Part shown: piece by piece, positions 1-64,000 of the stretch | Layout: each line of letters begins with the position of its first letter | Numbering within the stretch: the stretch's first letter is position 1 | DNA from: Streptomyces sp. TG1A-8 | GTDB lineage: Bacteria; Actinomycetota; Actinomycetes; Streptomycetales; Streptomycetaceae | DNA length: 64,000 nt | Assembly (NCBI RefSeq): GCF_030499535.1 | Contig: NZ_JASTLB010000004.1 | Location: forward strand, 62,001-126,000 | Reading direction: 5' to 3' | Position numbers and translations under genes: made by a program | Notes under the pieces: generated by a model | Database searches by the model: none | What the model was told of the DNA's origin: nothing | The model's input: only the letters and a program-made list of their open reading frames with translations

Positions 1-1809
<1,809 letters not shown>

Positions 1810-1862
1810 GCGCCGCCGGTTCCGCGTCGACAGAGTCCTTCCGCGCGAGGAGTGAATCCCCC

Positions 1863-4800
1863 ATGGGGAACGAGGAAAAGCTTCGCGGCTATCTGAAGAG
1901 GGTAACCGCGGACCTACAACGCACCCGCCGACAGCTCAGGAAGCTTCAGCAGGACGAGCGCGAGCCTGTCGCCATCGTCGCGATGGCCTGCCGCTATCCC
2001 GGCGGGATCGCGTCGCCGGAGGATCTGTGGGACCTGGTGGTACGCGGCGAGGACGTCATCTCGGATTTCCCGGTCAACCGCGGCTGGGACACCGACGCGC
2101 TGTACGATCCCGACCCCGAGGCGGTCGGCAGGACCTACACCCGGCGCGGCGGATTTCTACACGACGCCGACCTGTTCGACGCGGCGCACTTCGGCATGAA
2201 CCCGCGCGAGGCCACCGCCGCCGATCCGCAGCAGCGCGTGTTGCTCGAAATCTGCTGGGAGGTGCTGGAACGCGCAGGGATCGGCGTCAAGGAGGTCAAA
2301 GGCAGCGACACGGGCACGTTCGTGGGCGTCATGTACGACGACTACGGTTCCCGGCTGCACACCGTGCCCGCCGAATACGAGGGGTACGTCGGCAGTGGCA
2401 GCGCCCCGAGCGTCGCCTCCGGGCGCATCGCCTATACCTTCGGGTTCCAAGGGCCCGCCGTCACCGTCGACACCGCCTGCTCGTCCTCACTGGTGGCCCT
2501 GCACATGGCCGTGGAGTCGCTGCGCCGGCACGAATGCTCCCTGGCCCTCGCCGGCGGGGTCACCGTCATGGCGACCCCCCGCACCTTCGTGGAGTTCAGC
2601 AGACAGCGCGGCTTGGCGCCGGACGGCCGGTGCAAGCCGTTCTCCGCCGATGCCGACGGCACCGGATGGTCGGAGGGCGCCGGGATCCTCCTGCTGGAGC
2701 GGCTCTCCGACGCCGTCCGCGCCGGCCACCCCGTCCTCGCGGTGGTCTCGGGGGCGGCGGTCAACCAGGACGGCGCGAGCAGCCGCCTCACCGCCCCGCA
2801 CGGACCCTCCCAGCAGCGGGTCATACGGCAGGCGCTCCAGGCGGCCCGGCTCGACCCAGCGGATATCGACGTAGTGGAGGCGCACGGCACGGGCACCGCC
2901 CTCGGCGATCCCATCGAGGTGCAGGCTCTCCAGTCCGTCTATGGCGCCGGGCGCGCCGCGGGGCGACCGCTGTGGCTGGGCGCCGTGAAGTCCAACCTCG
3001 GCCACACCCAGGCCGCCGCCGGTGCCGCCGGGGTGATCAAGACGGTGATGGCGATGCGGCGGCACACCCTGGCCCGCACCCTGCGCGTGGAACGGCCCTT
3101 GACCAGCGTGGACTGGGCGTCCGGCGGGGTGTCCCTGCTGACCGAGAACCAGTCGTGGACTACCGACGGGGCCCCGCGCCGGGCGGCGGTCTCCTCGTTC
3201 GGCATCAGCGGCACCAACGCCCACGTGATCCTGGAGGAATACGTCCCTGCGGCGGACGACTTGGCACAAGACATCGTTCCCCCGTCCGCCGCGGAGAGCG
3301 TTGTCATACCGCCCTCCGGTGCCGCGACCGCACCGGCTGGTGTGCTGCCGCTGCTGGTCTCCGCCCGCGGCAGTGACGCGCTCCGGGACCTGGCGGGCCG
3401 GCTGCTGCCCCTGCTCGACGGCGCCGACGCCCCGCGGGCGGCCGGTCTGGCCTGTGCGCTGGCCACTACCCGCTCGCAGTTCGAGCACCGGGCCGTGGTG
3501 CTGGGCGCGGACGTCCCGGACCTCACCCGCGCCCTGACCGCCCTGGCCCAGGGGAAGGAGGGCCCCGGACTGGTGCGGGCGGTGGCCGAGAGCGGGCGCC
3601 GTACTGTCTTCGTCTTCCCTGGACAGGGCTCGCAGTGGGCAGGCATGGCCGGTGAACTGGCTGCCCGCAGCGAGGTGTTCACGGCATCGCTGCGCCGCTG
3701 CGCCGACGCGCTGCGCCCCTACATCGACTGGGACCCGCTGGCCGTGGCCCGCGGCGAGGCCGGCGCGCCGTCCCTGGACCGGGTCGACGTGGTACAGCCC
3801 ATGCTGTTCGCGGTCATGGTGTCGCTCGCCGAGCTGTGGCGGACCTACGGGGTGCGGCCCGCCGCTGTGATCGGCCACAGTCAGGGCGAGATCGCCGCGG
3901 CCTGTGTCGCGGGCGCGCTCAGCCTCGACGACGCCGCCCGCGTGGTCGCCCTGCGCTCCCGCGCACTCGCCGGGCTGTCCGGCACGGGCGGCATGATGTC
4001 CGTCGCACTGCCCGCACCGGAGGTGACCCCGCTGCTGGCCCGCTGGCAGGGCCGTGTCGCGGTCGCGGCCGTCAACGGCCCCCGGTCGACGGTCGTCTCG
4101 GGCGACCGGACCGCGCTGGAGGAACTGCGTGCAGCGTGCGACGGCGACGGAGTACGGGCCCGGATGATCCCGGTCGACTACGCCTCCCACTCCCCCCATG
4201 TGGACGTGCTGCGCGAGGAACTGGCCGATGCGCTCTCCGGACTGCGACCGCGTCCCGCGGACACCGTGTTCTGTTCCACCGTCACCGGCGAACCGATCGA
4301 CACCGGCGAACTCGACGCCGCGTACTGGTTCCGCAACCTGCGGCGCCCCGTGCAGCTGGAGCGCGCGGTGTACACGCTGCTCGACCGCGGCTACGACTGC
4401 TTCGTCGAGATCAGCCCCCATCCAGTGCTCACCGTCGGCCTCCAGGAGGCGATCGAGGAGCACGACACGCAGGCCGTGGTCCTGGAGTCGCTGCGCCGCG
4501 ACGACGGCGGCCCGCGCCGTTTCCTCGCCTCCCTGGCCCAGGCGCACGTCCAGGGCGTCGACGTGGACTGGACGCCGGCGCTGCCCAGCCCCGATGCCCC
4601 GCGCGTCGAGCTGCCGCTCTACCCCTTCCAGCGGCGGCGGCACTGGATCGAGGCCGTCGAGCCGGTGGCGGGAGCGGACCGGCTCGGCCTGACCGACGCC
4701 GGGCACGGGCTGCTCGGCGCTGCGGTCCGGCTCGCCGACAGCGGCGACCTGCTGCTCACGGGTTCCCTGGGACTGGAGTCGCACCCCTGGCTCGCCGACC

Positions 4801-7800
4801 ACCGGGTGGCCGGGACCGTGCTCGTGCCAGGTGCGGCGCTGGTGGACATCGCCCTGCACGCGGCGGGGCTCGTCGGCGCTCTCCACCTCGTCGAGCTGGA
4901 CCTGCTGGCGCCGCTCGCCCTGCCCGACGGCGGAGTGCGCCTGCAGGTGGCGGTGGGCGCGCCGGACGCCACCGGTGCCCGAACGGTCGACATCTACTCC
5001 GCCCACCGGGACGCCACCGATGACGGGCCGTGGACGCACCATGCCCGCGGTACCGCCGCCGCCACCGTGGCCCCGCCGACCGGCCCGTCCGCCGCCCCAG
5101 CCGTGTGGCCGCCTGCGGACGCGGAGCCGCTCGACCTCACCGGCCACTACGAAGCCCTGGCCGAGCGCGGCTACGACTACGGCCCCGCCTTCCGCGGCCT
5201 GCGCGGAGCCTGGCGCCATGGTGACGACGTGCTCGCCGAGGTCGTCCTTACGGAGCACCAGCGCGAGCAGGCCGACGTTTTCGGACTTCACCCCGCGTTG
5301 CTGGACGCGGCCCTGCACGCCACCGCATTCGCCGCGGCCTACGACCGGCCGGCGCTCCTGCTGCCGTTCGCCTGGAGCGGCGTCTCCCTGTGGGCTACGG
5401 GCGCCACCCGGCTGCGGGTGCGGCTGACCCGGCTGGCACCCGACACCTACCGCGTGGAACTGGCCGACGCGGCCGGTCCTGTGGCGGCCGTCGCATCGCT
5501 GATCCTGCGGCCGGCGCCGTCCGCCCTCGGCGTACGGAACTCCGCTGCCGGCCATCTCCACCGCGTCACCTGGCAGGACGCGTCCACCGGAGCCGGACAG
5601 CCGGAGACCAGGACCCACGTCCTGCTCCGCCCGGACCAGGACGGTCAGGCTCTGCTGTCGGCCGCGCTCGACACGACGGACGCCGGCCTGGACCGCCTCC
5701 CCGACCTCGCAGCGCTGCGCTCCGCGCTGGACGAGGGCGTCACCACACCAAGGACGGTCCTCGCGGACCTCACTGCCCTCGCCGGACCCAATGGGGCGGG
5801 CGGCCCCGCCGCCCCGGCCCGCGCTGCACGTGACACCGTGCGCCAGGCTCTGCACCTTGCCCAGGACTGGCAGGCCGACGAGCGGTTCGCCGACTCCCGC
5901 CTGGTGTTCCTGACCCGCGATGCAGTCGCCACCGGAAGCGGCGGTACGCCCCCCGACCCGGTGCAGGCCGCCGTTTGGGGCCTGGTGCGCTCGGCCCAGG
6001 CGGAGAACCCCGGACGGTTCGGGCTGCTGGACACCGATGGCAGCGACACCTCCCGGCACGCCCTGCCGCGGGCGTTGGCCCTGGACGAGTCCCAACTGGC
6101 TTTGCGTAACGGCCGGATCCTCTGCCCGCGCCTGACCCAGGCGGACATCGGCCGGGAGGGTGAACTGACGCCCCCGGCCGATGGCGGCCCCTGGCGGCTG
6201 GACTTCGCCGGGCGCAGCACACTGCACGGCCTCGCACTGGTTGCGGCGCCCGAGATCTCCGCGCCTCTCGGGCCGGGTGAGGTGCGGGTCCGGATGCGGG
6301 CCGCGGGGGTCAACTTCCGCGACGTGCTGATGACCCTGGGGATGGTCCCTCCGACGGCCGGGCTGCCGGGGGGCGAAGGCGCCGGCGTCGTCCTGGAGGT
6401 CGGCGACGACGTCACTGGGCTGGCGCCGGGCGACCGGGTCATGGGCCTGTTCCACGGAGGAATCGGGCCGGTCACGGTCGCCGATGCCCGCCTGGTCACC
6501 CGGGTACCGGCCGCCCTGTCCCTCTCCCAGGCGGCGGCCGTCCCGGTCGCCTACCTGACCGCCTACTACGGACTGGCCGACCTGGCCGGCCTCAAGGCGG
6601 GGGAATCCGTGCTCGTCCACGCCGCCGCGGGCGCGGTCGGACACGCCGCCGTACAGCTCGCCCGGCACTGGGGCGCACTGGTGCACGCCACCGCCAGCCC
6701 CCCGAAGTGGGACGCGGTGCGCGCGCTCGGCGTCGCCTCCAACCGGGTGGCCTCCTCGCGCAGCCTGGACTTCGAGGCCGATGTGCTCAAGCAGACCGAC
6801 GGACGCGGAGTCGACGTCGTGCTCAACTCCCTAGCGCGGGAGTTCGTGGACGCCTCGCTGCGGCTGCTGCCGCGGGGCGGCCGGTTCATCGAGATGGGCA
6901 AGACGGACATCCGCGACGCCGACGAGGTCACCGGCGCCTTCCCCGGTGTGCGCTACCGGGCCTTCGACCTCGGTGAGGCGGGGCCCGACCGGATCAAGCG
7001 GATGCTCGACGAGATTTCCGGCCTGTTCGACAGCGGGGCCCTCGCCCCGATGCCGATTGCCGCCTGGGACGTCCGCCACGCCCCGGACGCCTTCCGCCAC
7101 CTCAGTCAGGGCCACAACATCGGCAAGGTCGTGCTCACCCTGCCGGCGCCGCTCCGCCCGGAGGGCACCGTCCTGGTTACCGGCGCCCTGGGCACGCTCG
7201 GCCGCCGGGTCGCCCAGCGGCTGGTGACCGAGCACGGCGTACGGCGGCTGGTTCTCGCCGGCCGCCGCGGCCCGGACACCCCGGGCGCCGTCGAGCTGTG
7301 CGCCGAGCTGACGGCTCTGGGGACACGAGCGGAGGTCGTCGTCTGCGACACCGCGGACCGGGACGCACTTGCTGGGCTGCTGGCCGCGATACCGCCGGAG
7401 CATCCCTTGGTGGCGGTGGTCCACGCGGCCGGTGTCCTGGACGACGGCGTCATCGCCTCGCTCACCGACGAGCGGGTCGACCGGGTGTTCAGGCCGAAGG
7501 TGGACGCCGCCGTCCACCTCGACGAACTGACCCGGGGCTGGGAGCTGGACGCCTTCGTGCTCTTCTCGTCCGCCGCGGGCGTCCTCGGCGGCGCGGGCCA
7601 GGCGAGTTACGCCGCCGCCAACGCGTTCCTCGACGCCCTCGCGGCCCGCCGGCGCGCCGCCGGACTGCCCGGGCTGTCCCTCGCATGGGGGCTGTGGGCC
7701 GAACGCAGTGGCATGACCGGCCATCTGGACGACGGCGATCTGGCCCGGATGCGCCGCGGCGGTGTGCTGCCGCTGGAGACGGAGGCCGGTCTCGCCCTCT

Positions 7801-8537
7801 TCGACAGCGCCATCGAGGCCCCGGACGCCCTGCTGGTGCCAACCCGGCTCGACACCTCGGCTCTGCGCGGACGGACGGCCGAGGAACTGCCGACGCCACT
7901 CCTGCGCTCCTTGGTCCAGGCGGCGCCGGTCCGCCGGGCAGCCGTCGCAGACAGTGACGGCGCGGTCGGTGGCGACGGCACCGAGCGGATGGCCGACCGG
8001 CTGGCCCGGATGAGCGTGCCGGAGCGCGCCCGCGCCTTGCGCCAACTGGTCCGCACCCAGGTGGCCGCAGCGCTTGGCCATTCCTCCGCCGAATCCGTCG
8101 ACATGGACACCACGTTCAAAGAGTCGGGCTTCGACTCGCTCACCGGCGTCGAACTACGCAACCGGCTCAGCGCGGCGACCGGGCTGCGCCTGCCGGCCAC
8201 ACTCGTCTTCGACGAGCCCACTCCGGCGATCCTCGCGGAACACCTGCTCGCGCGCCTGGGGCCCGCGCCCGCCGACGAGACGAACGCGGACCGGCCGACC
8301 GGCCCGTCCCTGCTCGAGGAGATCGACCGGCTCGCCGGTCTGCTCCTCACCGCCCCCGCGGGCAGGGCGGACGGCGCGGTGGCCGTGCGGTTGCGCGGCC
8401 TGGTCGCGCAGTGGGACGACCACCACCGGCCCACCGGCGCCGAGCCCCGCCCGTCGGAGCAGGCGGAGCCGGATCTTGCGGACGCCGATGACGCCGCCCT
8501 CTTCGACGTGCTCGACAGCGAACTCGGCCTTGCCTGA
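1863..8537 (+). CDS. Type I PKS, one fully reducing module (KS-AT-DH-ER-KR-ACP)
   Basis: About 2224 residues. Domains: N-terminal coiled-coil docking helix ([17 protein letters not shown]), KS from about 33 with Cys in TACSSS (about 205), AT from about 583 with GHSQG and YASHS (methylmalonyl-CoA signature), DH from about 943 with active [12 protein letters not shown] (about 1457-1755), KR with TGALGTLG and LDD (B-type), ACP with GFDSLTG (about 2090) and an acidic docking tail. One extension with complete reduction to a methyl-branched methylene is predicted. At the ER position where Tyr usually predicts 2S methyl there is Val (LGMVPP), which suggests 2R; this is an inference. The start was set at ATG 1863 because GAGGAG lies at 1847-1852; an in-frame ATG at 1806 overlaps the upstream stop and would add 19 residues. 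Confidence 0.95.
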
Positions 8538-8607
8538 CCTGCCCACCCGGTGGCGGTCGCGCCGCCCCTCCGCTGTTTCCCCGTTTGTTTCTTAGGAGTT
8601 GACCGCA

Positions 8608-11600
8608 GTGTCCACCGAGCAAAAGCTCCGCGACTACCTGAAGCGGGCCACCGCCGACCTGCGCCAGGCCAGGCGGGAGCTGGCAGCCGCCGAGTCGCGC
8701 GAACGGGAGCCGATCGCCGTCGTTGGTATCGGTTGCCGCTTACCTGGCGGTGTCGCCAGCGCCGAGGATCTGTGGCGGCTGGTGGACGAGGGCCAGGATG
8801 CGATCGGCCCGTTCCCTGTAAACCGGGGCTGGGAGCCCGAGGGGCGCTACGACCCCGACCCTGCCGCACCAGGTCGTTCCTACGTCCGCGAGGGCGGATT
8901 CATCCACGACGCGGACAAGTTCGACGCGGAGCTGTTCGGCATCTCCCCGCGCGAGGCCGCCGCCATGGACCCGCAGCAGCGGCTCCTGCTGGAGACCTCC
9001 TGGGAGGCGGTCGAGCAGGCCGGCATCGACCCGCGGTCCCTGCGTGGCACGCGCACCGGCGTCTACTTCGGCGTGATCGCTCAGCAGTACGGCCCGGCGC
9101 TCCAGGAGGCCGACGCGCAGCTCGGCGGCCATCTGCTCACCGGGACCACGAGCAGCGTGGCCTCCGGGCGGGTGGCGTACACGCTCGGGCTGGAGGGGGC
9201 CGCCGTCACGGTCGACACCGCCTGCTCCTCCTCGCTCGTCGCTCTGCACCTGGCCATCCGCGCGCTGCGCCGCAGCGAGTGCGACATGGCCCTGGTTGGT
9301 GGCGCCTCCGTGATGCCGACGCTCGGCGCCTTCGTCGAGCTCAGCAGGCAGCGCGCGCTGTCCCCGAGCGGCCGCTGCCGCGCCTTCGCCGCGGGCGCCG
9401 ACGGCACCGGCTGGGGAGAGGGCGCCGGCGTGCTGCTCGTCGAACGGCTCTCGGACGCCGAACGGCTGAGGCATCCGGTGCTCGCCGTGGTCCGCGGCTC
9501 AGCCACCAACCAGGACGGCGCCACCAACGGACTGAGCGCCCCGAGCGGACCCGCACAGGAACGCGTCATCCAGCAGGCGCTGCGCGACGCGTGGATCACC
9601 TCCGACCAGGTCGACGCTGTGGAGGCACACGGAACCGGCACCGAGCTTGGCGATCCCATCGAGGCCGAGGCGCTGCTCAGCGTCTACGGCGGTGACCGCC
9701 CGGACGAACGGCCGCTGTGGCTCGGCTCGTTGAAGTCGAACATCGGACACACCCAGGCCGCGGCGGGCGTCGCCTCGATCATCAAACTGGTGATGGCTCT
9801 GAGGCACGGCCGGCTGCCGCGCACCCTGCACATCGACGCGCCGAGCCCGCACGTCGACTGGTCGTCCGGCGCGGTGCGCCTGCTGACCGAGCCGGTGCCC
9901 TGGCCCGCGGGTGAGCGGCCGCGCCGGGCAGGTGTCTCCTCGTTCGGCATCAGCGGCACCAACGCCCACGTGATCTTGGAAGAAGCCCCGGCCCCTGGGC
10001 CCTCCGACGGGAACGGTGACGCGGCCGGTGTCTCCGGCCGGGAGAACTCCGCGTCCGCCGGTGGCGATCGCGACGGCTCCGTGGCCGGTGGCGGGGGCGT
10101 GGGGCCTATGGTGATTCCGGTTTCCGGGGCCAGTGAGGCGGCGTTGCGTGCGCAGGCCCACCGGTTGGCCGACCATCTCGCAGCCCACCCCGATGTCCCG
10201 CTCGGCGACCTGGCATTCTCCGCGGCGACCACGCGCGCCGCGCTGTCGTACCGTGCCGCCGTGGTCGGATCCCGCCACGCCGAGATCGCCGAGGGACTCG
10301 ACGCGCTCGCGGCGGACGCCGAACTTCCCCTGCTGGTGCGCGGCACACCGGGCGGCGACCAGCGGCCGGTGTTCGTCTTCCCCGGTCAGGGATCGCAGTG
10401 GCCGGGCATGGCCGTCGAACTGCTGGACAATTGCCCCGCCTTCCGGCGTGAGGCCGAAGCCTGCGCCGAGGAGCTGGCCCCGCACTTGGAGTGGTCCCTG
10501 CCCGATCTGCTGCGCGCGGCCGAGGGCACCCCGCCCATCGATCGGGCGGACGTCGTCCAGCCGCTGCTGTTCACGGTGATGGTCTCGCTCGCGGCCGCCT
10601 GGCGGTCGTACGGGATCGAACCGTCGGCTGTGGTCGGCCACTCCCAGGGCGAGATCGCCGCAGCCTACGTGGCGGGCGCGTTGAGCCTGCCGGACGCGGC
10701 GCGGCTCATCGCGGTCCGCAGCCGCCTGTGGGCCCGGCTCGCCGGGAAGGGCGGCATGGTGTCGGTCCTCGCCCCCGCCGCCCAGGTCAGAGAGTGGATC
10801 GAGCCCTGGTCCGACCGGATCGCCGTCGCTGCCGTGAACGCCCCCGCCACGGTGACCGTGGCCGGTGACCCGGAGGCGCTCGGCGAGTTCGGCGTCCGCC
10901 TCTCGCAGCTGGGCGTGTTGCGCTGGCCGATCCCCGGAGTGGACTTCGCCTCCCACTCCCCCCAGGTCGACGCGCTGCGCAAGGCGCTCGCCGACGGGCT
11001 CGGCCCGATCAGTCCGAAGACGTCCGAGGTGCCGTTCTTCTCCACCCTGACGGGCGGCCGGTTGGACACCGTGCTGCTCGACGCTGACTACTGGTTCCGG
11101 AACATGCGCGAGCCGGTGGAGTTCGAGCGGGCCACGCGCCAACTACTCGCCCACGGGCACCGCTCGTTCGTCGAGATGAGCCCGCACCCGCTGCTGACGC
11201 CCTCGCTGGAGGAGACGGCCGAGGACGAGGGCGCCGAGATCGTCACCGTCGGCTCGCTGCGCCGCGAGCACGGTGGTCTGCACCGCCTGCTCACCTCGGT
11301 GGCCGAAGCCTGGACCCGCGGTGTCCACCCCGACTGGCGCACGCTGCCCTCCGCCGTCCGGGCATCCCGGGTCGACCTGCCCACCTACGCCTTCCAACGC
11401 CGCCGGTACTGGGCCGAGCCCGCCGCAGCCGCCCCGGACGCCGGCAGTACCCCCGGTGACCCGACGGCGAGCGGGTTCTGGGAAGCGGTGGAGCGCACGG
11501 ACCTGGAGTCGCTGGCCCGGATGCTGGACGTGGCCGGCGACGAGAGCCTGACCCGGCCGCTGGGCACCGTGCTGCCCACCCTGTCCTCGTGGCGCAAACG

Positions 11601-13653
11601 GCAACGGGAGCACGCCGTCCTGGACGCATGGCGCTACCGCGTCACCTGGACTCCCGTGGTGGAAGGCGAGCCCACGCTCACCGGAACCTGGCTGGTCGTC
11701 ACCCCGGACGGCATTCCGGACGGGGAGGCCGCCGAGATCGTCGACGGCGTGCTGGAAGCCCTGTCGGCGCACGGCGCCCGGCCGACGCGGGTGGGCGTGG
11801 ACGCGGTCACCGCCGAGCGTGGCGCCCTCGCCGAGAACCTGGCTGCTGCGGCCCGGGAGGCGTACAGCACTGCGGAGGAGCCAGACGGGCGGACCGCCGG
11901 GGTGATTTCGTTGCTCGGTCTCGACGAGCGTCCCAGCGCCCGTTTCCCCGTGGTGAGCGCCGGTCTGGCCGCCAGCCACGCGTTGGCACAGGCCGTCGGC
12001 GACGCCGGGCTGGGGGCGCCGCTGTGGTGCCTGACCAGTGGGGCCGTCGCCTTGCCTGGCGAGACGGACGTCCGGCCCGCGCAGGCCCAGATCTGGGGCT
12101 TGGGCAGGGTCGTCGCTCTTGAACACCCTGAGCGCTGGGGCGGGCTCGTGGATCTGCGCGACCCCGCCGACGAGGCGGCGCGCCGGCGCCTGTGCACCGC
12201 CCTCGGCGCCCCGGGCGGCGAGGACCAGCTGCTCGTCGGCGCGGCCGGTATGTGGGCGCGCCGACTCACGTCCGCACCGCTGGCCGGGCGCGCCGCCCGG
12301 GCGCAGTGGCGGCCCCGGGGCACCGCCGTGGTCACCGGTGGCGTGGGTGCCGCGGGCGGGCAGGTCGCGCGCTGGCTCGCCCGCGAGGGGGCTGAGCACG
12401 TGGTGCTGGTCGGCCGCCGCGGGGAGCGGACCCCGGGCGCGGGCGAGCTGAGGGCCGAACTGGAGGAGGCGGGCGCTCGGGTGACTCTCGCCGCCTGCGA
12501 CATCGCGGACCGCGACGCCGTCGCCGAGCTGGTGGCTCGGGTGACAGCCGGTGGAACGGTGATCCGTGCGGTGGTCCATGCGGCGGGCGTCGGCCAGTTC
12601 TCCCCGCTGGACGGCACCGGGTCGGACGAGGTCGCCGCTGTAGTGGCGGCGAAGGTGGCCGGTGCGGAGAACCTGGCCGCCGCCGTCGACCACACGGCGC
12701 TGGATGCCTTCGTCGTGTTCTCCTCCGTCGCCGCGGTCTGGGGCGGCGGCAACCAGGGCGCCTACGCGGCGGCCAACGCCTACCTGGATGCCTTCGCCCA
12801 GCGCCACCGGGCCCGCGGCGTGCCCGTCACCTCTGTCGCGTGGGGGGCCTGGGACGGCAGGGGCATGGCGACGCACGAGGTGATGGAGGAGGTGCTGCGC
12901 CGCAACGGGCTTCGCAAGATGGCCCCGGCCGGGGCGGTCGCCGCGCTGCGCCAGGCCGTCGAGCACCAGGAGGACTGCGTGGTCGTCAGCGACATGGATT
13001 GGCGGGCGTTCGCCCCCGGGTTCACCGCTGCGCGGCCGAGTCCGCTGCTCGCGGATCTGCCCGCCGTACGGGAGGTCCTGGGCGACGGCACCGAGGACCC
13101 CGACGGCGAGTCGGCAAGCGCGACGCTGCGGGAGGCCCTGCTGGCGCTACCGGCCGCCGACCGCGACCGTCATCTGCTGCAGACCGTCACCGAACATGTC
13201 GCGGGCGCCCTCGGCCACGCCGGCACCGACCGAGTCGAGGCGGGGCGGGCCTTCCGGGAACTCGGCATCGACTCGCTGACGGCCGTCGAACTGCGCAACC
13301 GCCTACGCAAGGCCACCGGGCTGCCGCTGCCCACCACCGTCGTCTTCGACCATCCGACGCCGCGACGGCTCGCCGCCCACCTCGCGGAGCTGCTGCCCGA
13401 GCCGACTCCGGGACCTGGAACCGGCGAGGAGCCCGACGACCCGGAGGAGCGGGAGGTACGGCGGGTGCTGGCGTCCGTCCCGTTCGAGCGGCTGCGTGCG
13501 ATGGGGCTGGTGACACAGCTGCTGCGGCTCGCCGAACAGCCGGACACCCCGTCCGAGGCCGAAGAGCCCGAAGTCCCGTCCGAAGCCAAGGAGATCGAGG
13601 CGATGGACGCCGAGGATCTGATCGCCATGGCGTACCGAGGAGCGGCATCATGA
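8608..13653 (+). CDS. Type I PKS, one module (KS-AT-KR-ACP), with a TTA codon
   Basis: About 1681 residues. Docking helix [19 protein letters not shown] with TACSSS (about 207), AT with GHSQG and FASHS (close to the methylmalonyl YASHS signature, Phe replacing Tyr), a KR half-domain linker, KR with TGGVGAAGG, and ACP with GIDSLTA (about 1555). The KR lacks LDD. It has Trp eight residues before the catalytic Tyr ([10 protein letters not shown]) with Gln at -3, so it is A1-type (L-3-hydroxyl, unepimerised methyl) by the published rules. The GTG start at 8608 is preceded by AGGAG (8594-8598). Leu codon 45 (8740-8742) is TTA, which makes translation depend on the bldA tRNA in Streptomyces. The docking tail ([11 protein letters not shown]) is of a different class from the neighbouring tails. 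The stop overlaps the next start (ATGA). Confidence 0.95.
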
Positions 13654-16600
13654 CCGGCCCTCGGCATGAGACGGAACTGCCCGACGAGGAGAGGACGGCC
13701 ATGGCGGCGACTCCCGACAGGCTCGTGGACGCGTTGCGCGTCGCCCTCCAGGACAACGAGCGGCTGCGTGGGCAGAACCGGCGGCTCACCGAGGCGGCGC
13801 GCGAGCCGATCGCCGTCGTCGGCATGGCATGCCGGTTCCCCGGCGGGGTGCGCGGCCCCGAGGAGTTGTGGGACCTCGTGGCCCAGGGCGTCGACGCGGT
13901 CTCCCCCTTCCCCACCGACCGGGGGTGGAACACCGAGGAGCTGTACGACCCCGACGGCGGCGCCGGCAAGAGCTACGTCCGAGAGGGCGCCTTCCTCGAC
14001 GACGCGGGCGCCTTCGACGCCGGGTTCTTCGGCATCTCGCCGCGCGAGGCCGTGGCCATGGACCCGCAGCAGCGTCTGCTGCTGGAAGTGGCGTGGGAGG
14101 CGCTCGAACGCGCGGCCCTCGACCCGCTGTCGCTGCGGGGCAGCCGCACCGGCGTCTTCGTGGGCGGCAGGGCACTGGACTACGGGCCGCGGGTCCACGA
14201 GGAGGTGCCCGAGCACGTGGCGGGGTACCTGCTCACGGGCGGCTCGCCCGCCGTGCTCTCCGGGCGGGTCTCGTACGCACTCGGTCTGGAGGGACCCGCC
14301 CTCACCGTGGACACGGCCTGCTCCTCGTCGCTCGTCGCCCTCCACCTCGCCATGCGTTCCCTGCGCGCCGAGGAGTGCGGTCTGGCGCTGGCCGCAGGCG
14401 TCGCGGTCATGGCCACCCCAGGGGCGTTCGTCGAGTTCAGCCGGCAGCGCGGGCTGGCCCCTGACGGCCGGTGCCGGTCGTTCTCGGCCGATGCGGACGG
14501 TACCGGCTGGGGCGAGGGCGTCGCCGTACTCGTGCTGGAGCGGCTCAGCGATGCGCGCCGGCTCGGGCACGAGGTGCTGGCGGTCGTGCGCGGCACCGCC
14601 GTCAACCAGGACGGTGCCAGCAACGGGCTCAGCTCGCCCAACGGCCTCGCCCAGCAGCGGGTCATCAGGGACGCGCTGCACGATGCCGGCCTCACCGTCG
14701 AGCAGGTCGACGTCCTGGAGGCGCACGGCACCGGGACGACTCTCGGCGACCCGATCGAGGCCCAGGCGGTGCTCGCCACCTACGGCACCAGGGGAGCCGG
14801 CCGGCCCCCGCTTTGGCTCGGGTCGATCAAGTCCAACATCGCGCACCCCCAGGCGTCCGCCGGCCTCGGCGGGGTGATCAAAATGGTGCAGGCAATCCGA
14901 CATGGCACCGTCCCCAGGACCCTGCACGTCACCTCGCCGACCCCGCACGTCGACTGGGCGTCGGGAGCGGTCCGGCTCGCCACCGAGCCGGTCGCGTGGC
15001 CGGAGACCGGGGAGCCGCGCCGGGCAGCGGTGTCCTCCTTCGGCATCAGCGGGACCAACGCCCATGTGATCATCGAGCAGCCGCCGCAGCCGTCCGAGCA
15101 CACCCCGGACGACGTCCCGGCGGACGCACGGCCGACCCTCGTGGCCTGGACCCTCTCCGGCAGAGGCCCGGACGGGCTGCGGGCACAGGCACGTCGGCTG
15201 CGGGACTTCGCCGCCGCCCGTCCAGAGGTCCCGGTCGCCGACACCGCCCTGTCCCTCGCCACCACCCGCGCCGCGCTGGAGCACCGGGCGGTGGTCATCG
15301 GTGAGGACCACACCGAACTGCTGCGCGCACTGGACGGCGTCGCCGGGGGCGAGCCGACGGGCGGCGAGGTCCGCGGCGTCGTGCGCGGCGAGCCGAAGAC
15401 CGCCTTCCTGTTCACCGGGCAGGGTGCTCAACGGCCGGGCATGGGACAGGATCTGTACGCACGCCACCCCGTCTTCGCCCAGGCCTGGGACGAGATCTGC
15501 ACCCATCTGGACCCGTATCTCGAACGCCCCCTGTCCGCAGTGGTGTTCGCCGAGGCCGACTCCCCGGACGCCGGCCTCGTCGACCTCACCCAGTGGGCCC
15601 AGCCCGCCCTGTTCACCTTCGAGGTCGCTCTGTTCCGACTGCTGGAGTCACTGGGCGTGCGCCCCGACGTGGTCGCCGGGCATTCCATAGGCGAGATCGC
15701 TGCGGCGACGGTCGCCGGAGTGTTCTCGCTGCCCGACGCCGCCGCCCTGGTGGCCGCGCGCGGACGGCTGATGGGCCGCCTGCCCGCGGGCGGCTCGATG
15801 GTGGCGCTCCAGGCCACCGAGGCGGAACTGCTGCCCCTGCTGCACGGACACGAGGTGGACGTCTCGCTTGCCGCGATCAACGGTCCGCACGCCACCGTCG
15901 TCGCCGGCGACACCGACGCGGTCCGGCGGATCGCCGAACACTTCACAGAGCGCGGCCGCAAGACGACCTCGCTACGGGTGAGTCACGCCTTCCACTCACC
16001 CCGGATGGACCCCATGCTCGACGACTTCCGTGCTGTGGCCGAACGGCTGACCTACCACCCGCCGCGCATTCCCCTCGTCTCGGACGTGACCGGCCGGCCC
16101 GCCGAGCCGGACGACATCTGCTCGGCCGACTATTGGGTCCGGCATGTACGGCTGCCCGTCCGCTTCGCCGATTGCGTGGCCGCCCTGCGCCGGGAGGGCG
16201 TCACCCAGTTCCTGGAGGTCGGCCCCGACGCCGCACTGACACCCATGGCACGGCAGTCCCTGCCCGAGAGCGCGGACGGCACGGACGACGACGGCGGCAC
16301 GTGCGTGATCCCCGCAGTGCGCCGCAACCGCTCCGAGGGCCGAGCGCTGCTGACGGCGCTCGCGGAGCTGTATGTGCGCGGCACGCCGGTTGACTGGCCC
16401 GCCACGCTCGCCGGGACAGCTGCGCGCAGAACGCCGCTGCCCACCTACGCCTTCGTCCACCAGCACTACTGGCTCACCGAGCCCGCTCCCGCACGGCTGC
16501 CCGGCGCGGCCGGACTCACCTCCGTCGACCATCCGCTGCTCGGCGCAGCGCTCGGCCGCGCCGACGGGCAGGGCTGGACGTTCACCTCGGTCCTCTCCCC

Positions 16601-19454
16601 CCGACGGCAGCCCTGGCTGGCCGACCACACCGTCACCGGCACCGTCGTCGTGCCGGGGACCGCCGTGGCGGAACTACTGCGTGCCTTGGGAGCCCGGCTG
16701 GGATACGAGCACCTTGCCGAACTCACCTTGTTGCACCCCCTCGTCGTGCCGGACGGACGGGAGATCCACCTCCAGGTCGTGGTGGATCCGTCTGCCGGGG
16801 TGGACGGGGAAGAAGCAGCGAACGGGCGCGCCTTCACCGTGTACGGCCGCCTCGCGACCGACGGTGAGGACCCGCTCGACACCTGCGAATGGACCCGCTG
16901 TGCGACCGGCCTGCTCGCCTCCGAGCCCGACGACGCCCACCAGACGCCCTGGACCGCCGACGTCTGGCCACCGGACGGCACCACCGAGATCGACCTCGAC
17001 CTGCTCCTCGGCGACATGGCCGGGACCGGGTTCGGCTACGGACCGGCCTTCCTCGGGCTGCACCGCGCCTGGCGCCGGGGCGAGGAGGTTTACGTCGAGG
17101 CCCGGTCGCCGGAGAAACTGAGCGGATCCCAGGACGCGTTCGCGGTGCACCCTGCCCTGCTGGACGCGGTGCTGCGGCCGGTCGCCCTCGGCGCCCTCGC
17201 GGAGACCGGTCCGGAGGACGGGCGGCGCCGGCACGGACTGCCGTTCTCCTGGACCGGAGTCACCTGGCGGGGCACGGCGGCCGGCGCGCTGCGTGCCCGA
17301 TTCCGCGTCACCGGCCCCGATGCCGTCGCCATCGACCTGGCCGACGGCACCGGCGCGCCCGTGGCGTCCGTGGCCGCCCTGGCGCTGCGCCCGGAGTCCC
17401 CCGACCGGATCGCGGGCGCCGCGGCGGCGGCCGGCGGCCCGCTGCTGCGCCTCGGCTGGCATCCGCTGCCGCCCGCGCAGGTGGCGGAGCCCGCCGCGCA
17501 CGGGTGGGCCCTGCTGTCCGCCCCGTCCGCCGGGACCGGCGCCCATCCCGGGGCTTGGCAGAAGGCGCTCGGCGCGCATGCGACGGCGCTGCACACGGAC
17601 CTCGATGCCCTGTGCGCCGCCCTCGGCGGAAACGGCGAGGACGGCAGGGAGCAGGCGCCGCCGTCCGTGGTGGTGCTGCCGCCCCTGCCCGGTACGCCCC
17701 CGGACTCCTCCGCGCCCGACCGAGGCGTTCGCCGGCGCCTCGGCCTCACGCTGGGCCTGATCCAGCGCTGGCTGTCCGACGACCGGCTCGCCGAGGCGCG
17801 ACTCGTGGTGATGACCTGCGGGGCCGTCGCAGCACGGCCCGGTGATCGCGCGCCCGATCCAGCCGAGGCCGCGGTGTGGGGACTGCTGCGCTCGGCCCAG
17901 TCCGAACACCCGGACCGCTTTGTGCTGCTCGACGTCGGCGCCGAGGAGACCGCGGAAGGCGCCGCTGACCTGATCACCGAGGCGCTTGCCGCCGGTGAAC
18001 CCCAACTCGCTCTCCGTGGGGGCACGTTGTGCGTGGCCCGGTTGGAGCGCCTGCCGTTCGGCCCCGTCGGCGCACCGGCCGACCCCGCCGACACCCCGGT
18101 CGTCGACCCCGATGGCCTGGCACTGATCACCGGCGGCACTGGAGCCGTCGGCTCCCTGATCGCTCGTCACCTGGTGCAGCGGTACGGCGTACGGGACCTC
18201 GTGCTCGTCGGCCGCAGGGGTGAGGCCACCGACGGCGCGGCTGAGCTGACGGCGGAGCTCACGCGGCTCGGCGCCCGGGTCACCGTGGCCCCCTGCGACG
18301 TGGCCGAGCGCGGCGACGTGGACCGGCTGCTCGCGCAACTCCCGGCCGACCGCCCCCTGCGAACGGTCGTGCACGGGGCGGGCGTCGTCCGGGACGCTCC
18401 CGTCGACGTCTTGGACGGCGACCGCGTCGACGCCGTGCTCCGCGCCAAGGCGGACGGCGCCTGGCATCTGCACGAGGCGACCCGCGACCGGGACCTGTCC
18501 GCCTTCGTGCTTTTCTCCTCGGCGTCCGGCCTCCTGGGCGGGGCAGGCCAGGGCAACTACGCGGCCGCGAACGCCGTCACCGACGCCCTCGCCCACCATC
18601 GCCGGGCTCTCGGTCTGCCCGCCGTGTCCCTCGCCTGGGGCTGGTGGGACCAGTCCGCAGGCATGTCCGGCCGGCTCGGTGCCGCCGACCGCCGGCGCAT
18701 GCGGGAGGCGGGCCTGATCCCCCTCTCGGAGCAGGATGGGCTGGCCCTGTTCGACGCGGCGCTCGGCCATGCCTTCCGCACCCAACGCGAGGCGCACGAG
18801 GCGGTACTGGTACCCCTCAAGCTCGACACCGCCGCGCTGAGGGCCCGCGCCCGCACCGTGCCGGTCCCGCATCTGCTCCGAGCCCTCGTCCCGGCGCCGG
18901 CGCACCGGGTGACAGACCCGGCGCCGAGCTCCGATCTCCGCGCCCGCCTGGCCCGGCTCTCCGGAGCCGACCTGGACGCCGCGCTCCTGGATGCCGTACG
19001 GTCCACCGCCGCCGACGTCCTCGGTCACCCGGGCACCGGGACGATCGACATGGACCGCGGCTTCCTGGACCTCGGATTCGACTCGCTGACCGGGATGGAG
19101 TTGCGCACCCGGCTCACCCGGCTGACCGGGGTGCGCCTGCCGGCGACCGCCGTGTTCGACCATCCGAGTCCGGCCGCCCTCGCCGCCCACCTGCGCGGGC
19201 AACTCGCCCCTGGCGGCCCGTCGGAGGTGGCCTCCTCCCGCGTACGCCAGGAACTGGACACCTTGGCCGGACTGCTCGCAGAGACGCCGCGGGACGAGGC
19301 GGATCGGCGGGCGGTGGCGGCAGCCCTGCGCGCACTGCTGCGCACCGTGGAGGTACCGGACGCCCGGCAGGAGCAGGAGACGGGGCCGGACATCGCGACC
19401 GCCTCCACCCAGGAACTCTTCGCAATGCTCGACGACGAGCTCGGCCCGTCGTGA
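13650..19454 (+). CDS. Type I PKS, one module (KS-AT-DH-KR-ACP)
   Basis: About 1934 residues. Docking helix of the second class ([20 protein letters not shown]), KS with TACSSS (about 224), AT with GHSIG and HAFHS (malonyl-CoA), DH with [10 protein letters not shown] (about 992), KR with TGGTGAVG (about 1491), and ACP with GFDSLTG (about 1811), then an acidic tail. The second DH motif reads LLDAVLR rather than the usual D-x3-Q/H. The KR has VRD in place of LDD, keeping only the last Asp, and lacks the A-type Trp, so B-type is most likely. Product step: a double bond without methyl branch. The start at 13650 overlaps the upstream stop and has GAGGAG at 13637-13642. An in-frame ATG at 13701 with its own GAGGAGAGG is an equally plausible start and gives a more usual docking length. 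Confidence 0.94.
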
Positions 19455-19497
19455 GCCGCCGTCCCACGGCCGCGCGACCAACCTTGAGAGGTGCTGC

Positions 19498-22400
19498 ATG
19501 ACCGCCGAGGAAGCGACTCCCTCGAACGAACAACTTGTGGACTATCTGCGGCGCGCTACGGCCGAGCTCCGTACGGCGCGCCGGCAGCTGAACGAACTGC
19601 GCGAGCGGGAGCACGAGCCCATCGCCATCGTGGGCACGGCCTGCGCCTTCCCCGGTGGGGTGCGCTCCCCGCAGGAGCTGTGGGAGCTGGTGGCCGCAGG
19701 CGGCGATGCCGTCGGCGGCTTCCCCGACGACCGGGGCTGGGACCTGGAGAACCTGTACGACCCCGATCCGGAGGCGCTTGGCAAGTGCTCCAGCAAGGGA
19801 GGCGGTTTCCTGGCCGAAGCCGCCCACTTCGACGCGGAGTTCTTCGGGATGGCGCCCCGCGAGGCGCTGACCGTCGACCCCCAGCAGCGGCTGCTGCTGG
19901 AATGCGCGTGGGAGGCGCTCGAACGCGCCGGGATCGACCCGCGCACCCTGCGCGGCGAGCCCGTCGGCACGTACGTCGGCGTCATGTACAACGACTACGC
20001 CTCCCGCCTCCAGCCGGCTCCCGCAGGCTACGAGGGCTTCCTCGGCAACGGCAGTGCCCCAAGCGTGGCGTCCGGGCGGCTCGCCTACACCTTCGGTTTC
20101 GAAGGCCCCGCTGTCACGGTCGACACCGCCTGCTCCTCCTCCCTGGTGACGCTGCACCTGGCGGCCCAGGCCCTGCGCCGGGGGGAATGCACGCTTGCGC
20201 TCGCCGGAGGCGTGACGGTGATGTCCACGCCGGGCCCCTTCATCGAGTTCAGCCGACAGCGCGGCCTGGCCCCGGACGGCAGGTGCAAGGCGTTCTCCGC
20301 GCAGGCCGACGGTACCGGCTGGGGCGAGGGCGTGGGCCTGCTGCTGGTCGAGCGGCTGAGCGACGCACGCCGCCACGGGCACCCCGTGCTCGCCGTGGTG
20401 CGCGGTACCGCGATCAACCAGGACGGCGCGAGCAGCGGCCTGACAGCCCCCAACGGCCCCTCCCAGGAGCGGGTCATCCGACGGGCCCTCGCGGACGCCG
20501 GTCTGAGCCCGCGGGAGGTGGACGCGGTCGAGGCGCACGGCACCGGGACGAGGCTGGGCGACCCGATCGAGGCGCAGGCCATCATGGCGGTCTACGGTCA
20601 GGACCGCGACGGCGAACTCCCCGTGTACATGGGAACCTTGAAGTCCAATATCGGCCATTCCCAGGCCGCCGCCGGTGTGGGCGGTGTCATCAAGATGGTG
20701 CTGGCCATGCGCAACGGCCTGCTGCCCAGGACCCTGCATGCTGAGGACCCCAGCCCGCACATCGACTGGTCGGCGGGTGCTGTCCGGCTGCTCACCGAGC
20801 CCGTGCCCTGGCCGGCCACGGGTCGGCCGCGCCGCGCCGGAGTTTCCTCCTTCGGCGTCAGCGGCACCAACGCCCACGTCATCGTGGAACAGGTCCCGCA
20901 GGAAGAGCCGGAGCACACCAGTGAACCGATGCTCACCAGCGGACCCGAGCGGACCGGTCGCGACACGTCCGCGCTCGCCTGGCCCCTGTCCGCGAAGACC
21001 CCGACAGCCCTGCGCGCGCAGGCGGCCCGCCTGCGCCGCCATCTGTTGGACCACCCGGACACGGACCTCACCGACCTGGCGTACTCGCTGGCCGGGCACC
21101 GCTCCCTGCTGACACAGCGAGGTGTCGTTGTCGCCGAGGACCGCCAAGAGCTGCTGCACGGACTCGACCTGCTGGCCGAGGGCGGGCTCGGCACGGGGGT
21201 GCTGCGTGGCGGCGGCGCCGCACAGGGCGGGCTCGCCCTGCTGTTCGCGGGGCAGGGCGCCCAACGGCCGGGCATGGGCCGCGAGCTGAGCCGGGCCTTC
21301 CCCGCCTTCGCGGAGGAACTGCGGGCGGTCTGCGCGCACTTCAACCCACACCTGGACCAGCCGCTGCGCGAGGTGCTGTGGGCGGAACCGGGCACGGCCA
21401 CAGCCGCGCTGCTGGACCGGACCGAGTACACCCAGCCCGCGCTGTTCGCCCTGGAGGTGGCGCAATACCGGTTGCTTCGGCGGTTCGGTGTCACGCCCGA
21501 CGCCGTCGTCGGCCACTCGATCGGAGAGCTGGTCGCGGCCCATGTGGCGGGCGTGTGGTCGCTGGCGGACACAGCGGCACTCGTCGCGGCCCGTGGGCGG
21601 CTGATGCAGGCCCTGCCGTGCGACAACGGCGCCATGCTTGCGGTGCGCGCCACTGAGGCGGACATCCGGCCCCTGCTCGTCGGCCGGGAGGACCGCGTCT
21701 CGATCGCGGCTGTGAACGGCCCCGAGTCCACCGTGGTCTCGGGGGACGCAGACGTCGTCGCCGAGATCGAGTCCTGGGCCGTCGCGCACGGTCGGCGTGT
21801 CAAGCGGCTGCGGACCAGCCATGCGTTCCACTCGCCGCACATGGAAGCGATACTGGACGACTTCCTGAGGGTGGCCGAGCAGCTCGACTACCAACGTCCC
21901 ACCGTACCGGTGGTCTCCAACCTGACCGGCCGGATCGCTGCCGAGAAGGACCTCACGGACCCTGCCTACTGGGTGCGCCATGTGCGGGAGCCGGTGCGGT
22001 TCGCCGACGGCGTGCTCGAACTGGCGGCGGACGGCGTGCGCGGTTTCCTCGAACTCGGCCCGGACACCGTGCTGTCCTCGATAGTGCCCGAGTGCCTGTC
22101 CGGCCACGAGGCCGCCCGCACCGCCCGGGCCGTCCCCGTGGCGCGCCGCGACCGGCCCGAACCGGTCTCCTTCCTCACCGCCCTGGGCGACCTCCACGCC
22201 CAGGGAAGGACCGTCAATTGGAGCCCGCTCTTCGACGAACGGCGTCCGAGGTTCCTCACGGCACTACCGACGTACGCCTTCCAGCGGCGCCGGTACTGGC
22301 TGGAGCCCGACCAGCCAGCGGCGAGGACGGGGGGACGGCGGCTGCGGTCAAAGTGGTGGAAACCGAGGAGCACCCCCCGCAGGAGACGCCGGGCCAGGAG

Positions 22401-22667
22401 ATCGCCGCTCTGTCCGGCTCCGAACGCCTCGCCGCACTCATACGGATCGTCGCGGAGGCCGCGGCGGACACCCTCGGCCACGAGGGCCCCGAACCGCTTG
22501 ACGGCGACGCCGAGCTGCTCGACCTGGGCATCACCTCGCTCATGGCCGTGGAGCTGCGCACGCGCCTGGGAGAGGCCTTGGCGCTGGACCTGCCACCCAC
22601 GCTGGTCTATGACCACCCTCGTATCGAGGACATGGCGCGTTTCCTGGACGAGGAGCTGAACCGGTGA
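19498..22667 (+). CDS. Type I PKS terminal module (KS-AT-ACP), frameshifted before ACP
   Basis: The reading frame from ATG 19498 (GAGAGG at 19485-19490) encodes a docking helix, KS with TACSSS (about 212) and a malonyl-type AT with GHSIG and HAFHS. After the AT end motif FQRRRYW it degenerates into an Arg-rich tail that stops at 22659. A perfect ACP ([15 protein letters not shown], Thr replacing Asp before the active Ser) continues in the -1 frame to 22667. The frames meet at a run of six G (22329-22334); one extra G would fuse them. There is no KR, DH or ER, so the last unit stays a beta-keto group, and no thioesterase domain, so release must be by another route. The frameshift could be real, a slippage site or a sequencing error. 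The ACP stop overlaps the thioesterase start (GTGA). Confidence 0.9.
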
Positions 22668-23449
22668 GCCTGCCGAACGACAGCTGGCTGCGGTGCTTCC
22701 ACACCGTGCCGGACCCGGTGGCGCGCCTGGTGTGCTGCCCGCACGCGGGCGGTTCCGCGAGCACGTTCTTCCCGCTCTCCAGGGAACTGGCCGACCGGTC
22801 ACGGGTTGAGGTGGTCGCCGTCCAGTACCCGGGCCGCCAGGACCGGCGTGAGGCGCCCATGGAGCTGGGCATCCGGGCGATGGCGGCGCGGATCGCCGAG
22901 GAGCTGTCCGCATGGGCCGACCGCCCGCTGTCGGTCTTCGGCCACAGCATGGGAGCCACGGTCGGCTACGAACTGGCGCGGGTACTGAAGGCGACCGCCT
23001 CGCCCGGGCCGGACCAGGTGATCGTCTCCGGTCAGCGTTCACCCGAGCTGCAGAGCAGCAGACCGGTGGCCGAGCTGGACGACGACGCGCTGGTGCGCGA
23101 ACTGGCGCTGCTCGGCGGGACGAGCCCCGAACTGCTCGACGACAGCGATGTCCTGCAGATGTTCCTTCCGCCGCTGCGCGCGGACTACGCCGCGCTGCGC
23201 GCCTACCGCCACCGCCCTGAACCCCGGCTGTCGTGCCCGGTGACGGCGCTGGTCGGTGCGTCGGACCCCAAGGTGACGGTCGAGGAGGCCGCCGGCTGGT
23301 CGGACGTCACGCACGGACCCTTCGACCTGCGGATCTTCGAGGGCGGGCACTTCTACCTGGACACGCGGCGCGAGGAGTTCACCGACACGGTCACCGGCCT
23401 GCTGGCCTCCCGACCACTGCACCAGCCGAAACCGACACCGGCGCACTGA
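22664..23449 (+). CDS. Type II (discrete) thioesterase of the PKS cluster
   Basis: Protein of 261 residues, the usual size for TEII alpha/beta hydrolases that clear stalled or misprimed acyl chains from carrier proteins. The N-terminal [12 protein letters not shown] oxyanion region, the nucleophile in FGHSMGA (about residue 94), the acid in VGASDP and the His in EGGHFYL form the catalytic triad. The GTG start overlaps the preceding ACP stop by four bases, so it is translationally coupled to the PKS. Because the last PKS module has no TE domain, this enzyme might also take part in release, but its family normally edits rather than cyclises. It resembles the RifR/TylO-type proteins by motif only. 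Confidence 0.92.
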
Positions 23450-23486
23450 CCACGACCTCGATCACGACGAACGGATCACCTCCATC

Positions 23487-24155
23487 ATGGCCACTCACAC
23501 CCACCAAAGCCCCGAACTGCTCGCCTACGCACGGGAGATCTCCCTCAGGGACGACCCGGTGCTCGCCGACCTCCGCGAGCTGAACGCCCAGCTGCCCGGT
23601 GGCCCGTCCCTCCAGGTGATGGCCGAGGAAGGCCAGCTGCTGTCCTTGCTGGTGCGGCTGACGGACGCGGCCCGCGTCCTGGAGATCGGTACCTTCACTG
23701 GGTACAGCACCCTGTGTATGGCTCGCGCGCTGTCTCCCGGAGGGCAGGTCGTGACCTGCGAACTCAACCCTAAATGGATCGAGATAGCGGCCTCGTACTG
23801 GGACCGGGCCGGGGTCTCCGACCGGATCGACGCCCGGGTCGGAGACGCGCATGACACCCTGGCGGGGCTCCACGAGGAGCACGGGGAAGGCGGCTTCGAC
23901 CTCGCGTTCGTCGACGCGGACAAGGCCCACTACCCCGAGTACTACGAGACCTGCCTGCACCTGGTGCGCCCGGGTGGTCTGATTGTCCTCGACAACACCC
24001 TGTTCTTCGGCCGGGTCGCCGACCCGGCCGCCACCGACCCCGACACCTGTGCCGTGCGCGATCTGAACAAGCTGCTGCGGGACGACGAGCGTGTGGAACT
24101 CAGCCTGCTGGTCATGGCCGATGGCATCACGCTGGTCCGCAAGAAGAGTGCCTGA
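23487..24155 (+). CDS. SAM-dependent O-methyltransferase, CCoAOMT-like family
   Basis: Protein of 222 residues. SAM-binding motif I is [16 protein letters not shown] (about residues 67-82), followed by CELNPKW and the metal-site motif [14 protein letters not shown] (about 138-151) with [10 protein letters not shown], all characteristic of the divalent-cation-dependent CCoAOMT-like family that includes MdmC and FkbG of polyketide clusters. It lies 37 bp after the thioesterase on the same strand and is probably the last gene of the operon. Likely roles are methylation of a hydroxyl or enol of the polyketide or of an extender precursor; the methoxymalonyl partner genes are not in this window. 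No strong ribosome-binding site is seen before ATG 23487. Confidence 0.88.
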
Positions 24156-24164
24156 GACGAATAT

Positions 24165-24392
24165 GTGCCGCGAAGCGGGCGACACCATCACGTACGCCTG
24201 GATCCGGTGCCCTTTCCTGGCGGCCCGGTCAATCCATTGTCCCAGAAGGCCGTAGTCGATATGGGCTTCCGAGCCCAGGTCGAGGCTCTCCCGCAGCACC
24301 ATGATCTTGTACTGGGCCGCCTCCTCGAACAGCCGTTGGCGGATCGGGGGCTGGAGGGCAGCGCGACTGGGCGGCTGGGCGGGCTGGGCCAC
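24165..24392 (-). pseudogene. Possible remnant of an unrecognised gene
   Basis: The 370 bp between the methyltransferase and the parB terminator has no intact gene. On the minus strand one stretch reads like real protein (LFEEAAQYKIMVLRESLDLG, then GLLGQWIDRAARKGHRI) and then runs into the antisense of the methyltransferase end. It probably marks a gene of the plasmid side truncated where the biosynthetic segment was joined. I do not recognise the family. The calling rests on composition and amino acid character only. Confidence 0.3.
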
Positions 24393-24527
24393 GCAGCTTC
24401 TTCATCATCACTGAGGGTGGGCCGATGAGACGTGCACCAGGCCCCGAGACAGCCGGCGCATCGGCTCATGGGGCAGCCGCCCCGGGCACTGGACGCATCC
24501 GTCACGAGGCGCCAGCACCTTCAGCAT

Positions 24528-24599
24528 GTCTGACCACCCAACCACTACGGCCCGCCCCGCAGTGTGCGGGGGCGGGCCGTAGTGGTTGGGTGGTCAGAC
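24528..24599. terminator. Very long near-perfect hairpin overlapping the parB stop
   Basis: Arms 24528-24561 and 24565-24599 (34 and 35 nt, one bulged base) around a three-base loop. The right arm includes the parB stop codon (24594-24596). It is GC-rich and lies between two convergent units (methyltransferase on plus, parB on minus), so a bidirectional terminator is the likeliest role. The stem is far longer than a usual intrinsic terminator and has no clear T tract. Confidence 0.75.
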
Positions 24600-25898
24600 C
24601 GGTTGTTCCTCCTGCTGGGACAGCTCACGAAGCAGCGCTTTGTACTCGTCGGGATGTTGTTCACGCATGATTCCCAACCACAGCCGAACGCCTTCAGCGA
24701 AGACCGACGGCTCCATCTTCAGGTGCAGGTGATTGACGACGTAGAAGGCATCGTCATACGGCAGCTGACGTGGCTGCCCTTGACCGCCCAGTCCATCCGA
24801 CCCGCCTTCGCTGGAGCTCTCCACTGCATCGGCAGGGCCAGGAGCAGAGAGTTCGGCATCTTTCTGCGTCGGCTGACGCTGAGCTGGCGGCCTGGCCGCA
24901 CTGTGCACCGCCTCACCGACTGGTTTGCCGTCCGCGGACAACAAAGTCGACGCCGGGTGCGAGTGCGCCGACGACGTGGTTTCCTTGTTGTCCGCGGACA
25001 ACAAGCTGCGGTTCACGTTGCCTGACAGAGGAGCGTCCGGCAGAGCGCTTGCCGCGAGCGATTGCTGATCTTCCGCCTTGTTGTCCGCGGACAACAAGGC
25101 AGTGTCCCCAGCGGAGCGCAGCGTCTGCAGCTGCCGACGTTCCTCGGCTTTGGCCAAGGCTGCGGCTTCCTTCGTTGCTTTTAGATAATCCAGTAGATTG
25201 GCTGCTCCCAGCCCGGGGTTCTCCTTGGAGTAGCGAGCCAACATCCGCCCGTCGCGCTCGGCAAGCGTGCCTGCGCTCAACATGGCCTGCAGCTCCGCCG
25301 GCAACTCCAGCAGCACCAGCTGGTTGGTCACCCATGAGCGGTCCTTGCCGAGTTGCTCGGCTGCCCGGGTCCGGGCCCCACGCTCCGAGGTTTCCGCGCA
25401 CACGGCTACGAGCTGCTCCACACCACGAGTACGCTCGATCACGTCAAAGTCCTCCCGCTCAAGGTTTTCCTTCAGCAGGTGGTTGATGAATTCCTCACGG
25501 CTTGAGGCCAGATCGTCACGGACAACGAAGTCCAGCGCCTCCAAGCCGACGTGGACAGCGCTGTGGAAACGTCGCTCACCGTTGATCAGAACGTGGGCGG
25601 CGTTGTCGATGCGGTCCTCGTGGTCGGGCCACAGTGCAAGGTAGGCGGTTCGGGTCACAGCGACACATGCAGCCAGCTGAGCGCGACGCAGTTCCTCGCC
25701 GAAGCGCGTCTTTTCCTCGTCGGTGCCGAAGTTGCGGCGCGGGTTGAGGAGGGTAGGGGAGACCTCATCCAGCTGCAACCGAACCAACTCGTAGACGGGA
25801 ACGTCTCCCTGGGTCACTGCCTTTGCGGGTCCGCGAGCACTGCGGCCGCGTCGTTCGGTGAAAGAAGACCCGGCTCCCAGCCGGTCGGCGACGCTCAT
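24594..25898 (-). CDS. parB: ParB-family partition protein with parS-like DNA repeats in its gene
   Basis: Protein of 434 residues. The N-terminal ParB domain carries NPRRNFG and the GERRFHSAVH box (CTP/DNA-binding region), then a helix-turn-helix (EQLGKDRSWVTNQL, about 185-200). The C-terminal third is low-complexity with three repeats of LLSAD(N/G)K; at the DNA level these are a CCGCGG-centred palindrome that may be the cognate parS site. The end (YDDAFYVVNHLHLKMEPSVF) is a globular tail. The start ATG overlaps the parA stop (ATGA), so parAB form one operon. This arrangement is typical of low-copy plasmid segregation loci and differs from chromosomal Streptomyces parB, whose parS is GTTTCACGTGAAAC. 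Confidence 0.92.
   Translation of the reverse strand: MSVADRLGAGSSFTERRGRSARGPAKAVTQGDVPVYELVRLQLDEVSPTLLNPRRNFGTDEEKTRFGEELRRAQLAACVAVTRTAYLALWPDHEDRIDNAAHVLINGERRFHSAVHVGLEALDFVVRDDLASSREEFINHLLKENLEREDFDVIERTRGVEQLVAVCAETSERGARTRAAEQLGKDRSWVTNQLVLLELPAELQAMLSAGTLAERDGRMLARYSKENPGLGAANLLDYLKATKEAAALAKAEERRQLQTLRSAGDTALLSADNKAEDQQSLAASALPDAPLSGNVNRSLLSADNKETTSSAHSHPASTLLSADGKPVGEAVHSAARPPAQRQPTQKDAELSAPGPADAVESSSEGGSDGLGGQGQPRQLPYDDAFYVVNHLHLKMEPSVFAEGVRLWLGIMREQHPDEYKALLRELSQQEEQPV
24924..25100. repeat. Three palindromic parS-like sites inside parB
   Basis: Three copies of a palindrome with core TTGTTGTCCGCGGACAACAA. Copy 2 (24984-25005) is perfect over 22 bp and copy 3 (25075-25100) over 26 bp. 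Copy 1 (24924-24945) has two mismatched pairs. Centres are 60 and 93 bp apart. All sit in phase with the parB codons and encode LLSAD(N/G)K. Repetition at DNA and protein level in a disordered region suggests a selected DNA site; the partition context points to parS or an autoregulatory operator. Function is inferred. Confidence 0.7.
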
Positions 25899-26848
25899 CC
25901 GCTGATCCTCCGTGCGATCGTCCGCATTGCTTCCACCTGCTCGCAGTAAGGGGCATGGGCTAGCAGGGCTGCCTTCACCCGTGCCGCTTCTCGTTGGTCC
26001 TTCAGCTCTGGCACGACAGCCAGGACCGGGGGCTCACCGATCTTCCGCCACTCCTCCAGAGAGGATGTCGCCACATAGCCCTTGCGGCTGTCGTACATGT
26101 TGACGACGAAACCGAGCTGACTGATGGCGACTTCCATGTCCTCGATCAGGTCCGCGATCTGCTCTTCGAGCATGTCGTAGGCGTCGGCGGACGAGTCTTC
26201 GGACAGAACAGGGATGACGATGCCCGAGGCGCCGTCCTCTTCGCCCTCCCGGGTGCGGCAGTAGTAGATGGCCGTGTCCATGCTGTAGCCGAGGCTTGGC
26301 GGGCAGTCGACGACGATGAAGTCGAAATCGTGCTCCAGCGGCTCCAAGGCCTTCTCCAGCGCCGTCTCCTTGATCCGCACGAAGCGGCTCGTGGCGAGCT
26401 TGGCATCGAGGAGGAAGGCGTCCTTGCAGGCCCGGAGCAGCCAGAGATGATCCTCGAAGTCCCCGCCCCTTATCGGCACCAGCAGGTCCGTGAGCTCACC
26501 GTCCTTGACCTCACCGAGCATGTGCTTGGCAAGGCTGGGGGCATCAATTTCGATGAGCGGGTGACCGAGCTGCTTGGTCAGGTGACCCTGCGGGTCGAAG
26601 TCGATCAGCAGAGTGCGATGACCCGACTCGGCGAGAGCCTGGGCGACGCCGGCAGACACCGAGGTCTTACTGACACCGCCCTTCTGATTACCGAAAATGA
26701 TGCGGCGCGCCCCGGTGACCCGCTGGGGCTTGGGCCGCGGTGAAGGATGTTCGTCGAGCCACAGCCGGATCGACTGAGCAATACCCTGGTTGTAAGAGAT
26801 CCCGCTGGACTTGCAGTCCCGCTTCAGCTTGTCGTACGGCACTGTCAC
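25895..26848 (-). CDS. parA: ParA-family partition ATPase, 5' end replaced by an IS6 element
   Basis: A P-loop ATPase with a deviant Walker A (GNQKGGVSKTS), Walker A' LLIDFDPQGH and the Walker B-like FIVVDCPPSLG. Together with ParB it would position plasmid copies at division. The first native residues visible are YDKLKRDCKSSG; everything upstream of base 26838 belongs to the inverted repeat of an IS6-family element. The reading frame stays open into the IS; a GTG inside the IS end (26848) could serve as a start (317 residues), as could one at 26956. No native start, ribosome-binding site or promoter survives, so expression would depend on the IS. The stop overlaps the parB start. Confidence 0.85.
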   Translation of the reverse strand: MTVPYDKLKRDCKSSGISYNQGIAQSIRLWLDEHPSPRPKPQRVTGARRIIFGNQKGGVSKTSVSAGVAQALAESGHRTLLIDFDPQGHLTKQLGHPLIEIDAPSLAKHMLGEVKDGELTDLLVPIRGGDFEDHLWLLRACKDAFLLDAKLATSRFVRIKETALEKALEPLEHDFDFIVVDCPPSLGYSMDTAIYYCRTREGEEDGASGIVIPVLSEDSSADAYDMLEEQIADLIEDMEVAISQLGFVVNMYDSRKGYVATSSLEEWRKIGEPPVLAVVPELKDQREAARVKAALLAHAPYCEQVEAMRTIARRISG

Positions 26849-27684
26849 GTTGACTGACCGGGTGGGATGATCTTCTGGTTGGTCATGCCGGGAGGGGTCG
26901 TCCGTGGACAGCGCGCCGCCGTCGTACAAGGGGCACCGGTACCCGGTGGAGATCATCGCGCACTGCGTGTGGCTGTACTTCCGCTTCCCGCTCAGCTTTC
27001 GCGGGGTCGGGGAACTGATGCTGGAGCGCGGCGTGCTCGTCTCCTATGAGACGGTCCGCCGCTGGTGCGCCAAGTTCGGGCAGACCTACGCCAACGGCCT
27101 GCGTCGCCGGCTGCCCGCCCCGGGGGCAAATGGCACCTGGATGAGGTCTTCATGAAGATCAACGCAGAGCGGAAGTACCTGTGGCGGGCCGTGGACGCCG
27201 ACGGCACCGTCTTGGACATCCTCGTACAGAGCCGACGGGACACCGCTGCGGCCCGGCGCTTCTTCCGCAGGCTGCTGAAGAAGACCCATACGGTGCCCAG
27301 GGTGGCCGTCACCGACAAGCTGCGCTCCTGCAGCGCGGCCCACCGCGAGGTCATGCCCTCCGTTGAGCACCCCTCGCACAAGGGCCTGAACAACCGGGCG
27401 GAGAACAGTCATCAGCCGACAAGGCAGCGTGAACGCGCGATGAAAGGCTTCCGCAGTACCGGTGGGGCCCGACGGTTCCTGGCTGCCTTCAGCGGCATCT
27501 CACCGCACTTCCAACCCCACCGCCACCTGATGACCGCTCCCGGCTACCGAGCTGAGACGACCCTCCGCTTTGCAATCTGGGACCAGGCCACCGGCGCCGC
27601 CGGGACCTGAACACCGCTTCGAAACCCGGTCCCGCCCCATACCTCACACGCTGCCAGAAAACCCCTCAATAACGTGACAGTGCC
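26838..27684 (+). mobile_element. IS6-family element, copy 1 (transposase frameshifted)
   Basis: Bounded by the inverted repeats GGCACTGTCACGTT (26838-26851) and AACGTGACAGTGCC (27671-27684); the first eight bases match the typical IS6 family end. It is 847 bp and carries one transposase gene, which has lost one C relative to copy 2. No 8-bp target duplication is seen (flanks end in gtcgtac and begin with agtccgag), so its flanks have been recombined since insertion. It lies inside the 5' end of parA. Confidence 0.92.
26904..27610 (+). pseudogene. IS6-family transposase, copy 1, one-base frameshift
   Basis: DDE transposase. The frame from ATG 26904 is intact to about 27115 (…GLRRRLP), then shifts; the rest (GGKWHLDEVFMKI onward) is in another frame and stops at 27610. 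Comparison with the copy at 31645-32352 shows a single missing C (ctgcccgcc against ctgccccgcc), so this copy is inactive unless the base is a sequencing error. Catalytic residues HLDE, VTD and NRAE are all still encoded. Confidence 0.9.
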
Positions 27685-27966
27685 AGTCCGAGGGCACCGG
27701 CCCGAACGGCGAGAAGACCATCGTCCAGCTCATCCACGACGGCGAGGTCGACCTCATCGTCAACACGCCGTACGGCACCGGTGGCCGCCTCGACGGCTAC
27801 GACATCCGTACGGCCGCCGTGGCCCGGTCCGTGCCGTGCCGTGCCGTGCCTGACGACGGTCCAGGCGCTCGCCGCCGCCGTCCAGGGCATCGACGCCCTC
27901 AACCGCGGCGACGTGGGCGTGCGCTCCCTCCAGGAACACGCCGAACACCTGACCGCGGCGCGGTAG
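27685..27966 (+). pseudogene. carB: 3' remnant of carB (carbamoyl-phosphate synthase large subunit)
   Basis: Immediately after the IS6 right end the sequence encodes the C-terminal end of Car[43 protein letters not shown], then in another frame [19 protein letters not shown] and the end HLTAAR. The 5' 90 percent of the gene is missing. A 10-bp expansion of a gtgcc tandem unit (about 27830-27850) breaks the frame inside the remnant. It cannot encode an active enzyme. CarB is normally chromosomal, so this points to IS-mediated capture of a chromosomal end fragment. Confidence 0.85.
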
Positions 27967-27988
27967 TGCCGAGGTCAGAGGGACAAAA

Positions 27989-28021
27989 CCGAAGGGCCGG
28001 CGCGTTGCGCCGGCCCTTCGG
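27989..28021. terminator. Bidirectional rho-independent-type hairpin
   Basis: Perfect 15-bp stem CCGAAGGGCCGGCGC (27989-28003) with its complement (28007-28021) and a three-base loop. It follows the carB remnant stop and precedes the end of lysE on the other strand, so it would end transcription from both sides. Confidence 0.8.
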
Positions 28022-28037
28022 CCTTGCTGCCGTGTCG

Positions 28038-28685
28038 TCAGCTCACCTTGGTCGGGCCCGAGGTACCGATGGCCAGGGAGACGGCGAGCGCCCCCAAGAC
28101 GGCGCCCATCGCGTAGCGCTGCACCTTGAGCCAGGAGGGGCGGCGTGAGAGGAAGACGGCGATCGCGCCGGCCGCCAGGACGATGGTGAGGTTGACCGCG
28201 ACGCTGACCACGATCTGGATCGAGCCGAGGATGAGGCCCTGGAGGAGGACGCGGCCCTTGTTCAGGTCGATGAACTGGGGGATGAGCGAGAGGTACATGA
28301 TGGCGATCTTCGGGTTGAGCAGGTTCGTCATCAGGCCCATCGTGAACAGCTTGCGTGGTGAGTCGTGTGGCACGTCCTGCGGGGCGAAGACGGAGACGCC
28401 GCCAGGCTTCAAGGCGTTCCAGGCCAGGTAGGCGAGGTAGGCTGCGCCCGCGAGCTTCACAGCGAAGTACAGCTCGGGTACGGCGATGAAGACGACCGAC
28501 AGGCCCAGGTTCGCGGCGACCAAGTACACCATGAAGCCGAGCGCCACACCGCCGAGGGAGACGATGCCGGCGCGCCTGCCCTGCGTGATGCTGCGGGAGA
28601 CGAGATAGATCATGTTCGGGCCGGGGGTGAGCACCATGCCGAGAGCCACCACCACCACGCCGAGAATCCCGCTCAGTTCAACCAT
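28038..28685 (-). CDS. LysE/RhtB-family amino acid exporter
   Basis: Protein of 215 residues with about six hydrophobic helices. The N-terminal [14 protein letters not shown] motif and the central [19 protein letters not shown] motif are hallmarks of the LysE/RhtB translocators, which export amino acids or derivatives through the cytoplasmic membrane. Its start overlaps the end of the DinB-like gene by eight bases, so both belong to one minus-strand unit, divergent from a MocR-type regulator. That layout (regulator, shared palindrome, exporter) suggests ligand-controlled export. The substrate cannot be told from sequence. Confidence 0.92.
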
Positions 28686-29294
28686 GAAAACCCCTCATTT
28701 GCTGGTGCGTTGTGTCGCCATCCTCTGGACGCGCTCCGTCGGCGCGGTCGTCGTGCATGGCCTCGGCGAGGTCGTGGGCAATGTCGTGGAGGAGGTGGCG
28801 GGTGAAGAGATCGACGGTGAGCCGCGGGTCGGCCAGGCGCGGATCGTCGCGGTCCCAGTCGTCGGCGGTGAGCGTGGCCAGGCGGAGCGCCAGGGCCTCG
28901 GCGGCACGCCCCAGCTCCTCCGCCACCTGCTGCGGCTCCTCGTCCCGGTAGCGCCGGACGGCGTCCAGGCGATCCGCGGATGCCCCGGTCTCCGCCCCAG
29001 TCCGTAATCTCGGTGCAGTCGGTGATTGTCCTAGGATTGCATCGAGTCGGGTGTGGAACAGCAGACACATATCCCGGACGTGGCAGCCCGATTCCAGGGG
29101 CGACCAGGCGGGCGAGCCTGCGTGCCGACTGCCGAGTCCCGCAGGAGCTGCTGCCAGCCTGCTGTGTACTCCCGGAGCGCGTCGGCGATCGCATCCTGCC
29201 TGATCAGGTCGGATGTGAAGCCGCAGCGTCGGCAGTCGGGCGGGGGTAGGGGAGTCCGGTCGAGCAGTGACCGGGATCGCGTGGTCGTGTTCAC
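28678..29294 (-). pseudogene. DinB-like (DinB_2) family gene with one-base frameshift
   Basis: From GTG 29294 the frame encodes TTRSRSLLDRTPLPPPDCRR and CGFTSDLIRQDAIADALREY; the rest (WSPLESGCHVRDMCLLFHTR, then LHDIAHDLAEAM) follows in another frame. One additional C in the ccc run at about 29107-29113 would give a continuous ARPAWSPLESGCHV. The pattern, with CxxC near the N-terminus and a GCHVRD helix, is that of small DinB-fold proteins common in Streptomyces, of unknown substrate, thought to be metal-dependent thiol-transferases. It may be intact in reality if the missing base is a sequencing error. Confidence 0.7.
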
Positions 29295-29374
29295 TGAGCC
29301 CAGTCCCCTCCCTTCCTGGCCTCGGAGCAATGTCTGGAGCGTACGGGCAGAGCAATGCTCGATGCAACCCATAC

Positions 29375-29391
29375 ATTGCACTCAGTGCAAT
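29375..29391. promoter_or_regulatory. Palindromic operator between mocR-like and dinB-lysE unit
   Basis: ATTGCACTCAGTGCAAT is a perfect 8+1+8 palindrome in the short intergenic region of the divergent genes, 46 bp before the regulator start and 80 bp before the other unit. Its position and symmetry fit the binding site of the GntR-type winged helix of the adjacent regulator. The function is inferred. Confidence 0.65.
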
Positions 29392-29437
29392 TTTGTGGTT
29401 CGATGGAGTCCACCCGGACGGACGAGGGGAGCGCGCC

Positions 29438-30784
29438 GTGAAGGACTATCAGAGCGTCGCCGACGCAGTGGCCGAGGAGATCAAAGCCGGCGCCCTCCGG
29501 CCCGGCAACCGGCTTCCTCCGCAGCGCGAGTTTGCGCGGCAGCACGGCATCGCGAACTCCACCGCCACGCGCGTCTACCAGGAACTGGCCCGCCGCGGGT
29601 TGACGGTGGGTGAGGTGGGACGCGGCACCTTCGTCCGCGCGGTGTCCGCGAAGTCCAGTGTCTCCACTCCCGCGCTCACTGAATCCGCCGGCAGCCGGAT
29701 CGACCTCGAGCTCAACTACCCGGTCGTACCCGAGCAGAGCACACTCCTCGCCGAAGGGCTCAGTGGGCTGCTGCGGCCCGACGCCCTCGGATACTCCCTG
29801 CGGCCGGTCGGTGCGTCCGACCTCCCGGCCGTGCAAGAGTCCGCCGCCGGCATCCTCGCCCGCGGCGGCTGGTGTGCCGACCCCGCGCGGATCCAGTTCG
29901 CGGGCAATGGGCGGCAGGCCATCTCCGCCGTCATCACCGCCCTGGTGCCACCGGGTGGGCGCCTCGGCGTCGAGGAGCTGACGTACCCCGTGATCAAGGC
30001 CGTCGCCGCCCGGCTCGGCATCACCGTCGTCCCGCTTGCCATGGACAGTGCCGGACTGGTCCCGGAGGCCTTGGAGGAGGCCCACGCCGCCGCCCCGCTG
30101 CACGCGGTTTACGTGCAGCCGAGGCTGCACAACCCGCTCTCGCTCACCATGTCCACGCAGCGAGTCGAGCGGCTGGCCGACGTACTGCTGCGGCTCCGGA
30201 TCCCGGCGGTCGAGGACGCCATTTGGGCGTTCCTGCACGACGAACTGCCACCGCTCGCCGCCTATGCCCCCGAGCGGACCGTACTGATCGACAGCCTGTC
30301 CAAGCGCATCGCCCCCGGCCTGACCCTCGGCTTCGTGGTGGCGCCCGACACCCTGGCGAGCGAGATCGCCGCCGCCCTTCGATCGGGCGGCTGGACCCCC
30401 ATGCGCTTCGCCCTGGAGGCCGCCCACCGCTGGCAGCAGGACGGCACTGTGAAGAAGCTGGTGGACGCCAAGCAGAGGGAAGCGGCGGTACGGCAGAAGA
30501 TCGCGGCCCAGCGCCTCGCCGGTTTCGCGGTGCAGAGCGATCCACGCTCCTACCACTGCTGGTGGCAGCTGCCGCGCCCGTGGCGCGCGGACACGTTCGT
30601 CGTCGCCGCCGCGCGGCACGGCATCGGGGTGGTGCCCGCCGCTGCGTTCACCGCCGGCGGCAGCCACGCCCCCAACGCCATCCGCCTGGGACTCGCCTCG
30701 CCCCAGCGAGACGTCCTCTCCCAGGCGCTCGGTACGCTCGCCGGGCTCGCCAGGTCCGCGCCGGAGGACCTCGTCACCGACTGA
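29438..30784 (+). CDS. MocR/PdxR-type regulator (GntR winged helix fused to aminotransferase fold)
   Basis: About 448 residues from GTG 29438, which is preceded by a GAGGGGAG purine tract. The N-terminus is a GntR winged helix (LPPQREFARQHGIANSTATR) with VGRGTFV at the wing. The remainder is a type I aminotransferase fold with the likely PLP Lys in DSLSKRIAPGL and Asn/Tyr-rich ligand motifs (VYVQPRLHNPLS). Such proteins use an amino acid or PLP adduct as effector. It is divergent from the LysE exporter and shares a 17-bp palindrome with it, so it probably controls that exporter. Longer in-frame starts upstream (29267) are less likely because they would overlap the operator. Confidence 0.9.
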   Translation: MKDYQSVADAVAEEIKAGALRPGNRLPPQREFARQHGIANSTATRVYQELARRGLTVGEVGRGTFVRAVSAKSSVSTPALTESAGSRIDLELNYPVVPEQSTLLAEGLSGLLRPDALGYSLRPVGASDLPAVQESAAGILARGGWCADPARIQFAGNGRQAISAVITALVPPGGRLGVEELTYPVIKAVAARLGITVVPLAMDSAGLVPEALEEAHAAAPLHAVYVQPRLHNPLSLTMSTQRVERLADVLLRLRIPAVEDAIWAFLHDELPPLAAYAPERTVLIDSLSKRIAPGLTLGFVVAPDTLASEIAAALRSGGWTPMRFALEAAHRWQQDGTVKKLVDAKQREAAVRQKIAAQRLAGFAVQSDPRSYHCWWQLPRPWRADTFVVAAARHGIGVVPAAAFTAGGSHAPNAIRLGLASPQRDVLSQALGTLAGLARSAPEDLVTD

Positions 30785-31571
30785 CGCCCGCCCGGGCGGG
30801 CACGGCGGGGAAGTCCGGCAGCGGGGGGGTACGGGCCGTCGCTGTGGAGGACTTCGCCGTACGCCTCCTTGTACCGCCTCTCGAACTCCGCGAAGGTGGC
30901 TCCCTCGTCCGCCGTTCCGCGCAGATGCCCGTCGAGGGCGTGGGCCGCGAGCCAGGCGCCGCGGCAGGCCAGATGTACCCCACGGGACGGGAGCGAGTCC
31001 GACTCCACGGAGCACGCGGCGTCGCCGACAAGCACCATCCCGGGACGCCACAGCCGGTCGGCGGCGTACGACCAGTGCGGGCGCACCCGGATCTGCCCGT
31101 GACGGCCGCCGCGCACCCGTGTGGCCCCCGTCAGGAAGGCCCTGATCGGAGGACACTCCTCGACGAACTCGAACAGCGAGCCCTCGGGATCCTCGCGCAC
31201 CCGGTCCGCCAAATCTTGCCGCACCACCGCCCCGACACGGGTAAGCCCGCAGCCGACCGGTGCGATCCAGAACCAGCCGCCGCCGAACGGGAAGCGCTGC
31301 GGGCCTCTTGCCTGGCTGTGGTCGGCCTTGAAGCAGGCGTACACGGCCAGCCCGGACGAGCCACGGGCACCGGCGACATGACGGCGCAACAGACTGTCGC
31401 TGCCCGAGGCGTCCACCACATAGCGGGCCGCCACCGTACAGGCCGGGCCCTCCTCCGGGCGGTGGCGCAGCCCCGTAACCCGCTCGTTCTCGGTGACCAC
31501 GTTGACGGCGGCACACTGCTCCTGTACCTCCACGCCGTGGACGAAACCCGGACACTGATCCCGCTCCAGCG
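30774..31571 (-). pseudogene. Flavin-dependent halogenase-like oxidoreductase, truncated by IS6
   Basis: Encodes the middle and C-terminal part of an FAD-dependent halogenase or monooxygenase-like protein: YVVDASGSDSLLRRHVAG, FPFGGGWFWIAPVG and the FAD motif VLVGDAACSVESDSLPSRGV. The first about 120 residues, including the GxGxxG dinucleotide motif, are missing; the gene is cut at the IS6 end (31571). Near the 3' end a run of seven C (about 30820-30827) shifts the frame; with six C it would end PYPPLPDFPAVPARAGVSR at 30774, convergent with the MocR gene. It cannot be functional in this form. Whether it halogenated cannot be decided because the WxWxIP motif region is absent. Confidence 0.75.
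30786..30801. terminator. GC palindrome at convergent gene ends
   Basis: GCCCGCCCGGGCGGGC is a perfect 16-bp palindrome directly after the MocR-gene stop, between it and the convergent halogenase-like gene. It has no T tract; a terminator role is plausible. Confidence 0.45.
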
Positions 31572-32418
31572 GCACTGTCACGTTATTGAGTGGTTTTCTG
31601 GCAGCGCGTGAGGTATGGGGCGGGACCGGGTTTCGAAGCGGTGTTCAGGTCCCGGCGGCGCCGGTGGCCTGGTCCCAGATTGCAAAGCGGAGGGTCGTCT
31701 CAGCTCGGTAGCCGGGAGCGGTCATCAGGTGGCGGTGGGGCCGGAAGTGCGGTGAGATGCCGCTGAAGGCAGCCAGGAACCGTCGGGCCCCACCGGTACT
31801 GCGGAAGCCTTTCATCGCGCGTTCACGCTGCCTTGTCGGCTGATGACTGTTCTCCGCCCGGTTGTTCAGGCCCTTGTGCGAGGGGTGCTCAACGGAGGGC
31901 ATGACCTCGCGGTGGGCCGCGCTGCAGGAGCGCAGCTTGTCGGTGACGGCCACCCTGGGCACCGTATGGGTCTTCTTCAGCAGCCTGCGGAAGAAGCGCC
32001 GGGCCGCAGCGGTGTCCCGTCGGCTCTGCACGAGGATGTCCAAGACGGTGCCGTCGGCGTCCACGGCCCGCCACAGGTACTTCCGCTCTGCGTTGATCTT
32101 CATGAAGACCTCATCCAGGTGCCATTTGCCCCCGGGGCGGGGCAGCCGGCGACGCAGGCCGTTGGCGTAGGTCTGCCCGAACTTGGCGCACCAGCGGCGG
32201 ACCGTCTCATAGGAGACGAGCACGCCGCGCTCCAGCATCAGTTCCCCGACCCCGCGAAAGCTGAGCGGGAAGCGGAAGTACAGCCACACGCAGTGCGCGA
32301 TGATCTCCACCGGGTACCGGTGCCCCTTGTACGACGACGGCGCGCTGCCCACGGACGACCCCTCCCGGCATGACCAACCAGAAGATCATCCCACCCGGTC
32401 AGTCAACGTGACAGTGCC
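31571..32418 (-). mobile_element. IS6-family element, copy 2 (intact), inverted to copy 1
   Basis: Ends GGCACTGTCACGTT (31571-31584) and AACGTGACAGTGCC (32405-32418), 848 bp, one base longer than copy 1 because of the C lost there. No matching 8-bp flanks are seen (gctccagc and cgcgaggt). With copy 1 it brackets 3.9 kb in inverted orientation like a composite transposon. The left end truncates the halogenase-like gene. Confidence 0.93.
31645..32352 (-). CDS. IS6-family DDE transposase
   Basis: Protein of 235 residues, the normal IS6 family size. HTH region YETVRRWCAKFGQTYANGL, then the DDE triad in GGKWHLDEVFMKI, AVTDKLRSC and LNNRAENSHQPTR. The frame is intact, so this copy could supply transposase for both elements. 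IS6 elements move by replicative cointegration, which fits the lack of simple target duplications and the rearranged flanks on both copies. Confidence 0.95.
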   Translation of the reverse strand: MGSAPSSYKGHRYPVEIIAHCVWLYFRFPLSFRGVGELMLERGVLVSYETVRRWCAKFGQTYANGLRRRLPRPGGKWHLDEVFMKINAERKYLWRAVDADGTVLDILVQSRRDTAAARRFFRRLLKKTHTVPRVAVTDKLRSCSAAHREVMPSVEHPSHKGLNNRAENSHQPTRQRERAMKGFRSTGGARRFLAAFSGISPHFRPHRHLMTAPGYRAETTLRFAIWDQATGAAGT

Positions 32419-32485
32419 CGCGAGGTTGCTGCTCGACGGTTACGCAGCGCCCTCGATCTCGGCCCACAGCCGGGCGGGGCGGGCG

Positions 32486-32677
32486 TCACTTCTCGTCCGC
32501 ACCGGGTTCCGCGCTGTCGAAGATCGGCATCAGGTTGCCGCGGGTAAAGTTCCCATAGGGGAAGAGGTGGGCGATGACCTGTTCCCACGGCCCCTGGGCC
32601 AGAGCCGCCGCCGGAAGGGGAAGGATCTCTTCGCTGGGCACTCCCGGGCGACTTCGCCCGGCCTGAGCCAACGTCAC
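32486..32677 (-). CDS. Small protein coupled to the oxidoreductase gene, unrecognised
   Basis: Sixty-three codons from GTG 32677, which overlaps the stop of the upstream oxidoreductase gene (GTGA). The sequence (PWEQVIAHLFPYGNFTRGNL, MPIFDSAEPGADEK) looks like genuine protein rather than random translation, but I do not recognise a family. The gene ends about 70 bp before the IS6 end. It could be a short real gene or the surviving tail of a longer one. Confidence 0.4.
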   Translation of the reverse strand: MTLAQAGRSRPGVPSEEILPLPAAALAQGPWEQVIAHLFPYGNFTRGNLMPIFDSAEPGADEK

Positions 32678-33648
32678 CCGGCTGCGTCCCGTGCGTCCCC
32701 GGCATTACCGCCCGGGGTGGCGTTTGGCAGGAGGACGACCTTGCCCAACGGGTGGTCGTGTTCCAAGTGGGCGAAGGCCGCCCGGACCTCGGTCAGCGGG
32801 TAGGTCCGGCTGATCGGCGCCTCGATCCTGCCGACCGCCGCCAGCCCGGCCAGTTCGGCCAGTACCGCCCGGTCGGTGCCCTCGGCGCTGCCGTGCGACC
32901 GGGTGCCGAGCGCGGCGGCGGCGCCGTAGTCGAGCGTGTTGACCCGGCTGGGCGGCACCCCCAGGGACAGCGCGATGCGCGGGTAGTCGCCGCCGTGGAA
33001 GTCGAGGAAGGCGTGCGCTGTGCCGCCGCCGTCGCCTTCGATCGCCCGGCGAAGGCGTTCGTCGACCCTGCTTCCATAGCCGACGAGGGCGGCGCCTTGG
33101 GACTCCAGCCAGTCCTGGTGCCGGGCCGAGGCGACCGCCACCACGCGCGCCCTGCGCAGGCGCAGGAGTTGAACGGCGAAGCTGCCGACCCCACCCGTGG
33201 CCCCGCTGACCACGACCGTCTCCCCGGCCTGCGGGGCGACCGCAGCGACGGCCGCCCAGGCGGCGCTGCCCGCGACGTAGAGGGCACCTGCAGCGGCCCA
33301 GGGGAGCGTCTCGGACTTGCGGATGAGCTGGTCCGCCGGGACGACAACGTACTCGGCGTGGCTGGACCGCTCCCAGGACCAGCCAAGGACCGGGTCCCCC
33401 AGTGCCCAACTGGCCACTGCGGCCCCGGTCGCGGTGACGGTGCCGGCCAGGTCACTGCCCTGTCCGGAAGGGAACGTCGCAGGAAAGTGCTCGTGCAGGG
33501 CCCCGGTGCGGATCTTGGCCTCGCCCGGGTTGATGCCGGCGGCCCGTACCCGGACCAGGACGTCGTGGGGGCCGAGCGGACGCGGTTCGACGTCCTCGAC
33601 GCCGAGCACGTCGATGTCTCCGTAGCGGTGGAAGCGTACGGCTCGCAT
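32674..33648 (-). CDS. Zinc-free MDR-family NAD(P)H-dependent quinone-type oxidoreductase
   Basis: Protein of 324 residues of the medium-chain dehydrogenase/reductase superfamily. GroES-like N-terminus with RVRAAGINPGEAKIRTG and FPSGQGSDLAGTV, and a Rossmann motif VSGATGGVGSFAVQLLRL for NADPH. The zinc ligands of alcohol dehydrogenases are absent, which is typical of quinone oxidoreductase-like members. It ends the minus-strand series hydrolase, SDR, SDR and lies three bases from the hydrolase gene, so probably one operon. The operon is divergent from a LysR regulator and may handle a xenobiotic or secondary metabolite carbonyl. Confidence 0.88.
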   Translation of the reverse strand: MRAVRFHRYGDIDVLGVEDVEPRPLGPHDVLVRVRAAGINPGEAKIRTGALHEHFPATFPSGQGSDLAGTVTATGAAVASWALGDPVLGWSWERSSHAEYVVVPADQLIRKSETLPWAAAGALYVAGSAAWAAVAAVAPQAGETVVVSGATGGVGSFAVQLLRLRRARVVAVASARHQDWLESQGAALVGYGSRVDERLRRAIEGDGGGTAHAFLDFHGGDYPRIALSLGVPPSRVNTLDYGAAAALGTRSHGSAEGTDRAVLAELAGLAAVGRIEAPISRTYPLTEVRAAFAHLEHDHPLGKVVLLPNATPGGNAGDARDAAG

Positions 33649-33651
33649 GGG

Positions 33652-34473
33652 TCAGCCCTCCGGGTGGATGTGGCTGTTGAGGAAGGCGGCGACGTGGTCA
33701 AGGGCGCGCGCGGCCTCCTCGACGAGGGGGGCGAAGCCCTGGAAGACGTGCGGTGCCCCGGGGAAGGTCTGCAAGGTGACCAGGATGTCGGCGCGGGCGG
33801 CGCGGGCGGCCAGCCGCAGGGCGTCGTCGAGCAGGATCTCCCGGGCGCCGGCCTGGATCAGCAGCGGCGGCAGTCCGCGCAGATCGGCGTGGAGCGGGCT
33901 GGCGAGCGGGGTGCGCGGATCCGCCCCGGCGAGGTAGTCGGCGGCCCGGATCTGAAGGGCCCGGCGAGTGAGCGCCGGATCCGCCTCCGCCCGGGTCGAC
34001 ATGGTGCCGCCCGACTGGGTCAGGTCCGCCCACGGGGACAGAACCGTCGCGGACGACGGCTGCGGCAGCCCCGCGTCCCGGATCGCCAGCAGCAGGGCGA
34101 GGGCCAGTCCGCCACCGGCCGACTCTCCGGTGACCGCGACCGACCCGGCCGGGACACCCCCGTCGAGCAGCGCCCGGCAGGCGGCAAGGGCGTCGTCGAC
34201 GGCGGCCGGGAAGGGGTGCTCGGGGGCGAGCCGGTAGTCGACGGAGAGGACGGTGGCCGCGGCGCGCCGGGCTATCTCGGAAACCAGGCCGACACTGGCG
34301 GCGGCCGAACCCATCGCGTAGGCGCCGCCGTGGAAGTACAGCGCGGTGCCGGCCGGCGGCGCGGCGCCGGCCCGCACCTCGACGGCGGGCACCCCGCCCA
34401 GCTCGATGGTCCGGGTGCGGACGTCGTCGGGCAGCGGCGCGGAGCCCAGCATCTCGTCGAAGACGCGGCGCAT
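33652..34473 (-). CDS. Alpha/beta hydrolase, hormone-sensitive-lipase family esterase
   Basis: Protein of 273 residues with the HSL oxyanion motif YFHGGAYAMGS, DYRLAPEHPFPAAVDD, the nucleophile in VTGESAGGGLAL, and a C-terminal TFPGAPHVFQGF supplying His. It should hydrolyse short acyl esters in the cytoplasm. Upstream, codons 34550-34476 encode a plausible missing N-terminus (MTCDQLNAVSDLLRNSPLDL) in another frame. One extra G in the ggg run near 34478 would join them, giving about 299 residues, closer to the family norm. The start at 34473 is therefore provisional. Confidence 0.85.
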   Translation of the reverse strand: MRRVFDEMLGSAPLPDDVRTRTIELGGVPAVEVRAGAAPPAGTALYFHGGAYAMGSAAASVGLVSEIARRAAATVLSVDYRLAPEHPFPAAVDDALAACRALLDGGVPAGSVAVTGESAGGGLALALLLAIRDAGLPQPSSATVLSPWADLTQSGGTMSTRAEADPALTRRALQIRAADYLAGADPRTPLASPLHADLRGLPPLLIQAGAREILLDDALRLAARAARADILVTLQTFPGAPHVFQGFAPLVEEAARALDHVAAFLNSHIHPEG

Positions 34474-34605
34474 CTTCCCACGTCGCCGCCCAGGTCCAGC
34501 GGGGAGTTCCGCAGCAGGTCGGAGACGGCATTCAGCTGATCACAGGTCATGTCACTGAGTCCTTGCGAGGGGCAGTGGTTGGCGGAGGGAAGGGTGCGGG
34601 GCGGC

Positions 34606-35498
34606 CTACGCCCGGGCGACGTGCAGGACCTTTTCGAAGCCCATGCGCCGCACGAAGTCCGTACGGGCTTCCAGTACCGCGGAGTTGGCCTGCTCCACCA
34701 TCGAGTTGGTCAGGTCCACCACGCTGCGGAAGGGGCGCTCGCCGAAGGGCAGGGCCAGGATCCTGGTGATCTCCTCGGCGACCACCACCGGGTCGGCCTG
34801 CGCGCCCGGGGTGAACAGACCTTCGGTGGTTTCCTCGTTGCGTGCGGCCAACGGGTCCAGGGCCCGATACCCAGCGGCGACATCGGTGGTGTCCGTGGGC
34901 CGTGCCGCCTTGGGGAAGTGGTCGGTGCCCTGGGTGAAGGCACCGGGCATGACGATCACGGTCTCGATGCCGAGCGGGGCCACCTCGTAGGAGGTGACCA
35001 GCGCCAGCGCGTCCATGGCCGCCTTGGAGACCACGTACGGGCCGAGGAACGGCGGGGTGGTCACCGGGATGGTGCTGCCCACGTAGAGGAGGGTGCCGTG
35101 GCCTTGGGCGCGCAGGTGCGGCAGCACGGCCCGGTTCAGCCGCTGGACGCCGAGGGTGTTGACGTCGATCAGGTGGGCGATCTCCTCGGCGGTGAACGCC
35201 TCGACATATCCGGTGACCAGGTGACCGGCGTTGTGGACGACGACGTCAAACGTGCCCGCGTCGTCGAGCACGGCCGCCACCGCGTGGTCGGCGGATTCCT
35301 GCGAGGTGACGTCGAGTTCGACCACGTGCAGGTCGAGCCGTTCGGCCGCTGCCAGGCGGTTGAGTTCCTCGGCGCGGGCGGCGTTGCGGTGCCGGGGGCT
35401 CGCATCGAGGCGTAGACGCGGTGGCCGGCCCGGGCGAGCGCCCGCGCGGTCAGGTTGCCGATGCCGGTGCCGGCACCGGTGATGAGGACGGTTGACAT
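34606..35498 (-). CDS. Short-chain dehydrogenase/reductase, frameshifted near N-terminus
   Basis: From ATG 35498 the NAD(P)-binding start is clear (MSTVLITGAGTGIGNLTARA), then the frame shifts at a run of five C (about 35398-35402). In the other frame it continues RHRNAARAEELNRLAAAERL, then VVHNAGHLVTGY, with the active site VSKAAMDALALVTSYE (YVVSK) and reaches the stop at 34606. One more C would restore a continuous protein of about 296 residues. The fold is that of classical SDRs acting on carbonyl or hydroxyl groups; the substrate is unknown. It lies between the hydrolase and the second SDR, probably in the same operon. Confidence 0.8.
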
Positions 35499-35538
35499 GG
35501 TGGTCTTCCGATCGGTGAGGTGGGGTGGGATCGAGAGG

Positions 35539-36300
35539 TCAGGCGATACCGCCGTTGCTGTACAGCACCTGGCCGTTGATCCAGCGGCCGCCGGGCCCGG
35601 CCAGGAAGGCCACCGCCTCGGCGATGTCCTCGGGGGTGCCGAGCCGCTCCAGGGGTGCGGCGGCGGCGATCCGGGCGATCAGCTCCTCGCTCTTGCCCTC
35701 GATGAACAGCGGCGTCGCGGTCGGCCCGGGGGCGACTGCGTTGACGGTGACGTCCCGGCCGCGCAGCTCGCGGGCCAGGATCAGGGTCATGGCCTCAACC
35801 GCGCCCTTGGTGGCCGCGTAGCCGCCGTAGCCGGGCTGCTGAAGCCGGGTGATAGAAGTGGAGAAGTTGATCAGCGAGCCGCCGGGACGCAGTCGGCGGG
35901 CGGCGAGCCGGGAGACGACGAAGGTCCCCCGGACGTTGATCCGGTGCATGCGGTCGAAGTCGTCCAGCTCCATCTCGGCGAGCGGGGCGAGCAGCATGAT
36001 CCCCGCGGTGTTGACGACGACATCGATGCCGCCGAAACGCGCTTCCGCGGCGTCGAAGAGCTCCGCCATCTCCGCCGGCTCGGCGACGTCGCCGGAGTGG
36101 GCAATTGCTGTGCCCCCGGCCGCGGTGATCGACTCGACGATCGCCTCGGCCTTGGCCGCGCTGCCCGCGTAGTGGACTATGGCGGCCGTACCGTTCGCGG
36201 CCAGCCGGCGCGCGACCGTGCCGCCGATGCCGCCCGAGCCGCCGATCACCACGGCCACCGTGGGCCGGCCGGATCCGTTCTCCGCTGTCGCGCCGTCCAT
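35539..36300 (-). CDS. Short-chain dehydrogenase/reductase (3-oxoacyl reductase-like)
   Basis: About 253 residues from ATG 36300 (an upstream in-frame ATG at 36336 is possible). Cofactor motif GGSGGIGGTVARRLA, VNTAGIMLLAP, catalytic Ser in FSTSITRL, and YAATK, ending with WINGQVLYSNGGIA, the usual SDR tail. First gene of the minus-strand unit, divergent from the LysR gene with 137 bp between the starts, so it is probably the main target of that regulator. Confidence 0.9.
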   Translation of the reverse strand: MDGATAENGSGRPTVAVVIGGSGGIGGTVARRLAANGTAAIVHYAGSAAKAEAIVESITAAGGTAIAHSGDVAEPAEMAELFDAAEARFGGIDVVVNTAGIMLLAPLAEMELDDFDRMHRINVRGTFVVSRLAARRLRPGGSLINFSTSITRLQQPGYGGYAATKGAVEAMTLILARELRGRDVTVNAVAPGPTATPLFIEGKSEELIARIAAAAPLERLGTPEDIAEAVAFLAGPGGRWINGQVLYSNGGIA

Positions 36301-36413
36301 GACTGCTCCGATCCCGGCATCCGGACGGATGCCCATTGTGATGAGGCCGTTCGCGGGCGATTTGCCCGGCGACGTGATCCACCCTCCGCCCCACGCGCTT
36401 ATTTGTCTAATGC

Positions 36414-36424
36414 ATGAAATTCAT
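36414..36424. promoter_or_regulatory. AT-rich palindrome, candidate LysR binding site
   Basis: ATGAAATTCAT is a perfect 5+1+5 palindrome in an unusually AT-rich patch (about 36401-36440) of the divergent intergenic region. LysR-type regulators bind interrupted palindromes of the T-N11-A type, and this is the only one seen between the SDR and LysR genes. It also contains an in-frame ATG (36414) that could be read as an alternative LysR-gene start. Confidence 0.5.
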
Positions 36425-36437
36425 TTACATTATGCGT

Positions 36438-37487
36438 ATGGTGAATATCGAACGGGTCGACCTGAATCTGCTGGCTCCGTTGGCCGCACTGCTGGAGGAA
36501 CGGCACGTCTCGCACGCCGCCGAACTTGCCGGGATGAGCCAGCCGGCGATGAGCCGGGCGCTGCAACGGCTACGCGACACGCTCGGCGACGAACTGCTGG
36601 TGCGCGCGCCGGGCGGCTACCGGCTCACCCCACGGGCCGAGCGCGTGCAGCGCCAGCTGCGAGCGGTGCTGCCGCAGCTGGAAAGCCTCTTCGCCCCCGA
36701 GGAGTTCGACCCCGCCGTGGCCGCCGAGGCATTCCGGGTCGCCGGGACCGACTACGCCCGGGTGTTCGCCCCCGCGGTCTTCCAGCGCGTCTTCCAGGAG
36801 TCACCGCGCTCCACGCTGCACTTCCGCACGTGGCACAACGCCATCTACGAGGATCTCGACCGAGGCGTCGTCGACCTGGTGTTCCATGCCGGGCCGGGGC
36901 CGGTCGCCGCGCTGCGCACGGAGCACTTGTTCGACGACCGGTTTGTCTGCGTCCTGTCCGCGGACCACCCACTGGCCGAGCAACCGGAGATCGCCCTGGA
37001 GGAGTATCTGAACGCCACTCACGTGATCGTCGGCACCACCGACGAACGCCAGACTGCGATCGAGGGGCGCCTGGAGGGCCTCGGGACACACCGCCGGGCC
37101 GGGCTGACCGTGCCCTACCACTCCCTGGCCGCTCACTCCGTCCTGGGCACCCGGCTGATCCTCACCCTGCCCGCGAGGCTGCTCGCACAGCAGCGCCCGG
37201 ACACCGAAATCCGGATCCTGCCCGCGCCCGAGGAGATCCGCCCACTGCACTACCAGATGGCCTGGCACCCGCGCCTCGACGGCGACCTGGGGCAGCGTTG
37301 GCTCCGGGACACCGTCCGCGCCGTCACGGCCGAACTGCCGGAACCGGCTCCTGGGGGACAGGTGGGGAGACAGGCTGATCACCGGGAGCATCTCGCTGTC
37401 GGGTGCGTCAACCAGGCGCGAGGTATTCGTACGCGCCTTCCCATGGGATATCGAATGTCGGCAAACGATCGTCTGCCGACACTCTAG
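36438..37487 (+). CDS. LysR-family transcriptional regulator with altered C-terminus
   Basis: About 349 residues from ATG 36438. N-terminal winged helix (LLEERHVSHAAELAGMSQPA, MSRALQRLRDTLGD) and a NodD-like effector domain to about residue 305. The following roughly 45 residues (from QVGRQADHREHL on) have no LysR character; the last codons fall within the resolvase res-like site, so the original stop seems to have been lost when the mobile segment joined here. ATG codons at 36414 and 36432 are alternative starts. It is divergent from an SDR/oxidoreductase operon and is likely its regulator. Confidence 0.88.
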   Translation: MVNIERVDLNLLAPLAALLEERHVSHAAELAGMSQPAMSRALQRLRDTLGDELLVRAPGGYRLTPRAERVQRQLRAVLPQLESLFAPEEFDPAVAAEAFRVAGTDYARVFAPAVFQRVFQESPRSTLHFRTWHNAIYEDLDRGVVDLVFHAGPGPVAALRTEHLFDDRFVCVLSADHPLAEQPEIALEEYLNATHVIVGTTDERQTAIEGRLEGLGTHRRAGLTVPYHSLAAHSVLGTRLILTLPARLLAQQRPDTEIRILPAPEEIRPLHYQMAWHPRLDGDLGQRWLRDTVRAVTAELPEPAPGGQVGRQADHREHLAVGCVNQARGIRTRLPMGYRMSANDRLPTL

Positions 37488-37576
37488 ATCGCCATCACGA
37501 ACCCGCAGGTGGGCAGTGTCGGCAACTCGCGTCGGAAATCAACGTCGGAGAAAGGTCCTTCAGGTAGTTTCCGACA
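37456..37576. other. res-like recombination site upstream of resolvase
   Basis: Contains TGTCGGCA (37456-37463) facing TGCCGACA (37474-37481), then TGTCGGCAACTCGCGTCGGA (from about 37517) and a TCGGAG…TTTCCGACA pair ending just before the resolvase start. Three spaced inverted subsites directly before a serine resolvase gene match the layout of Tn3-type res sites. Confidence 0.65.
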
Positions 37577-38179
37577 ATGCTCATCGGCTACTGCCGCACA
37601 TCGACGGCCGACCAGAACCCCGATCATCAGATCGACGCTCTTCTTCGCCACGGCGTCGACCGCGACAACATCCACGTCGACGTCGCCAGTGGCGCGAAGG
37701 CGTCCCGCCCGAAGCTCGACCTCGTCATGCAGATGCTCCGCGAGGGCGACACCCTGAAGGTCACCCGGCTCGACCGGCTCTCCCGCTCCGTGCTGCACCT
37801 GGTGACGCTCGGCGCCGAGCTGCGCGAGCGCGGCATCGGGCTGCACGTCATCGAGCAGGGAATCGACACCGCCACCATGGAGGGCCGCGCGATGTTCGGG
37901 ATGCTGTCCGTGCTCGCCGAACTCCAGCGCGAACTGATCGTGGCGAACACCAACGACGGGCTCGCCTCCGCACGGGCTCGTGGCCGGGTCGGCGGGCGCC
38001 GGCCGCGCCTCACGGCGGATCAGGCCGCGCTCGCCCAACGGCTATACGACGAGCGGGAGAAGACCGTCCAGCAGATCGCCGACATGTTCGGCGTGCCGCG
38101 GTCCACGGTGTACGGGCACCTCGACAAGAACAAGACTGTGCCCCGTCAGCCCAAGAAGATCGTGGCCACGAAGCCCTGA
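37577..38179 (+). CDS. Serine recombinase (resolvase/invertase family)
   Basis: Protein of 200 residues. N-terminal catalytic domain with the nucleophile in YCRTSTADQNPDHQIDAL, then KVTRLDRLSRSVLHLV and a C-terminal helix-turn-helix (VQQIADMFGVPRSTVYGHLD). Size and layout fit Tn3-family resolvases (TnpR), which resolve cointegrates at a res site; such a site is visible just upstream. No TnpA transposase of Tn3 type is in the window, so this is either a remnant of a Tn3-like unit or a plasmid multimer-resolution module. The latter would suit a parAB-bearing replicon. Confidence 0.92.
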   Translation: MLIGYCRTSTADQNPDHQIDALLRHGVDRDNIHVDVASGAKASRPKLDLVMQMLREGDTLKVTRLDRLSRSVLHLVTLGAELRERGIGLHVIEQGIDTATMEGRAMFGMLSVLAELQRELIVANTNDGLASARARGRVGGRRPRLTADQAALAQRLYDEREKTVQQIADMFGVPRSTVYGHLDKNKTVPRQPKKIVATKP

Positions 38180-38222
38180 TCGCTACTTTGCACCTGGGGT
38201 CAGAGATAGGAGTCCGGGGCCG

Positions 38223-38492
38223 GCAAAGACGAACCTCGGAATGACCCTGAAGACCGTCAGCCGCCCGAAGGACGCTGTCGGGTTCGTCATCCTTCCCCGT
38301 CGCTGGGTCGTCGAGCGCTCCCTGGCCTGGATCATGCACGCCCGCCGGCATGCGCGGGACTACGAACGGCTCATCCAGCACTCCGAATCGCTGATCACCT
38401 GGGCGGCCATCACGCTCATGACCAGGCGAATCACCCGTCAAAGCTCCCGCAGAAGCGGACAGCCGGCCTCCCGCGAAGCCCAGCGGGACTGA
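38223..38492 (+). pseudogene. IS5-family transposase C-terminal fragment
   Basis: Encodes AKTNLGMTLKTVSRPKDAVG, then VILPRRWVVERSLAWIMHAR and DYERLIQHSESLITWAAI, the C-terminal third of an IS5-family transposase containing the region of the final Glu (VERS). The rest of the element is missing. The following 130 bp up to 38622 hold nothing recognisable. Confidence 0.8.
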
Positions 38493-38626
38493 TCGTCCTC
38501 AAGGCCAGAACCATCACCTTGCCCCTGCACCGGCCTGAACTGCGGCTGAACTGCGGCCCTGGAGCACCACTTTCCCACCACCGCCAACGCCTGCACCGCA
38601 GCTCAGGACTGAAAGCAGGTACTTAG

Positions 38627-40024
38627 TACTCCAGCAGCGGTTCGTGTCCTGAGCTGGTGGTTGTCGTTGTCCTGGTATGGAGGGGATGAGTGAAGCCGCT
38701 TGCTGGGCCGGCGAGTTGGAGTTGGTGTTCGCTCGGGTGGCGGGCAGGTTCACTCGGGCGGATCTGCGGTGGCGGATGCGGGACTACGTCCGTGGTCTGC
38801 TGGGGCGGGCGACACGCAAGAACGGCTGGCAGCTTGCGGAATGGGCAGGTCACCGCACTCCGGACGGCTTTCAGCGGCTGCTGAACAGCAGTGTCTGGGA
38901 CGCGGACGCCCTGCGTGACGACGTCCGTGCCTACGTCGCCGAACGGCTCGGACCGGGCGGTGTGCTGATCATCGACGACACGGGATTCATCAAGAAGGGC
39001 ACCACCTCAGCCGGGGTCAGTCGGCAGTACACCGGCACCTCAGGAAAGATCGACAACTGTCAGATCGGCGTGTTCGCCGCCTACGCCACCAGCTCAGGCC
39101 GGGCCTTGGTGGACCGGGAGCTCTACCTGCCCAAAGCCTGGACGTCCGACCGTGACCGCTGCCGGGCGGCCAAGATCCCCGACGGGCGAGGCTTTGCGAC
39201 CAAGGGGGAACTGGCCCGGGACATCGTCCGCCGCTGCCTGGCCGCCGGCCTGCCGGCGTCGTGGGTGACCGCGGATGAGGCCTACGGGCAGGACTGGCAC
39301 TTCCGCCGCCTGCTCGAGCAGACGGGCGTCGGCTACGTGGTGGCGGTGCCCAAGTCCCAGCAGATCAAGTCCCTGGCCGGCATCTGGCGCATCGACCATC
39401 TCATCGATGAAGCACCCGATGATGCCTGGCAGCGGCTGTCCTGCGGCGATGGGGCGAAGGGCCCGCGGATCTACGACTGGGCCGGGGCCAAGTTGCCCGC
39501 CAACATCATCTTCGATCCGGATCCGCCGACCCATCACCGGTGGGTGATGGCCCGCCGCAGCCTGTCCGACCCCGAAGATGTGGCCTACTACCTGGCCTAC
39601 GCACCCGTGGGTGTCGAGATCGCCGAGCTGGTCCGCATCGCCGGCTCCCGCTGGGCGATCGAGGAGTGCTTCCAGGCCGCGAAGAACGAGTGCGGCCTGG
39701 ACGAGTACGAAGTCCGCCGCTATGTCGGCTGGTATCGGCACATCACCCTGGCCATGCTCGCCCACGCCGTCCTGGCCGCACTCGCAGCACAAGCCCAGGC
39801 CGGCGGGGAGGCAAAGGGGGCTGCAGAAACGGATCAGCCACCGTCCCGCTCACCGTGGCAGAGATCCGGCGGCTCCTGGACACTCTCCTGCCCCACCCAC
39901 GAGCCGACCGCGATCCCATCACCCACGCACTGAACTGGTCCGCCTGGAGAAGACACCGCCAGGCCATCGCCCGCCGCTGCCACTACCGAAAACGCACCTC
40001 AGGCCACGAACCGCTGCTGGAGTA
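38627..40024 (+). mobile_element. IS701-family insertion sequence with TTAG target duplication
   Basis: Inverted repeats TACTCCAGCAGCGGTTCGTG (38627-38646) and its complement ending at 40024; length 1398 bp. TTAG flanks it on both sides (38623-38626 and 40025-40028), as expected for the YTAR four-base duplications of this family. The right TTAG uses the first base of the adjoining IS5 element, so IS701 arrived after that IS5. Confidence 0.93.
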
Positions 40025-40028
40025 TTAG
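38677..40028 (+). CDS. IS701-family DDE transposase, frameshifted near C-terminus
   Basis: The first frame (ATG 38677, or 38686 with GGAGGGG before it) encodes the full catalytic core: LIIDDTGFIKKGT, WVTADEAYGQDWHF and AIEECFQAAKNECGL supply the D-D-E triad. At a run of five G (about 39826) it slips; the true end (TVAEIRRLLDTLLPHP, then RQAIARRCHYRKR) lies in another frame and stops at TAG 40026-40028, a stop supplied by the target-site duplication itself. One extra G would restore a protein of about 449 residues. The core is complete, so activity is uncertain. Confidence 0.88.
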
Positions 40029-40901
40029 AGCTTGTCTCACGTGGCGATCTTTGCGAGTTTCTTGTAGCAGGTCAGGACCGCTGCGAGCCCGAGGAAGGCC
40101 AGGAAGTGGCTGCCTTTGCGCTCGTAGCGGACGGTCAGGCGGCGGTAGCCGAAGAGCCAGGAGATCGTCCGTTCGATCTTCCAGCGGTGCCGGCCGAGAC
40201 GCTCGCCGGACTCGATGCCGGGTCGGGCGATGCGCGGGACGATGCCCCGTTCACGCAGCCACCTCAGCCTCTCGGCGGAGTGGTACGCCTTGTCCGCGCG
40301 AAGCCTGCCGGGCCTGCGTCTGCGAGGGCCGCGCCGGGAACGGACGGCGGGGATGCCCAGCACCAGCGGCAGGAGTGCCTGGCTGTCATGGACGTTCGCC
40401 CCCGAGACGCCAAGGGCGAGAGGGAGGCCCTGGGCGTCGGACAGGACGTGGAGCTTGCTGCCCTTCTTGCCCCGGTCGACCGGATTGCGCCCGGTCAGCG
40501 ATCCCCCTTTTTCGCCCGGACGGAGGCGGCGTCCACGATCACCGAGGTCCAGTCCACCTCGCCGCGGGCGCCGAGTTCGTCCAGGACGGCCTGGTGCAGC
40601 CGCCGCCACAGCCCGTCCTTGGTCCATGCGGAGAACCGGCGGTGGGCGGTGGCCGGTGAGACGCCGAACGTCTCCGGCAGGTGCCGCCAGACGCAGCCGC
40701 TGGTCAGCACGTACACCACGGCCGTGAACACCGCTCGCTCATCCACCGGGGCCGTGCCTCCGCCTTGCGGACGGGAAGCGAACGAAGGCAGCAACGGTGC
40801 CACGAGCGACCAGAGTTCGTCAGGAACCAACCGCTGCGACAAACCAACACCCATGGCACGGCATCATGCCGCATCAACCTCACACCACGTGAGACACCCT
40901 C
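40028..40901 (-). mobile_element. IS5-family (IS427-like) element with TTA target duplication
   Basis: Inverted ends of 17 bp with two mismatches: left GAGCTTGTCTCACGTGG (40028-40044), right CCACGTGAGACACCCTC (40885-40901). TTA flanks the right side (40902-40904) and the left side (40025-40027, and originally 38623-38625 before IS701 inserted). Length 874 bp. Confidence 0.9.
40037..40854 (-). CDS. IS5-family transposase made by -1 frameshifting (two frames)
   Basis: The first frame (40854 to 40495) encodes the N-terminal part with HTH-like CVWRHLPETFGVSPATAHRR and the first Asp (VIVDAASVRA), ending in AKKGDR. The -1 frame picks up at the A5-G5 run (40502-40511) as EKGGSLTGRNPVDRGKKGSK and continues with second Asp (RLRADKAYHSAERL) and Glu (HRWKIERTISWLFGYRR) to stop at 40037. 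IS5 elements of the IS427 group are known to use such programmed frameshifting, so the two frames are read as one 270-residue transposase. Confidence 0.88.
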
Positions 40902-40906
40902 TTATA

Positions 40907-41902
40907 TCAATCCTTCAACAGCTCGCCGCGCACGGGCATCCAGTCCAGGGCAGACCGGATGCCGTCCTCCAGGGACAGCTTCGGCGTCCACCCCAGCAGC
41001 TCAGCCGCCCGGTCGCTCTTGGTATAAGCGCCGGCGACATCACCGGGCCGCCGATCGGTGTCGATGGTTGCCACGGGTGTGTCGACGACGTTGTTGAACG
41101 CGGCGCACAGCTCCCGAACCGTGGTGCCCGAGCCGGTGCCCAGGTTGATCGCGATCGAGCGTTTCGACCCCTCAAGGATAGAGTCGAAACGCTCGATCGC
41201 CGCGATGTGGGCTGCGGCGAGATCCCAGACGTGGACATAGTCCCTGATACCCGAGCCGTCACGTGTCTGGTAGTCCGTCCCCGTGACTGGGAATGGACGG
41301 CCTTCCTCGTGTGCCTGGATGAGCACACCCAGGGCATGGCTGGGCCTCTTGAGCTGGAGCCCGGTACGCAGCTCCGGGTCGGCCCCGACCGGGTTGAAGT
41401 AGCGCAGAGACAACACTCGCGGCCCTGCCATGGCGATGTCGGCGAACATCTCCTCGCACACGGCCTTGGTCCGTGCGTAGGGGCTCTGGGGCGCCAACGG
41501 CGAGTCCTCGTCAACGGGCGAGCCGTCCGCGGCCTGATAAATGGAGGCTGAACTGCTGAAGATGATGCGGTCACATCGGTTGCGGTGCAGGTGACTGACG
41601 AAGGCCAGGCTCTTTGCCACGTTGGCCTCGTAATAGCCGATCGGGTCCGCGACAGACTCGGGCACCACGATCAGCGCTGCGCAGTGCACCACCGCGGAGA
41701 TATCCGGGTGCTCCGAGAAGATCCGGTCGACCAGTGCCCCGTCCGCGATGTCGCCCTCGTAGAAGGTACGGCCCTCAGTGAACTCGCGGCGGCCCCGAAC
41801 GAGGTTGTCGAGGATCACTGGGGTGATGCCTGTGTCCAAGCAGGCAGAGGCGACCGTGCTGCCGATGTAACCGGCTCCACCGGCAATAAGGACCTTCACC
41901 AC
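40907..41902 (-). CDS. galE: UDP-glucose 4-epimerase (GalE-like)
   Basis: Protein of 331 residues, the normal length. NAD-binding LIAGGAGYIGSTVAS, Ser/Tyr/Lys site in FSSSASIYQAADG and YARTKAVCEEMF, then RYFNPVGADPELR and RDGSGIRDYVHVWDLAAAH, all typical of extended-SDR epimerases that interconvert UDP-glucose and UDP-galactose. The stop lies four bases beyond the IS5 target duplication, so the IS landed just outside the gene. It is alone here, with no glycosyltransferase or gal operon neighbours. A perfect 18-bp inverted repeat lies inside the gene (41151-41200). Confidence 0.93.
   Translation of the reverse strand: MVKVLIAGGAGYIGSTVASACLDTGITPVILDNLVRGRREFTEGRTFYEGDIADGALVDRIFSEHPDISAVVHCAALIVVPESVADPIGYYEANVAKSLAFVSHLHRNRCDRIIFSSSASIYQAADGSPVDEDSPLAPQSPYARTKAVCEEMFADIAMAGPRVLSLRYFNPVGADPELRTGLQLKRPSHALGVLIQAHEEGRPFPVTGTDYQTRDGSGIRDYVHVWDLAAAHIAAIERFDSILEGSKRSIAINLGTGSGTTVRELCAAFNNVVDTPVATIDTDRRPGDVAGAYTKSDRAAELLGWTPKLSLEDGIRSALDWMPVRGELLKD
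41151..41200. repeat. Perfect 18-bp inverted repeat inside galE
   Basis: GCGATCGAGCGTTTCGAC (41151-41168) and its exact complement (41183-41200) separated by 14 bases. It lies within codons for AAIERFDS…KRSIAIN, a surface region near the C-terminal domain. Nothing in the epimerase family requires it. Confidence 0.7.
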
Positions 41903-42112
41903 GATGTCTCTCCCGGCCTCGTTTCAGCCCCAGATGGCGATCAACGGCAAGGCTAACGGAGACAATTGGTGAGGGAGCGACAGCTCGGGGCTGATCCGGC
42001 CGGGACCGGCTCTCAGGCGCAGGTGCCGCCTGCGCCCGGTAAATCACTCCATCGTCCCATTCCGGCAACTACGGCACTCATCCGTAGCAATCCGAGCTGC
42101 GAGGTTCGAAAA

Positions 42113-42841
42113 CAGGCACTGAGGCTTCCGTCGATCCGCAACGAGTTTCCCGACATCGCCGACCGGGCGGTGAAGGACCAGATGACCTACCGCGGCTTCC
42201 TCGCCGAATTGCTGATGGCCGAGTGCGACGACCGGGCCCGCCGCCGCTCCGAGAGGCGGATCAAGGCGGCCGGCTTCCCGAGGGAGAAGTCCCTACGGAC
42301 CTTCGACTTCGACGCCAATCCGAACATCGACCCGGCCACCATCCACACCCTCGCCTCCTGCGAGTGGATCAAGAAGGGACAGCCGCTCTGCCTGATCGGC
42401 GACTCCGGCACCGGCAAGTCCCACATGCTCATCGCTCTTGGCACCGAGGCGGCGATGAAGGGCTACCGCGTCCGCTACACCCTGGCCACGAAGCTGGTGA
42501 ATGAGCTGGTCGAGGCGGCCGACGAGAAGCAGCTCAACAAGACGATCGTCCGCTACGGGCGCGTCGACCTGCTCTGCATCGACGAGCTCGGCTATATGGA
42601 ACTCGACCGCCACGGCGCTGGACTCCTCTTCCAAGTCCTCACCGAGCGAGAGGAGAAGAACAGCGTCGCGATCGCCTCGAACGAGTCGTTCGGCGGCTGG
42701 ACGAAGACGTTCACCGATCCTCGTCTCTGCGCGGCCATCGTTGACCGGCTCACGTTCAACGGCACCATCATCGAGACGGGCACCGACTCCTACCGCCTCG
42801 CCAGCACACGGGCACGAGCAGAACAGACCGCAGCGGGCTGA
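42113..42841 (+). pseudogene. istB: IS21-family helper ATPase (IstB), lone and 5' truncated
   Basis: From about QALRLPSIRNEF on, the sequence follows the IstB/DnaA-like ATPase: AFLAELLMAE region, Walker A LIGDSGTGKSHMLIAL, Walker B LLCIDELGYMEL and SNESFGGWTKTFTD. IstB loads the IS21 transposase on target DNA. No start codon fits the family N-terminus (internal GTG 42170 and ATG 42182 exist), and no istA transposase or IS21 ends are nearby, so it is a remnant. The 200 bp between it and galE contain nothing recognisable. Confidence 0.85.
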
Positions 42842-42893
42842 TCAAGCACTGCAACGCCTGGCCGGCAACCGCTGAAGGCCGGCCAGGCCGACG

Positions 42894-43532
42894 TCACGCG
42901 AGCGGGACACGCCCTGGGACCAAGGGCCCGGCGTCCAAGTGAGCCGCGATGCGCGTGATGGTCCGGACGTTGTCCTCGAACAGGTGCGCTTGCATGCCCG
43001 CCGCCCGGGCTGCCTCGACGTTGACTGCGACATCGTCGATGAACAGGCAGTCCTCCGGCCGCACGTTCAAGCTGGCGCATGCGGCCTCAAAGGCACGCAG
43101 GTCGGGCTTCTCGATGCCGATCTCGTGGGAATAGACGATCTGCTCCACCAGTTCGTCGAAGTGATACAGCGCCGTCTCCCGCTCCCGGGCGCCGACGAAG
43201 CTGTTGCTCAGGATGCCCAGCCTGCAGCGTCCCTGCAGCCCCCGCACATAGTCGATGAGGTCCTCGTTCGGCGTCCCCAGATACTCCGCCCAGAGATCGG
43301 CCATGAAGGCTTCAACCTGCGGAGCGTCGAGACCCAGCCGGAGTGCCACCTGCTCGTGCACCTCGCGCTCGCTGATGCTCCCGAGGCTCCCAGCCCGCCA
43401 CACGTCGCACAGCCGCTCATGGACAGTGCCCAGTGGCAGCTCCAGCCGCTCTTCCCACCGTTGCACCCACCCGGTTTCCGGCGTGATCTCCAGCACGCCG
43501 CCGATGTCGAGAATGACGCAGGTCGCGGTCAC
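42894..43532 (-). CDS. HAD-superfamily (subfamily IA) hydrolase
   Basis: About 212 residues from GTG 43532 (an upstream in-frame start at 43568 is possible). Motif I VILDIGGVLEI with the nucleophile Asp, motif II LGILSNSF, motif III Lys in IGIEKPD, and motif IV LFIDDVAVNVEAARAAGM, with a helical cap between. The IGGVL variant of motif I is typical of the epoxide hydrolase N-terminal/haloacid dehalogenase-like phosphatases. The substrate is not predictable. It stands alone between a lone istB and a murJ-like gene. Confidence 0.88.
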   Translation of the reverse strand: MTATCVILDIGGVLEITPETGWVQRWEERLELPLGTVHERLCDVWRAGSLGSISEREVHEQVALRLGLDAPQVEAFMADLWAEYLGTPNEDLIDYVRGLQGRCRLGILSNSFVGARERETALYHFDELVEQIVYSHEIGIEKPDLRAFEAACASLNVRPEDCLFIDDVAVNVEAARAAGMQAHLFEDNVRTITRIAAHLDAGPLVPGRVPLA

Positions 43533-43568
43533 GCGAACTCCCCCTCTTCGTCCTTGACCAGCGAGCAC

Positions 43569-44093
43569 AGACCGCCCGCTCGTGTGATCGACAGAGTCAC
43601 TGTCGTCCCTCCCTCTGGGGCAAGGTCAAGCGATCTTCGAAGCTTGTGACATCCCTGTCGCAACCCGTCGACCCGACCGGCCTCAGACAGCAGGTGCCTT
43701 CAAAACTCGTGACGATCTGCGAAGCCCCCAACCGGACGATGCCGTCAGAACTCGTTAACAAACGCTGCCAAAAGAAATGAACGAAGCCACGCCAGATCAG
43801 CCGCACCGGCCGCGCGAACGGACCCACCACCTGCGGGTCACGGTCCAGCAGCATCAGCTGCGTGCACATCGCCTGCGGCCTGTGCATCTCAAAGCTGGCT
43901 TCACCCGCACCGGGACGTCCGACCGGCAGACCGACGGCGCAACTACCGTGCCGTACGAGATGTACGCTAGTGGCGCAGAGCACTTGTTCCGTTGCTGTCG
44001 TATTCCTGGTCCACGGTCGCGGCGATGTCGCTGCACGACTGTGCGGGAGGGGACCAACTGGGCCCCCGAGACCTCGGGGCATAGGTTGACGGC
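43569..44093. other. 525-bp region without a recognisable gene
   Basis: Upstream of the murJ-like gene. The part 43620-43760 has imperfect short repeats (cgatcttcgaagcttgtgac, then actcgtgacgatctgcgaag) that could be an IS end, but no transposase accompanies them. The translations found here have no protein-like character. Confidence 0.5.
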
Positions 44094-45776
44094 ATGATCG
44101 AGGGGGCGAACTCCGCGGCGCAGACCATGCCGCAGGAGCAGCAGAGAAGGGGGCGGCATGCCGCCCGACGGAAGAAGGACAAGGGCGGGCTGGCTCGTTC
44201 GTCCTTACTGATGGCTGTTGGCACCGTGGTGTCACGAGCGACGGGACTGATCCGTCAGGTGCTGCAGGCCGCAGCGCTCGGCACAGGTTTGCTGGCCAGT
44301 ACGTACAACACGGCGAACACCGTGCCGACGAGCCTGTACACGCTGCTGATCGGTGGGGCGCTCAACGCCGTGTTGGTGCCGCAGCTGGTCCGAGCCAGGG
44401 CAACGCAGCCCGATGGCGGACGCGCTTACGAGCAGCGTCTGGTCACGCTCGTGGTCTGTGTACTGGGTGTGGGGACGGCGCTGGCGGTATGGGCGGCGCC
44501 GCAGATCGTGGGCCTGTACATGCGGGACACCCCGAACAGTCACGAGGCGTTCGCGTTGACGGTGACGTTCGCGCGGTTCCTGTTGCCGCAGATCTTCTTC
44601 TACGGGCTGTTCAGCATCTACGGGCAGATGTTGAACGCTCGCGAGAAGTTCGGCGCGATGATGTGGACCCCGGTGCTGAACAACGTCGTGCTGGTCGGCA
44701 TGTTCGCCGCCTATTTGGGACTGATGACGGCGCCCGACCGGGTGGAGGACATCACGACCGATCAGGTGCAGTTGCTGGGGATCGGGACGACGGTAGGCAT
44801 CGCCGTGCAGGCGTTGGCGCTGATCCCGTTCGCGCGGGCTGCCGGTTTCCGTTTCCGCCCGCGGTTCGACTGGCGGGGCACCGGCCTGGGCAAGAGCGTC
44901 CACGCGGCGAAGTGGACGCTGCTGTTCGTCTTAGCCAACCAGGTCGCCCTGACGGTGGTCACGAACTACGCCAACGCCGCCGACCAGGAGCTGCCGCAGG
45001 CCGGCGCGGGCTACTCGGCCTACACCTACGCGCAGACCATCTGGATGCTGCCGCAGTCGATCGTGACGGTATCCCTGGTGACGGCCTTGCTGCCGCGTAT
45101 GAGCCGGGCCGTCGCTGAGGGGCGCATCCCGGATCTACGCGCTGACCTGTCCCGGGTGCTGCGGATCAGCGGCGTGGTCATTGTGCCCGCCGCGTTCCTT
45201 TTCCTCGCTCTGGGGCCGCAGATCTCATCACTGCTGTTTGCCCACGGGGCGGCGGACGCCGCCTCGGCCCGCCCGCTGGGGTACATGCTGCAGGCGTTCG
45301 GACTCGGGCTCGTCCCGTTCTCCGCCCAGTACCTGCTGCTGCGCGGCTTCTACGCCTTCGAAGACACCCGCACTCCGTTCTTCATGGCGGCCTGGATCGC
45401 GGGCGTGAACATCGCCTTGGCCACCGCCTGTCATGTGCTCCTGCCCGCCCGCTGGGCGGTCGTCGGGATGGCCGGCGCCTACACCCTCTCCTACGTGGCC
45501 GGTCTCGCACTCACCGCGCATCTGCTGCGCAGGAGGCTTGAGGGTCGCATCGACGACGGCGGCCTGCGCCGCACCTACGGGAAACTGTTCTGCGCCGCGG
45601 GCCCGGCTGCTGGGCTGGGCTGGGCTGCAGCGCGTGCGTGTGCGGGCCTGGGAAGTGGAACGTGGCCCACGGCCGTCGCACTGGCAACCGGGACGCTGGC
45701 GACAGCCGCGGGGTACCTCCTTCTCGCCCGGCTGATGAAGGTCAACGAGTTGCGTCGCCTGCCCGGGATGCGCTGA
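44094..45776 (+). CDS. MurJ/MviN-family lipid II flippase homologue
   Basis: Protein of 560 residues with a basic N-terminus (RRGRHAARRKKDKGG) and about 14 hydrophobic helices. Typical MurJ motifs are GTVVSRATGLIRQ, GGALNAVLVPQLVRA, NAREKFGAMMWTPVLNNVV and LLRGFYAFEDTRTPFF. MurJ moves lipid-linked peptidoglycan precursors across the membrane. The gene is isolated among mobile debris and contains two TTA leucine codons (44205-44207 and 44931-44933), which would tie it to bldA and thus late growth or development. It is more likely an accessory paralogue than the housekeeping copy. Starts at 44094 or 44127 are possible. Confidence 0.9.
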   Translation: MIEGANSAAQTMPQEQQRRGRHAARRKKDKGGLARSSLLMAVGTVVSRATGLIRQVLQAAALGTGLLASTYNTANTVPTSLYTLLIGGALNAVLVPQLVRARATQPDGGRAYEQRLVTLVVCVLGVGTALAVWAAPQIVGLYMRDTPNSHEAFALTVTFARFLLPQIFFYGLFSIYGQMLNAREKFGAMMWTPVLNNVVLVGMFAAYLGLMTAPDRVEDITTDQVQLLGIGTTVGIAVQALALIPFARAAGFRFRPRFDWRGTGLGKSVHAAKWTLLFVLANQVALTVVTNYANAADQELPQAGAGYSAYTYAQTIWMLPQSIVTVSLVTALLPRMSRAVAEGRIPDLRADLSRVLRISGVVIVPAAFLFLALGPQISSLLFAHGAADAASARPLGYMLQAFGLGLVPFSAQYLLLRGFYAFEDTRTPFFMAAWIAGVNIALATACHVLLPARWAVVGMAGAYTLSYVAGLALTAHLLRRRLEGRIDDGGLRRTYGKLFCAAGPAAGLGWAAARACAGLGSGTWPTAVALATGTLATAAGYLLLARLMKVNELRRLPGMR

Positions 45777-45840
45777 GTCCAGGCAGACGATGCAAGGAGG
45801 CGTGCTTCAGGGACGGTCCTGCGTGCGGCTGGCGATGTAG

Positions 45841-46000
45841 TCAGTCCAGTTGCGTTTGACGAAATTCGCCCAGTCCGTCGCGTTGTCGATGCTGTGTTTG
45901 CGTTCCTGGCCGAGCATCGCGGCGGGCTATTCCCGGCTGGGATGTTCGCGGACATGTATCCGTCGGCGAACGGACGGCCGAGCATGCCGCCGCAGATTCT
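45841..46000 (+). pseudogene. IS1182-like transposase N-terminal fragment
   Basis: Reads PVAFDEIRPVRRVVDAVFAF, LAEHRGGLFPAGMFADMYPS and NGRPSMPPQIL, a good match to the N-terminal start of IS1182-family transposases, then is cut by the left end of an IS3 element at 46001. The rest of the transposase is not found on the other side of that IS, so a deletion accompanied or followed the insertion. Confidence 0.75.
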
Positions 46001-46050
46001 TGAACCGCCCCGGTTCGAATAGAGACTCGATTTCATGAAAGGATCGAGTC

Positions 46051-46377
46051 ATGGCACGACCTTCCCGTTACCCGCTTGAGCTCCGCCGTCGTGCGGTGCG
46101 CATGGTCGCCGAGGTGCGCGACGACTACCCGAACGAGACGGCCGCCCTGCAGGCGGTCACCGACAAGCTCGGCATCGGCTCCCGCGAGACACTGCGGAAC
46201 TGGCTGAAGCAGCAGGAGATCGACGCGGGGACACGGCCGGGGACGACGACGGAGGAATCGGTCCAGCTCAAGGCGCTGAAGAAGGAGATCGCCGAGCTGA
46301 AGCGGGCGAACGAGATCCTGAAGGCGGCGGCGAGTTTCTTCGCGGCCGAGCTCGACCGGCCACACCTGCGCTCGTAG
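46051..46377 (+). CDS. IS3-family OrfA (HTH protein)
   Basis: Protein of 108 residues: an N-terminal helix-turn-helix (PLELRRRAVRMVAEVRDD, IGSRETLRNWLKQQ) and a leucine-zipper-like coiled coil (LKALKKEIAELKRANEILKA). It binds the IS ends and is normally fused to OrfB by -1 frameshifting. OrfB overlaps here in the -1 frame. Confidence 0.93.
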   Translation: MARPSRYPLELRRRAVRMVAEVRDDYPNETAALQAVTDKLGIGSRETLRNWLKQQEIDAGTRPGTTTEESVQLKALKKEIAELKRANEILKAAASFFAAELDRPHLRS

Positions 46378-47303
46378 CGTTCATCGACGAGCACCGGGAC
46401 CGCTTCGGCGGGGTCGAGCCGATCTGCAGGACGCTCACCGAGCACGACTGCAAGATCGCCCTTTCCACCTACTACGCCTACAAGAAACGACTGGCCGCCC
46501 CGTCCGCTCGTACCGTGCGGGACACGGAACTCAAGGAGCTGATCCGGCAGGTCTACACCGACAACTACCGTGTCTACGGGGCACGGAAGATCTGGCGGGA
46601 ACTGAACCGGCAGGGTCATGAGGTGGCCCGCTGCACCGTGGAGCGGCTGATGCGCGAGCTGGGCATCGCCGGCGCCGTCCGCGGCAAGAAGGTCATCACT
46701 ACGGTCCCGGACCAGCAAGCCGGGCGGGCACCGGACCGGGTGGACCGCGACTTCGTCGCCACGGCACCGAACCGCTGCTGGGTCGCGGATTTCACGCACG
46801 TGGCGACCTGGGCCGGGGTGGTCTACGTCGCCTTCGTCGTGGACACCTTCTCCCGCCGTATCGTCGGCTGGTCCGCCGCGACGTCGAAGGAGACCCAGCT
46901 CGTCCTGGACGCTCTGGAGATGGCGCTGTGGCAGCGCGACCGCGATGAACGCCCCCACATTCGGGGCGAGTTGATACACCACAGCGATGCGGGCAGCCAA
47001 TACACCAGTTTCAAGCTGGCCGAACACCTCGACGCGGCCGGCATCGCGGCCTCGATCGGCTCCGTCGGCGACGCCTACGACAACGCCCTGATGGAGAGCA
47101 CGATCGGCCTGTTCAAAACCGAGTTGATCAAGCCACAGCGACCCTGGAAGACACTCTCCCAGGTCGAGCTGGCCACCGCCGAGTGGGTCGACTGGTACCG
47201 CCACCGACGCCTGCACGGTGAGATAGGCCACGTCCCACCCGTTGAGTACGAGACCAACTACTACACGGAACTCACGAAACCACAGGTCACACCCACAATC
47301 TGA
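46374..47303 (+). CDS. IS3-family OrfB (DDE integrase-type transposase)
   Basis: The frame is open from before 46374 (VAFIDEHRDRFGGVEPICRT) to 47303, in -1 relation to OrfA, so the active protein is an OrfAB fusion; a GTG at 46515 would give a 262-residue form. HTH_21 region VYGARKIWRELNRQG, then the rve catalytic core with CWVADFTHVATWAG, LIHHSDAGSQYTS and ALMESTIGLFKTELI as D, D, E. All catalytic residues are present. Confidence 0.92.
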   Translation, partial: VAFIDEHRDRFGGVEPICRTLTEHDCKIALSTYYAYKKRLAAPSARTVRDTELKELIRQVYTDNYRVYGARKIWRELNRQGHEVARCTVERLMRELGIAGAVRGKKVITTVPDQQAGRAPDRVDRDFVATAPNRCWVADFTHVATWAGVVYVAFVVDTFSRRIVGWSAATSKETQLVLDALEMALWQRDRDERPHIRGELIHHSDAGSQYTSFKLAEHLDAAGIAASIGSVGDAYDNALMESTIGLFKTELIKPQRPWKTLSQVELATAEWVDWYRHRRLHGEIGHVPPVEYETNYYTELTKPQVTPTI

Positions 47304-47451
47304 GATCTCTACCGAACCCGGGGCGGTTCAGTTCTCCGCTCCCGCCAGCCGCCCTCAAGAAGCTTGGCGACCTCATCTGCGGTGATGAGTCCCGCGTCCT
47401 CACGAAGGTCTCGCATAAAGGGACTGCTGCATGATCGGGTGACAGCGGGGT

Positions 47452-48342
47452 TTATGCAGCCAAGGCTGCGGCTGGGGTCATGATGGTCTCGTACTCGACG
47501 GGGGTCAATCGGGCCAGGCGTCTTTGACGCCGGCGTCGGTGGTAGGTGCGCTCGATCCAGGTGACGATCGCGATCCGCAGCTCCTGGCGGGTGGCCCAGG
47601 CACGGCGGTCGAGGACGTTCTTCTGCAGCAGCGCGAAGAAGCTCTCCATGGCCGCGTTGTCGCCGGCCGCACCGACCCGGCCCATGGAGCCGACCATGTT
47701 GTGACGTACGACAACGGACACGAACTTCCGTGAGCGGAACTGCGACCCGCGGTCGGAATGAACAATGCATCCGGCGACCTGGCCGCGACGGGCCACTGCG
47801 GATTCAAGGGCTCTCACCGCGAGGCTGGATTTCATTCGGGCGTCGATGGAATAGCCCACGATGCGGCCGGAGTACACGTCCTTGATGGCACACAGATACA
47901 GCTTGCCCTCGCCGGTTGGGTGCTCGGTGATGTCTGTCAGCCACAACCGGTTCGGCCCGTCGGTGGTGAAGTTCCGCCGCACCAGGTCATCGTGGACCGG
48001 TGGCCCGGCTTTGGCGTTCTTGCCGCGGCCTCTTCGCTTGCCGAAGGCGCTCCACCAGCCGTTGTCCCGGCAGATCCGCCAGGCGGTCCGCTCGGCCATC
48101 GCCTCGCCGGCGGCGCGGGCCTCGTCGAGCAGGAAGCGGTGGCCGAACTCTGGATCGTCGCGGTGCGCGTCGAACAGGGCGTTGGCCCGGTATGCCTCGG
48201 CCATCTCGGCGTCGGTGACCGGTCTGGTCAGCCACCGGTAGTAGGGCTGGCGGGCCAGCCCGAGCACCCGGCACGTCACCGCCACCGGCACCCGGTGAGG
48301 GGCAGCGGCGGCGGCCAGCTCGCGGACGAGCGGGTACATCAT
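47452..48342 (-). CDS. IS3-family OrfB transposase (element B)
   Basis: Protein of 296 residues. HTH_21 region (AYRANALFDAHRDDPEFGHR), DDE core with LWLTDITEHPTGEG, CIVHSDRGSQFRS and NAAMESFFALLQKN. The ATG start overlaps the OrfA stop (AAAATGATG), so production could be by coupling or by slippage on the A run. The reading frame is complete and the element may be active. It differs clearly in sequence from element A. Confidence 0.93.
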   Translation of the reverse strand: MMYPLVRELAAAAAPHRVPVAVTCRVLGLARQPYYRWLTRPVTDAEMAEAYRANALFDAHRDDPEFGHRFLLDEARAAGEAMAERTAWRICRDNGWWSAFGKRRGRGKNAKAGPPVHDDLVRRNFTTDGPNRLWLTDITEHPTGEGKLYLCAIKDVYSGRIVGYSIDARMKSSLAVRALESAVARRGQVAGCIVHSDRGSQFRSRKFVSVVVRHNMVGSMGRVGAAGDNAAMESFFALLQKNVLDRRAWATRQELRIAIVTWIERTYHRRRRQRRLARLTPVEYETIMTPAAALAA

Positions 48343-48632
48343 TTTGCCGGCAGGTTCGCCTGCGATAGATACGCCGCTGCCCTTCTGAGGACCTCGTTCT
48401 CCTGCTCCAGCAGCCGGATGCGCTTGCGGGCCTCGCGCAGCTGGGCCGACTCACCCGACGCCGCTGCCGGCCTGGCGCCCTCGTCGGTGTCGGCACGGCG
48501 CAGCCACTTCGACAGAGTGATCGGGTGGACGCCGAAGTCGGCGGCGATCTGTTCCAGCGTGACGCCGGGCTCGCGGTTGCGCGCGACCCGCACGATGTCC
48601 TCGCGGAACTCCTTCGGATACGGCTTGGGCAC
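48339..48632 (-). CDS. IS3-family OrfA (element B)
   Basis: Protein of 97 residues with an HTH (VTLEQIAADFGVHPITLSKW) and a coiled coil (AQLREARKRIRLLEQENEVL) used for dimerisation, ending LPAK directly at the OrfB start. Length is normal for the family. Confidence 0.93.
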   Translation of the reverse strand: MPKPYPKEFREDIVRVARNREPGVTLEQIAADFGVHPITLSKWLRRADTDEGARPAAASGESAQLREARKRIRLLEQENEVLRRAAAYLSQANLPAK

Positions 48633-48832
48633 TGCGACATCCTTCCAGGCCGCCTCTCAGCAAGCCAGGTCAGGTGTCACCTATCCGTGCAGCAGTCCCC
48701 GCCCCGGCGTCGCACAGCCACCTGTCGGCGTACACGTCGGTGCCCAGGCAGGTACACACGAACATGCTCACCGCGTCGCACACGATGACAATCCAGGGGC
48801 CCGCCTTCGTGGCCGGCGAAGCCCGTGCCGTC

Positions 48833-49321
48833 CTATGGCTCCGGCGACATGGCCGACGCGGGAAGGTCGAGAACGCGGGCAAGGGCGGCTGTGAGGGCAG
48901 CGCAATGGCCAGGCAGGTGCCTGGAGGCCCAATCGGCAGCCAGCGCAAGGAAGTCGGCCAGGTCGCGCTCGGCACCGGTTAGCAGGTGGCGGAGCTCAGA
49001 TACGCACAGCTCGATCACCGGACTGTCGCTCTGCTCGGCGTTGACAGTGAGCCGGACGGTGTCGCCGAAACGCTCCGCAATCGGTGACACGGGGTCGTGG
49101 CCGAATCCGAGCAGGCCGCCGTCGTCGACGAACTGGTGCCAGTCGCGCCAGTCCTCCAGCCCATCGCAGCAACCGGGTAGGAAGGTGACGCCTGTGGAGT
49201 TGTCGGTGACCCGCAGGCCACCGGCCGCGAAGAGGTTGTCGAACGTCAGCAGTCCGTGAAAGAACGGAGTCGAGTGCGTCGGCCGGACGAGGCGGCCGAT
49301 CGTCGTCGGGGTCGATGTCAT
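48833..49321 (-). CDS. Hypothetical protein, unrecognised
   Basis: Protein of 162 residues, soluble and acidic, with an N-terminal half rich in aromatics (FFHGLLTFDNLFAAGGLRVT, GLEDWRDWHQFVDDGG) and a helical C-terminal half ending in LTAALARVLDLPAS. No catalytic motif, signal peptide or membrane segment is visible. Codon use is normal for Streptomyces, so it is probably a real gene. The 130 bp between it and IS3 element B encode, on the minus strand, a short protein-like tail (FVCTCLGTDVYADRWLCDAG), perhaps a gene end cut by the IS. Confidence 0.6.
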   Translation of the reverse strand: MTSTPTTIGRLVRPTHSTPFFHGLLTFDNLFAAGGLRVTDNSTGVTFLPGCCDGLEDWRDWHQFVDDGGLLGFGHDPVSPIAERFGDTVRLTVNAEQSDSPVIELCVSELRHLLTGAERDLADFLALAADWASRHLPGHCAALTAALARVLDLPASAMSPEP

Positions 49322-49821
49322 TGCAGCTGGCGATGCGCATCATGGCCGTCCCGACCTCCGCGGGCGAGAGCTCACCGCTGAGAGGCAGAAAGGCAAACGA
49401 CTGGACCTCGGCGACAGGCCAGAGGTCGAAGCCGTCAGGTGCGTATATCTCCAGGACGGGCTACATCACGATCACCCAGCGAAGTGTTCCGCATCCCGCA
49501 CCCGTAGCGCCCCCGGATTACGCCGAGCGCCTCGTCTCGGCCATGGGAACTGAGCACCTTCGTACCGTCCTGAGCAGATGCTGGTGTACGCCGACTCCAC
49601 CCCACGATTGAGTTCACGGACGCTATTCCGCACGGTCGAATATCCGAACTTGCCGATACTCGCGGAGAAGGCCGGGAAGACCGGCTACATCAAGCACGCC
49701 ACGGTCGTCCGCAAGGCCGACGGCGAGGGCACCGAATACCCGAAGGCCGTCCAGGACGTCTCCGGTCCCGGAACCGCGCTGATGGAGCTGGACCTTCTCT
49801 GCACCAACGGCTCAGTGATGG
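49322..49821. other. 500-bp region with a possible broken gene
   Basis: No intact gene. On the plus strand 49640-49825 reads like protein (YPNLPILAEKAGKTGYIKHA, then AVQDVSGPGTALMELDLLC) and stops being protein-like where the acetyltransferase gene begins on the other strand. It may be the end of the mobile backbone interrupted by the first Tn554-like unit. I do not recognise it. Confidence 0.35.
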
Positions 49822-50331
49822 TCAGGTCAAATCGGTGCGTGGGTCGATGATCCAGTGATTGGTGTCCAGAACGCGACCGGCGAACTCCAGGCTCTGTTCT
49901 TCAACGAACGTAAAGCCGACAGCGCGGCAGATGCCATTGGAAGGCAGGTTGCTGGTTGCGGGGAAGGCGTGGATGAGTCCCCAGCGGCCGTCCTCCCTGG
50001 CCATCTCAAGCAGTGCCCGCACGGCTCGCTTGCCGTAGCCCTGGCCTTGGAAGGCGGGCAGGACCATCCAACCGATTTCGGATATGTACTGGTCGTCGGC
50101 TTCGTGGGACCACAGCGAGACAGTTCCGGCGACGACCGAGGGGTCAGCCGCTTCGGGGGTGATCATTTTGGTCCAGGCGGTGTCCTCGGCAGCCCGGCGG
50201 ACATCGCGCTGCACCTTCTCATCCATGCCTTCTCGCGGCAGTGGACCCCCGAGATCTTTCATCATGTCGGGATCGCATCGCATCCGGATGTAAGCGTCGA
50301 CATCCTCAAGCACCACATTGCGCAACAGCAT
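49822..50331 (-). CDS. GNAT-family N-acetyltransferase
   Basis: Protein of 169 residues. RimJ/RimL-like start (MLLRNVVLEDVDAYIRMRCD), acetyl-CoA binding motif A in MVLPAFQGQGYGKRAVRALL and motif B in NLPSNGICRAVGFTFVEE. It would transfer acetyl groups to an amine of a small molecule or protein; the acceptor is unknown. It lies directly downstream of tnpB on the same strand and could be a passenger of the Tn554-like unit. Confidence 0.88.
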   Translation of the reverse strand: MLLRNVVLEDVDAYIRMRCDPDMMKDLGGPLPREGMDEKVQRDVRRAAEDTAWTKMITPEAADPSVVAGTVSLWSHEADDQYISEIGWMVLPAFQGQGYGKRAVRALLEMAREDGRWGLIHAFPATSNLPSNGICRAVGFTFVEEQSLEFAGRVLDTNHWIIDPRTDLT

Positions 50332-50403
50332 TCTGGGCCTCCTGGTTGGCAGCGATTGTCCAATGTGATCACGCAGCTCGCACTGCTGGCGTCTGTGCTC
50401 CTC

Positions 50404-52773
50404 TCACCCCCCTGTGATCTGGGACTTCTGATGTGGGACGACGGGAAGCCCAAGCGAAACCTGGCCACTCCGCTGGAAACGGCGGGCCTGCTCGCGCTTG
50501 CTGCGCAGGAAGGTGAGGGTGAGATCGAGTCCGTCGATCTCACCCCGCCAGTCCTCAGCGACAGCGCGCTCGCGGCGGGCGAGGAGGTCCTCCTCCAACT
50601 CGTCCAGGCGGGGCAGCATCTTCGGGTTGATGCTGAGCATCGGGCAGCGGATGCAGGCGTGCTCGTGCGCGCACGGAGTGCCGTAGGGACGGCCGCAGGA
50701 GCCGAGCTCGACGCGACGCTTGTCGAAGTGCTCCTGGAAGTCCTCCCACTCGTCGCGGGTGGGCTCTCGGTACTCGTCCGTCGGCCGTGCTGCTCGGCGT
50801 CGGGCGAGGAACTGGTGATAGTGGCTGATGACGTCCTCGTCGAAGACCGCGACATAACCGCGAGTGGTGCGGATGTCGAGGTGCCCGAGCAGGGCGGCGC
50901 CGATGTGAATGGGCAGGCCGTTGTTCACCAGCTCGGTGGCGAACAGCCGTCGGAAGTCGTGCAGGGCGAAGTGCACGTTGGCGAACTCCGGGTGCGTGGC
51001 GGCCAGCTCATTGCACGCACGTCGCACGATGCGCCACACCGTCGTGCTGGACATGCCGCGCTGGCTGCTGCTGTGGACGGTCTGGAAGAGGTAGGGCAGT
51101 TCCTCGCTCCACACCTTCTCGTGCAGGTCGTATCGGGCGCAGACCGGGACGGTGCCGTGTTCCTCGCGGTGGCGGCGGATGACCTGGGCAATGACGTGGA
51201 ACAGCTCGGCCGACATGGGGATGACGCGTTCACGGTCGCTCTTGGACGGGCTGACGACCAGGAGCGCGACGACCTCGCCGTTCGGGCGCTGGTACTGCCG
51301 GACGCTGAGGTGACTCAGTTCGGTGAGTTCCTCGGCGCGCAGGCCAGCCAGCCGGAGTGTCTCCACGACGGCCCACTGCCAAAACGCGGCGTTCTCGTCC
51401 TGGGAGACGCGTACGAGGTCGCCAGTGGAGCGGTTGACCACACGGACTGGTGGCCGGTTGTGGCGCTCGTTGCAGGACACCCGAAGCCACGTGGTGCCGT
51501 CCTGTACGAACTCTTCGCCGGGGTTCACGCTCTGCGCGGCCTTGAGCAGTTCTCTGCGCTGGTGCCAGGTGTCGTTGACGTGCTGGGAGAGGATCGGCAG
51601 CAGCGGCTGGCGGACTCGCGTGCGGTTGGCGATCCGTTCGTTGAGGCGGCGTCGACGCAGCTGGAAGTGACGCAGGTCGGCGTCCCGGACCGGGCAGGGC
51701 GCGACCCATTTCGCCCACCGCTCGGGCTCGGCGACGGACCAGGTGTGCAGGTCGAGGTAGAGGGACCGGACCGCCAGCAGCGGGCCGTCCATGTCCAGAC
51801 GCGGCTTGCCGCCGGGCAGGACCAGCAGCTTCTCCTTCCACTGTGTGAAGGTCTCCTCCGACAGCCGCAGGTCGGCCTGCTCAGGATTGATCTCCTCGAT
51901 CACCTTCCAGAACGTCTTGACCAGGCGGGTGATCAGGTGCCGCAGGGTCGAGTAGTTCAGCTCGGCGGAGCGGCGGCGTACGTACTCCACCAACAGGTCC
52001 CGCACCTCGCGGTTGCGCAGCTGATGGCGGTCCACGGCTTCCTCGATCGACAACTGCCCGCGGGTGACAGCAGCCCGCAGAGTTCGCGGAGCGGAGCGCG
52101 GAAACTGCCCCATCTCGTGCAACACCGGCCAGGCCAGTGTGCCGGAGAAGGTGCCCGACTCGGCGTCTTCCCCGGCCAGAGCATGGGCTCGGCATTCGAC
52201 GGCGTAGTGCAGCAGGGCCTCGGGCGTGAGCCCGTCCAGGTCGATCCCGAAGACCGTCAACGCGTAGCAGACGTCGGACTTCGCCCGGCCACGACGGGAG
52301 GAGCCGACGGGCAGCTGATCGACCCGCTCGCAGAACTCCTCCAGCCACGGATCATTCGCGATACTGCGGAACCACGGGGTGTAGCGGGTGAAGGTGTTGG
52401 AGCGCAGGCCCAGCAGTGTGGGTCGGATCAACCGCATGGCGAAGCAACGGCCTGCCGCCGCGCTCAGCCGACGACTCAGGGCACGGTCGTCCCCAGCGAC
52501 CCGGCCGACGGGAATGCCCGCATCGTGGCCGGTCGCTTCCCAGCGCTCCTGCCAGGTATCTCCGGGAAAACCGGTCAGGTAGCCGAGGAACTCCTGCATT
52601 TCTTGACGTGCTCGCCACGTCTTGGAGCCGGCAGGCAGGAAGTGCCCGATGACCACCTCGGTGATCTCCTCCACCGAGGCCGTCGCGAAGTCCCCAAGCG
52701 AGCGAGGCGGCCGCATCGGCCGTGGCGGAGGGGCGGGAACGATGGCAGTAGGCTCGAAGTTTCCGGTCGACAC
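50404..52773 (-). CDS. Large tyrosine recombinase, Tn554 TnpB-like (copy 1)
   Basis: About 789 residues from GTG 52773 (GTGTCGACCGG); the open frame extends further but that part is antisense of tnpA. The N-terminal 330 residues are a helical region of unknown role, followed by a tyrosine recombinase domain: Arg in GLRAEELTELSHL, HDFRRLFATEL (H-x2-R), LGHLDIRTTRGY with the nucleophile Tyr. After it comes a Cys/His motif CGRPYGTPCAHEHACIRCPM, likely zinc-binding. Tn554 uses TnpA and TnpB, two such recombinases, for integration and excision. It pairs with the tnpA-like gene directly upstream. A homologue lies at 58524-60925. Confidence 0.85.
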   Translation of the reverse strand: MSTGNFEPTAIVPAPPPRPMRPPRSLGDFATASVEEITEVVIGHFLPAGSKTWRARQEMQEFLGYLTGFPGDTWQERWEATGHDAGIPVGRVAGDDRALSRRLSAAAGRCFAMRLIRPTLLGLRSNTFTRYTPWFRSIANDPWLEEFCERVDQLPVGSSRRGRAKSDVCYALTVFGIDLDGLTPEALLHYAVECRAHALAGEDAESGTFSGTLAWPVLHEMGQFPRSAPRTLRAAVTRGQLSIEEAVDRHQLRNREVRDLLVEYVRRRSAELNYSTLRHLITRLVKTFWKVIEEINPEQADLRLSEETFTQWKEKLLVLPGGKPRLDMDGPLLAVRSLYLDLHTWSVAEPERWAKWVAPCPVRDADLRHFQLRRRRLNERIANRTRVRQPLLPILSQHVNDTWHQRRELLKAAQSVNPGEEFVQDGTTWLRVSCNERHNRPPVRVVNRSTGDLVRVSQDENAAFWQWAVVETLRLAGLRAEELTELSHLSVRQYQRPNGEVVALLVVSPSKSDRERVIPMSAELFHVIAQVIRRHREEHGTVPVCARYDLHEKVWSEELPYLFQTVHSSSQRGMSSTTVWRIVRRACNELAATHPEFANVHFALHDFRRLFATELVNNGLPIHIGAALLGHLDIRTTRGYVAVFDEDVISHYHQFLARRRAARPTDEYREPTRDEWEDFQEHFDKRRVELGSCGRPYGTPCAHEHACIRCPMLSINPKMLPRLDELEEDLLARRERAVAEDWRGEIDGLDLTLTFLRSKREQARRFQRSGQVSLGLPVVPHQKSQITGG

Positions 52774-52846
52774 CCGGCCTTCGGCACTCTCATGACGGCG
52801 GACCCGGTTGGTCGTCGGGCCTTGAAGCCGCAGGCTGTCGCCGACT

Positions 52847-54085
52847 TTAGCGCCCGGCACCGAACACCGCCTCGATGTCGCTCGCCTCGTATCGCTGCGG
52901 CCATGTGGCCGGCTGGACCGGCCGTGCGTAGTGCTCTGCGAGCTTGTCCACCAGGTCGTCCAGTCCGACCACGGTGTAAAGGGCCGTGGTGCTGATATGG
53001 GCATGTCGCAGGATCGTCTGCACCTCCACCAGCGTCAGCTCCGGGTCGCGGGCGAGTCGCGTCGCGGCGGTGTGCCGCAGGTCGTGCAGTGTCCAGTTCG
53101 CCCCGATCGCTTCGTCCGCGCGCTGGATGATGCGGCGGGCCGCCCAATAGGTCAGCGGTCTCGGCTGGCCGCGGCGGGTGCGCCAGAGCGGCATGCCGTC
53201 GGGTGGGAGCCCAGCCTCCTCCAGGTAGGCGGCGAGGTGGGCGAGGGCCTCGGGCGATACCGGAACCGGTTGTCGGGCCCGGCTGCCTTTGGAGATCACC
53301 CACAACTGGCCCTTGGTCCAGTTGACGTCTCCGAGTTCAACCCCGAGCAGTTCGGAGGCTCGGGCGCCAGACGAGACATAGCAGGACAGCAATGCCCGGT
53401 CCCGTGCGCACTTCATCTGCGTGAACAGTTCGTCCCACTGGTGATCGGGCAGTGTCCGCGGTTGCCGGGCAGGCACCTTCGGCCGCAGCCGACCGCGCCG
53501 GTACGCGGCCCGAGCCTCGATCAGCGACAGGTGCGCGAGCGCAGCACGGCGTGCCCTGTTCTCAGGCACCGGGTTCACCACCGGACCCCGGCCGAAGTGC
53601 AGGTGAAAGGCGTAGAACCCATGAACTGCCGAAAGGTTGTGCGCGATGGTCGCCGGCGCGTACCCGGCCCGAAGCGTCGGCTTGCCCGTCTTCGGATTCA
53701 CCGTCCCGGCCCGGTGGCCACCTGCCCGCCGCTGGCGCTGCGGGTTGCGAGCCGAACGGAGCCAGCCCACCAACGCGGCGGTCTCCGCCTCGGTGGCCTG
53801 CTCCCAGCCCACATCCAGTGCCCAGAGCACTCGGTACCAGCGCAGCAGGTCAAAGCCGTAGCTGCGACATGTCAGCGGGCTGACATCGCCCAGCATCCGG
53901 TCCCGAAGGTAACTGCTGACCGGCTCGATCTCCCGACCAGCAGCATCTATCACCCGCCACGGCAACGAAGGCGACTCGCCTTCTACCACCGCCCCCATCC
54001 GGGGCAGCCGTACCCGGCCGTCAATCAGATCTCGATGAATCGAAGGAGCTTCATGCACCCCCGCATGCTCTTGAACCAAGGTCAC
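52847..54085 (-). CDS. Tyrosine recombinase, Tn554 TnpA-like (copy 1)
   Basis: Protein of 412 residues. N-terminal SAM-like DNA-binding domain (TCRSYGFDLLRWYRVLWALD) and catalytic domain with Arg in SGARASELLGVELGDV, HDLRHTAATRL, and ILRHAHISTTALYTVV with the Tyr nucleophile. It is intact, 73 bp upstream of tnpB, on the same strand, and has a homologue at 57283-58527 in inverted orientation. The end of the unit is marked by GTCAAC at 54115-54120, matching the GTTGAC end of the other copy. Confidence 0.9.
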   Translation of the reverse strand: MTLVQEHAGVHEAPSIHRDLIDGRVRLPRMGAVVEGESPSLPWRVIDAAGREIEPVSSYLRDRMLGDVSPLTCRSYGFDLLRWYRVLWALDVGWEQATEAETAALVGWLRSARNPQRQRRAGGHRAGTVNPKTGKPTLRAGYAPATIAHNLSAVHGFYAFHLHFGRGPVVNPVPENRARRAALAHLSLIEARAAYRRGRLRPKVPARQPRTLPDHQWDELFTQMKCARDRALLSCYVSSGARASELLGVELGDVNWTKGQLWVISKGSRARQPVPVSPEALAHLAAYLEEAGLPPDGMPLWRTRRGQPRPLTYWAARRIIQRADEAIGANWTLHDLRHTAATRLARDPELTLVEVQTILRHAHISTTALYTVVGLDDLVDKLAEHYARPVQPATWPQRYEASDIEAVFGAGR

Positions 54086-54123
54086 GGAGTCGAGCCGTGG
54101 CCTGAGCTAGTGCAGTCAACTGA

Positions 54124-54205
54124 CCAGGCGGCGCACCGCGCGATCGGCGTGGCCGCCGCCCTGGTCACCACCTGGATCACCCTGCGCAAGGGCGACCACC
54201 GGTGA
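54124..54205 (+). pseudogene. 3' end of a small gene cut by Tn554-like element 1
   Basis: Reads DQAAHRAIGVAAALVTTWIT LRKGDHR and stops at 54205, overlapping the next start (GTGA). A short hydrophobic helix is visible. The beginning is lost at the element boundary (about 54121). It belongs to the chain of small overlapping genes that follows. Confidence 0.5.
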
Positions 54206-54459
54206 CGCCCGCGTGCGGCTGGGACCAGGCCGTCTTCCGGTGCGGACGGTGCGGCATCGAGCACACCGCCACCACCGAGGACGACTACCTCAAGGCCGTC
54301 GGTGCCCACCAGGACGCCCACGCCGTGTAGGACCGGCTCACCCCCATCGAGCGCGACGGCTTCGCCTCGATCCTGCGCACCATCCTGTCCGCGCCGGACC
54401 TCGCCGTGGAGTTCTTGGCCCTCGCCGACCGGCAGGCGACGGGAGGCGACAGCCGGTGA
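54202..54459 (+). CDS. Small zinc-ribbon-like protein with in-frame TAG
   Basis: GTG 54202 begins a 42-codon reading frame (CGWDQAVFRCGRCGIEHTAT) with two CxxC-like pairs and a His-rich end (VGAHQDAHAV) before TAG 54328-54330. The same frame goes on with protein-like sequence (DRLTPIERDGFASILRTIL, SAPDLAVEFLALADRQ) to TGA 54457-54459, which overlaps the next GTG. Either two products, or one 85-residue protein interrupted by a nonsense codon. The CxxC pair suggests metal binding. Not a family I recognise; typical of Streptomyces integrative elements. Confidence 0.55.
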
Positions 54460-54587
54460 GCACCCCCGCCATCTTCTTCGCCACCTACGCCAGCCTCGCC
54501 GGCGCGCTCATCACCCCGTTCGTGATCTCCGCCGCCCGCCGAACCATCGCCCGCATCCACGCCCAGGCCGACCAGAAGGAGCAGTGA
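54456..54587 (+). CDS. Small single-pass membrane protein
   Basis: Forty-three residues from GTG 54456, overlapping the preceding stop by four bases. A hydrophobic segment (IFFATYASLAGALITPFVIS) is followed by a basic tail (AARRTIARIHAQADQKEQ), giving an N-out or N-in membrane anchor with a cytoplasmic basic end. It lies four bases before the next ATG, so it is part of the same transcript. Function unknown; small membrane proteins in this position often relate to plasmid spread, which is only a suggestion. Confidence 0.6.
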   Translation: MSTPAIFFATYASLAGALITPFVISAARRTIARIHAQADQKEQ

Positions 54588-54591
54588 TCCC

Positions 54592-55164
54592 ATGCCACTC
54601 ACCCTTTTCTCCCGTACCCGCACCGCCACCGAGCCGGAGCACACCTCGCAGCCGCGGCCGGAGATCGGCGAGACCTGGAAGCCCGAGGGTGTGATCGTCA
54701 CCCAGCGCTTCCTCGGGCTGGCCGGTGCCGTCGTCCTCGTCTACACCGCCGACGCCAGCGTCAACGGCACCACCTACGCCGTCGCCTGCCTGGGCTGCTC
54801 GTACCGCACCCGCACCAAGGACCGGGACTACAGCATCGCCTCCGAGCAGCCGGGCGGGGAGATCGCCAACGCCCACGCCGCCCAGTGCCGGGCGCTGCCC
54901 CGCGACCTGCCCGCCCGCCCCGACGACGACACCGCCCGCGAGATCGTGCTCCGGCGGCTGAACGCGGAACGCCGCTCCGACTACGACTCCACGGTCTACC
55001 TCACCGCCTTCCACCTGGACCGCCTCGCCCTCCAGCGCTCCACCGAGTGGACCGAGGAGGAGCTGCAGCGCCTCGCGGACGAGCAGCCGGAGTTCCTGAC
55101 CGCCAAGCCGCGCACCTACGGCACCGGCACCGAGTTCACGATCCTGCGCCGCCCCCAGCGCTGA
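54592..55164 (+). CDS. Hypothetical mobile-element protein, 190 residues
   Basis: Starts at ATG 54592 after GAAGGAGCAG. Contains a Cys pair (VACLGCSYRTRT) with downstream His/Cys (ANAHAAQCRALP), suggesting a small metal-binding fold, then an acidic helical C-terminal half (STEWTEEELQRLADEQPEFL). No known catalytic motif. In operon with the small genes around it. Confidence 0.75.
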   Translation: MPLTLFSRTRTATEPEHTSQPRPEIGETWKPEGVIVTQRFLGLAGAVVLVYTADASVNGTTYAVACLGCSYRTRTKDRDYSIASEQPGGEIANAHAAQCRALPRDLPARPDDDTAREIVLRRLNAERRSDYDSTVYLTAFHLDRLALQRSTEWTEEELQRLADEQPEFLTAKPRTYGTGTEFTILRRPQR

Positions 55165-55278
55165 CCGGACGCTCTCCGTACGGCCCCGCCGCACCGCCCC
55201 CGGGCGGGCGACGGCGGGGCCATGCGGTGTCCGTCCGGTCAGCCGAGACCGGACGACCGGCCCTCCCCGGAGGTCACC

Positions 55279-55662
55279 GTGCCCCTCGCCCGCCGCTCCC
55301 TCATGGAAGCCGCCGCCGCCCGCTTCGGCTGGCGCCGCGCCTACGGCGACACCACACAGGTCGACGCGCTGCTCACCGAGCAGACCGAGACCGCCTACAC
55401 CGCAGCCGCCCACCACGCGGCCCTGGCGACCGCCAAGAACACCGACGTCCTCACCGTGCAGCCCTGCGTCCTGGACGTCCGCGGCCGCGTCCTGGCCGAC
55501 GTCCTCTACCTGGAGGGCGTCCTGACCGGCGCCCGCAACCGCGGCCTGCCCCCGGAGCTCATCGAGCGCCTGGAGGACGCCGTCGGCCACGGCCACGAGC
55601 TGACCGTGCTGCTCGCGGACACCGTCCGCATCACCGCCGCCCACACGCTGCCCGGCCACTGA
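55279..55662 (+). CDS. Hypothetical protein, 127 residues
   Basis: Start GTG 55279 was chosen because GGAGG lies at 55269-55273; an upstream in-frame ATG (55222) lacks one. The protein is alpha-helical (SLMEAAAARFGWRRAYGDTT, LPPELIERLEDAVGHGHELT) and has no recognised domain. It belongs to the same run of plus-strand backbone genes. Confidence 0.7.
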   Translation: MPLARRSLMEAAAARFGWRRAYGDTTQVDALLTEQTETAYTAAAHHAALATAKNTDVLTVQPCVLDVRGRVLADVLYLEGVLTGARNRGLPPELIERLEDAVGHGHELTVLLADTVRITAAHTLPGH

Positions 55663-55995
55663 GCACCGGGTCACGACCAGCGATGGAGGAAGATGGGACG
55701 TCATGCCGCTTCGCTACTTCGAGGTTGACGTCCCGATACACCACACCACCAACCGCCAGCTGAAGGGCGTACACGTCTTCACCGGCGAGGCGTCGTCCAA
55801 GAGCGAGGCCCTGCGCATCGCACACGAGGTGTACGACGCGGCGCTCGCCGCGCAGCAGGCCGGCCTCGAGGTTCCCGGCAAGCAGGCCGGGGCTGGGGAG
55901 CGCAAGGGCTTCGGCCCGACTGGGCGCTCGACTGGCAGGCCGCGAAGGCCAGCCCCTGGCACGACCCCTACAGCTGGCTCAGCCACGACCCCTTA

Positions 55996-56845
55996 GACGT
56001 CGTCTCATTTGGTGAGTCTGCGGTAGCAGATGAGGCTGCAGGCGATGGCGGTGAAGGCCAGGAAGTGCTCGGCCTTGCGTTCGTAGCGGCGGTGTAAGCG
56101 ACGGCAGCCGCCCAGCCAGGACATCGTGCGCTCGATCGTCCAGCGGTGCCGGCCCAGCCGGGTGGAGGACTCGATGCCCTTGCGGGCGATGCGGTGCCGG
56201 ATGCCCCGCTTGCGTAGCCAGCGGCGCAGGTGGTCGTAGTCGTATCCCTTGTCCGCGTGCAGTTTGGCGGGCCGTCGCCTGCGCGGGCCGCGGCGGGAGC
56301 GGATCGGCGGGATGCCGCGCACGAGCGGCTCGAGTGCCTGGCTGTCGTGCAGGTTCGCGCCGGAGATCCCGATCGAGAGGGGTAAACCGGTCCGCTCGGT
56401 GATCAAGTGGATCTTCGAGCCTTTCTTGCCCCGGTCCACAGGATTCGGACCTGTCAGGTCCCCCCTTTCAGGGCCCGCATGTTCACCGAGTCGATCGCAC
56501 ACCGCGACCAGTCCAGATCTCCGCGCGAGCCCAGCTCGTCGAGGATGAGGCGGTGCAGCTTCGCCCAGACCCGGGCGGCACTCCACTCGGTGAAGCGCCG
56601 GTGCGCGGTCGGCCCTGAGGGGCCGAAGACCGGCGGCAACTGCCGCCAGGTACAGCCCGTCGTGGCCACGAAGATGATCGCGGCCAGCACCTCGCGATCC
56701 CCGTATCGCCGCCGACCGCCGCCCTGCGGCCGCGATGGAGCAGGCGGGACCACCCGCTCGAACAGCTCCCACAATTCATCCGGCACCATGCGCTCGACCA
56801 TCACCACACCGGCAGACTACCCAGCACCCCAAATGAGACGACGTC
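55996..56845 (-). mobile_element. IS5-family element B with TTA target duplication
   Basis: Exact 17-bp inverted repeats GACGTCGTCTCATTTGG (55996-56012) and CCAAATGAGACGACGTC (56829-56845), flanked by TTA on both sides (55993-55995, 56846-56848). Length 850 bp. Related to the IS5 element at 40028 in layout and target, but with different ends. Confidence 0.93.
56005..56807 (-). CDS. IS5-family transposase in two frames (element B)
   Basis: The first frame (56807 to 56454) encodes MVPDELWELFERVVP, CTWRQLPPVFGPSGPTAHRR and the first Asp (CAIDSVNMRALKGGT). The -1 frame is entered at the AAAGGGGGG run (about 56460-56468) as ERGDLTGPNPVDRGKKGSKI and goes on with ADKGYDYDHLRRWLRKRG and HRWTIERTMSWLGGCRRL to stop at 56005. 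The arrangement mirrors that of the IS5 at 40037 and fits programmed -1 frameshifting giving one protein of about 265 residues. Confidence 0.88.
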
Positions 56846-56947
56846 TTAGAGCTGTAGGTCCGCCCCCGGGACGGCCGCCAAAGGCCGGAAAACCAGTCGG
56901 CCGCCCCGGGCCACCCATCCCGTACATGACGAGAGGGAGAGACCAGT

Positions 56948-57187
56948 ATGGCCTCCACCGTGCGCGTACAGGCCCCGATCGGGCAACGCGCCCTGTTCAT
57001 CACCACGCTCGCCGTGCCGCTGACCGGCTGGACCGTGCACGCGGTCAGCCTGCACAGGAAGCTGTCCGCCGCCCGCCGCGACCTGCTCACGGGCCTGCTC
57101 GGACGCGACAGCTTCACTGCCAAGGCCCGGCAGATCACCGACCGGCACGGCGACCACGCCCTGGTCGGGATCGTGGACCTGGACCAT
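56948..57187 (+). pseudogene. 5' part of a GGDEF (diguanylate cyclase-like) gene
   Basis: ATG 56948 follows GAGAGGGAGAG. It encodes an N-terminal membrane helix (ALFITTLAVPLTGWTVHAV) and the start of a GGDEF domain (RRDLLTGLLGRDSF, ALVGIVDLDH). At DLDH the sequence switches to the end of Tn554-like element 2. The 3' part is at 61985-62430, in matching frame (…DLD-HFKQIND…). Joined, the gene would encode a roughly 228-residue membrane-anchored diguanylate cyclase-like protein. Confidence 0.85.
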
Positions 57188-57282
57188 GTTGACCGGACTA
57201 CCGGTAAGCAACTCAGCGTGTCGAGAGTCGAGTTGGTGATTGGTCCGGTACGAGACATGCAGCTATCTGAGGGAGGAGCTGC

Positions 57283-58527
57283 ATGTCTTCATCCGGTGAG
57301 ATCCACAGGGATCTCCGATCGATTCGTCTCGCACTCTGGGGGCGCGTCGTGCCTTCCGACGACGTGATCCCGTACGTGGTCGTGGATCCCCAAGGCCGCC
57401 CGGTAGAGCCGATCCGGCGCTTTTTGCGGGACTTCCTGGCACGCGGCCACTCTGTGGGCAGCGTTCGCAGCTACGCCTTCGATCTGCATCGCTGGTGGCG
57501 TTTCCTGCACGCCATCGAGGTCCCGTGGGAGAAGGCCACGTCGGCCGAGGTGCGCGACTTCGTGCTGTGGATGGGTCAAGCGAAGAAGCAGCAGAGGAAC
57601 CCGCGGACGAAGTCGGCGGCAACAGCAGGTCAGGTCAATGGGATCACGCGAAAGCAGTACCCGGGCGACCGCTACAGCGCACGGACGATCCGGCACAGCA
57701 ACGCGGTGCTTCGCTGCTTCTACGAGTTCGTCATCGACGTCGGGGACGGGCCGCTGGTCAACCCGATACGCCGGGATCGAAGCCGGGGACGTCGGGCGAA
57801 TGCGCACCACAATCCGCTGGAGCCGTTCCGAGCGGAGGGACGCCTGCGCTACAACCCGAAGCTGCCCAGACAGCGGCCGCGGGCGATGCCCGATGAGCGG
57901 TGGAACGAGTTGTTCGCCGCGATGCGCTCGAACCGGGACCGGGCGATTCTGGCCCTGGCGGTCAGCACCGCAGCCCGGGCCAACGAGCTGCTCGGGATCC
58001 GGGGCGCCGACCTGGACTGGGGTGACCAGCTCGTCCAGGTTCGCCGCAAGGGAACCGGCGCCCAGCAGTGGCTGCCCGCCAGTGCGGAATCCTTCGTCTG
58101 GCTGCGGCTCTACCTGGACGAACTCGCCGACCTTGGGCCCGACGATCCGGTGTGGTGGACGCTTCGGCGCCGGGAACGTCATGGCTCCGAGCTGCATCGT
58201 CGGCCGCTGACCTACGACGCACTGCGGGCGGTGCTGCGCCGGGCCAATGACGCGCTCGGCACGAACTGGACCATGCACGATCTACGGCACACAAGCGCCC
58301 TTCGCATGATCCGCTCGAAGAAGCTGTCACTGCGGGACGTGCAGGTCATCCTCGGCCACGCTCACTTGACCACCCAGATCTACCTCGTTGAGGACGACCA
58401 CGAGGTCCTGAGCCGGATCCGCCGCTACCTCGCCGATCAGGAGGAGACCGCCCCGGCGCCGGCCCCAGTGGCAGTCGGCTACGACGCGGACGACCTGGCG
58501 GTCCTGCTGGGAGGGATCCCACAGTGA
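57283..58527 (+). CDS. Tyrosine recombinase, Tn554 TnpA-like (copy 2)
   Basis: Protein of 414 residues starting at ATG 57283 after GAGGGAGGAG. Core-binding domain (SVGSVRSYAFDLHRWWRFLH) and catalytic domain with Arg in TAARANELLGIRGADLDW, HDLRHTSALRM and LGHAHLTTQIYLVE (Tyr nucleophile). Intact. The stop overlaps GTG of the tnpB copy. Similar in size and motifs to the tnpA at 52847-54085 but clearly diverged, so the two units are not a recent duplication. Confidence 0.92.
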   Translation: MSSSGEIHRDLRSIRLALWGRVVPSDDVIPYVVVDPQGRPVEPIRRFLRDFLARGHSVGSVRSYAFDLHRWWRFLHAIEVPWEKATSAEVRDFVLWMGQAKKQQRNPRTKSAATAGQVNGITRKQYPGDRYSARTIRHSNAVLRCFYEFVIDVGDGPLVNPIRRDRSRGRRANAHHNPLEPFRAEGRLRYNPKLPRQRPRAMPDERWNELFAAMRSNRDRAILALAVSTAARANELLGIRGADLDWGDQLVQVRRKGTGAQQWLPASAESFVWLRLYLDELADLGPDDPVWWTLRRRERHGSELHRRPLTYDALRAVLRRANDALGTNWTMHDLRHTSALRMIRSKKLSLRDVQVILGHAHLTTQIYLVEDDHEVLSRIRRYLADQEETAPAPAPVAVGYDADDLAVLLGGIPQ

Positions 58528-60925
58528 CAACCGAAATCACCACGTCTCTTCCCGAGCCACGACCGGCCGCCGAGGACAACGCTCTGCCCTAGGCTCCGGT
58601 CTGCGTCGGGCCGGTCGACCACCTGTCCGCCGACGAAGTCATGACGCTGGTTCGCGAGCACGCGGACCGGATGGGCTACGCCGACAAACGCCGACGTGAC
58701 CTCGTCCTGGGCACGGCCGCCATCCTGGAGTGGTTGCTCACACATCCCGGGGACGGGTGGCAGCAGCGGTGGCTCGCAGCCGGCGCCGATACGGACCTGG
58801 ACTGGCTCAACGCCGTTCCTCCGGGGCCACAGCCCACGATGAGGCGGCGCAGGGAGAGGACCCTTGTGGGCGTGGCGAGCCTGCTGCTGACTCAGGTCGT
58901 GCTCCCCAGCTACGACTTTCTGACGGCCTACAACTCGGCCTCTCTGTTCCGGGAAGTACGCAAGTCGGTGCAGCCGGAGGTCTTCGACCGTATGATCCGC
59001 CAGGCGTCCGAGACATCGATGCTGGAGCGGCGAGTAACCAAGGGCCTGAACGTGCTGGCCAAGCTCGTCCTTCGCGGTGGCAGGGGGCCCGCCCAGCTGA
59101 CCGGTGAGGATTTCGAGGGCTTCCGACAGTGGGCAGTGCGGCGCGATGGGCGTATCCCGGACGGTGTCTTTCCAGCCTGGGATCTGCTGCGCGGCGTTGA
59201 CATCGTGCCCCGCAACCTCACCTACCGGGCCTTCCTCCATCAAGGCCAGCGGCCCACCGCGGAGCTTGTCGACCGATACGAGCTGCGCTGCCGACTGGTG
59301 CGGGATGTGCTGGTGCGCTACCTCGAAGAGCGCCGCCCCGGTCTGGACTACGGCTCGTTCACAGGCCTGGTCAGCCAGTTGGTCGGCGGTTTCTGGGCGG
59401 ACATTGAACAGCACCACCCCGAAGTCGACAGCCTCCGACTGCCCGAGGAGGTCGCCGCGGCCTGGAAGGAACGGCTGAAGTACGTCACCAAACGCCGCGG
59501 CCGCGCAAGAGCTACGTGCTGATGCTGGTGCAGGTCCGGGCCTTCTACCTCGACATCCAGGAATGGGCTCTGGAGGACCCCACCTGGGCGCCACACGCCG
59601 TTCCCAGCCCCGTACGCCGGGGTGACACCGATGGGATGAACAAGCACCGCCGCAGCACCACCGCGAAGATGCACCAGCGCGTCCGTGAGCGGCTGCCGTA
59701 ACTGCCCGTCCTCGTCGAGACCGCTGAACGCCATCGCCGGGAGCAGGAAGCACTGTTGGTCGCGGCCCGGAAGGCGCCCGTGGGCGATGTGTTTGAGCAG
59801 GACGGAGTCGGCTACCGGCGCACAGTCCTCAAGACACATCTCAAAGAAGCAAAGCGCGCACGGTCCGAGGCAGTGATGGTCGAAAACCTCGCTACCGGCG
59901 AGATTTTCGACGTCGCCCGGACCGAGGACGACGCGTTCTGGGCCTGGGCGATCATCGAGACGCTGCGGCACACCGGCATCCGGCGGGAGGAACTGCTGGA
60001 GATCACGCACCTGGCGCTGGTCTCCTACCGGCTCGCCGACACCAACGAACTCGTCCCGCTCCTACAGATCCTGCCGTCGAAGAACAACCAGGAACGGCTG
60101 CTGCTGGTCAGTCCCGAACTGGCCAGTGTCCTGGCCACCGTCATCACCCGTCTCCGCAAGGCCAACGGCGAGACGATTCCTCTCGTTAGCCAGTACGACA
60201 GCCACGAGCGCGTCTTCGGCCCGATGCTCCCGCACCTGTTCCAGCGCAGAGCCCGGGGCCACCACAGCGAGGTCATCAGCCACGGAGCAGTGCAGGACAT
60301 CCTCGACCGGGCCCTTGCACGCGCTGGCCTGCGGGACGCCGCTGGCGAGCCGTTGAAGTTCACCCCGCACGACTTCCGCAGGATGTTCGCGACCGAGGCC
60401 GTCACCGGCGGCCTGCCCGTGCACATCGCCGCCCGGCTCCTGGGCCACGAGGATCTGTCCACCACCCAGGCATACCTGGCCGTCTTCCAGGACGACCTCA
60501 TCCGCTCCTACCGGTCCTTCCTCGACCAGCGACGTGCCTTGCGGCCCGAGACCGAATACCGCGAGCCGTCCGAAGAGGAATGGCGCGAGTTCCAGCAGCA
60601 CTTCGCGCTGCGGAAGGTCGAACTCGGCACCTGCGGTCGCCCCTACGGCACCCCCTGCAAACACGAACACGCCTGCGTGTGCTGCCCGATGCTGCGGGTC
60701 GACCCGGTGCAACGGCAGCGGCTCATCGAGATCATCCGCAGCCTGGCCGAGCGCATCACCGAGGCCAAACTCAACGGCTGGCTCGGCGAAGCCGAAGGCC
60801 TCCAGGTTAGCTTCGAAGCCGCACGCAAGAAGCTGACCTCCCTGGACCGGGCTGTCACGCGCAGCACAGCCCGCATCGCTGATCTCGGGATTCCGCAGAT
60901 CAGAAACCGAGAGGGAACCTCTTGA
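58524..60925 (+). pseudogene. Large tyrosine recombinase, Tn554 TnpB-like (copy 2), decayed
   Basis: From GTG 58524 (overlapping the tnpA stop) the frame meets TAG at codon 23 (58590-58592), resumes at ATG 58641 (TLVREHADRMGYADKRRRDL), shifts frame at about 59512, and meets TAA at 59699-59701 before the catalytic domain. That domain (59756-60925) is well preserved: GIRREELLEITHL, HDFRRMFATEA, LGHEDLSTTQAYLAVF and the Cys/His motif CGRPYGTPCKHEHACVCCPM. Three lesions mean this copy should not make a full protein, though a shorter product from an internal start near 59756 would retain the catalytic residues. Element 2 may depend on copy 1 for movement. Confidence 0.88.
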
Positions 60926-60962
60926 TCACTACTACGAATCTGTCTCTCAGCCTGGTTCGCGA

Positions 60963-61838
60963 TCAAGTAGAAGGAGTGGGTGAGCTTCCGCTGCCAAGCG
61001 CGTCGAGGACGTGGGGCCAGGCAGCCTTGCCAAGGAGCGCGTCAGCTTCAGGTGTGCCCCCGTACTGGAAGCGTGGGGACGCCGATGCGGGGTTCTCGCC
61101 AGGAAGGCGTGGTCGGTGGCCGGCGTCGTCGCGGGCGATCAGACGCACGGCTGCCCCGGCTGAGAGCCGACGTTGCGCCAGTTGCTCGGCGAAGGGGAGC
61201 GACGGCCACATCGCGTCGTCGCCGCCTGCGACCAGCAATAGGTCGGCTCGGGCCATGTCCACGGGGATCTCCGCAGGCGAAAGCAGGTGAGAGAAGGACC
61301 TCTCGCTGAGTTCGTACCATCCGCGGATGGCGACGGGGCCGCTGTCCGGTTCCGTGGGAGTCCAGGAATCGTCCATCGGGACAAAAGGTAGCGGCCGCTC
61401 CTGCCAGGTCCAGGACGAGCGATAAGGGTAGTGCGCTCCGTCGCGGCCTGGGCCGACGTTGCACCAGACCCGCGAGGTGGGCGACAGAGCGATAGCCACG
61501 TCCACGCGCGGGTCGTGCACCGCCGTGAGCAAGGCTGCTTCAGCCCCCTTGGAGACGCCGAGAATCCCAATGCGTCGTGCTCCGCCAAGCCGGAGGAAGT
61601 CGACGGCGGCGGTGAAGGTCTCCAAGGGGACTTCACAGATTCCCGGGGACTGCCCGGGCCCGCCGAACCAGCGGATCGCCAAGGCGGCAATGCCTTGCTG
61701 AGCCAGGATGCGCGCTCTCTCACGTTCGATACGCCCGCTGGATCCAGCCAGGACCAGAACGCCGACCTCACTGCCGCGAGTGGGAGAGACCAGAACACCT
61801 TCCCAAGGATCGGTCAGCTCGCGCTCAGTGACGTCCAT
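60963..61838 (-). CDS. Alpha/beta hydrolase, acyl-CoA thioesterase (BAAT) C-terminal type
   Basis: About 291 residues from ATG 61838 (GGGGAGAG upstream); 61859 is an alternative. Strand VLVLAGSSGRIERERA, nucleophile in IGILGVSKGAEAALL, RIRWFGGPGQSP region (AIRWFGGPGQSP), acid in LVAGGDDAMWPS and His in RDDAGHRPRLPG. This order is that of the BAAT_C/dienelactone-like hydrolases that cleave acyl thioesters or esters. It is the passenger gene of Tn554-like element 2, convergent with tnpB. Natural substrate unknown. Confidence 0.85.
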   Translation of the reverse strand: MDVTERELTDPWEGVLVSPTRGSEVGVLVLAGSSGRIERERARILAQQGIAALAIRWFGGPGQSPGICEVPLETFTAAVDFLRLGGARRIGILGVSKGAEAALLTAVHDPRVDVAIALSPTSRVWCNVGPGRDGAHYPYRSSWTWQERPLPFVPMDDSWTPTEPDSGPVAIRGWYELSERSFSHLLSPAEIPVDMARADLLLVAGGDDAMWPSLPFAEQLAQRRLSAGAAVRLIARDDAGHRPRLPGENPASASPRFQYGGTPEADALLGKAAWPHVLDALGSGSSPTPST

Positions 61839-61882
61839 CTGCTCTCCCCGTCTCCACAACTCTCAGAAAACCCTGTCCACAA

Positions 61883-61922
61883 GCGGGGTGCGGCTCACTT
61901 ACCACAGCACGCCGCACCCCGC
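61883..61922. terminator. Hairpin near the right end of Tn554-like element 2
   Basis: GCGGGGTGCGGC (61883-61894) with its exact complement (61911-61922), 16-base loop. It lies upstream of the hydrolase start and close to the element end, so it may insulate the element or be part of the recombination site rather than end a gene. Confidence 0.5.
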
Positions 61923-61984
61923 CTCCACTCGCATGGAGGTCTCCATCATGACGGCCCACAGGCCACCTGAGTTAGTCCGGGAAA

Positions 61985-62430
61985 ACCACTTCAAGCAGAT
62001 CAATGACGGACCCGGCGGGCACGCCGCCGGCGACCGCGTCCTGGCCGCCACCGCGCAGCGGCTCACCGCCTGGGCGGGCAGCCGCGGGGCGGTCGGCAGG
62101 CTCGGAGGGGACGAGTTCGCCTTCGCGGTGCGGATCGGACCCGCCCGCCGCGAGCTCCGTCTCGCCCAGCTCACGCAGCTGCTCGCGCAGCCGGTTCAGG
62201 TCGACGACGGTGTCCTGGTCGACGTCGCCGCGTCGGTCGGCGCCGCCTGCCCCGACGTCCCCGGCACTCGGGACCTGTCCCTGCTTCAGCGGGCCGCCAA
62301 CGCCGCGATGTACGCGGGCAAGCACACCGGCCGCGCCGTCTTCGCCGACCGCTCCCACGCCACTGTGCCGTCCATCAACGGCCGCCGTGCCGGACGGCCG
62401 GGCACCCACACGCTGGGGCGGGCGGCATGA
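61985..62430 (+). pseudogene. 3' part of the GGDEF gene
   Basis: Continues the gene begun at 56948: HFKQINDGPGGHAAGDRVLA (metal and substrate residues), the intact signature VGRLGGDEFAFAVRIG, and the C-terminal AANAAMYAGKHTGRAVFADR, then a short Arg-rich tail. In-frame reading with the 5' part gives a complete GGDEF domain. The stop overlaps the next gene's ATG (ATGA at 62427). No EAL domain is present. Confidence 0.85.
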
Positions 62431-62885
62431 GCGAGACCACCACCGTCGACCCGGGCACCTGGATCCGGGGCATCACGATCCGCCAGCCCTGGACGACCTG
62501 CATCCTCGCCGGGAAAGACGTGGAGAACAGGCCGGCCCCCTGGTCCTGGCGCGGCTGGCTGCTGCTGCACGCCGGGCAGGTCACCGAACGGGCCCCGATG
62601 CGCGACCCGCTGGTCGCCACCGCGATCCGCGGCCGCGCCCTGCACACCCGGGCCGTCGTCGGTGTCGCCCGCCTCACCGACTGCCACCAGGACGCCGCCG
62701 GCACCGCCCCGTGCTCGAAGTGGGCGCAGCCCGACGCGTTCCACCTCGTCCTCACCGACGTCCACGAGCTCGCGCTCCCCATCCCGTGGCTGCACGGCCA
62801 GCTCGGACCGTGGCGCCCGTCGCAGGACCTCGTGGACCAGGTCCTCCTCCAGCTCCCCCACCTCGCCCCGGAGGGCACCTCATGA
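62427..62885 (+). CDS. ASCH-domain protein
   Basis: Protein of 152 residues with the ASCH/PUA-like pattern: ITIRQPWTTCILAGKDVENR near the N-terminus, WRGWLLLHAGQ, and VVGVARLTDCHQD, ending DVHELALPIPWLHGQLGPW. ASCH proteins are small RNA-binding-like folds, some with amidohydrolase activity on modified nucleosides. The ATG overlaps the GGDEF stop and its own stop overlaps the whiB-like start, so the three genes form one unit. Confidence 0.85.
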   Translation: MSETTTVDPGTWIRGITIRQPWTTCILAGKDVENRPAPWSWRGWLLLHAGQVTERAPMRDPLVATAIRGRALHTRAVVGVARLTDCHQDAAGTAPCSKWAQPDAFHLVLTDVHELALPIPWLHGQLGPWRPSQDLVDQVLLQLPHLAPEGTS

Positions 62886-63442
62886 GCGGCAATCACACCG
62901 GCGTCGCCAAACTGCCGGACATCGTCCCCGCCGACGACCGGATCCCCTTCCCCCACACCGACCAGGCCCTGCGCTGCCGCACGGAACCCGGCCTGTTCGC
63001 CATCGAGGACATCCACAACACCGACGAAGACCCCCGCGCCCGGGAGAAGGCGCTCGTCAAGGCCAAGCACGCCTGCTCCGGCTGCCCGATCGTCGAGGGC
63101 TGCCTGAAGTGGGCGCTCGCCAACCTCGCCCTGACGAAGACCGGGGTGTGGGCGGCGACCACCGCCCGGGACCGCAAGCAGCTGCGCAAGCAGCTCGTAG
63201 CCCGCCTCGGTGACGACTGGGTCGGCGTCGTCGCCGAACAGGACCGCCGCCGCCGTGAGCGGCAGCGCGCGGCGCGCGTCGTCCCGCCGACTGCCCGCGA
63301 ACAGGCCCTCACCCGGCTGGAGCTGGAGCTCATCCCCACCCGGCCCAAGCCGTACAACCGCTGGAAGGAACCGATCACCCCGGCGCAGGCGGCGTCCAAC
63401 CGGCACGTGCTGGAGCTGGTCGCCAGCGCCAAGGCGACGTAG
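62882..63442 (+). CDS. WhiB-family iron-sulfur regulator
   Basis: About 186 residues from ATG 62882 (overlapping the ASCH stop). Four Cys typical of WhiB clusters: one in ALRCRTEPGLF and three in KHACSGCPIVEGCLKWAL, followed by the turn TGVWAATTARDRKQLRKQL, where the usual GVWGG reads GVWAA. A basic C-terminal extension (RRRRERQRAARVV) could bind DNA. WhiB proteins hold a 4Fe-4S cluster and act with sigma factors. Plasmid- and phage-borne members can alter host development. This one sits in a backbone operon, so it probably controls or serves that element. Confidence 0.88.
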   Translation: MSGNHTGVAKLPDIVPADDRIPFPHTDQALRCRTEPGLFAIEDIHNTDEDPRAREKALVKAKHACSGCPIVEGCLKWALANLALTKTGVWAATTARDRKQLRKQLVARLGDDWVGVVAEQDRRRRERQRAARVVPPTAREQALTRLELELIPTRPKPYNRWKEPITPAQAASNRHVLELVASAKAT

Positions 63443-63444
63443 CC

Positions 63445-64000
63445 GTGTTCACCGACTGGACCGAGGCCCTTGAGGCCGAAGCGCTGCCCCTGGACCCGAA
63501 CCTGGCGCAGCAGCTCGCCGCCGCCCGGGTCACCGCCCGCAGCTCCCGCGACAAGGACGACATGGCGCTGCTCCTGGACGTCCTCGGGCTGCCCACCGAC
63601 GAATCCACCCTCACCGCTCTGCTCCCCCTCATCCCGGAAACCGGAGACGCACCCACCATGACGAACGCCCCCGCCGCCCCGGCCCTGTCCGCGCACGAGG
63701 CCATGGCGATCTCCATGCACAACAACGGCGACAGCGAGCAGGCCATCCGCGAGGCCACCGGCCTGAGCGAGACCGAACTCAGCGACCTCATCGCCGACCA
63801 GGTCCTCGGATTGCCCGGCGTGGCCGCCGACGCCCCGGCCATCAACGTCCCGGTCGTCCCGCTGGCCGTCTCCAACGAGGTGCAGCAGCTGCTCGACTGG
63901 GCGGCCGCGCACCCGGCCGCCTCGGTCCGCAGTCGCGCTGCCCGCATCACCGCCGACCTGTCCGAGCTGACCGAGCGCCGCGAGAGCGAGGCCGCACAGC
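63445..64000 (+). CDS. Hypothetical backbone protein, cut by window end
   Basis: Open from GTG 63445, two bases after the whiB-like stop, to the window end (185 codons). N-terminal helices (FTDWTEALEAEALPLDPNLA, DKDDMALLLDVLGLPTDEST), then a small HTH-like segment (NGDSEQAIREATGLSETELS) and QQLLDWAAAHPAASVRSRAA. An internal ATG at 63658 could begin a separate protein, since the part before it resembles a complete small protein. No domain is recognised with confidence. Confidence 0.65.
   Translation, partial: MFTDWTEALEAEALPLDPNLAQQLAAARVTARSSRDKDDMALLLDVLGLPTDESTLTALLPLIPETGDAPTMTNAPAAPALSAHEAMAISMHNNGDSEQAIREATGLSETELSDLIADQVLGLPGVAADAPAINVPVVPLAVSNEVQQLLDWAAAHPAASVRSRAARITADLSELTERRESEAAQ

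Follow-up and report, generated by a model that had tools for sequence, protein, structure and literature searches.

In bacterial chromosomes, ParB recognizes a parS site whose core is GTTTCACGTGAAAC. Bacillus subtilis carries a parS inside spo0J, a chromosomal precedent for parS in parB; this is a conserved site of the chromosomal type, and we know of no array of such sites there. In KorB-O_B of RK2, a ParB-family protein is paired with a palindromic operator/centromere. The closest described arrangements are found on plasmids. For SCP1 of Streptomyces coelicolor, ChIP-seq and BLI are reported to map two partition systems, each with a parB that contains an internal cognate parS (PMC13245405, 2026), and for SCP2, ChIP-seq is reported to locate an 18-bp parS inside parT, the coding sequence of its own binder (PMC12260392, 2025). 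Here we describe a parB gene in which several copies of a different palindrome are written into the reading frame, and compare it with its relatives and with these systems.

A parB gene with three internal palindromes

The window, meaning the whole stretch of 64,000 nucleotides that was analysed, is part of contig C4 in a genome of 7.66 Mb and 4 contigs. The features of its parB region are as follows.

24594..25898, minus strand: parB, 434 aa, with a putative, divergent CTPase-type N domain, an HTH, a disordered linker and C-terminal helices
25317..25349, minus strand: ParB recognition-helix stretch, residues 184-194, GKDRSWVTNQL
24771..25091, minus strand: ParB linker, residues 270-376, pLDDT below 50; it contains most of palindrome 1 and the whole of palindromes 2 and 3
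25075..25100, no strand: palindrome 1, 26 bp, perfect, encoding LLSADNK, predicted parS
24984..25005, no strand: palindrome 2, 22 bp, perfect, encoding LLSADNK, predicted parS
24924..24945, no strand: palindrome 3, 22 bp, 2 of 11 pairs mismatched, encoding LLSADGK, decayed predicted parS
24528..24599, no strand: inverted repeat with perfect 31-bp arms and a 10-nt loop, overlapping the parB stop codon

A preliminary description had reported three CCGCGG-centred palindromes in parB, two of them perfect, and this was confirmed: the perfect ones span 26 bp and 22 bp, and the third, also 22 bp long, has 2 of its 11 pairs broken, its counterpart being perfect in relatives L005 and L007. All three lie in one parB reading frame, as had been stated, and yield LLSADNK, LLSADNK and LLSADGK over residues ~267-326. 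The placement of this repeat in a disordered part of ParB likewise agrees with the AlphaFold model, in which disorder is predicted by a pLDDT below 50 over residues 270-376. The model was built from 23 sequences and reached a mean pLDDT of 62.8; the HTH region was modelled with confidence, helices were placed at the C terminus (384-431), and values were low around residues 107-130 of the N domain. Membership of the ParB family was evident from the HTH domain (HTH_ParB PF17762, E 3e-11) and from PDB chains of Spo0J, ParB and Noc that matched the ParB profile A1 (best 1.5e-16). A CTP-binding N domain may be present: NGERRF in the window's ParB aligned with the GERR motif of solved ParBs, but the score for TIGR00180 was 49.9, under the cut-off of 58.45. 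The best matches of this ParB, among plasmids and genomes alike, were from Streptomyces. The hairpin at 24528-24599 is probably a terminator. Beside the par locus, window positions 19498-24155 hold genes for a ketosynthase-acyltransferase polyketide synthase, a thioesterase and an O-methyltransferase.

Conservation of the palindromes as DNA and their occurrence

At up to 3 mismatches, TTGTCCGCGGACAA matched 11 places in the 64-kb window against 2.85 expected, and none of 100 shuffles reached 11; when the window's parB was shuffled among synonymous codons, two perfect cores were reached in 0 of 5000 runs. A chance origin of the palindromes was rejected on these two kinds of shuffle. The same held across homologous genes: in the 50 parB genes compared (of 54; L009, L055, L056 and L057 were left out) there were 109 perfect TTGTCCGCGGACAA cores altogether, whereas 200 synonymous-codon shuffles gave 1.6 on average and never more than 6. 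Of the 112 LSAD peptides encoded in these 50 genes, 108 lay on a perfect core, 3 on a core with 1 mismatch and only one, the third palindrome of the window, on a core with 2. Homologues that keep LLSADNK on non-palindromic DNA were sought among these peptides, and none had more than 2 mismatches, a result that leaves the parS reading standing. Codon choice was equally strict: when LSAD sites were chosen by peptide alone (in 48 of the 50 genes), their Leu codon was TTG in 112 of 112 cases, whereas elsewhere in these genes TTG made up 9.5% of the Leu codons. Palindrome copies outside genes were identical in sequence to those within, and in L036 one perfect copy sat off-frame in an otherwise normal parB. 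The proposal in the preliminary description that selection acts on the DNA and not on the protein is supported by the codon fixation, the synonymous shuffles and the same-sequence copies outside genes. Taken together, the comparative evidence strongly supports both DNA-level selection and the identity of the palindromes as predicted parS.

A search of all 7.66 Mb of the genome placed the perfect 16-mer GTTGTCCGCGGACAAC only at the window's two perfect sites, the third site being among the genome-wide matches at 2 mismatches. The complete records of 14 related plasmids were searched (of 15 plasmid loci, L019 was left out for its different palindrome), and each contained the perfect core, giving 70 copies, 38 of them in parB. 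All copies lay within 12 kb in 13 of the 14 plasmids, and plasmid W13 had 11 copies spread across 39 kb. Among 295 genomes of the genus, the window's own included, the perfect 16-mer was found in 18 and a close ParB (E 1e-40 or better) in 26, with both present in 15 (Fisher P = 9e-16); the remaining 11 ParB genomes had a variant palindrome at the ParB locus, and a close ParB was carried by all 14 genomes with at least two copies of the 16-mer. No convincing ParB was detected at the site in G054, G081 and G253, which have a single 16-mer each. In a wider search, the ParB was found in 7 of 396 genomes across the phylum at E 1e-15. Phage carriers were sought with the 20-mer TTGTTGTCCGCGGACAACAA, which had 0 exact matches in viral_contigs.

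In G088, one of the 14 genomes with at least two copies, the two 16-mers lie away from its ParB, next to another ParA-like gene and the gene of a 256-aa protein. At this locus (L124, G088 C3:44000-50000; positions 2642-2742 and 2798-4494), the two GTTGTCCGCGGACAAC sites are directly downstream of the ParA-like and 256-aa genes. The 256-aa protein had no match in Pfam, NCBIfam or PDB, and is possibly another centromere-binding protein that uses GTTGTCCGCGGACAAC.

Placement of the sites and co-variation with the recognition helix

Site placement was assessed over the typed loci, 91 of 96 (L009, L101, L052, L121 and L107 were left out). At least one in-gene site was present in 85 of them and at least two in 68; a single parB could hold as many as 6 copies, arrayed in its 3' half, and only one in-gene site lay before residue 230. 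Altogether, 214 sites fell in parB and 161 outside, corresponding to densities of 1.94 versus 0.34 per kb. Of 203 even-type in-gene sites, 199 were in one frame; the other four belonged to L036 (1), L083 (2), where the stretch looks frameshifted, and L051 (1), where the site follows a run of N. In six typed loci the sites lay solely outside parB (L088, L103, L105, L108, L116 and L117); no site was found in L121, and L052 had only near matches with 1-2 mismatches. Allowing up to 2 mismatches, a copy was located just upstream of parA in 20 of 49 loci (~70 bp before the parA start codon in L005-L008) and within 1 kb downstream of parB in 18 of 49, L009, with its split parB, being counted in both totals. 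The preliminary description had depicted a compact, self-contained unit; many relatives have further copies upstream of parA or downstream of parB, and the unit is therefore often not confined to parB. L053-L057, being partial or divergent matches, were left out of the later locus set.

The palindrome itself varies among ParB lineages. TTTGTCCGCGGACAAA, GTTGACCGCGGTCAAC and TTTACCGCGGTAAA were observed both in parB and outside, GTTGTACGCGTACAAC and CTTAACCGCGGTTAAG only outside parB, and near-palindromes at L030, L051 and L120, while odd-length sites of other lineages read ATTACG-N-CGTAAT, TTAACG-N-CGTTAA and TTAACC-N-GGTTAA. Because both palindrome arms change, the peptide LSADN becomes LTAVN or FTAV(N/K). 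The first of the odd-length sites is found in parB and upstream of parA in L123, on a 387-kb plasmid of S. anthocyanicus. An exact-sequence literature search for TTTACCGCGGTAAA (subscription papers, figures and supplements being outside its scope) returned one Aspergillus paper.

Several loci depart from the common layout. L116, from a Rhodococcus ruber plasmid, has ten TTTACCGCGGTAAA copies upstream of parAB (88-1417) and none in parB, which is the conventional intergenic layout for this same type of site. L088 has seven GTTGTACGCGTACAAC copies outside parB, and its recognition helix differs from that of the window only by N192H. In L009 (pSV2, 3001-4202), parB reads as split: translation from the usual start ends after 153 aa, the annotation places a second CDS from 3366 onward, and the palindromes are kept.

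Changes in the sites were matched by changes in the recognition helix. In the 82 loci with even-type sites, the base being taken as the commonest letter over both arms (tied in L099) and site types having been assigned after the data were seen, residue 187 was K or R in 60 and base 8 was G in exactly those 60 (non-G in 22 of 22 others); residue 188 was S in 66 and base 4 was T in exactly those 66 (A4 in 16 of 16 others). To control for shared descent, the 241 usable ParB columns were ranked over the 82 loci, which form 37 clusters at 85% identity, with clusters down-weighted. For the outermost base 8 the top column was R187, with a normalised information of 0.75 (0.55 for the runner-up), and for base 4 it was S188, at 0.78 (D186 followed at 0.70). 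For bases 5 and 9 the top column was F124, outside the helix; variation at base 3, and likewise at base 6, was confined to a single locus, and no clean rule linked residue 192 to base 5 across the 82 loci. With the helix columns removed, a tree was built from 94 of 96 rows (L009, with split parB, and L101, partial, were left out; 83 rows were different and several were near-copies); on it the site labels needed 16 changes versus 42.3 for shuffled labels. Independent pairs on supported branches agreed in 4 of 4 cases for residue 187 and in 1 of 1 for residue 188, numbers too few for P < 0.05. Profile alignment placed R187 on the arginine (R173) of the GKSR motif in Caulobacter ParB, which is reported to hydrogen-bond guanine 1 of parS in the crystal structure (PMC7383237). 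Such co-change of site and helix, as read from aligned sequences, is what a ParB-parS pair would predict. In the code that we propose, residue 187 would pair R or K with G8, P with T8 and A with C8, and residue 188 would pair S with T4 and A or G with A4.

With a probability of roughly 0.86, we consider the palindromes to be parS sites, at which the ParB that this gene itself encodes would load onto DNA. Cognate predicted parS sites within parB would on this account characterize the 85 of 91 typed loci, reading by ParB being suggested by the co-variation. From the DNA-level conservation, the site placement, the frame lock and the co-variation of site and helix, all of which are observed, we infer how binding, spreading and partition would proceed. 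A ParB dimer would contact each half of GTTGTCCGCGGACAAC through a single recognition helix, R187 lying at the outermost G and S188 at or near base 4; ParB would close as a CTP clamp and then spread, and ParA would move the ParB-covered plasmid. The sites are written in the DNA for the predicted disordered linker, and the frame may have been chosen as one that yields the tolerable peptide LLSADNK. With the sites inside parB in such a frame, gene and centromere would be inherited together. More tentatively, and at slightly worse than even odds, we extend this to a large family of actinobacterial plasmid ParBs, where the disordered linker would be dictated in part by the DNA, its repeats being the shadow of a parS array, reader and sites would be inherited and switched together, the residue code would predict parS, and the in-gene array would be the main centromere.

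Other explanations of the palindromes were weighed against the same evidence. If LLSADNK had been selected as protein, for example as a short binding motif, the palindrome would be a by-product, and the single frame of nearly all even-type in-gene sites would be accounted for. This is very improbable in view of the invariant TTG codon, the synonymous shuffles and the identical intergenic copies, and because other lineages changed on both arms to a different peptide and L036 tolerates an off-frame copy; a protein-level repeat was rejected on the codons, the intergenic copies and the change on both arms. Being short, repeated and sometimes scattered, as in W13, the palindrome also resembles a REP-like or mobile element inserted in parB by accident. 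We find this hardly credible for a 16-mer whose perfect form has no copy in 277 of the 295 genomes of the genus, nor anywhere else in the genome that contains the window, and which is tied to this ParB and changes with its helix.

An operator role deserves somewhat more weight, although it too is unlikely. The palindromes would then serve ParB for autoregulation or silencing only, with the centromere elsewhere, and the copies just upstream of parA in 20 of the 49 loci suit an operator. However, arrays in the 3' half of parB would be an odd operator position, no other repeated 14-bp palindrome was found in 54 loci apart from a G/C run in L054, and in SCP1 and SCP2 the in-gene sites act as loading sites. 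A chromosomal-type parS was rejected as well: as the preliminary description had noted, the core is unlike the chromosomal one, the window sites being GTTGTCCGCGGACAAC and not GTTTCACGTGAAAC, and two copies of the GTTTCACGTGAAAC core were found in L078, where the window's genome has its chromosomal ParB match.

The window's own copy and its relation to described systems

Upstream of parB, the window contains two further features.

25895..26956, minus strand: parA ORF, homologous to related ParA only below position 26836
26904..27610, plus strand: transposase region with an IS240-type DDE domain (ORFs 26904-27155 and 27065-27610), adjoining the parA break

The parA gene adjoins parB and is recognised as a ParA-family Walker ATPase (AAA_31, E 1.8e-23). 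Residues 73-385 of the relatives' ParA align to window positions 26836-25898, and the window has neither residues 1-72 nor the upstream site; the first ~42 codons of its parA ORF match a sequence repeated at many places in the genome. With the first 72 residues and the upstream site gone, the confinement of sites to parB looks like damage here, and an array beside a 5'-truncated parA makes the activity of the window's copy uncertain. Contig C4 has two other parAB loci, near 299-301 kb (L077) and 488-490 kb (L076). At the first, ATTACG-N-CGTAAT occurs 4 times, its only copies in the genome, all within C4:299155-301444 and one inside parB; at the second, TTAACG-N-CGTTAA occurs once, inside parB, and the pattern is found once more in the genome, on C1. 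One replicon may hold three partition loci with three different palindromes, and the window's par locus may be a partial relic.

It is possible, if on balance doubtful, that the window's array is indeed such a relic, belonging to an operon that lost the promoter region, the upstream site and the first 72 residues of ParA beside a transposase, while the other two parAB pairs carry out partition. The start of ParA homology at residue 73, the genome-wide repetition of the first ~42 residues of the parA ORF, the two mismatches in the third palindrome and the two additional parAB pairs on C4, each with a different palindrome inside parB, all speak for it. Against it stand a full-length ParB with two perfect sites and a recognisable ParA ATPase domain, and L006 and L008 also have a single decayed in-gene copy, yet retain the upstream site. 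This alternative concerns the window's copy only and is compatible with parS identity at the level of the family.

If parS identity is correct, dozens of uncharacterised Streptomyces plasmids acquire a predicted centromere, and parS would be predictable from ParB sequence via the code at residues 187 and 188. The recently published internal-parS arrangement would then include arrays locked to one frame throughout a ParB family, the protein repeat would be explained as a consequence of DNA selection, and the lineages would provide a natural series of ParB/parS specificity switches addressable at single residues.

The preliminary description had called the arrangement unusual and undescribed. 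Internal parS sites are published for parB1 and parB2 of SCP1 and for parT of SCP2, so that the window adds to a described arrangement a frame-locked array of a different site; for the core TTGTCCGCGGACAA itself, an exact-sequence search (subscription papers, figures and supplements being outside its scope) returned 0 papers. KorB-O_B is alike in pairing a ParB-family protein with a palindromic site, but the Pfam KorB score of the window's ParB was 21.4 bits, under the cut-off of 22.3, and the site differs. The chromosomal pair, as described for Caulobacter ParB, resembles the locus in the GTT...AAC outer bases, the helix GK(S/D)RS..N and the contact of R173 (aligned with R187 here) with the outermost G, and differs in its 14-bp core with a CACGTG centre, the window's sites having 16 bp and a CCGCGG centre. 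SCP2 ParT-parS is alike in that the site lies inside the gene of its own binder; ParT is, however, described as CTP-independent and lacking an apparent CTPase domain, with a single internal site noted, unlike the array of the window's ParB. As reported, parABS1 and parABS2 of SCP1 share with the present locus a plasmid HTH-ParB, identical inverted repeats around the operon and a copy inside parB, and we count the strict site specificity of these two systems on one plasmid as a further likeness. The SCP1 report gives three sites per system around the operon, whereas here up to 6 in-gene copies produce a protein repeat, and its sites of 13 bp and 15-19 bp are set apart, by reported length, from the even palindrome of at least 16 bp. 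Beyond these systems, the present analysis adds an array of several copies locked to one frame, shows how it extends through one ParB family, and provides the sequences of the sites together with a proposed code between residues and bases.
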